A stretch of 27,108 nucleotides of DNA from a virus. The DNA is taken from IMG/VR virus record IMGVR_UViG_3300021964_000422, positions 1 through 27,108 of that record. The stretch is one strand, 5' to 3'. Position 1 is the stretch's first letter. Each line of letters begins with the position of its first letter. The notes below the pieces were generated by a model. That model made no database searches. It was not told the origin of the DNA and saw only the letters and a program-made list of their open reading frames with translations. Positions 1 to 27,108 of this stretch are shown piece by piece. A program made the position numbers and the translations under genes.

Positions 1-131
1 CACCAATTAAGACAGCGATGGAAGGTGACTTCGATACTGGCAACATGAGATTTAAAGCTAGAGAAAGATACTCTTTTGGATTCTCTGATCCAAGATGTAT
101 TTTTGGTAACGGAAATTTACCAACTAGCTAA
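1..131 (+). CDS. Major capsid protein, C-terminal fragment (probable)
   Basis: This is the 3' end of a gene that enters the window already open; the reading frame begins with the complete codon at position 3 and stops with TAA at 129-131. The 42 visible residues end in a segment containing KARERYSFGFSDPR followed by IFGNG. A closing stretch with an RYSFGFSDPR-type motif is what I know from major capsid proteins of marine short-tailed phages. The position supports the call: a strong terminator follows at once, and small virion proteins, connector and tail genes come next. With only the tail visible, another abundant virion protein cannot be excluded. Confidence 0.55.
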   Translation, partial: PIKTAMEGDFDTGNMRFKARERYSFGFSDPRCIFGNGNLPTS

Positions 132-157
132 TAAATACTAATCAGTATTACTGAAAA

Positions 158-187
158 GGGGCGGTGTTTTACATCGCCCCTTTTTTT
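158..187 (+). terminator. Intrinsic terminator after the capsid-like gene
   Basis: A 9-bp stem (158-166 with 172-180) contains one G-T pair and closes a 5-base loop TTTTA. It is followed directly by seven T residues at 181-187. It lies 26 bases after the stop of the capsid-like gene and is the only classical terminator I see in the window. Its loop and 3' arm also hold the -35 box of the promoter called next. Confidence 0.9.
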
Positions 188-196
188 ATGTATAAT
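168..196 (+). promoter_or_regulatory. Sigma70-type promoter overlapping the terminator
   Basis: The -35 box TTTACA (168-173) matches the consensus at 5 of 6 positions. It is followed by exactly 17 bases and a perfect -10 box TATAAT (191-196). Transcription should begin near 203, giving a leader of about 80 bases before the ATG at 285. The -35 box lies inside the terminator hairpin, so one short region would stop capsid transcription and restart it for the following virion genes. This is read from the sequence only; a phage polymerase promoter could coexist. Confidence 0.7.
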
Positions 197-218
197 ATAA
201 ACAACCTAGAAAAAATTA

Positions 219-271
219 TTATGTAGACTGGCTAGGCAGACGGTATAGAGACTACATAACGAACGCTATAC
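219..271 (+). promoter_or_regulatory. Structured 5' leader with two interleaved inverted repeats
   Basis: Two perfect inverted repeats interlock. TTATGTAG (219-226) pairs with CTACATAA (252-259), and GTATAG (243-248) pairs with CTATAC (266-271). The second left arm lies in the loop of the first repeat, so both stems together would form an H-type pseudoknot, or else they are alternative hairpins. The last arm ends one base before the Shine-Dalgarno AAAGGAG (272-278). The element lies fully in the leader expected from the promoter at 168-196 and could affect mRNA stability or translation of the next gene. A folding role is inference. Confidence 0.45.
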
Positions 272-284
272 AAAGGAGAAAATT

Positions 285-839
285 ATGGCATCAACTACTT
301 TTTCAGGACCGGTACGTTCTGAAGGTGGCTTTCAAATAGCTACTAAAAACTCAACAACAGGAGCAGTTACAACAAGATACAGTTCAGGTATGCCTGATTT
401 AACAGGTTTACTTTTCGCTGACACAGCAACAGGTGCAAATATTTCCATCGCTGATGGAGTTATTGCAGCTGTAAACTACACTGGTGCAGCAGCATGTGCT
501 GTGGCATTACCAGCAGCAACTAAAGGTGCAATTGCAGTTTACGTTCAAGCTAAAGATACAGCTGGCGGAACTAACACTTTAACTTTCAATGCAGCTGGAA
601 CTGACGTTTGGGCAACTGGTTCTTTAATTGAATCAAGAGCAGCAAATGAAGTAACTTTTGATACTTCAGCAGCAGGTGAAACACAATTAGTTTTCACTCC
701 AGTAGACGCAGCTACTAATCTTTTAACAACAGGAAGCAAAATTGCTTTTATGTGTTTTGAAGATGGCGTGTGGACAATTGCAACTGAATTCACTGGTGCA
801 GCAGCAGCTGTTACTGGTGCGTTTGCATTTGCAGCGTAA
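285..839 (+). CDS. Virion structural protein, possible capsid decoration or fibre protein
   Basis: This 184-residue protein is rich in Ala, Thr and Gly with alternating hydrophobic residues, as expected for a beta-sandwich virion protein. It has no signal peptide or membrane segment. The start MASTTFSGPVRSEGGF and the many TTGA/AAGT-type turns resemble small structural proteins placed just after capsid genes in marine phages. Expression looks strong: it has its own promoter (168-196), an ideal Shine-Dalgarno AAAGGAG six bases before ATG, and a structured leader. Together with its place right after the capsid-like gene, this suggests a high-copy head protein such as a decoration protein. The precise role is not visible in the sequence. 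Confidence 0.6.
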   Translation: MASTTFSGPVRSEGGFQIATKNSTTGAVTTRYSSGMPDLTGLLFADTATGANISIADGVIAAVNYTGAAACAVALPAATKGAIAVYVQAKDTAGGTNTLTFNAAGTDVWATGSLIESRAANEVTFDTSAAGETQLVFTPVDAATNLLTTGSKIAFMCFEDGVWTIATEFTGAAAAVTGAFAFAA

Positions 840-849
840 CAATTAATTA

Positions 850-869
850 GTGGCTCCTTCGGGAGCCAC
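850..869 (+). promoter_or_regulatory. Perfect 8-bp hairpin with cUUCGg tetraloop
   Basis: GTGGCTCC (850-857) and GGAGCCAC (862-869) pair perfectly around TTCG, closed by a C-G pair, which is the extra-stable cUUCGg tetraloop. The hairpin sits 10 bases after the preceding stop and just before the Shine-Dalgarno of the next gene. No T-tract follows, so it is unlikely to be an efficient intrinsic terminator. Protection of the upstream mRNA 3' end or an RNA-processing barrier is more likely (inference). Confidence 0.7.
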
Positions 870-885
870 AACTAAGGAGAACACC

Positions 886-1206
886 ATGGCAGCAAAAGCT
901 GATATACAAGCAACGATAATTTCTGCAACTACAACTAATGCAATTATTGCACAACCTGTTAGATTGAAGGGAATTATTTTATCGGGTTTAGCTACGTCTG
1001 GCACAGTTCAATTAAAAACTACAAGTGCTACTGGAACTACATTATTTGAAGCAGATGTTCCTGCAGGAGATATTACATCTTTAAATTTACCTGAAGATGG
1101 AATTTTATTTCCTTATGGAGTTTATGTTTCAACATTTACTGTAGCGAAAGCAACATTGTTAACTGATAAGTACTCAGGACCTAATTTAACTGGTCAGAAT
1201 GGCTAA
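886..1206 (+). CDS. Small virion protein (hypothetical)
   Basis: The protein has 106 residues. The ATG at 886 is chosen because AAGGAG (874-879) lies just upstream; a longer reading from GTG at 850 would translate through the stable hairpin and is unlikely. The protein is rich in Ala, Thr, Ile and Gly, with alternating hydrophobic residues throughout, and no Cys or membrane segment. This looks like a compact beta-sandwich. Its general style resembles the 112-residue protein at 14839-15177, so both may be small fibre, spike or decoration modules of the particle. It follows the abundant-looking gene at 285 and shares its transcript. No specific family was recognised. Confidence 0.6.
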   Translation: MAAKADIQATIISATTTNAIIAQPVRLKGIILSGLATSGTVQLKTTSATGTTLFEADVPAGDITSLNLPEDGILFPYGVYVSTFTVAKATLLTDKYSGPNLTGQNG

Positions 1207-1209
1207 CAA

Positions 1210-1524
1210 ATGAATGGTATGAATAGAACAATACCAGGTTTTAAAAGAGGGGCTGATGTTCAGCCCCCTAAAACCAAAAAGTATTTTAGAAAAACCGAAT
1301 CTGGTGCAGGTATGACTAAAGCAGGTGTTGCAAGATACCGAAGAGAAAATCCAGGATCAAAATTAAAAACTGCCGTAACAGGCAAAGTTAAACCAGGATC
1401 AAAAGCTGCGAAAAGACGTAAATCTTTTTGCGCTAGATCAGCAGGACAAATGAAACAATTTCCTAAAGCTGCTGCAGATCCTAATTCAAGATTAAGACAG
1501 GCTAGAAGACGATGGAAATGCTAG
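1210..1524 (+). CDS. Small basic conserved phage protein (DUF6321-like)
   Basis: This 104-residue, strongly basic protein has a Gly-Met-Thr-Lys-Ala segment near residues 34-38 and an arginine-rich KAAKRRKSFCARSAGQM stretch around 65-81. It ends in RRRWKC. The combination AKRRKSFCAR plus a terminal RxWKC motif is what I associate with the small phage family DUF6321; the family name should be verified. Its function is unknown, though basic charge and paired cysteines suggest nucleic acid or metal binding. It begins three bases after the previous stop without a clear Shine-Dalgarno, so translation is probably coupled, and its stop codon abuts the ATG of the next gene. An alternative start is the in-frame ATG at 1219. 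Confidence 0.65.
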   Translation: MNGMNRTIPGFKRGADVQPPKTKKYFRKTESGAGMTKAGVARYRRENPGSKLKTAVTGKVKPGSKAAKRRKSFCARSAGQMKQFPKAAADPNSRLRQARRRWKC

Positions 1525-2163
1525 ATGTCTTATTTAAATGCTAACATACCACCAATTTATTGTAAGATAAGAAAGGAGTATCTTTATGATCTTAAAGAAC
1601 ATCAAGGAGAAAGCGAAGACTGTGTGGTCTTCAGTATCACAAGTATATCAGGCCGTGCGATCTTATTTAACATCATGTTACCTAATGGTGCATGCTTTTG
1701 GCGTTTGCCTATCTCAGCGTTTTTCCAAAAACCGTATGACCGAGCCGATGTGCCGAATATGCAGACGAACGAATTGGAACTGTGGAACTGTTTTAGTTAT
1801 TGGCCTAGTGTTACTTGCTTTGATTGGTTGGATGGTCTAAAAGGAAAATTTTTAGGACTAGATAAAAAGTTTTATCATGGCAAATATTTATTCACAATTG
1901 ATTGGGCACATCCAGACACTAATATCTTGGACGTGGAACACTCTGAAATTCCTCAAGAACATAAGTGTGCACATATACTGGAGCTTGATAACGGGAATTA
2001 TGCTGCTCAGCCTAATAATCGCATTTTGTGGCATGTTACTTCATACACTACTGATAACAGTTGGCCTGACTATAGAGTCCAAACTACTTATTGGGATGCG
2101 GAAGATAACGATATGGTTACAGAAGATAGCGATAAAATGTTCTATGAAATGGAAAAGAAATGA
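1525..2163 (+). CDS. Conserved hypothetical phage protein, aromatic-rich
   Basis: The 212-residue protein has no recognisable catalytic motif. It is rich in Trp, Tyr, Phe and Asp, with recognisable blocks NIPPIYCKIRKEYLYDL near the N-terminus, LWNCFSYWPSV near 86-96, FTIDWAHPD near 123-131 and AQPNNRILWH in the C-terminal third. I recognise this general sequence from conserved proteins of marine phages located next to capsid genes, where no function is assigned. No signal peptide or membrane helix is seen. The ATG directly follows the stop of the gene before it, and no good Shine-Dalgarno is present, so coupling is likely. A second reading frame inside it is open and hydrophobic (see findings). 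Another small gene overlaps its stop. Confidence 0.6.
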   Translation: MSYLNANIPPIYCKIRKEYLYDLKEHQGESEDCVVFSITSISGRAILFNIMLPNGACFWRLPISAFFQKPYDRADVPNMQTNELELWNCFSYWPSVTCFDWLDGLKGKFLGLDKKFYHGKYLFTIDWAHPDTNILDVEHSEIPQEHKCAHILELDNGNYAAQPNNRILWHVTSYTTDNSWPDYRVQTTYWDAEDNDMVTEDSDKMFYEMEKK

Positions 2164-2321
2164 TAGATAAATTTATATATAAATTTTTTGCTGCTATTGA
2201 CGAGGCCTTTGCTTGGGTGGATAATAGTGTTGTTGCAATTTCAATAAAGTGGAGGAAAATAAAGATGTGGAAATTTATTAAAAAGCTTTGGAAAAAATAT
2301 GTTAACTGGTTATGGAGCTAA
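2160..2321 (+). CDS. Small amphipathic basic protein (53 residues), possible membrane-active peptide
   Basis: ATG at 2160 overlaps the stop of the previous gene in an ATGA junction, and the frame runs 53 codons to TAA at 2319-2321. The N-terminal half (IDKFIYKFFAAIDEAFAWVD) looks amphipathic. The last 18 residues are Trp- and Lys-rich. Inside the gene an ATG at 2265 has its own Shine-Dalgarno GGAGG (2251-2255) nine bases upstream, and would yield only that 18-residue cationic peptide. Small amphipathic peptides next to an endolysin gene are sometimes lysis factors, but this is inference. It is short, and I recognise no family. Confidence 0.55.
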   Translation: MIDKFIYKFFAAIDEAFAWVDNSVVAISIKWRKIKMWKFIKKLWKKYVNWLWS

Positions 2322-2323
2322 GC

Positions 2324-2458
2324 ATGAAAAATTGTAAACAATGTGAAAAAGAGTTTCAACCAAAAGATGAACTAGATCAATTCTGTAGTCAGGATTGTAA
2401 AGAGGAGGCATTAGCTGAATTAGATTCTGGTTCAGATGAGTGCCTGTCATGTCAATAA
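2324..2458 (+). CDS. Mini zinc-finger-like protein (44 residues)
   Basis: The ATG at 2324 follows the previous stop by two bases. The protein contains C4-x2-C7 and C21-x3-C25, plus a terminal C40-x2-C43. The first four cysteines are arranged like a small zinc ribbon or treble-clef knuckle (CKQC, then FCSQDC). The rest is acidic. It could be a small nucleic-acid or protein-binding adaptor that modifies host machinery; no target is visible. There is no obvious Shine-Dalgarno, and its end overlaps the start of the next gene by 10 bases, so translational coupling is likely. The reading frame is short, but the regular cysteine spacing makes chance unlikely. Confidence 0.55.
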   Translation: MKNCKQCEKEFQPKDELDQFCSQDCKEEALAELDSGSDECLSCQ

Positions 2459-2868
2459 AGAAACCACTCACTATCTCTGAGGAGGCTTCCGTGCAGATGC
2501 CTATGAAGACGGTTGCCAGTTTGATTGGTCTTGTCGCAATCGGCACCTGGGCTTATTTTGGTTTGATTGAAACACAAAACCAACATCATACTCGATTACA
2601 ATTAATGGAAGCAGATGTTGAAGATAACACAGAGTTTAGAATAAAATGGCCAAGAGGTTTAATGGGTTCGTTGCCCGCTGATTCTGAGCAGTTCATGCTT
2701 ATCGAAGATCTATATAAACAAGTAGAAAAAATGCAACAGACTCAAGAGATGAATATGACTAATAAAGTTAATATAGAATTCTTAATGAAGCAATTAGATA
2801 AGGCTCAAAAAGATATAGAAAAATTAAAAGACAAACAACGGGAATTTGCTAATGGAAACGGTCATTAG
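2449..2868 (+). CDS. Single-pass membrane protein with coiled-coil tail
   Basis: The 139-residue protein has one clear transmembrane helix at about residues 21-40 (TVASLIGLVAIGTWAYFGLI). A conserved-looking block EFRIKWPRGLMGSLPADSEQ follows at 62-81, then a charged heptad-like coiled coil at about 82-133. ATG at 2449 is preferred because the N-terminus MSIKKPLTIS matches proteins I remember from marine phages. However, GTG at 2491 has a much better Shine-Dalgarno (AGGAGG at 2480-2485) and would give a protein starting just before the membrane helix. The location two genes before the endolysin makes a holin or spanin-like lysis role possible, but no family motif proves it. Confidence 0.65.
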   Translation: MSIKKPLTISEEASVQMPMKTVASLIGLVAIGTWAYFGLIETQNQHHTRLQLMEADVEDNTEFRIKWPRGLMGSLPADSEQFMLIEDLYKQVEKMQQTQEMNMTNKVNIEFLMKQLDKAQKDIEKLKDKQREFANGNGH

Positions 2869-3076
2869 TAGTGTTGTTGCTCTTTGTATGTTTATAGCAG
2901 GAGAGCTTAAAGAACATAGAATAAAAGAATCTATGTCAGATTGTTTGAAGGGAAAACGCCTTGCGGAACGTGATGTAAATGTTAATATTCAATACATGTG
3001 CGGGACTGTAGAAGCAGAGCTTGAAAAAAATATTGATGGTAGTATAAGTATAAAGAAAATTATCAAATCAAAATGA
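2852..3076 (+). CDS. Small membrane-anchored protein
   Basis: This 74-residue protein starts with a hydrophobic segment at residues 2-18 (ETVISSVVALCMFIAGE). A charged domain follows, with Cys at 31 and 50 that could form a disulfide if exported. It overlaps the preceding membrane-protein gene by 17 bases in another frame, which suggests the two are made together and perhaps act together. The arrangement of a membrane protein with an overlapping small anchored protein ahead of an endolysin recalls lysis cassettes, but neither a lipobox nor a spanin signature is present. Function is not known. The next gene overlaps its stop by four bases (ATGA). Confidence 0.6.
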   Translation: METVISSVVALCMFIAGELKEHRIKESMSDCLKGKRLAERDVNVNIQYMCGTVEAELEKNIDGSISIKKIIKSK

Positions 3077-3567
3077 ATTACAAAACTTTTAATAATTTTC
3101 TTGAAAAAGAAGAATTTTTAAAAGTTAAAAATATAATAACTCATCAAGAATTTCCTTGGTTTTTTGTAGGAGGCAATACTGAAATTAAAGGGGGATTTTT
3201 TATACATTCTTTTTTTAAAAAAAATCAAATTAATAGTACATATTTCCACGAGTGTTTAAAAAATATTTTTGAAAAACTAAAACCTAGAGCTTTATTAGAG
3301 GCAAGAGCTAACCTTTTACTTTCTTCATTATTTTACAATGAAAAATCTAGATGGCATACAGACTATTATGATGATAATTATACTGCAGTATTTTATTTAA
3401 ACACCACTGAGGGTGGTACAGAATTAAAAAATAATGATAAGATAGAATTTATTAAAGCAGAGGAAAATAAAATTTTATTAATGAAAGGTAATGTTGAACA
3501 CAGAGCAATTCTTTCCCCAGACACTGAAAAAAGATATATTATAAATTTAAATTACTTTGGAAATTAA
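3073..3567 (+). CDS. 2-oxoglutarate/Fe(II)-dependent dioxygenase
   Basis: The 164-residue protein has the complete facial triad of the 2OG-Fe(II) fold. H95-T-D97 lies in RWHTDYYDDNYTAVFYLN, the distal H143 in KGNVEHRAIL, and R154 in the EKRYIINLNY strand that usually binds the 2OG carboxylate. The Gly-Gly turn at 114-115 is typical. Such enzymes hydroxylate protein side chains or small molecules using O2 and 2OG. The length is minimal, about one double-stranded beta-helix domain with a short N-terminal cap. It lacks a Shine-Dalgarno, overlaps the previous gene by four bases, and is visibly more A+T-rich than the virion genes; one 60-base line (3181-3240) has 11 G/C. The substrate is unknown. 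Confidence 0.85.
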   Translation: MNYKTFNNFLEKEEFLKVKNIITHQEFPWFFVGGNTEIKGGFFIHSFFKKNQINSTYFHECLKNIFEKLKPRALLEARANLLLSSLFYNEKSRWHTDYYDDNYTAVFYLNTTEGGTELKNNDKIEFIKAEENKILLMKGNVEHRAILSPDTEKRYIINLNYFGN

Positions 3568-3568
3568 A

Positions 3569-4048
3569 ATGAATTTGACACGTAATTTTACGCTTCAAGA
3601 ACTCATCAAATCGGATACTGCAATTCGATTAAACATTCATAATGAACCTAACGGTGACCAGATTGATAAGTTAAAACAACTGTGTGAAAATGTACTTCAG
3701 CCAGTACGAGATCAATTCGGAAGAGTTAAGGTGACTAGCGGATTTAGAAGTCCAGAACTTTGTAAAGCTATTGGTAGCTCAGAAAATTCACAGCATGCCA
3801 AAGCTGAGGCCGCAGACATAGAGGTAATTGGCGTGGACAATGCAGAATTGGCAGATTGGATATATAGGACTTGTGAACCAGACCAACTAATTTTAGAATT
3901 CTATACGCCAGGAGAACCAAATAGTGGATGGGTTCACGTAAGTTGGGTGCCTTATAATCCAAGAAGACAATATATGAGAGCATATAGAGAAGATAAAAGA
4001 GTAAAATATAAACCCATAATAGGAAAGGCGGTTGATTTATGCCAATAG
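3569..4048 (+). CDS. Endolysin, M15A-type peptidoglycan peptidase
   Basis: The 159-residue protein matches the Peptidase_M15A layout. An N-terminal FTLQELIKSDTA motif is followed by VTSGFRSPELCKAIG (55-69). The first zinc site is in SQHAKAEAADIEV (H76, D83), then DQLILEFY (105-112), and the second zinc histidine is in WVHVSW (H123). Members cleave peptide stems of peptidoglycan, and in phages they usually serve as endolysin. The usual glycine of the SxHxxGxAxD motif is Ala79 here, a conservative change. No signal peptide is present, so a holin or other export route is needed. ATG at 3569 is chosen because the N-terminus fits the family; a TTG at 3557 would add four residues. Confidence 0.88.
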   Translation: MNLTRNFTLQELIKSDTAIRLNIHNEPNGDQIDKLKQLCENVLQPVRDQFGRVKVTSGFRSPELCKAIGSSENSQHAKAEAADIEVIGVDNAELADWIYRTCEPDQLILEFYTPGEPNSGWVHVSWVPYNPRRQYMRAYREDKRVKYKPIIGKAVDLCQ

Positions 4049-4170
4049 GAAGATCATCAATACCACAACAAATAGATGGAAAACTTAGAGGTGCTAGAGG
4101 TGAAAAAAAGAAAAAATTACAAGTTAAAAAGAAACCCAGTAGCAAAAAACCTAAGGTCTTCAAAATTTAG
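4039..4170 (+). CDS. Small basic phage protein (43 residues)
   Basis: ATG at 4039 overlaps the endolysin 3' end by 10 bases, and the frame ends at TAG 4168-4170. The protein starts MPIGRSSIPQQI and continues as a lysine-rich tail. I recall the MPIGRSxI opening from small proteins of marine phages near connector genes, with no known function. The positive charge suggests binding to DNA or to acidic proteins. There is no strong Shine-Dalgarno, so expression is probably coupled to the endolysin. It is too short for domain assignment, but the compact fit between neighbours supports it as a gene. Confidence 0.6.
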   Translation: MPIGRSSIPQQIDGKLRGARGEKKKKLQVKKKPSSKKPKVFKI

Positions 4171-4176
4171 TTTAAA

Positions 4177-4205
4177 GGTGGTACAATCAGATAAGTTGTA
4201 CAACC
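4177..4205 (+). repeat. Imperfect inverted repeat
   Basis: Arms 4177-4187 (GGTGGTACAAT) and 4195-4205 (GTTGTACAACC) pair with one mismatch and one G-T pair around a 7-base loop. No T-tract follows, so it is not a standard terminator. It opens the short stretch before the gp4-like gene and overlaps a possible tiny ORF. A regulatory or processing role is inference. Confidence 0.4.
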
Positions 4206-4261
4206 GCAAAAAGGAGAAGCTTTACACTCTCAAAGCGGCCGCTAAAAAGGAGAATATTTAA
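4178..4261 (+). CDS. Possible tiny basic ORF before the connector genes
   Basis: An open frame ends with TAA at 4259-4261, directly against the ATG of the gp4-like gene, in the tight style of this genome. From a GTG at 4178 it would encode 27 residues, including DKLYNRKKEKLYTLKAAAKK. The same frame stays open back to an ATG at 4076, but that part overlaps the previous small gene and looks like its shadow. No good ribosome site precedes the GTG. The region contains a GC patch GCGGCCGC (4235-4242) and two AAAAAGGAG copies (4208-4216 and 4244-4252); the second serves the next gene. It may be only untranslated leader. Confidence 0.3.
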   Translation: MVQSDKLYNRKKEKLYTLKAAAKKENI

Positions 4262-4957
4262 ATGGCTACATCAGGAACTACTAGTTTTAACCTGAATATT
4301 GATGAAGTTATTGATGAAGGTTATGAAAGATGTGGTCTTAGCACCACTTCTGGTTATGATATGCGTTCAGCTAGAAGAAGTCTAGACCTACTATTTGCTG
4401 AATGGGGCAATAGAGGTATTCATCTTTGGAAAACAGAACTTGATGAAATTTCATTAGTTTCTGGACAAGCCGAATATTCAGTATCAACAGATGTAAATGA
4501 TGTGCTTGAGGCTTATGTTTCTTCAACAGCAGCAGCTTCAAATAATGCAAACACACAAGATGTTTCCTTAACAAAAATTGATAGATCAGCATACGCTGCT
4601 TTACCTAACAAGTTAGCAACTGGACAACCATCACAATATTATGTTGATAGACAAACAACCCCTAAAATATATTTATATCAAGCACCAGATTTGAATACTT
4701 ATACTACACTAAAATTTTATGTAATAAAAAGAATTGAAGATGCAGGTGCATATACAAATGACGCAGATGTTGCGTATAGATTTTTACCTTGTATGTGTGC
4801 TGGACTAGCTTATTACCTAGCTATGAAAAAAGCACCTCAGTTAGTGCAACAAAATAAATTAATTTATGAGGATGAATTGAAAAGAGCCTTAGATGAAGAT
4901 GGTCAAAGAGCATCTACATTTATTACTCCACAATCTTTTTATCCTAATGGAGTTTAA
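4262..4957 (+). CDS. Head-tail connector / tail accessory factor, P22 gp4-like
   Basis: This 231-residue protein carries the pattern I associate with P22 tail accessory factor gp4 and its relatives. An N-terminal helix has DEVIDEGYERCG, followed by an arginine-bearing helix in DMRSARRSLDLLFAEW (about 33-48) and GIHLWKTELDEISL. A beta-rich middle ends in KIYLYQAP, and the C-terminus is helical. These proteins sit beneath the portal and close the head after packaging. A strong Shine-Dalgarno AAGGAG (4247-4252) supports ATG 4262. The two genes immediately after are also connector types, which strengthens the call. A general phage adaptor fold rather than true gp4 homology remains possible. Confidence 0.7.
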   Translation: MATSGTTSFNLNIDEVIDEGYERCGLSTTSGYDMRSARRSLDLLFAEWGNRGIHLWKTELDEISLVSGQAEYSVSTDVNDVLEAYVSSTAAASNNANTQDVSLTKIDRSAYAALPNKLATGQPSQYYVDRQTTPKIYLYQAPDLNTYTTLKFYVIKRIEDAGAYTNDADVAYRFLPCMCAGLAYYLAMKKAPQLVQQNKLIYEDELKRALDEDGQRASTFITPQSFYPNGV

Positions 4958-4959
4958 TA

Positions 4960-5358
4960 ATGCCAAAATTTGCTACAGGTAAAAACGCATTAGCTATTTC
5001 TGACAGATCAGGTATGGCATTTCCATATAATGAAATGGTCAAAGAATGGAACGGCTCTTTAGTTCATTATTCAGAATTTGAACCAAAACATCCACAAATA
5101 AGAAGAAGACGAACAGTGGCTGATGCAATTGCTTTACAAAATACCAGACCACAAAGATTTCAACAACCAACAAATAGAAATGGTGTTCAAGCAGATTCAG
5201 GTGGAGCTTCTGTTGGTGTAGCAAATTTAGCATTACCAGGAGACTTTGCTTTTATTAATCAAGGCACGTCAGAGATGAAACCTGCAGATCCATCATTACA
5301 GAATAGAAGAAGACAAATGTCTATTCAAATTAAATCCGTAACAGTGAGTATTACATAA
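4960..5358 (+). CDS. Conserved head-tail region protein (function unknown)
   Basis: The 132-residue protein opens with a conserved-looking block: KFATGKNALAISDRSGMAFP, then YNEMVKEWNGSLVH and EPKHPQIRRRR. I know very similar openings in marine phage proteins placed between the gp4-like factor and the adaptor. The paired position between two connector genes suggests a part of the head-tail joint or a maturation factor. The C-terminal half is low in secondary-structure signals and ends in a Thr/Ser/Ile beta-strand. It starts two bases after the preceding stop without a clear Shine-Dalgarno and overlaps the next ATG by one base, so the three connector genes are likely co-translated. Confidence 0.6.
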   Translation: MPKFATGKNALAISDRSGMAFPYNEMVKEWNGSLVHYSEFEPKHPQIRRRRTVADAIALQNTRPQRFQQPTNRNGVQADSGGASVGVANLALPGDFAFINQGTSEMKPADPSLQNRRRQMSIQIKSVTVSIT

Positions 5359-6014
5359 TGGCAATAACACATTCAGCATTTTTAACACAAGTAAGAAATT
5401 ATACAGAAGTAGGAAATACAGTTTTAACTGATCAAATTATTCAAGATTTTATAAGAAACATTGAACTCGATGTTGCAGGAAAAGTTGATTATGATGATTT
5501 AAGAAAATATGCAACATCTACATTCACAAGTGGCAATAGATACGTAACTTTACCCGCTGATTTAACTATTATAAGATCTGTTCAAGTGATTAATGGCTCA
5601 ACAAGAACTTTTTTAGAGAAAAGAGATACAAGTTTTATTTCTGAATACAATAATAATGCTGCAACAGGTCTTCCTAAATATTGGGCTAATTGGAACGATA
5701 ATACTATTTTAGTAGCTCCTATACCTAATTCTGCATACACTGTACAAATTAATTATATTACAGATCCACCAGAATTTACATCAACTAACAATACATTTTT
5801 ATCTACTTATCAAGAATCAATGTTATTACATGGTGTGTTAACTGAAGCTTTTTCTTATTTAAAAGGCCCCATGGATATGTACAACTTGTACAAAACAAAG
5901 TATGATGAAGAAGTACAGAATTTTGCTCTTCAACAAATGGGGAGAAGAAGACGTGCAGAATATGATGATGGGGTACCAAGAATTAAAATACCTTCACCAT
6001 CACCAAATACGTAA
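5358..6014 (+). CDS. Phage adaptor / tail connector protein
   Basis: This 218-residue protein has the helix-strand-helix plan of phage adaptor proteins, similar to the SU10-type adaptor family. The N-terminal helices contain TDQIIQDFIRNIELDVAGKV (about 24-43). A strand region carries RYVTLPADLTIIRSVQV, a middle block has GLPKYWANWNDNTILVAPIP, and the helical end contains YKTKYDEEVQNFALQQMGRRRR. Such proteins assemble as a ring between portal or gp4 and the tail. It overlaps the previous stop by one base (TAATG). The Pro-rich end PRIKIPSPSPNT is typical of an extended C-terminal arm. The family call rests on pattern memory. Confidence 0.65.
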   Translation: MAITHSAFLTQVRNYTEVGNTVLTDQIIQDFIRNIELDVAGKVDYDDLRKYATSTFTSGNRYVTLPADLTIIRSVQVINGSTRTFLEKRDTSFISEYNNNAATGLPKYWANWNDNTILVAPIPNSAYTVQINYITDPPEFTSTNNTFLSTYQESMLLHGVLTEAFSYLKGPMDMYNLYKTKYDEEVQNFALQQMGRRRRAEYDDGVPRIKIPSPSPNT

Positions 6015-6032
6015 TTTTAAAGGAGAACAATT

Positions 6033-6482
6033 ATGGCTATTACAACTAATGCAATTTGCAATTCATTCAAAAAGCAATTGTTAGGTGGTGAGCATGATTT
6101 TGATTCAGCTGGAGGCGATACATTCAAATTAGCAATGTTTACTTCTAATGCTGTATTAGGTGCATCAACAACTAACTACGCAGCAACAAACGAAGTATCT
6201 TCACCAGCAGGTTACACTGCAGGTGGTAAAGCTTTAGTAAACCAAGGTGTTAAAGTTTCATCAGGAGTCGCTATTACTGACTTTTCTGATTTATCTTTTA
6301 CTGGTGTAACACTAACAGCAAGAGGTGCTTTAATTTACAATACAACAACTGATGGTGGTACAGGTACTACTGAAGCAGTTGCTGTGTTAGATTTCGGTGG
6401 AGACAAGACTGCAACTTCTGGAACATTTACAATCCAGTTCCCTGCATTCACAACTTCTGCTGCAATTTTAAGAATTGCATAA
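6033..6482 (+). CDS. Virion/tail structural protein
   Basis: The 149-residue protein is Thr-, Ala- and Gly-rich and beta-predicted. Its opening SFKKQLLGGEHDFDSAGGDTFK and the KLAMFTSNA strand are recognisable from small structural proteins of marine phages. It has no enzymatic motif, Cys-pair or membrane segment apart from a single Cys near the N-terminus. It has a strong Shine-Dalgarno AAAGGAG before ATG 6033, unlike the auxiliary genes, so high expression is likely. It sits between connector and fibre genes, which fits a tail tube, tail tip or fibre-attachment role, not resolved here. Confidence 0.6.
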   Translation: MAITTNAICNSFKKQLLGGEHDFDSAGGDTFKLAMFTSNAVLGASTTNYAATNEVSSPAGYTAGGKALVNQGVKVSSGVAITDFSDLSFTGVTLTARGALIYNTTTDGGTGTTEAVAVLDFGGDKTATSGTFTIQFPAFTTSAAILRIA

Positions 6483-6500
6483 TTAAGGAAATAAAATGAT

Positions 6501-7490
6501 ATGGCTACTGGGTGGGGTAATAAAACATGGGGAGCATCAGAATGGGGAGACCTATCTGACGAAACCGTCTCAGTCAGTGGCATATCAGCAACTACATCTA
6601 TAGGAACATCTTCAACTCAAGCTAACGCTGACGTTGATGTAACTGGTTCACAACTCACATCTACAAACGCAGAAGCTGTTGCAGGTGCATCAGCTAATGT
6701 ATCACTCACAGGCATTCAAGCAAACCTTTCTATAGGAGAAGAAGATATTGCTAGAGGTATTCAACAGAACGTTACCGGTTCACAATTAACTACAACACCA
6801 GGTGCTGTCACTATTGATGAACAGTTTTTAATAGGTGCCGGTTGGGGAAGGGATACTTATGGAAATTTAGGTTGGGGTGTTAATTATTCAGTAATTCCTG
6901 CTGAAGGAGTTGGTATTCAATTAACTTCATCTTTAGGAGATGAAAGTGCATTTACTGATGTGACTATAGATGTAACTGGTTCTGAACTGACAACTACTTT
7001 TGCAAGTCCTGCAATTTCTATTCAAATTGATCAAGACATATTTGTATTAGCAGCCGCAGATCAATTAGATGGATCTGTTGGTTCATTAACATTCCAAGCT
7101 GATGCGAATGTAAATGTTACTGGAACACAAGCAACACTATCACAAGGCACAGCTGAAGCAGGGCTACTATTAGAAGTCCCAGTAACCGGTATTGAACTAA
7201 CATCAACAATAGGCACAATTGCTCTAGAGCAGTCTACAAACGAACCTGCTACAGGACAAGAATTAACTTTATCATTAGGCACAGCTGAAGAAATCCCTGA
7301 ACAAATAGTGGGTGTTTCTGGTATAGAATTGACAGGTTCTGTAGGTTCAGTTACAGTTACTGGTATAGCTAATATACAAGTTACTGGTATTTCAGCTTCA
7401 CTTTCTTTAGATTTCGTAGAGGTAACTGCGTGGGAAGAAATTGATCCTGGAGTAAACAATGTATGGACAGAGGTTGATTTAGCTGCATGA
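6501..7490 (+). CDS. Repeat-rich tail/fibre structural protein
   Basis: This 329-residue protein is built largely from degenerate repeats with the core V-(S/T)-G-x-x-(L/A)-(T/N)-x-x-x-G. Examples are VTGSQLTST, LTGIQANLSIG, VTGSELTTT, VTGTQATLSQG, VTGIELTSTIG, VSGIELTGSVG and VTGISASLSLD, spread over about residues 24-310. The N-terminus has Trp-Gly turns (GWGNKTWGASEWGD), repeated once near 113-125. The C-terminus ends in a Trp-containing EIDPGVNNVWTEVDL segment. This is typical of a beta-solenoid or stacked beta-sandwich virion protein. AAGG before the start gives a modest ribosome site; ATG 6501 is used, with another out-of-frame ATG six bases earlier. No enzyme motif is seen. Confidence 0.65.
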   Translation: MATGWGNKTWGASEWGDLSDETVSVSGISATTSIGTSSTQANADVDVTGSQLTSTNAEAVAGASANVSLTGIQANLSIGEEDIARGIQQNVTGSQLTTTPGAVTIDEQFLIGAGWGRDTYGNLGWGVNYSVIPAEGVGIQLTSSLGDESAFTDVTIDVTGSELTTTFASPAISIQIDQDIFVLAAADQLDGSVGSLTFQADANVNVTGTQATLSQGTAEAGLLLEVPVTGIELTSTIGTIALEQSTNEPATGQELTLSLGTAEEIPEQIVGVSGIELTGSVGSVTVTGIANIQVTGISASLSLDFVEVTAWEEIDPGVNNVWTEVDLAA

Positions 7491-7527
7491 TTAAGGTAAT
7501 ATTATAATTATTTAGGAGACAAAATTT

Positions 7528-8703
7528 ATGGCATCTAGTTATTCTACAGATCTAAAACTTGAACTAATGGTTACTGGCGAAAACGCTGGTACATGGGGTG
7601 ATAAAACAAATACAAATTTAAATTTAGTACAACAAGCAATTGCTGGTTTTGAATCAATTGCATTATCAGATGGTGGTACGGTTGCTCTTGCAATGTCTGA
7701 TGCTGCATTATCAAATGCAAGAAATATGGTTCTTAAATTCACTGGAACTTTAACAACTGCATCTACTGTAACTATTCCAGATGGAATTGAAAAATTTTAC
7801 ATTATTGATTTATCTGCTGTAACAGGTGTAACAAATCTTACAGTTAAAACTGCAACTGGAAGTGGTTTCACTGCAGGCGAAGCTGCAATCGTTGCTGCTT
7901 ATTCTGATGGAACTAATTTAAATGAAATAGCATTAAATACTTTAGGTGGAACAATTGCAACTGCTCAAATAGATGACAACTCAATTACAAGTGCAAAAAT
8001 TTCTGCAAACCAAGTTACAACTGCAAAGATAGCTGACAATTCAGTTACAACTGCAAAGATTTCAGATTTACAAATTACAACTGCAAAAATTGCTAATGAT
8101 GCTGTTGGTCCAGATCAACTTTCAAATACTGCAGTAACTGCAGGATCATATACAACGGCTAACATTACTGTAGATGCTCAAGGAAGAATCACAGCTGCAG
8201 CAAGTGGTGCAGGTGGGGATGGAGCTTATTTTACAAGAATTTTAGCATATGGACCATCTTCTGGAAATTTTACAACTCCAGCAAATGCCACTCATTTTTA
8301 CGGTTATGCCGTTGGAGGTGGTGGAGGAAATAGACCAGGTGCACCTTCAGGAGGAAATGGCGGGGGAGGTTTCTTTTCTGGCCCTATCGGTGCTTCAACC
8401 ACTTACTCTTATTCAGTTGGTGGTGGAGGTACTCCTGCACCCCCTTCACCTCCTGCAAGAGGAGGTAATGGAGGCGCATCATCGGTTACAGATCCTGCTG
8501 GCCCTACGACTATATTAGTAGCAAATGGTGGTAATGGTTCAGGACCTTTTACAACTGCTGGAAATCCTGGAAACGAGCCTGGAGCGGATTATGCTTTATA
8601 TAACCCGGCTAGACGTCCTTTTGGTCATACAATGTTTGGAGAAACTGCCGGAGTCACTTCTGCACCAGGTGCAGTATTCTTTTGGGATGACGGAGGAAGT
8701 TAA
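7528..8703 (+). CDS. Tail fibre with decapeptide repeats and glycine-rich tip
   Basis: The 391-residue protein has three visible parts. Residues 1-140 form an N-terminal attachment-like domain (SYSTDLKLELMVTGENAGTW). Residues 150-200 hold five ten-residue repeats of the type xNSITTAKIA, likely forming a trimeric shaft. Residues 230-391 form a Gly-rich tip with GGGGG, GGNGGGG, VGGGG and RGGNGG loops, as in phage receptor-binding domains built on polyglycine helices. It has a Shine-Dalgarno AGGAG before ATG 7528. It very probably recognises the host surface. The gene after it ends in an LQIP motif seen in fibre-associated proteins. Confidence 0.75.
   Translation: MASSYSTDLKLELMVTGENAGTWGDKTNTNLNLVQQAIAGFESIALSDGGTVALAMSDAALSNARNMVLKFTGTLTTASTVTIPDGIEKFYIIDLSAVTGVTNLTVKTATGSGFTAGEAAIVAAYSDGTNLNEIALNTLGGTIATAQIDDNSITSAKISANQVTTAKIADNSVTTAKISDLQITTAKIANDAVGPDQLSNTAVTAGSYTTANITVDAQGRITAAASGAGGDGAYFTRILAYGPSSGNFTTPANATHFYGYAVGGGGGNRPGAPSGGNGGGGFFSGPIGASTTYSYSVGGGGTPAPPSPPARGGNGGASSVTDPAGPTTILVANGGNGSGPFTTAGNPGNEPGADYALYNPARRPFGHTMFGETAGVTSAPGAVFFWDDGGS
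7975..8127 (+). repeat. Tandem 30-bp repeats encoding fibre shaft
   Basis: Five consecutive imperfect 30-base units encode the decapeptides DNSITSAKIS, ANQVTTAKIA, DNSVTTAKIS, DLQITTAKIA and a degenerate NDAVGPDQLS. The DNA copies share segments such as ACAACTGCAAA. They are coding repeats of the fibre and could expand or contract by recombination, changing shaft length. Confidence 0.7.
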
Positions 8704-8705
8704 AA

Positions 8706-9137
8706 ATGGCATATGTATTAGTTGAAAATGGAGAAACTTATAGAATAGCAGAAAATGATGCTGATAAAAATCAATTAAATGTATCTGCAGCAGGTGAATT
8801 TAAAATAATAAGTGATTCAGATTTTTTAAAATTAAAAAAAACTCAAGCAAATTGTGTTATTGATGATAACAACCAAGTTATTATTCAGGAACAACCAGAA
8901 ACAATACAAAACTCTGAAGAGTTAAATGAATATATTCAAAACGTAATGACAAAACTTAGTCATTTTTTTGGTCCCGAATCAAATCACTCAAAACCAATTT
9001 ATAATCAATGTCAAAACTATTATAATTATTTATCTTCGTTTGACACTTCAACAGTTACCTTTCCCTTAAATAAATCTTGGGAAGAGTATTGTGAGGAAAA
9101 TTCTATATTTTATTTACATCCTTTACAAATTCCATAA
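8706..9137 (+). CDS. Fibre-associated protein with C-terminal LQIP motif
   Basis: The 143-residue protein begins two bases after the glycine-tipped fibre gene. Residues 1-20 look like a small beta-strand start (AYVLVENGETYRI). A helical, acidic region follows at about 60-110, and the end is FPLNKSWEEYCEENSIFYLHPLQIP-like, with hydrophobic Leu-His-Pro-Leu-Gln-Ile-Pro as the last residues. I associate terminal LQIP motifs with small proteins following variable fibre genes in marine phages. A fibre chaperone or fibre-tip partner is a reasonable inference. No enzymatic motif is visible, and there is no strong ribosome site. Confidence 0.55.
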   Translation: MAYVLVENGETYRIAENDADKNQLNVSAAGEFKIISDSDFLKLKKTQANCVIDDNNQVIIQEQPETIQNSEELNEYIQNVMTKLSHFFGPESNHSKPIYNQCQNYYNYLSSFDTSTVTFPLNKSWEEYCEENSIFYLHPLQIP

Positions 9138-9155
9138 AAAATTATATACAAAATA

Positions 9156-9899
9156 ATGTTTGAAAACATTATAACTTTTGAAGCTGCAGATGAATTTATA
9201 GAAAATAATCAGGACAATTTACCCATTCCTGCAAAAATTAATATGCCAGAATGGTATAAAAAATTAGAAAGTTCAATACAATTAAAAACTGTAAAAGGTT
9301 GTATTCCTTTTTTGGATACTTTAAGTACAGGATATATTTTAAAAATGCCTTTAGATTATCATGTAGAACATAATATTGAAGATGAAGGTAAACGTGGTAC
9401 AGGATCAGCTAGTAGTCAAGAAGCTATTAATAAACTTTCAGAAAAAATAAATTTAAATTATGCTAAAAAATTAGAAATTCATCCTCCAAGACAATTAAGA
9501 GGAAGTCCTCACTTAGAAAAAAATAAAAATTTAGCCATTCATAAAATTTTAAATCCTTGGATAATTAAAACACCTCCAGGGTATTCTACTCTTTTTGTTC
9601 CCCCTCTAAATAATACTGATGATAGGTTTTCAATAATTCCAGGAATAGTAGATACTGATACATTTAATGTTGAAATAAATTTTCCAATTGTTTTTAATGG
9701 AGACAAATACCCTACTTTAATAACTACTCTAAAAAGAGGAACACCTTACGTTCAGTTAATTCCTTTTAAAAGAGAAAAATGGAAAATGAAAGTAAAAAAA
9801 TTAGATGAGCAAAAATTTACAAAAGATAAATTTTTTATGCAAAAATTTATTATTAATAATTACAAAAAAAAATATTGGAATAAAAAATCTTTTAAATGA
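9156..9899 (+). CDS. Conserved phage auxiliary protein, function unknown (possibly DUF6065-like)
   Basis: This 247-residue protein has a distinctive layout. LPIPAKINMPEWYKKL is at about 22-37, the block VKGCIPFLDTLSTGYILKMP at 46-65, then NPWIIKTPPGYSTLFVPPLN and GIVDTDTFNVEINFPIVF, and late GTPYVQLIPFKREKW. I know this arrangement from T4-like cyanophage and marine phage proteins next to 2OG-Fe(II) oxygenases. I connect it tentatively with DUF6065, a name to be verified. The all-beta C-terminal part could bind a small molecule or sugar, which is not proven. It is A+T-rich, lacks a Shine-Dalgarno, and overlaps the following dioxygenase gene by four bases (ATGA). Confidence 0.65.
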   Translation: MFENIITFEAADEFIENNQDNLPIPAKINMPEWYKKLESSIQLKTVKGCIPFLDTLSTGYILKMPLDYHVEHNIEDEGKRGTGSASSQEAINKLSEKINLNYAKKLEIHPPRQLRGSPHLEKNKNLAIHKILNPWIIKTPPGYSTLFVPPLNNTDDRFSIIPGIVDTDTFNVEINFPIVFNGDKYPTLITTLKRGTPYVQLIPFKREKWKMKVKKLDEQKFTKDKFFMQKFIINNYKKKYWNKKSFK

Positions 9900-10483
9900 G
9901 TTTTGATTTACATAATTATATCTTTATTAAAGATAATGCAATGCCTGAAGAAGTTGTAAAAAAATTTTTAAAATTTTGTAAATTTGATTTAAATTTAACT
10001 CCAGGTGCTTTAGTAGGTAAAAAGAATTCCTGGAAAGATAATACTGTCAACAAAAATGTTAGAGACGTAAAAACCCACATTTTAAAAAATTTAGGCACTA
10101 AAAGCCTAACAGAAGTGCATTGGGCAAATTATTTATCTTTTGTTTTTACAAATGGAATAAAAGACTATCTAAAAATACATTCTATAGATGGACCTTTTAG
10201 ATTAATGGATATTCAAATTTTGAAATATCAAAAAGGTGGTCACTACATGTTTCATGTAGATCATGGTACAGCGATATCCAGAACTTTTAGCTGTATTTTT
10301 TTGGTAAATGAAAATTATGAAGGTGGTGATTTAATTTTTAAGTATCCAGGATCCAATCAAACAAGTACAGTAGAAAAAAAACAAAACAGGCTAATAGTTT
10401 GGCCGAGTAATTTTTTGTTTCCTCATATGGTAACTCCTGTTATAGAAGGAGAAAGGTATTCAGTAGTAGCATGGGCATTATAA
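9896..10483 (+). CDS. 2OG-Fe(II) dioxygenase, prolyl-4-hydroxylase-like
   Basis: The 195-residue protein has all catalytic residues of the P4H-type fold. H120-V-D122 lies in KGGHYMFHVDHG, the Gly-Gly-Asp turn at 143-145 in NYEGGDLIF, distal H177 in FPHMVTPV, and R187 in GERYSVVAW. The N-terminal half is a helical cap. These enzymes hydroxylate residues in peptides, commonly proline or lysine, using 2OG and O2. It lies in an A+T-rich island with no Shine-Dalgarno, overlapping genes on both sides, between the fibre gene and the large tail protein. A virion or host surface protein substrate is a reasonable guess but not shown. Confidence 0.88.
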   Translation: MSFDLHNYIFIKDNAMPEEVVKKFLKFCKFDLNLTPGALVGKKNSWKDNTVNKNVRDVKTHILKNLGTKSLTEVHWANYLSFVFTNGIKDYLKIHSIDGPFRLMDIQILKYQKGGHYMFHVDHGTAISRTFSCIFLVNENYEGGDLIFKYPGSNQTSTVEKKQNRLIVWPSNFLFPHMVTPVIEGERYSVVAWAL

Positions 10484-11019
10484 GAAAAGATTTTAAATAT
10501 AAAGTAATTAAAAATTTTTTATCAAAAGATGAAGTAGATTTACTGTCTTTATATTGTGAAATAAAACATAGAACTAATTTTAAAGAATTTGATTTTTTAC
10601 AAACTGGTGTAGGGGACAGTTTTTTTTATGCTGATCCCGTTATGGAATCTTTAATGTTAATAAAAAAAGAAATTATGGAAAAGGAAACTGGTAAAAAATT
10701 ATTACCAACTTATGCATTTTGGAGAGTGTATACCAAGTATAGTGATTTAAAAAAACACAGTGATAGACCTTCTTGTGAAATTAGTGTAACAGTAAATATA
10801 AATGGAGATAAAACACCTTGGCCTATTTTTATGGATGGAACACCTGTACATCTTGAAAGCGGAGATGGAGTTGTTTATTTAGGTTGTGAACTTGAACATT
10901 GGAGAGAAGAATTTAAAGGCGATCATCAATTTCAATGTTTTTTGCATTATGTAGATGCTGAAGGTGAAAATAAAAATTGTTACATGGATCAAAGACCTTA
11001 TTGGGGGACTCAAAAATGA
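10471..11019 (+). CDS. 2OG-Fe(II) oxygenase-like protein, variant active site
   Basis: In this 182-residue protein, H96-S-D98 in KKHSDRPSCEISVTVNI and distal H143 in CELEHWREEF give the metal triad. The strand that normally carries the 2OG-binding arginine reads DHQFQCFLHYVD, with Gln153 or Gln155 and no arginine at the expected position. The enzyme may bind 2OG in another way (R145 is near), use another cosubstrate, or act as a non-catalytic partner of the dioxygenase just upstream. The end contains DQRPYWG. The gene overlaps the preceding one by 13 bases, has no Shine-Dalgarno, and is very A+T-rich (11 G/C in bases 10501-10560). Confidence 0.75.
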   Translation: MGIIRKDFKYKVIKNFLSKDEVDLLSLYCEIKHRTNFKEFDFLQTGVGDSFFYADPVMESLMLIKKEIMEKETGKKLLPTYAFWRVYTKYSDLKKHSDRPSCEISVTVNINGDKTPWPIFMDGTPVHLESGDGVVYLGCELEHWREEFKGDHQFQCFLHYVDAEGENKNCYMDQRPYWGTQK

Positions 11020-11249
11020 TAATAAGACAAAAAAAAGATGCAACAGCTGAAATATTATTTTCAGAAGAAGAAATTAAAATATTAATTAAACATAAAAAAC
11101 TTGAACTATCACAAGAATTTTTAAAACATTTCATGAATTTATTTATGAGAGTATTTGTTGATTTTCAAAAAAAAATGGACGAAGAGCATAAAAATTTAAT
11201 GTCTAATGTGGGTGATGAAATTAAAGTAAAAAAGCCTAAAGAGGACTAG
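11016..11249 (+). CDS. Small charged helical protein (77 residues)
   Basis: ATG at 11016 overlaps the stop of the preceding gene (ATGA). The protein is strongly charged and helical: EEEIKILIKHKKLELSQ and FLKHFMNLFMRVFVDF form an amphipathic helix at about 20-55, followed by a Lys/Glu tail. No signal peptide or domain is recognised. The arrangement suggests it belongs to the same small auxiliary operon as the two dioxygenase-fold genes. Residues 40-52 are hydrophobic enough for surface association but not for a full membrane helix. An in-frame TTG at 10977 would extend it, but it lies inside the previous gene and is not preferred. Confidence 0.55.
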   Translation: MIIRQKKDATAEILFSEEEIKILIKHKKLELSQEFLKHFMNLFMRVFVDFQKKMDEEHKNLMSNVGDEIKVKKPKED

Positions 11250-11284
11250 GTTTAACTAAAGCACTATTTAAGGTATAATAGCAT

Positions 11285-13435
11285 ATGCCTTTAACAAATG
11301 TACAAATAGCACCCGGATTTAATAAACAAGTCACATCAGTAGGAGCAGAAGGCCAATGGACTGATGGAGATTTTGTTAGATTTAGATATGGATTACCAGA
11401 AAAAATAGGTGGTTGGAGTCAAATTATAAGTAAAACTGTAGTAGGAGCTGTAAGAGAACAGCTTGTTTGGGCTGATTTAGATGGTAGAAAATATGCAGCA
11501 CTAGGAACTAATAAGGGTTTATTCATTTATTATGAAGGAGCTTTTTACGATATTACCCCTTTAGATACTGCTATTACAGGAATTACTTTTGACACAACAA
11601 ATACTTCAGCAACTGTTACTGTAAATAAAATTTCACATGGTTTGGTCGCAGGAGATTTATTCAAATTTACTTCAGTAACTCCTCCGGTAGGCGCAGGTTT
11701 TGTTGCTGCTGATTTTGAAACAAACACCTTTCAAGTTGTTACTGCTACAATAGACACTTTTACAATCACCATGGCAAGTGCAGCCACAGCCACTACCTCT
11801 GCGAGTGGTGCAGCTACTATTAATCCATATGTAAAAGTAGGACCTTTAAACCAAAGCTCAGGATTTGGTTGGGGAACATCTTCATGGGGTGGAGCTACTG
11901 GGGTTGTAAGCACTTTAAATGGAGCTTTATTAGACGATACCAACGGTACTGGAGGTGTGGGAACTTCAATAACACTTTCTTCAGTAACAGGATTTCCAAC
12001 ATCGGGTACAATAAAAGTTGGAGCTGAATTTATTTCATACACAGGAATATCGGGCAATAATTTAACAAATATTACAAGAGATGTAGCAGGTACACGATCT
12101 GCTCATGCAGATGGATCTTCTGTCGAAGTTTACACAGGTTGGGGTTCAGCATCTATCACAAGTTCAGTAATTCTTGATCCTGCTTCATGGTCTTTAGATC
12201 ATTTTGGACAAAAACTTATTGCAACAATTAAAAATGGAAAAACATTTGAATGGAATACATTAGGAGCTAACCCTACGGCACTTACTACAAGAGCTACTGC
12301 TGTAACCAATGCTCCAACAAAATCGGTCATGTCTATCGTATCTGAAAGAGATAGACATTTAATTATTCTTGGAACAGAAACTACCATTGGTTCAGCAGGG
12401 ACTCAAGATAAAATGTTTATTAGATTTTCTGATCAAGAGGACATAAATGATTATACTCCTACATCAATAAATACAGCAGGAACATTTAGGTTAGATTCCG
12501 GTGTTAAAATTGTAGGTGCAGCAAAAGCAAAAGACTACATATTAATATTAACTGACACTTCTGCATATGTAATGCAATTTGTTGGACCCCCTTTCACTTT
12601 TTCAATTAGACAAGTAGGAAGCAATTGTGGTTTGATTGGACAACATGCATTAAAATATGTTAATGGAAAAGTTTTTTGGATGGGTCAAGCAGGAGGGTTT
12701 TTTGTATTTGATGGTACTGTTAAATCATTGCCGTGTTTAGTAGAAGATTTTGTATTTACAAATAAAGGAAATAATTTAGGAATAAATTACACTGGAGGGG
12801 AGCAAGTGTATTCCGGATTAAATCATTTGTATGAAGAAATTAGTTGGTTTTATCCTAAAAACGGTTCTTCCAACGTAGATAGAGTTGTAACATATAATTA
12901 TACAGAAAATGTATGGACAACAGGATCATTAGCCAGAACATCTTGGCATGATTCGACATTGTATGACAATCCATACGCAACACAGTTCAACGGATCAGGG
13001 ACACCTACTTTCCCGACAATACAAGGTGTAACTAATATAAATGGTGCAAGCACCTATTACGCTCATGAAGTTGGTAATAATGAAGTAGACTCTGCAGGTA
13101 ACAAAACAGCAATTTCGGCATTTATACAATCTGGAGATTTTGATCTAGCTGTACAAGGTGACGGTCAAATGTTTATGTCTATGAGAAGGTTTGTACCTGA
13201 TTTTAAATTATTAACTGGTAATGCTCAAATTACAATTAATTTGAGAGATTACCCAACAGATGCTGCAGCATCGTCTCCTTTAGGACCATTTACAATCACA
13301 AGTTCTACAGATAAAGTAGATACCCGTGCAAGATCTAGATTTGCTAGTTTAAAAATTGCTAATACTTCAACAGATCAAAATTGGAGATTTGGAACGTTTA
13401 GAGCAGATATTCAACCAGACGGTATGAGGGGATAA
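11285..13435 (+). CDS. Large tail hub / virion structural protein (possibly P22 gp10-like)
   Basis: The 716-residue protein opens with LTNVQIAPGFNKQVTSVG and FVRFRYGLPEKIGGWS, and has repeated WADLDGRKYAALG and KGLFIYY strands suggestive of a beta-propeller core. Residues about 100-180 form a Ser/Thr/Ala-rich inserted beta module. Residues 229-285 form a second one with GTIKVGAEFISYTGISG and RDVAGTRSAHADGS, a motif I know from phage tail proteins. The C-terminal half again has propeller-like strands (VFWMGQAGGFFVFDG). With short-tailed phage connectors upstream, a P22 gp10-like tail nozzle is a good guess, but similarity to gp10 itself was not tested. The start has only a weak ribosome site. 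Confidence 0.6.
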   Translation: MPLTNVQIAPGFNKQVTSVGAEGQWTDGDFVRFRYGLPEKIGGWSQIISKTVVGAVREQLVWADLDGRKYAALGTNKGLFIYYEGAFYDITPLDTAITGITFDTTNTSATVTVNKISHGLVAGDLFKFTSVTPPVGAGFVAADFETNTFQVVTATIDTFTITMASAATATTSASGAATINPYVKVGPLNQSSGFGWGTSSWGGATGVVSTLNGALLDDTNGTGGVGTSITLSSVTGFPTSGTIKVGAEFISYTGISGNNLTNITRDVAGTRSAHADGSSVEVYTGWGSASITSSVILDPASWSLDHFGQKLIATIKNGKTFEWNTLGANPTALTTRATAVTNAPTKSVMSIVSERDRHLIILGTETTIGSAGTQDKMFIRFSDQEDINDYTPTSINTAGTFRLDSGVKIVGAAKAKDYILILTDTSAYVMQFVGPPFTFSIRQVGSNCGLIGQHALKYVNGKVFWMGQAGGFFVFDGTVKSLPCLVEDFVFTNKGNNLGINYTGGEQVYSGLNHLYEEISWFYPKNGSSNVDRVVTYNYTENVWTTGSLARTSWHDSTLYDNPYATQFNGSGTPTFPTIQGVTNINGASTYYAHEVGNNEVDSAGNKTAISAFIQSGDFDLAVQGDGQMFMSMRRFVPDFKLLTGNAQITINLRDYPTDAAASSPLGPFTITSSTDKVDTRARSRFASLKIANTSTDQNWRFGTFRADIQPDGMRG

Positions 13436-13602
13436 TGGCTAAAGTAGATATTAATATACCAGAACCAACACCAACATACACTGAGGAAAACCAAAGACAG
13501 ATATCTCAGTCATTAAGAACGTTGAAAGATAAATTAAATACTTCTTTTCAAGAAGAATTAAAACAAGAAGTCGAAAGAGTTTCTTGGTATACAATGAGGT
13601 AA
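13435..13602 (+). CDS. Small coiled-coil protein (55 residues)
   Basis: ATG at 13435 overlaps the stop of the large tail gene by one base (TAATG), and the frame ends at TAA 13600-13602, one base before the next ATG. The protein opens MAKVDINIPEPTP and continues with QRQISQSLRTLKDKL and SFQEELKQEVERVSWYTMR, a single amphipathic or coiled-coil helix. I recall this opening from small proteins of marine phages placed directly after the large tail protein. A small tail-assembly or trimerisation factor is possible. It is too short for a family call, but the tight coupling to both neighbours strongly supports it as real. Confidence 0.7.
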   Translation: MAKVDINIPEPTPTYTEENQRQISQSLRTLKDKLNTSFQEELKQEVERVSWYTMR

Positions 13603-13603
13603 T

Positions 13604-14839
13604 ATGAGCCAAGGATGTAACAACGTAAATGTAGAACCTACAGTTATTGGTGGTGGAGATGGATCTACTGCCTATGATGCATTTGGAAGATTAAGAGTTT
13701 CTAATCCACTTACTATATTTGATTCAACAAATGTATTATCTAAAAATAATTTATTTGATGAAGATTTAACTGGATCAGGAACCGTTACTTATACCTCAAA
13801 TAAATCTACAGTTAATTTAAATGTTACTACCGCTAGTGGTGATAAAGTTATTAGACAATCTAAAAGAGTAATGTCCTATCAACCAGGTAAGTCATTATTA
13901 AATTTAAATACATTTGTAATGAATGCACAAGAATCTGGTCTAGAACAAAGAGTTGGAATGTTTGATGCAAATAATGGAATATTTTTTGAGGACACAGGAA
14001 CTGCTTATCAGATAGTAAGAAGATCGTATACATCAGGATCAAGTGTTGATGATCCTATTCTACAATCAGCTTGGAATGGAGATAAACTAGATGGTACAGG
14101 AGCTTCTGGTTATACATTAGACCCAACTAAAGCAACTATAATGTTTTCTGATTATGAATGGTTAGGTATGGGAGCTGTTAGAGTTGGGTTTGTAATTGAT
14201 GGTAAATTTATTGTTGCTCATACATTTTTAAATGCAAATAACTTATCAACTGTTTATATGCAATCAGCAAACTTACCGATACGATATGAAATAGAAACAA
14301 CAGGCACTATATCAGGTGCAGCAGTATTACAACAAGTATGTTCAACAACTATGATTGAAGGTGGTTATGCTCCTGGAGGACTTAGACAATCCATAGGAAC
14401 AGCCTCTCTTGGAGGAGTTAATTTAACAACAGCTGGAACTTATTACAACTTAGCAACTATAAGATTGAAATCATCAAGACCTTATGCTGTTATTGTGCCA
14501 ATAGATATTGCCGCATCAGCAATATCTAACTCTGATTTTCAAATAGAACTTAGATTAAATGCTACACCATCTACTGCATTTTCGTACACAAGTTATTCAG
14601 ATAATGTAGAATATGATTTAACTGGAACTACAACAATTACAGGTGGAACAATTGTTGGACAGGCTTATTTATCTGGTAAAGGTGCAAATAATTTACAGTT
14701 TGCGCAAGATGGTTTTAATTTTGAGTATCAGCTAGGACAGACAATTGCTGGTACTTCTGATACATTAACTTTATGTGCCAAAGGAGCTTCTAATGGAGAT
14801 GATATTTGTGGTACATTAAAATGGGTTGATTTAACATAA
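13604..14839 (+). CDS. Virion structural / fibre protein
   Basis: The 411-residue protein has an N-terminal signature AFGRLRVSNPLTIFDSTNVLS (about residues 26-46) that I recognise from large marine phage fibre or neck proteins. YQPGKSLLNLNTFVMN follows near 92-107, and a long beta-rich region has GVNLTTAGTYYNLATIRL. It has no catalytic motif. Several glycine-rich turns (GGGDGS, TGTTTITGGTIVG) and the Thr/Ser bias suggest an elongated beta structure. A few Cys are present (residue 5, the VCSTTM region, LCAKGAS and DICGT), which is unusual for a fibre. It is followed by another small beta protein and lies upstream of a dioxygenase, so it could be a substrate or partner. Confidence 0.6.
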   Translation: MSQGCNNVNVEPTVIGGGDGSTAYDAFGRLRVSNPLTIFDSTNVLSKNNLFDEDLTGSGTVTYTSNKSTVNLNVTTASGDKVIRQSKRVMSYQPGKSLLNLNTFVMNAQESGLEQRVGMFDANNGIFFEDTGTAYQIVRRSYTSGSSVDDPILQSAWNGDKLDGTGASGYTLDPTKATIMFSDYEWLGMGAVRVGFVIDGKFIVAHTFLNANNLSTVYMQSANLPIRYEIETTGTISGAAVLQQVCSTTMIEGGYAPGGLRQSIGTASLGGVNLTTAGTYYNLATIRLKSSRPYAVIVPIDIAASAISNSDFQIELRLNATPSTAFSYTSYSDNVEYDLTGTTTITGGTIVGQAYLSGKGANNLQFAQDGFNFEYQLGQTIAGTSDTLTLCAKGASNGDDICGTLKWVDLT

Positions 14840-15177
14840 TGGCAAACGTATATAAAAACGCATTCTATGATCCTAATACTACTGCAGCAGTGACAGTGTA
14901 TGCGTCACCATCAGACTCAAGAGCTATTATTCAAAACATACAAGTAACAAACGAATCTGGATCAAAAATATTAAAAGCAAGCATTACAGATGCAACAAAT
15001 ACATCTACAATACAAATAGCTTATGCGTCCATATCTGGGCCAACTATTTGTAATATAGCTAAAGGACCAATTATTCTTGAAGAGAGTGACACATTAAATA
15101 TTGAATGTAACACTACCAATTCAGTCTCAGCTGTGGTATCTATCTTAGAAATAAATAGATCAGATCAAAATGGTTAA
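14839..15177 (+). CDS. Small virion protein (hypothetical)
   Basis: This 112-residue protein starts with a one-base stop-start overlap (TAATG). It has an N-terminal aromatic patch (YKNAFYDPN), then alternating hydrophobic strands such as AIIQNIQVTN and ASITDATNTSTIQIAYASI, plus a Cys in TICNIAKGPIILEE and one in NIECNTTNS. It resembles the style of the protein at 886-1206: a compact beta-sandwich of about 100 residues used as a virion decoration. No specific family or function is visible. It is positioned between a fibre-like protein and a dioxygenase gene, which overlaps its stop by one base. Confidence 0.6.
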   Translation: MANVYKNAFYDPNTTAAVTVYASPSDSRAIIQNIQVTNESGSKILKASITDATNTSTIQIAYASISGPTICNIAKGPIILEESDTLNIECNTTNSVSAVVSILEINRSDQNG

Positions 15178-15620
15178 TGATTGAATTAGAAAATTTTTTA
15201 CATCCAAACATTTGTAAGTATTTAATAGATTTTTTTCATGAGAATGAAGAAGAATCACATCTTTTTCATAAAAGAAAAAAAATAGATTTAATGCATTTAA
15301 ATAGTAAAGACCCTATAATAATTAACATTATTAATTTATATAAAAAAATAAAACCTACTCAAGTTTTAGATAATATAGAATTAATTTATTGGCCTCCAGG
15401 TGAATCTCATGTTTGGCACGATGATACAGAATATTATGATTTTACCACTATAACTTATTTAAATGATGGTTATATAGGCGGTGAAACTACTGTTGAAAAA
15501 TATAAAACAATTCCAAAAACAGGGAAGATATTATTATTCTCATCAGATAAAATGCATAAAGTAGACCTACTAGAAAAAGGAAAACGATATGTTATAGTGG
15601 CGTGGTATAAAAATGGCTAA
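15177..15620 (+). CDS. 2OG-Fe(II) dioxygenase (fourth in window)
   Basis: The 147-residue protein has H81-D-D83 in ESHVWHDDTEYYDF, the Gly-Gly turn at 101-102, distal H127 in SSDKMHKVDLL, and R137 in GKRYVIVAWY, giving a complete triad and 2OG-binding arginine. It is the smallest of the four and reads as a minimal jelly-roll core. It overlaps the previous stop by one base, has no Shine-Dalgarno, and is A+T-rich. It lies downstream of virion proteins and upstream of a metal-site protein and two glycosyltransferases, which suggests hydroxylation of a virion or surface substrate that may then be glycosylated (inference). Confidence 0.85.
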   Translation: MIELENFLHPNICKYLIDFFHENEEESHLFHKRKKIDLMHLNSKDPIIINIINLYKKIKPTQVLDNIELIYWPPGESHVWHDDTEYYDFTTITYLNDGYIGGETTVEKYKTIPKTGKILLFSSDKMHKVDLLEKGKRYVIVAWYKNG

Positions 15621-15741
15621 ACAAAAATTTACACATTTCGTACCTAGACCAAAACCTAAGAAACGTCCAGGGCGTCATAAAAAAACACTTAACAAAAATG
15701 AAAAAAGAGATTATAAGAAGTATAACAGACAAGGAAGATAA
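15613..15741 (+). CDS. Small basic protein (42 residues)
   Basis: ATG at 15613 overlaps the dioxygenase stop by eight bases, and the frame stops at TAA 15739-15741. The protein MAKQKFTHFVPRPKPKK continues with RPGRHKKTLNKNEKRDYKKY. It is extremely basic and Pro-containing, without Cys. I recall very similar short proteins next to fibre and internal-protein genes in marine phages; no function is known. It could bind nucleic acid or serve as a small head-internal protein. The start lies inside the previous gene, and the next gene begins two bases after its stop, which fits the dense packing of this genome. Confidence 0.65.
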   Translation: MAKQKFTHFVPRPKPKKRPGRHKKTLNKNEKRDYKKYNRQGR

Positions 15742-15743
15742 TT

Positions 15744-15941
15744 ATGAGTGATTTAATTAAAATACCCGCTGAAGCAAAAGAAATTATTAAACATAAAAGA
15801 TCTGGTAAAGTATATGCTAGTAAAGAAGATTTCGATGCCGATGTAGCTGACCCTAATACTGATACAAAAGCTGATGATTTTAGACAAGATCTAGAAATTA
15901 AAGTGACAAGAGTTTCAATGGGTGCTAAAACAAAAGAATAA
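15744..15941 (+). CDS. Small acidic hypothetical protein (65 residues)
   Basis: This protein has 65 residues starting MSDLIKIPAEAKEIIK and an acidic middle (KEDFDADVADPNTDTKADDF) followed by EIKVTRVSMGAK. A GGAAG-like ribosome site in the end of the previous gene (15733-15737) lies close before ATG 15744. No domain, signal or membrane segment is recognised. It lies between a 42-residue basic protein and the DHHHD-motif gene. The basic/acidic neighbour pair could interact, which is only a guess. It overlaps the next ATG by one base. Confidence 0.6.
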   Translation: MSDLIKIPAEAKEIIKHKRSGKVYASKEDFDADVADPNTDTKADDFRQDLEIKVTRVSMGAKTKE

Positions 15942-16447
15942 TGTTAAAAAAATATAGGGTTTTATCAATCGATTGTGATTGGGTTTTAACATTAAAACAT
16001 CAAACAGATCTTTTATCTTTTTTAATACCAATATTAAATAACCACAATAAAATATTTTTTTCATACATGCATCACGATATAAATAAATATTTTAATTTAA
16101 ATTTTGAAGAATGTGATATAGTAAATATAGATCATCACCATGATGCAGGATATGACTTAAAAAAAAATTCTTTTTTGCACGAAGGTAATTGGCTCTATCA
16201 TTTACTTCAAATATTTCCACAAAAAATAAATTATCATTGGATTTGTAATACCGATTCGGAACCAGTTAATTGGAAAGAATATTCACCTTCATTTTATAAA
16301 AATATAAAAGATTACTCATTTACTTTTGACATTAACAAAATAAAAAATAAAAATTACGATTTAATTTTTATTTGTTGTAGTCCAGAATATAATGGAGAAG
16401 TAGGAGTTACAACTTACAAAATTTTAGAGAATCTTTATGAAACCTAG
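15941..16447 (+). CDS. Unknown protein with DHHHD metal-site motif (arginase-fold/UPF0489-like?)
   Basis: In this 168-residue protein, SIDCDW (9-14), MHHDIN (43-48), NIDHHHDAGY (62-71), HEGNW (80-84) and CNTDSEP (102-108) are clustered His/Asp-rich motifs typical of a metal-dependent enzyme. The IDHHHDAGY block resembles metal-site segments of the arginase-like and UPF0489 families. The relation is by motif only and should be tested by profile search. There is no signal peptide or membrane helix. It is very A+T-rich (10 G/C in bases 16081-16140), overlaps the next gene by 11 bases, and lacks a Shine-Dalgarno. It sits between a dioxygenase module and two glycosyltransferases, so a role in polymer modification is plausible but unproven. 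Confidence 0.55.
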   Translation: MLKKYRVLSIDCDWVLTLKHQTDLLSFLIPILNNHNKIFFSYMHHDINKYFNLNFEECDIVNIDHHHDAGYDLKKNSFLHEGNWLYHLLQIFPQKINYHWICNTDSEPVNWKEYSPSFYKNIKDYSFTFDINKIKNKNYDLIFICCSPEYNGEVGVTTYKILENLYET

Positions 16448-17372
16448 AGGCGCAACAGAAATACAACACGAACTACTGGAGAAATATGTTAGTAAAGAAT
16501 TATTGGATAAAGTACAGATATGTACCTCAGTACCCGGCAAAGTACCGTTAGATTCTAATAAAGTAAATATACTTTGGCAGAAAAATTCATATGACCAACC
16601 AAACCTACAAGAGTTCTTTGGTAATAAAGAAAGACACAAAGAATATGATTGGTATGTATTCAACTCACATTGGAACTATGAAAAATTTAGATACTTTTTT
16701 GATATACCAACGGATAGATCTATTGTAATTAAAAATGGTATTGAATCTTTTCCACAAAGAAAAATATATAAAAAAGGCGACCCTATAAAATTAATACATC
16801 ACTGCACTCCATGGAGAGGTTTAAATGTTTTATTAAGGGCAATGCAAGAAATTACTGACCCCAACATCACGTTAGATGTTTATTCATCTACACAGGTTTA
16901 TGGTGATCAATTTAAACAACAGAATGATGATCAGTTTAAACCTTTATATGAACAGGCTCAAAAATTACCAAATGTAAATTATATTGGTTATAAAACAAAT
17001 GAATACATAAGAGAGGTGATGCCAAGCTACGATATGTTTGTGTATCCAAGTACCTTTGAAGAAACATCCTGTGTATCTGCTCTTGAGGCTTTAGCATCAG
17101 GTGTTCACGTTGTTACTAATAACTATGGTGCATTATATGAAACCTGTGCAGAATGGCCTGTGTATATAAATTACATAGAAGACTTTGAAAAAATGGCAAG
17201 AGGAACCGCTGAGGCAATTAAAGTTGCAGCAAGTTATTTACACGAGCCTTTTATACAAGATCACTTGGAGCAGCAACAATTATTCTATAAAAGATTTTAT
17301 AACTGGAATAAAAAAGGAATGGAATGGGAAAGCTTTTTGAGAGGAGCCATCAGTGAGCACAATAAAGCCTAA
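16437..17372 (+). CDS. Glycosyltransferase, GT4 type (GT-B fold)
   Basis: The 311-residue protein has the C-terminal GT-B nucleotide-sugar domain. IKLIHHCTPWRGLNVLLRAM (about 117-136) is followed by LPNVNYIGYKTN and then MFVYPSTFEETSCVSALEALASG. In the last block E209 and E217 form the EX7E motif of GT4-type retaining enzymes. VIKNGIESFP near 97-106 is the usual linker before the C-terminal domain. The N-terminal domain is short, with FNSHWNYEKFR. It would transfer a sugar from a nucleotide donor to an unknown acceptor. The start overlaps the previous gene by 11 bases. Together with the next gene it forms a likely two-step glycosylation unit. Confidence 0.82.
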   Translation: MKPRGATEIQHELLEKYVSKELLDKVQICTSVPGKVPLDSNKVNILWQKNSYDQPNLQEFFGNKERHKEYDWYVFNSHWNYEKFRYFFDIPTDRSIVIKNGIESFPQRKIYKKGDPIKLIHHCTPWRGLNVLLRAMQEITDPNITLDVYSSTQVYGDQFKQQNDDQFKPLYEQAQKLPNVNYIGYKTNEYIREVMPSYDMFVYPSTFEETSCVSALEALASGVHVVTNNYGALYETCAEWPVYINYIEDFEKMARGTAEAIKVAASYLHEPFIQDHLEQQQLFYKRFYNWNKKGMEWESFLRGAISEHNKA

Positions 17373-18216
17373 ACCTAAATTAGTTGATGGAGTAAAAAAG
17401 ATTACTCCTATGTGGAAAACGGATAACGGACAACGGCCACCGGCTAAGTTACAATTAAATGAAGCACCTTATTCAGTATTTGTTGCAACACCCGTACACG
17501 ATCAATGTTCTATTCATTATGCCCAAGGACTACTAGAGTTTCAAAAAGAATGCATTAAAAGAAATGTACAAGTTGCGTTTCAAATTATGAAGTCATCTTT
17601 AGTTACACAGGGTAGAAATTTATGTGTATCTGGGTTTATTGAATCTGGTATGACACATATGTTGTTTATTGATTCTGACATATTATTTAATGCGGAATCT
17701 ATATTTAAAATGATTGAAAGAGACAAAGATGTTATTTCAATACCTTATCCATTAAAAACTTTAATGTGGGATAAAGCTTTTAGAAAAATGCAAAATGGTG
17801 AGATTGAAAAGCCTGATGATATTAGAAAATGGTTACACACCTATCCGATGAAAATAGAAAACACTAATAATGTAAATGTTGAAAGAGGTGTAATCGAAGT
17901 AACTCATAGTCCAACAGGATGTATGTTAATTAAAAGACAAGTGTTTGACAAAATGATTAAAGCTTACCCAGATAAACAAATTGTACAAAAAACAGTTATA
18001 AATGGCGAATATGTAGATAAACCTCATATGTGGAATTTTTTTGATACTATTCACGACCCAAAAACTAAAACTTATTTAGGCGAAGATTTTTCTTTCTGTA
18101 AATTATGGAGAGAAATAGGTGGTAAATGTCATGCCTTTATTGATGACCCTATAGCTCATATAGGTGAACATCAGTATCAAGGACGATTTGCTGATGAGTT
18201 GATATTACCTAAGTAA
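17353..18216 (+). CDS. Glycosyltransferase, GT-A type
   Basis: The 287-residue protein starts at GTG 17353, chosen because GAGGAG (17340-17345) lies seven bases upstream. The GT-A signature is visible: FVATPVHDQC at 43-52, SLVTQGRNL (82-90), and HMLFIDSDILF (102-112) with the DxD motif D107-S-D109. The later GEDFSFCKLWREIGGKCHAF (about 244-263) resembles the acceptor/catalytic region of phage GT-A enzymes. It probably uses a metal-bound nucleotide sugar. It overlaps the GT4 gene by 20 bases, so both are made together. The cellular target is unknown; virion protein, host polysaccharide and DNA are all possible. Confidence 0.8.
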   Translation: MSTIKPKPKLVDGVKKITPMWKTDNGQRPPAKLQLNEAPYSVFVATPVHDQCSIHYAQGLLEFQKECIKRNVQVAFQIMKSSLVTQGRNLCVSGFIESGMTHMLFIDSDILFNAESIFKMIERDKDVISIPYPLKTLMWDKAFRKMQNGEIEKPDDIRKWLHTYPMKIENTNNVNVERGVIEVTHSPTGCMLIKRQVFDKMIKAYPDKQIVQKTVINGEYVDKPHMWNFFDTIHDPKTKTYLGEDFSFCKLWREIGGKCHAFIDDPIAHIGEHQYQGRFADELILPK

Positions 18217-18227
18217 AATGGTAATAT
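18199..18227 (+). promoter_or_regulatory. Possible promoter for internal-protein block
   Basis: TTGATA (18199-18204, 5 of 6 to TTGACA) is followed by 17 bases and TAATAT (18222-18227, 4 of 6 to TATAAT). The predicted start near 18234 coincides with the left end of the perfect palindrome at 18234-18249. The -35 box lies in the end of the glycosyltransferase gene. The match is moderate and could be chance in A+T-rich DNA. Confidence 0.35.
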
Positions 18228-18233
18228 TTCATA

Positions 18234-18249
18234 TTTAAAGATCTTTAAA
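18234..18249. repeat. Perfect 16-bp palindrome before the internal-protein block
   Basis: TTTAAAGATCTTTAAA reads identically on both strands. It lies 16 bases before the ATG at 18266 and overlaps the first bases of the Shine-Dalgarno AAAGGAG (18247-18253). It could be an operator for a dimeric regulator or a hairpin that hides the ribosome site; no T-tract follows. Confidence 0.6.
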
Positions 18250-18265
18250 GGAGAATTGTAATTAT

Positions 18266-19291
18266 ATGAATCCACTAGCATTATTACCCTACGCATTAGG
18301 CGCATATGGTGGTTACCAAGGATATCAACAAGCAAGACAATCTGGAGCTTCAGGATTAGGAGCATTACTAGGTGGTGCAACAGGTGCTTATGGTGGATAT
18401 GCTTTAGGTTCTGCTGGTATGTCAATGTTTCCAGGATCAGATGCAACAAAAGCTTTTGTAGCTAGTCAACCAGAAATGTTAGCAAAATTACCAGGGGCTT
18501 ATAATCCAAGACAACAAGTAGTTCCGTTCACACCATCTTCACAAGGAAGACAATTCATAGGACAAGAAGGTGCTATCGTTGGAGATCCAAGAACAATGAC
18601 AAATTTAGAAAACACTGAAGGTGGATCATTATTAGATATTTTTAGAAAAAAAGATGGTAGTGGTTATGATCCATTAAAAGTTGCTATAGCTGCTGGAGGT
18701 ATTCCATTTGCATTAGGTGCATTTGATCAAGGACCAACTGATATTTATACACCAGGTTATAACGTTGGTTACGCAACTTTAAGAGAACAAAGACCTAGTT
18801 ACACTTACATTGATCCTACTACAGGACAAGAGAAAGCGTATGAAAAAGTTTATGCACCAGAAGCTGATCCTGCAAACAGAGGTGACTTTGTTAGTGGTCC
18901 TTATGCAATGAATAGAACAAGATTAAAAACTGGTGGACTAGCAGAAATTAAAAAGTTTAATGAAGGTGGTATTAACTATCTTCCATCAAAAGTTTCACAT
19001 GACGAAAACGATGCAAACAATTATGTTAGAGCATCAGGTTATGTAGAGGACGGATCTGGAAACGGAGATAAGGACGAAGATACAATGTTAGCTCAATTAG
19101 CAGACGGAGAGTTTGTAACAAGAGCAGATGGAGTATTAGGTGCTGGAATCATAGCTGGAGCTAATCCAAATAGTATGAAGGATATGAGAGAAAAAGGCGC
19201 TAAATATTTCTATGAACAACAAGCAAGATACAAAAGAGTATTTGATTTATTGAAGGAGAAAAATGGCAACAGCAAACAAAAAACAAATTAA
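18266..19291 (+). CDS. Internal virion / ejection protein
   Basis: The 341-residue protein has a Gly/Ala/Tyr-rich N-terminus with small-residue membrane-like segments (LALLPYALGAYGGYQGYQQA at 4-23, and LGALLGGATGAYGGYALGSA around 31-50). A central region follows with EGAIVGDPRTMTN. The C-terminus has a block YVEDGSGNGDKDEDTMLAQL that continues with ADGEFVTRADGVLGAG (about 258-293), a motif I know from phage internal and tail proteins. A strong Shine-Dalgarno precedes ATG 18266. It likely belongs to the proteins ejected with DNA into the cell. It overlaps the next gene by 29 bases in another frame. Confidence 0.65.
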   Translation: MNPLALLPYALGAYGGYQGYQQARQSGASGLGALLGGATGAYGGYALGSAGMSMFPGSDATKAFVASQPEMLAKLPGAYNPRQQVVPFTPSSQGRQFIGQEGAIVGDPRTMTNLENTEGGSLLDIFRKKDGSGYDPLKVAIAAGGIPFALGAFDQGPTDIYTPGYNVGYATLREQRPSYTYIDPTTGQEKAYEKVYAPEADPANRGDFVSGPYAMNRTRLKTGGLAEIKKFNEGGINYLPSKVSHDENDANNYVRASGYVEDGSGNGDKDEDTMLAQLADGEFVTRADGVLGAGIIAGANPNSMKDMREKGAKYFYEQQARYKRVFDLLKEKNGNSKQKTN

Positions 19292-19724
19292 ACCTTTAGT
19301 TAGTATTTTACCATTAGAACCAAAAGACATAGAAAAATTTTGGCCACTCGCTGAGTTTATGGTGGCAGAAGCATTAGCTTTTTCTGGTAAGTATGCAGAT
19401 TCTTCTTGGGTTATGGAACAATTAAAAAAAGATCACATGCAATGTTGGATTATGTTTGGTTCTGATGAGTCAGAAGAAAATAAAGTATTTGGTATCTGTG
19501 TTGGGCGTATTGCAGAGATGCCAAACTATCTTCAATACGAAATAATAATTTGCACTGGTAAAAGAAGAGATCTATGGGAAGACTCTTTAATACAAAGTGT
19601 TACTGAATTTGCTACAGTCAATAAATGTAAAAGACTTAGCATCATGGCCAGACCTGGTTGGGAGAGAGTTTCCAAAAAATGGGGATGGAAAAAGAAACAT
19701 GTACAATTAGAGAAGTGGATATAA
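19263..19724 (+). CDS. GNAT-like acetyltransferase domain protein
   Basis: The 153-residue protein has a GNAT-like order of elements. LPLEPKDIEKFWPLAEFMVA near the start is followed by a strand region KVFGICVGRIAEM (about 76-88), IIICTGKRRDLWEDSLIQSV (95-114) and KCKRLSIMARPGWERVSKKWG (121-141). The usual acetyl-CoA loop QxxGxG/A is not clear; GKRRDLWED sits where it would be expected. I recall such short acetyltransferase-annotated proteins inside the internal-virion gene block of podoviruses. Enzymatic activity is not certain. It has a strong Shine-Dalgarno GAAGGAG (19252-19258) inside the previous gene, so it is independently well translated. Confidence 0.55.
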   Translation: MATANKKQIKPLVSILPLEPKDIEKFWPLAEFMVAEALAFSGKYADSSWVMEQLKKDHMQCWIMFGSDESEENKVFGICVGRIAEMPNYLQYEIIICTGKRRDLWEDSLIQSVTEFATVNKCKRLSIMARPGWERVSKKWGWKKKHVQLEKWI

Positions 19725-19725
19725 T

Positions 19726-20580
19726 ATGAGTTTTTTTGGCGGAGGAAGATCATCAGCACCTGCAGCAGCACCATCTTCACAAACATCGTTTGTAAGAGAA
19801 GCTCCTGGTATAGAACAAAGAAAAATAGAGTTGATGGACATAGCAAGACAGGTTGCTCAAAAACCTATTACGTTACCTGCTTATCAAGTATCACCTTTAT
19901 CTGCGTTAGAACAACAAGGAATTACTGCAGCCGGAACTACTGGTGTTGGTGCTCCAACTTTACAACAAGGTATTGCACAAATTACAGGTGCTGCAGCTCC
20001 AATTGGTGCACAACAAATTTCACAATATTTAAATCCATATCAACAATATGTAACAAATGAAATTGGTAGACAAGGTCAAATGATGCAAAATCAATTAGCA
20101 GGTCAAGCTGTAGGTTCCGGTGCATTTGGTGGTGGAAGAGAAGGTGTTCAACAAGCTGAATTACAAAGAAGAACTTTAGAAGCAATGGGTGAAGCTCAAG
20201 CACAAGGTTTTGGTACTGCACTAGGTGCAGCACAAAGACAACAACAAGTTGGTTTAGCTGCTGGACAACAGTTAGGAGCATTAGGTGCACAGCAACAGCA
20301 AATGGCTCAACAAGACATTAACCAATTGTTCGGTGCTGGTGGTGTTCAAAGACAATTAGCACAAGCTGCTTTAGATGCACAAAGACAAACTACATTACAA
20401 CAACAATACGAACCATACCAAAGAGCTGAGTTCTTAGCTAACTTGTATGCTGCAGGGCCTAAAACACAATCAGGTTTAACAATGGGAACTGCTCCATCAA
20501 CTAGCCCACTTGCTCAAGCAGTTGGTACTGGACTAGGAGCTTTCGCAGCATTCTCACCTAATCAACAACAGAGGGCCTAA
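19726..20580 (+). CDS. Internal virion protein, Gln/Ala/Gly-rich
   Basis: The 284-residue protein begins with Ser, Gly and Ala (SFFGGGRSSAPAAAPSS). It continues as an Ala-, Gln- and Gly-rich, probably helical protein with repeated AQQQ, GAAQRQQQ, LGAQQQQM and AQAALDAQRQ segments, and QQISQYLNPYQQYVTNE in the middle. Such low-complexity Gln/Ala/Gly proteins in this position are typical for DNA-injection or internal-core proteins of short-tailed phages. No membrane helix or enzyme motif is seen. Its ATG at 19726 is one base after the previous stop, and the next gene overlaps its stop by one base. Confidence 0.65.
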   Translation: MSFFGGGRSSAPAAAPSSQTSFVREAPGIEQRKIELMDIARQVAQKPITLPAYQVSPLSALEQQGITAAGTTGVGAPTLQQGIAQITGAAAPIGAQQISQYLNPYQQYVTNEIGRQGQMMQNQLAGQAVGSGAFGGGREGVQQAELQRRTLEAMGEAQAQGFGTALGAAQRQQQVGLAAGQQLGALGAQQQQMAQQDINQLFGAGGVQRQLAQAALDAQRQTTLQQQYEPYQRAEFLANLYAAGPKTQSGLTMGTAPSTSPLAQAVGTGLGAFAAFSPNQQQRA

Positions 20581-23003
20581 TGTCTATAAACAAAGTTCTA
20601 AATAGACCTATGTTTAGGAAAGAGGCTTTGAGACAAGGTGTGCTTAAACCTATTAAGGCAAGAGTAGGTCGATACATTCAACAAGGACCTTTAATGCAAC
20701 AAGGACCAGGAGTTGCACCAGGACCCTATAGTAGAGTGCCTTTAACACAACAAGGGCCAGTGCCTAAAAGTTTTTCATACAATCAAAGAACAGGAGAATA
20801 TATTACTGACTATGGGAAAAAAGCTATACCAAGAAATATTGGAAGAAATTTAAGAGGTCTAGGAGGTGTTGCTGCATTATATGGCGGAGCTTCAGCTGCA
20901 GGAGTACCTGATCCATTATTAACAGCAATAGGTGCAACCGAAGCAGCTTCTATTCCTTTTGCTTTTGGTAAAGGACCTGCATCACAAACTATCGCTAGAA
21001 CTTTATCTTCACCCTCAAGATTTGCGTATTCAAATCCAATATCTGCATTAGGTATAGGTGCCTTAGGAATTACTTCAGGTGGAACAAAAAGTTATTTTGA
21101 TGAAAAAGAATTAGTGAGAGATTACGCAAAAAGAAATAATATATCTTACAGAAAAGCAATGGATATATTTAACAGGGATTTAGTGTTTACTGGTGGAAGA
21201 CCTATGAGTGAAATGAGAAAAAGCGATGTAGGTAAAATGATACTAGGAGCTAATCCTGCTGTAGGTTCATATACAAGATCAGGCTTAAAAGATACAGCTC
21301 CTGGAGGATTACCTGGACAACCAACAACGGTTAGAGGATCTAAATCAGAAAAAGAAATTGCATCAGAGATGAGAAGTTACTTTGATCAATCAAAACAATA
21401 TGGAAGATATTTTCAAGACGTAGATGAATTAGTTAAAAAAGTTAAAGATAAAGAAAGATTAGCTACACAAAATCGTGAACTAACAATGATGAGTCCTGAC
21501 GATGCAATGCAAATAGATCAAGCAACAGCTATGGATGATGTGAATGTAGCAATGGCTAAAATGGAATTAAGAAATGCAATTATGGCTCAACACAATGTGG
21601 ACGCACAAAGAGCTTCTAATATTGCAGTAGCAGTAACTGAAGGAGATATAGATCGTTCAATGATTAAATCTGCAGCTGAAAATGATAATATATATGAAAC
21701 AGTTCCTAACTATGTTGGTGATCCAAATCATAAAGAAGCAATTAAAATGGCTAAAGCAAATGAAGACATTCAAAAGAAAATAAATAAAGAAACAGGAACG
21801 CCTAAAGGTGAAGAAACTGAAAGTGCACCAGGTGGATCTACAAATCAAGTAACCGGAGATAATGAAATAGACACAGCTAAACAATATTCTAATGAAGGTT
21901 TAACAGTAAATTTAAAAGATTTAGATCCAAGAACAACAGCTATCGATCCAAAAAGAGCATTCTTATTAAAGTTAGCTGAGGGATTATTAAAAGGTAAAAC
22001 TAGACAAGGTGGCTTAGCGGGAACTGCTGAAGTATTCGGAACTGCATTAGGACCAGCAGTAGATTCATCAATACTTGTTAAGATGAAAAATGATGAAGCT
22101 TATAGAGACTTTGCTGCAACAGTTCTTGATTACAATACTGAATTATTAAAAGCTAGAAACGAACTTTTAAAAGATGGTAAGAGACAAAGAGGATCTATAT
22201 CTATGGGTGGTAAATTTTATGAAGCATTCACAGATAAAGATACAGGTCAAATATATGTAGTTGATGATAAGACAGGTGAATACAGAGAAGTAAGCACAGT
22301 TGATGCAACGTTCTTCCCTGAAAAAGATTCTGCTCAATATGTAGATAACATTAGACTTGTTGCTGATGGTGCGCTAGCAAGTAAAATTCTAGAAGACCAA
22401 ATTGCTTTAATGAGAACTCCTGAAGGTAAAACTGCAATTGGAGCTTCAGGTTTATTATTATCTTTTGCTGAAACAGTTGGTAACCTACCTGGTGAGATTA
22501 AAGATGGTATTACTGGAGCATTATCATCTGACTTTACAATGTCTCAAGGAGATCTGTCTGATGAAGCTTTTGAAAAATTACAAGAAAGAGCAGATAAAGC
22601 ATTAGGTAAATTTGAAACAACTTTAGATAAACGATTGAAAAAAGATTTAAGCGCATCTGAAACATTAGGTAAATTAAAAGTTAATGCAAGAATGCTTACA
22701 TATAACTTAGCAAACGCATTAAAAGATAAAGACAGATTAACTAACAGAGACTTACAATTAATTGAAGAATTAACTGGAACACTATCTACTGAACCAGATG
22801 AAAAAATTATACAAAAATATGAAGAGTTATTAAGAAGAGTACAACAGAAAAACAATTTAAGATTAACTAAATTCTATACAATGGGTTACACACCTAATGA
22901 TGTAAAACGAATTTTAGAACCAATTCAAGGACAATTAATTGAAGAAGTGCAACCTGATTTTTTAAGTATGGGTGATGCCTTCGCAGCATTTGGAGTTCAA
23001 TAA
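20580..23003 (+). CDS. Large internal virion protein (807 residues)
   Basis: The protein opens with basic residues, then Gln-Gly-Pro repeats (IQQGPLMQQGPG and TQQGPVP, about 33-61). A Gly/Ala-rich hydrophobic segment follows at about 93-168 (GLGGVAALYGGASAAGVPDP and SNPISALGIGALGIT), possibly membrane-interacting. The long middle and end are highly charged and helical with many Lys/Asp/Glu, for example DKALGKFETTLDKRLKKDL. There is no lysozyme motif. Size, position and the TAATG coupling to its neighbours make it a core/ejection protein of the particle. Function in DNA translocation is inferred from position only. Confidence 0.65.
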   Translation: MSINKVLNRPMFRKEALRQGVLKPIKARVGRYIQQGPLMQQGPGVAPGPYSRVPLTQQGPVPKSFSYNQRTGEYITDYGKKAIPRNIGRNLRGLGGVAALYGGASAAGVPDPLLTAIGATEAASIPFAFGKGPASQTIARTLSSPSRFAYSNPISALGIGALGITSGGTKSYFDEKELVRDYAKRNNISYRKAMDIFNRDLVFTGGRPMSEMRKSDVGKMILGANPAVGSYTRSGLKDTAPGGLPGQPTTVRGSKSEKEIASEMRSYFDQSKQYGRYFQDVDELVKKVKDKERLATQNRELTMMSPDDAMQIDQATAMDDVNVAMAKMELRNAIMAQHNVDAQRASNIAVAVTEGDIDRSMIKSAAENDNIYETVPNYVGDPNHKEAIKMAKANEDIQKKINKETGTPKGEETESAPGGSTNQVTGDNEIDTAKQYSNEGLTVNLKDLDPRTTAIDPKRAFLLKLAEGLLKGKTRQGGLAGTAEVFGTALGPAVDSSILVKMKNDEAYRDFAATVLDYNTELLKARNELLKDGKRQRGSISMGGKFYEAFTDKDTGQIYVVDDKTGEYREVSTVDATFFPEKDSAQYVDNIRLVADGALASKILEDQIALMRTPEGKTAIGASGLLLSFAETVGNLPGEIKDGITGALSSDFTMSQGDLSDEAFEKLQERADKALGKFETTLDKRLKKDLSASETLGKLKVNARMLTYNLANALKDKDRLTNRDLQLIEELTGTLSTEPDEKIIQKYEELLRRVQQKNNLRLTKFYTMGYTPNDVKRILEPIQGQLIEEVQPDFLSMGDAFAAFGVQ

Positions 23004-26000
23004 TGGCTGAACTAACTGAAAAACAAAAAGCTTTTGCAAAAGAATTGCAAACAAGTATTGATGATAATACTTTTGCTCCTGAGACTTTAAATCCCTTACA
23101 GCTAAGAGCTGTTGATAAGATGATTAAAGAAAAAGTCATCAAATCAAAACCACTTCAAGAAATATATCAAGACAGAATGAAAGCTAGAGAAGATATAGCT
23201 AAAGCTGAAACTATCGAAAAAGATCCATTAGCAGCTTACTTAAAAGTCGATGAATCTAAAATACCAGGAGGTGATTTTTTATTATCTGGAAGAAGTACAG
23301 CTGTGTTAGCAGGAGACCTTGGTGCATCTTTTACCATGGCAAACTACATGAGAGATAAAGTTGCTGATGCATATAAGAAAACTGACATGACTGGTTTAAA
23401 ACTTACTAGAGGTAAAAAATTCTTTTTTGAAAAGATGGCTGATAAATTACCAGGACGATATAAATTTTTAGGTGGTGCTTTAAGATTGGCTGGTAGAACT
23501 TTAGACTTGCCAGAAAGAGCATTAAGAAGTCCACTTGGTAGAGCTGAATTAGGGGTTGCTACTGCAGGTACAATTGGTGCTGGTGGTGGATCTGTTACTT
23601 ACGATTTAATGAATAAAGCTGTTGGTCCTTCATTAATGGATGGGCTTATGGAAGATTTAGGTAACATGCCTAAAAGAGATATTGATAAGTTAGGTGTAAT
23701 AGATAGAGCAATGGTTGAAGCTAAGAACGCAGCATTATTTAATTATGGAGCAACATTATTAACACCAATGCTAATGGCATCAGGCGGAATTTTAAATAAA
23801 TTGTTTGGTACAACTGGAGAATATCAAAAACAAATTGCAAAATTTGCACGGGACAACGGATACGAGATACCTTTATTAGCTGCAATGAGAGATGGACCAC
23901 TATCTGGATTAGGTCAATCTTATTTTAAAACAGTTGGGGTATTTCCATACATATCTAAAATTATGGATAGAAGAATGTTAGCTTCAGAAAAAACTTTTTC
24001 TAAAGGTTTTTTAGATTCTAAAATTGCAACCATTGCACCAATATATTCACATTCATTTTTATCACAAAGATTGTACAATCAATCAGTTGAAACTTTTAAA
24101 AAGAATGCAGCTACCATTGATGAAGCTTACGATGAATTTTTTGGTTTAAGTGCTGTTGCAGGTAATCCAGCTATTTTAAAATTAGACAAAACTTTAAAAG
24201 CAACAGAAGATTTTTTAAGACAAAACTCTGCAGCGTTTCCTGATTTATCAAGAGCATTTAATGCTGCTGAAGGTCAAAGATTTAATTTTAAAAGTATTGA
24301 AGAACTTGCAGGATTTCAAGATCCATTAGCACAGTTTATGTCTTTTGCAGGTGGTGTTGCAAAATCAGGTCCTATTACTTTCGAACAATTTAAAGGTATG
24401 ACGGTGATGCTGAACAGAGCACTAGAACAAACAAGTTATCAAACAGTAAACAGAACTGTTGCTTCTATTAGAGAAGCCCTAGAAAAAGATGCAAATGGAT
24501 TCTTAAAAAATTTAAATACAAGTGAACTATTAAAATCAAAAGAAATACAACAAAGACTTATTGAAACTGGTGGTGGTAATGTAAGAGGTATTCTTGAAGA
24601 CGATCTTTTAAAAGCGAGAGTTATTGAAAGTGGTAAAGAAATAAATGAAGCAAGTTTAAAAGAAGCTAGAGAACAATTAGCAAGAGAAGGTGTTGAAATA
24701 ACTGATGAACTTACAGCTAGAGCTGCTGCTAAAGTTGCAAAAACACAAGGTGGTAAAGATCTATTAGAATCTATTATTAATGCAGGTTCTAAAATGGGTG
24801 ACTCACTTAAAAATGCTAACGAAGTATTTAGTAGAATTATGAAATTTTATACAGGTAAAGAAGGTACAACTGCAATAGGTGCTTTAAGTAAATTTGATAA
24901 AAGCTTATTTACACAGAAAACTTTATTTAATATTCCCGGTGCGGCTGTACTACCTAAAGATAAGTTGTTTGAAAAAATACAAACAGCTGTATTTAAATCT
25001 AGAAGTCCTGAAGCATTAAAAGAATTTAGAAAAATGATTGGTGCTGAACCTGGATTCGCAGGTTACTCAAGAGCTGGAGAACAATTATATAAAGCTGCAT
25101 CTGCAAGATTTATGCATAATGCATTTATGTCATCTTTTAGATCAAAGCCATTGAACGCAGGTATATTTGGTAAAGCAAGAGTTCCATTCAGTGCGCCTTT
25201 TGAAAATGGTGCTTTTAGAAATATTGAAGCTGATCCAAGATTTACTAATGGTATTGAAGATATGTATGATGCAATGGCAAATGTTGGAACACAAAATGCT
25301 TTGAGATCTCAAGGTGGAGATATATCAACAAGATTATCAGCAGATGGTCTAGAAGATATAACTAATATTAGATTTGGTCCTGATGATTATAGAGATTTTG
25401 ATGGTACAAGATTTAGAGATATACTTGGATTAGATAATCCTTCTAGAGATGTATATAAGTTTTTAGAAGAAATGTACGGTGGTGGTAATAAAGGAGCTCA
25501 AGCATTATCTCACTTAGAAGATTTTGTAGAGTACACTAAGAGACTTACTGATATTCCTATTACTAACTCATCTTCATTCATTCAAAGAAGATTAACACTA
25601 GGTGGTGCTAGTTCATTAGCAGGAGTAGCATTAGGCTTTGGTGGATCTGCAGCTGCAAGTCCATTTGCACCATTTGTATTATTCGCAACTGCACTAAGAG
25701 CAGGTAAAATATTATCAGATCCATATCTATTAAGACAAATTAATGATGTGCTTACACCAAAAGAAGTAGAAGCAATACTTAAAGGTGGTGAAGCTTTAGG
25801 TGGTAAACAAGCAGGTTTAATTACTCCGAAAGCTTATCTTGCAGGATTAAGAACTAAGAGGGAGGCGTTTGCGAGATTTATGAATAAAGCATTTGGTGAT
25901 GATGATGATTATGTACCAGTAGATCCAAAAAATATAGATCTTGAACAAATTACAAAATATTTAAATCAAAAAGATGTTGAAATGGTTAAACCTAATTACG

Positions 26001-26338
26001 GTAAGAACGCAGGTAACATTCCTATGACAACCATTAATAAAATGTATGATGAAGAAGTAATGAGAGCACCAAGTGAAGAGGAACAAGCTGAAGAAGAAAA
26101 CTTTATTGAAGGTGGTCTAAAAGCAGCTAAAGAATTTAATTCAACCTTTATGCCTGCTGCAGAAGCTAATAAACTTGAAGTAGGTGATGAGCCTGCACCA
26201 GTCAATGCTCCATTACAAATGCCTCAAGTACAACAACCACAGGCTACCGGACAAGTGACACCGCAACAAGTACAAGCTTTGTTTCCAAACGATCCAACAA
26301 GTGCTGCAATAGCTGCAAGAAGACAAGGACAGGTATAA
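23003..26338 (+). CDS. Very large internal virion / ejection protein (1111 residues)
   Basis: This is the longest gene of the window. The N-terminal part is charged and helical. Around 188-200 is a Gly/Ala segment (GTIGAGGGSVTYDLM), and near the C-terminal third there is a hydrophobic stretch SLAGVALGFGGSAAASPFAP extending to FVLFATALRAGK (about residues 870-905) that could insert in membrane. The final 100 residues are acidic and then Gln/Pro-rich (MPQVQQPQATGQVTPQQVQA). I see no lytic transglycosylase motif. It is likely an ejection protein, comparable in position and size to the largest internal core proteins of podoviruses. It overlaps the previous stop by one base and the next ATG by one base. 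Confidence 0.65.
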   Translation: MAELTEKQKAFAKELQTSIDDNTFAPETLNPLQLRAVDKMIKEKVIKSKPLQEIYQDRMKAREDIAKAETIEKDPLAAYLKVDESKIPGGDFLLSGRSTAVLAGDLGASFTMANYMRDKVADAYKKTDMTGLKLTRGKKFFFEKMADKLPGRYKFLGGALRLAGRTLDLPERALRSPLGRAELGVATAGTIGAGGGSVTYDLMNKAVGPSLMDGLMEDLGNMPKRDIDKLGVIDRAMVEAKNAALFNYGATLLTPMLMASGGILNKLFGTTGEYQKQIAKFARDNGYEIPLLAAMRDGPLSGLGQSYFKTVGVFPYISKIMDRRMLASEKTFSKGFLDSKIATIAPIYSHSFLSQRLYNQSVETFKKNAATIDEAYDEFFGLSAVAGNPAILKLDKTLKATEDFLRQNSAAFPDLSRAFNAAEGQRFNFKSIEELAGFQDPLAQFMSFAGGVAKSGPITFEQFKGMTVMLNRALEQTSYQTVNRTVASIREALEKDANGFLKNLNTSELLKSKEIQQRLIETGGGNVRGILEDDLLKARVIESGKEINEASLKEAREQLAREGVEITDELTARAAAKVAKTQGGKDLLESIINAGSKMGDSLKNANEVFSRIMKFYTGKEGTTAIGALSKFDKSLFTQKTLFNIPGAAVLPKDKLFEKIQTAVFKSRSPEALKEFRKMIGAEPGFAGYSRAGEQLYKAASARFMHNAFMSSFRSKPLNAGIFGKARVPFSAPFENGAFRNIEADPRFTNGIEDMYDAMANVGTQNALRSQGGDISTRLSADGLEDITNIRFGPDDYRDFDGTRFRDILGLDNPSRDVYKFLEEMYGGGNKGAQALSHLEDFVEYTKRLTDIPITNSSSFIQRRLTLGGASSLAGVALGFGGSAAASPFAPFVLFATALRAGKILSDPYLLRQINDVLTPKEVEAILKGGEALGGKQAGLITPKAYLAGLRTKREAFARFMNKAFGDDDDYVPVDPKNIDLEQITKYLNQKDVEMVKPNYGKNAGNIPMTTINKMYDEEVMRAPSEEEQAEEENFIEGGLKAAKEFNSTFMPAAEANKLEVGDEPAPVNAPLQMPQVQQPQATGQVTPQQVQALFPNDPTSAAIAARRQGQV

Positions 26339-26517
26339 TGGCTAGAAGAAAATCTGCGATTGATAGAATAGATCATCATGAAAAAATATGCAGATTAATG
26401 CAAAAGCAGACATTTGAACGTATTGATAGAATGGAAACTAGAATAGCTAGAATGGAAAAGTGGATAGTAGGTGGGTGTGTGGCCATAGTTTTAGCTGTAC
26501 TTTCAAATCATTTATAG
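26338..26517 (+). CDS. Small XhlA-like membrane protein, possible holin component
   Basis: ATG at 26338 overlaps the stop of the large internal protein by one base, and the frame ends at TAG 26515-26517. The 59-residue protein has a charged N-terminal helix with heptad-like IDRIDHHEKICRLM and RIDRMETRIARMEKW, followed by one C-terminal membrane helix VGGCVAIVLAVLS (about 44-56). This cytoplasmic coiled-coil plus C-terminal membrane segment matches the layout of XhlA-type haemolysin/holin-associated proteins. It could promote lysis with the endolysin 22 kb upstream, or anchor the virion core in the membrane. No direct proof for either. Confidence 0.6.
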   Translation: MARRKSAIDRIDHHEKICRLMQKQTFERIDRMETRIARMEKWIVGGCVAIVLAVLSNHL

Positions 26518-26529
26518 TATTAACTTCTT

Positions 26530-27108
26530 ATGAAGTTGGTAAAAAAATACCCTTACAAACATTACAATAGATTCTCAGATACTACAGGTAGAAAGTATTT
26601 AGTTGATAACATCAAGGTACCAAGTGTTACAACGATACTAAGTGCAACTAAAGATAGAAGATTTTTAGATAATTGGCGTAGGAAAGTCGGAGAAGAGGAA
26701 GCTGATCGTATTATGAGACAAGCCTCCACCATCGGAACTGAGATGCACCAGGTATTAGAATATACTTTAAACGGTCAAGGTTATTTCAATGCTATGGAAG
26801 AGGGCACTAAACCAAGAATGATGGCCAAAACAATATTAGATAATATTAAATTAGATGAGATCTGGGGTAATGAAATAAGCCTAGAGTACCAAAATAAATA
26901 CGCAGGCACATGTGATTTAACTGCAGTAGCATACGGAAAGCCTAGTATTGTGGACTGGAAACAAGCAAATAAGCCAAAAAGAGAAGAATGGGTAGAAGAC
27001 TATAAACTTCAGTTGGGTGCCTATTATTTAGCCCATACAGCCAATTATGGCCCCATAGAGCAGGGTGTAATAGCAATCTGTACCCGAGACCTACAATATC
27101 AAGAATTT
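26530..27108 (+). CDS. PD-(D/E)XK exonuclease, RecB-like (N-terminal part)
   Basis: The gene continues beyond the window; 193 codons are visible. The fold motifs are clear: GTEMHQVLEY (69-78) with H73, E116 in the NEISLEY strand, D129 in AGTCDLTAV, D142-W-K144 in IVDWKQAN, and QLGAYYLA (Q161...Y165), which is the typical QxxxY helix. The order GTxxH, E, GxxD, DxK, QxxxY is that of RecB-type phage exonucleases that degrade or process DNA ends. The motif has Asp in place of Glu (DxK). It marks the switch from virion to DNA-metabolism genes. The start at 26530 has no clear Shine-Dalgarno. Confidence 0.85.
   Translation, partial: MKLVKKYPYKHYNRFSDTTGRKYLVDNIKVPSVTTILSATKDRRFLDNWRRKVGEEEADRIMRQASTIGTEMHQVLEYTLNGQGYFNAMEEGTKPRMMAKTILDNIKLDEIWGNEISLEYQNKYAGTCDLTAVAYGKPSIVDWKQANKPKREEWVEDYKLQLGAYYLAHTANYGPIEQGVIAICTRDLQYQEF

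What the first reader, a model, noticed from the sequence alone, without database searches (positions are those of the whole stretch)
15177..18216. Candidate hydroxylation-glycosylation module next to fibre and internal proteins
A dioxygenase, a DHHHD metal-site protein, a GT4-type and a GT-A-type glycosyltransferase are linked head to tail with overlapping starts. Known biology includes hydroxylated residues serving as sugar acceptors (hydroxylysine or hydroxyproline). A phage could modify its fibres, mask surface receptors or alter host polysaccharide. I do not know a described phage system of exactly this composition, so it deserves attention.
Basis: inference. Interest (0 to 1): 0.65.

Follow-up and report, generated by a model that had tools for sequence, protein, structure and literature searches.

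The report
Phage tail-side protein-modification gene cassette
In an abundant group of viruses that infect ocean SAR11 bacteria, a fixed pair of sugar-attaching enzymes sits beside the tail genes, behind a slot that swaps in different hydroxylases, a halogenase or an arginase-like enzyme, which suggests (unproven) that the virus chemically decorates its own particle proteins.

Summary
All four genes are real and the family guesses hold: 2OG-Fe(II) oxygenase (15177-15620), conserved six-ligand metal protein 'DHHHD' (15941-16447), GT4 (16437-17372), GT-A glycosyltransferase (17353-18216). The window is a fragment of an HTVC023P-type pelagiphage.

The exact four-gene set is not a conserved module. 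GT4 lies directly before GT-A in 75 of 75 relatives. The dioxygenase recurs at its site in one relative and DHHHD in two. The same two sites carry, in 19 of 73 relatives, other enzymes of the same kind: several unrelated 2OG/cupin oxygenases and a flavin halogenase. At least one 2OG oxygenase occurs beside the tail genes in 23 of 23 relatives with enough flank, none downstream of GT-A. Eight other pelagiphages lack both PF13640 and PF00534.

DHHHD carries the arginase/peptide-arginase metal-ligand set with one motif relocated. The nearest solved structures to the GT-A model, after an archaeal-virus GT, are collagen hydroxylysine glycosyltransferases (fold level only).

Best reading: a constant glycosylation pair plus exchangeable side-chain modifiers acting on a virion tail protein. 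The acceptor is inferred, not shown. GTs and 2OG genes in this group were reported in 2022.

The parts
15177..15620 (+). 2OG-Fe(II) oxygenase (slot A cargo), iron/2OG ligands H81, D83, H127, R137
   Evidence: PF13640 6.5e-10; ligands invariant in the 7-member alignment; 55% identical gene at the same site only in L079
15613..15741 (+). 42-aa basic conserved peptide MAKQKFTHFVPRPKPKKRPGRHKK..., shared by many pelagiphages
   Evidence: DNA alignment and translation; also in HTVC010P, HTVC019P and others, so not specific to this cassette
15744..15941 (+). 65-aa conserved protein, function unknown, always upstream of GT4 or of slot B cargo
   Evidence: median 83% identity over 74 loci; no family match
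15941..16447 (+). DHHHD metal-site protein (slot B cargo), arginase-like ligand set with SxDxD at the N-terminus
   Evidence: relatives in L083 (57%) and L076 (67%); cyanophage homologue annotated 'arginase-like amidino hydrolase'
16437..17372 (+). GT4-type (GT-B fold family) glycosyltransferase, invariant core of the locus
   Evidence: PF00534 4.5e-14; E209-x7-E217 conserved; directly upstream of GT-A in 75/75 loci
17353..18216 (+). GT-A glycosyltransferase (phrog_1574), D107-x-D109, E244-D245, H269 invariant
   Evidence: (pTM 0.81)
9896..10483 (+). second 2OG-Fe(II) oxygenase, beside the tail genes
   Evidence: PF13640 3.7e-18 genome search; phrog_61 1.2e-31
10471..11019 (+). 'ferrochelatase'-annotated partner of the 2OG gene
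   Evidence: phrog_2954 4.8e-50; phrog_3531 matches both this gene and the 2OG gene
14839..15177 (+). small virion-type protein before slot A (anchor gene)
   Evidence: phrog_1276 6.4e-10
13604..14839 (+). virion structural protein (possible acceptor, not tested)
   Evidence: phrog_1645 1.6e-109
11285..13435 (+). virion structural protein (anchor gene; possible acceptor, not tested)
   Evidence: phrog_3287 1e-86

Best explanation
The region is a virion-protein modification cassette in the late/tail part of an HTVC023P-type pelagiphage. A constant GT4 + GT-A pair builds a short glycan on a phage tail or fibre protein. Two sites next to the pair (A, before the 42- and 65-aa ORFs; B, after them) are exchangeable slots that take up enzymes altering amino-acid side chains: various 2OG/cupin oxygenases (probable hydroxylases), a flavin halogenase, or the DHHHD protein, a probable binuclear-metal hydrolase related to peptide arginases (Arg to Orn). 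In the window the cargo is one 2OG oxygenase and DHHHD. Hydroxylation could create or vary the sugar acceptor, and cargo turnover would diversify the exposed particle surface. Shown: gene content, conservation, slot behaviour, intact catalytic residues. Inferred: protein acceptor, hydroxylation before glycosylation, arginase-type chemistry.
For: GT4 directly precedes GT-A in 75/75 loci, and GT4 (median 79%) is better conserved than the neighbouring structural gene (63%), so it behaves as core, not moron. 19 of 73 loci have cargo in slots A-C, and every cargo ORF of at least 100 aa falls into one of ten clusters that are oxygenase-like (two of them, cl5 and cl7, only weakly), a Trp_halogenase (PF04820 4.4e-93, with GWVWNIP) or DHHHD. 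Modifying genes: 97 in 340 kb from 5 kb before the s11285 structural gene to GT-A, 0 in 305 kb downstream of GT-A. 23/23 loci with at least 4 kb flank carry a 2OG gene. Eight other pelagiphages have no PF13640 and no PF00534, whereas HTVC023P and HTVC027P have both. DHHHD directly adjoins an oxygenase gene in L083, L085-L090, L092-L094 and L098. The GT-A model is nearest, after STIV A197, to LH3, COLGALT1 and mimivirus R699. No TET/JBP or thymidylate-synthase-family gene in ten records, including two complete genomes.
Against: No acceptor is identified and no proteomics exists in the data. The GT pair occurs without slot cargo in most loci, so slot cargo is not needed for glycosylation. In T4-like phages the GT4 and GT-A homologues are not adjacent, and GT-A sits by sliding-clamp genes. 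GT-A similarity to LH3/COLGALT1 is 10-14% identity and TM about 0.4. The DHHHD/arginase link is below every curated cut-off, Foldseek found no PDB match under 1e-3, and OspR's Glu11 has no counterpart in the window protein. The loci are related, so counts are not independent.
Confidence: 0.5

Rival explanations
1. The GT pair modifies the host surface (LPS core or other glycan) during infection, for superinfection exclusion or release of progeny; the oxygenases are unrelated passengers.
For: A GT4 homologue in Caulobacter phage Cr30 lies in an ADP-heptose-type sugar cassette (epimerase, heptose kinase, isomerase); a GT-A homologue in ACG-2014f lies near a GT and a nucleotide-sugar epimerase. 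Earlier authors linked glycosyltransferases of Pelagibacter myophages to LPS modification (PMC9599517).
Against: In pelagiphages the pair sits inside the tail and internal-protein gene run, is invariant and carries no sugar-synthesis genes beside it; the ACG-2014f copy also follows tail collar genes. Does not explain why slot cargo is only side-chain-modifying enzyme types.
Confidence: 0.2
2. The tail region is just an insertion hot spot, and its 2OG oxygenases act on small metabolites, iron or 2-oxoglutarate (auxiliary metabolism), independently of the GT pair.
For: Tail regions are common moron sites (general knowledge); cyanophage 2OG oxygenases were proposed to affect 2OG/nitrogen balance (PMC3037559); 2OG genes here pair with 'ferrochelatases' (PMC9599517; window 9896-11019).
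Against: Cargo is almost only one functional class rather than a mix, ten clusters without detectable pairwise similarity converge on it, and arginase-like and halogenase genes join it; none lies downstream of GT-A.
Confidence: 0.2
3. The cassette makes a glycosylated or hypermodified DNA base (dioxygenase hydroxylates a base, GTs glycosylate it).
For: DNA hypermodification genes are known from some HTVC023P-type clades (PMC9599517); GT-A homologues in T4-like phages lie by replication genes.
Against: No TET/JBP and no thymidylate-synthase-family enzyme in ten records including complete HTVC023P and HTVC027P, which carry the GT pair; C5 methylase in one only; the published DNA-modification genes lie by DNA polymerase, not here.
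Confidence: 0.06

Closest known systems
HTVC023P-type pelagiphage auxiliary genes (PMC9599517)
   Same: Same phage group; the authors report three glycosyltransferases and eight non-orthologous 2OG-Fe(II) oxygenases paired with ferrochelatases
   Different: The sections read do not describe a constant GT4+GT-A pair with exchangeable slots, a halogenase or the DHHHD protein; 'halogenase' does not occur in the main text
Collagen lysyl hydroxylase/glycosyltransferase LH3 and COLGALT1
   Same: 2OG hydroxylase plus GT-A glycosyltransferase; nearest human folds to the GT-A model
   Different: Separate genes here, 10-14% identity, TM about 0.4, no collagen-type substrate identified
Peptide arginases (OspR; UPF0489, PF12640)
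   Same: Six-ligand set H, DxHxD, DxD, plus the I-C-x-S motif whose Ser (Ser264 in OspR) replaces arginase Glu277 (and alignments)
   Different: The DxD motif lies at the N-terminus, before the H and DxHxD motifs; no EEH; no dimerisation insert; below Pfam cut-offs
Cyanophage 2OG oxygenases, PrnA-like halogenases (PMC3037559) and the S-SCSM1 'arginase-like amidino hydrolase'
   Same: Same enzyme families in marine phages; the S-SCSM1 protein is a member of the DHHHD family
   Different: The S-SCSM1 copy lies among metabolic genes, not beside tail genes or a GT pair
Phage-encoded virion glycosylation (mycobacteriophages; from memory, not tested)
   Same: Phage GTs near structural genes modifying virion proteins
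   Different: No hydroxylase or halogenase slot known to me there

Membership tests
2OG-Fe(II) oxygenase superfamily (15177-15620) | Pfam match over cut-off; HxD...H iron triad and 2OG-binding Arg | tested here: met
   PF13640 40.3 bits vs cut-off 27; H81, D83, H127, R137 invariant
Prolyl/lysyl protein hydroxylase | Acts on Pro/Lys of a protein | not testable with these tools
   No substrate information in the sequence
GT4 glycosyltransferase | Glycos_transf_1 domain and E-x7-E motif | tested here: met
   PF00534 52.8 bits vs cut-off 26.4; E209 and E217 conserved
GT-A fold glycosyltransferase | Rossmann-like GT-A fold with DxD metal motif | tested here: met
   pTM 0.81; top PDB matches are GT-A enzymes, E down to 1.2e-8; D107/D109 invariant
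Collagen hydroxylysine GT (LH3/COLGALT1 type) | Sequence-family membership | tested here: inconclusive
   Fold match 7e-7 to 1e-6, but no PDB sequence match to these enzymes
Ureohydrolase / peptide arginase (DHHHD) | Six Mn ligands: His, DxHxD, DxD | tested here: inconclusive
   All six present and invariant, but in a different order; metal binding itself not tested
Peptide arginase (UPF0489) | PF12640 over cut-off with motif order EEH - DxHxD - DIDLDYF | tested here: not met
   No match over cut-off; best 0.0023 only after rotation and not in the window protein; motif order differs; EEH absent
TET/JBP + GT DNA hypermodification | Tet_JBP domain or hydroxymethylpyrimidine-forming enzyme in the genome | tested here: not met
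   complete only for HTVC023P and HTVC027P, the window itself is a fragment
Phage virion glycosylation system | Glycosylated virion protein dependent on phage GTs | not testable with these tools
   Needs virion mass spectrometry

The most novel reading that the evidence does not exclude
Abundant marine phages run a RiPP-like maturation line on a tail protein: interchangeable hydroxylases, a halogenase and a rearranged peptide-arginase-like enzyme rewrite side chains that a constant GT pair then glycosylates, giving rapid chemical diversification of the particle surface.
Probability: 0.2. Interest if true: 0.85.

Novelty: new variant of a known kind. Interest (0 to 1): 0.55.

Why it matters
Phage 2OG oxygenases and halogenases are widespread in the ocean and, as far as I know, lack proven native substrates; earlier proposals were nitrogen balance, DNA repair or metabolism. 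[quoted passage not shown] If true, it adds chemical diversification of particles to the phage-host arms race and points to new protein-modifying enzymes, including a possible rearranged arginase-type hydrolase.

Tried and rejected
(1) Exact four-gene module: rejected. (2) UPF0489/peptide-arginase membership of DHHHD: profile search of PDB sequences with the native and rotated alignment gave nothing credible; Foldseek PDB gave nothing below 1e-3; hhalign against four UPF0489 proteins gave only two partial matches at E 0.013-0.014. It is not a plain circular permutation, because the I-C-x-S motif keeps its place while DxD moves. (3) The 42-aa Pro/Lys/Arg-rich ORF (15613-15741) as dedicated substrate: rejected as specific, because HTVC010P has it but has no PF13640 or PF00534 match. 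(4) RNA structure or own promoter in the 15620-15744 gap: z-score +1.4 and promoter-like sites at background; the gap is the 42-aa ORF. (5) DNA hypermodification. (6) GT4 and dioxygenase had no credible sequence match in the PDB. (7) Literature searches for phage tail hydroxylation and for ADP-heptose GT cassettes gave nothing decisive.
Full report
WHAT THE WINDOW IS. The window is a 27,108-base linear virus record. Its nearest named phage is Pelagibacter phage HTVC023P (79% over part of the window), with matching gene order: structural gene, small virion protein, 42-aa ORF, 65-aa ORF, GT4, GT-A, internal proteins. The second cultured relative is HTVC027P.

OBSERVATION. All four ORFs are present. 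Dioxygenase: PF13640 6.5e-10, over cut-off, with H81/D83/H127/R137 invariant. GT4: PF00534 4.5e-14 and E209-x7-E217. GT-A: phrog_1574 1.8e-38, invariant D107/D109, E244/D245, H269, AlphaFold2 pTM 0.81. DHHHD: no family over cut-off, six conserved candidate metal ligands.

CO-OCCURRENCE. Of loci with enough sequence, GT4 lies directly before GT-A in 75 of 75. The 65-aa gene (median identity 83%) and GT4 (79%) are better conserved than the structural gene (63%). The slot dioxygenase has an orthologue-like copy at its site only in L079, and DHHHD only in L076 and L083. So the exact four-gene set is not a unit. Two sites, A (before the 42-/65-aa ORFs) and B (between the 65-aa ORF and GT4), plus rarely C (between the GTs), take up cargo in 19 of 73 loci. 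The cargo of at least 100 aa falls into ten clusters. Those scanned match PF13759, PF13640, DUF6445-like 2OG, JmjC/cupin or PF04820 tryptophan halogenase (4.4e-93; the protein has the GWVWNIP motif), or are DHHHD. Two clusters (cl5, cl7) have only weak Pfam support. In L076 and L083 the order oxygenase - 65-aa - DHHHD - GT4 - GT-A recurs with non-orthologous oxygenases.

CLUSTERING BY THE TAIL GENES. With HMMs built from these clusters, 97 modifying genes lie between 5 kb before the s11285 structural gene and GT-A (340 kb searched), against none in 305 kb downstream of GT-A. The loci are related and the HMMs were built from them, so the P value printed there should not be taken literally. All 23 loci with at least 4 kb before the structural gene have at least one 2OG gene; with at least 2.5 kb, 31 of 32. 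Genome-wide profile searches place the PF13640/PF13759 genes of HTVC023P at 43.3-47.9 kb and of HTVC027P at 42.1-43.4 kb, both beside the tail genes. Eight pelagiphages of other groups have no PF13640 and no PF00534 match. This is group-level evidence only: two cultured HTVC023P-type genomes against eight others.

SISTER LOCI. L085-L094 share the structural and 65-aa anchors and a 33-36% GT-A but show no GT4. They carry up to ten modifying genes, among them a halogenase in L085 (PF04820 6.8e-33), and in most of them DHHHD directly beside an oxygenase. L098, a 7.8-kb contig filed under a Flavobacteriaceae MAG, is almost entirely 2OG oxygenases plus DHHHD.

THE DHHHD PROTEIN. The family has about 60 viral members and a few from bacterial MAGs. 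The model (pTM 0.83) puts all motif residues at the C-terminal ends of beta strands. Its only strong fold match is another phage protein, from S-RSM4 (5.8e-10). Motifs: SxDxD[YFW] at the N-terminus, H44, D64-x-H66-x-D68, and I-C-x-S147. Peptide arginases have EEH(N/H)EAF, DxHxD and LDIDLDYFSC, and Ser264 in place of arginase Glu277 (PMC10028609); UPF0489 proteins fetched here show ICRS towards the C-terminus, which I take to be that point. Weak independent support: Pfam Arginase is the family most members hit, sub-threshold; UPF0489 reaches 0.0023 on rotation; annotators called the S-SCSM1 homologue 'arginase-like amidino hydrolase'. Against: different motif order, no cut-off passed, no Glu11 equivalent. 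I hold it as a probable binuclear-metal hydrolase of arginase type (about 0.6), with Arg-to-Orn on a protein as one possibility (about 0.3). Both numbers are judgement.

THE GLYCOSYLTRANSFERASES. Foldseek puts the GT-A model nearest STIV A197 (1.2e-8), then human LH3, COLGALT1, the LH3/ColGalT1 complex, mimivirus R699 and, further down, a PBCV-1 capsid GT. TM is about 0.4 and identity 10-14%, so this is fold-level only. In named phages all 15 GT4-bearing genomes outside the Manatee Spring contigs are in groups that also hold GT-A (for some this rests on the organism tallies). In the T4-like ones checked the two are apart, and the GT4 of Cr30 sits among ADP-heptose-type genes. That keeps a host-glycan or heptose role open.

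MECHANISM. Most likely a virion-protein modification cassette: a constant GT pair with exchangeable side-chain modifiers. Demonstrated: gene content, intact catalytic residues, invariance of the pair, type-specific cargo, restriction to the tail side. Inferred: late expression, protein acceptor, order of steps. Rivals are host-glycan modification, independent metabolic morons in a hot spot, and DNA modification; the last is disfavoured.

NOVELTY. PMC9599517 already lists three GTs and eight non-orthologous 2OG oxygenases in this phage group and names DNA or protein modification as possible roles. New here, as far as the texts read show: the constant GT pair with type-specific slots, the halogenase and DHHHD as slot cargo, the relocated arginase-type motif set, and the LH3/COLGALT1-type nearest fold.

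Noticed in passing
L098 1-7766: A 7.8-kb contig labelled Flavobacteriaceae MAG carries some nine or ten 2OG-type oxygenases in a row plus a DHHHD gene; probably phage DNA.
   Followed up: partly
L111 1553-3750: Three DHHHD-family genes in tandem in one viral contig.
   Followed up: no
L076 3208-3709: The DHHHD gene is split over two overlapping frames, so it looks broken or mis-assembled.
   Followed up: no
window 15613-15741: 42-aa Lys/Arg/Pro-rich ORF conserved in many pelagiphages (HTVC010P, HTVC019P, HTVC023P), overlapping the stop of the gene before it; function unknown.
   Followed up: partly
window 15744-15941: 65-aa protein as conserved as the glycosyltransferases, with no family match.
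   Followed up: no
L073 7496-9016, L081 7496-9016, L085 6979-8094: Tryptophan-halogenase family genes beside pelagiphage tail genes.
   Followed up: partly
window 10471-11019: 'Ferrochelatase' gene overlapping a 2OG gene; phrog_3531 matches both genes, so its real function may be tied to the oxygenase.
   Followed up: no
window 15177-15620, 3073-3567: PHROGs 2297 and 274 are named 'DNA endonuclease' / 'endonuclease V' but match proteins that Pfam or profile search call 2OG oxygenases; probable misannotation.
   Followed up: no
L157 (Caulobacter phage Cr30) 5947-9686: GT4 homologue inside a sugar cassette with epimerase, heptose kinase and phosphoheptose isomerase.
   Followed up: no
record behind L073 (G310) 4350-5483: C5 DNA methylase (PF00145 4e-54) in one relative only.
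   Followed up: no
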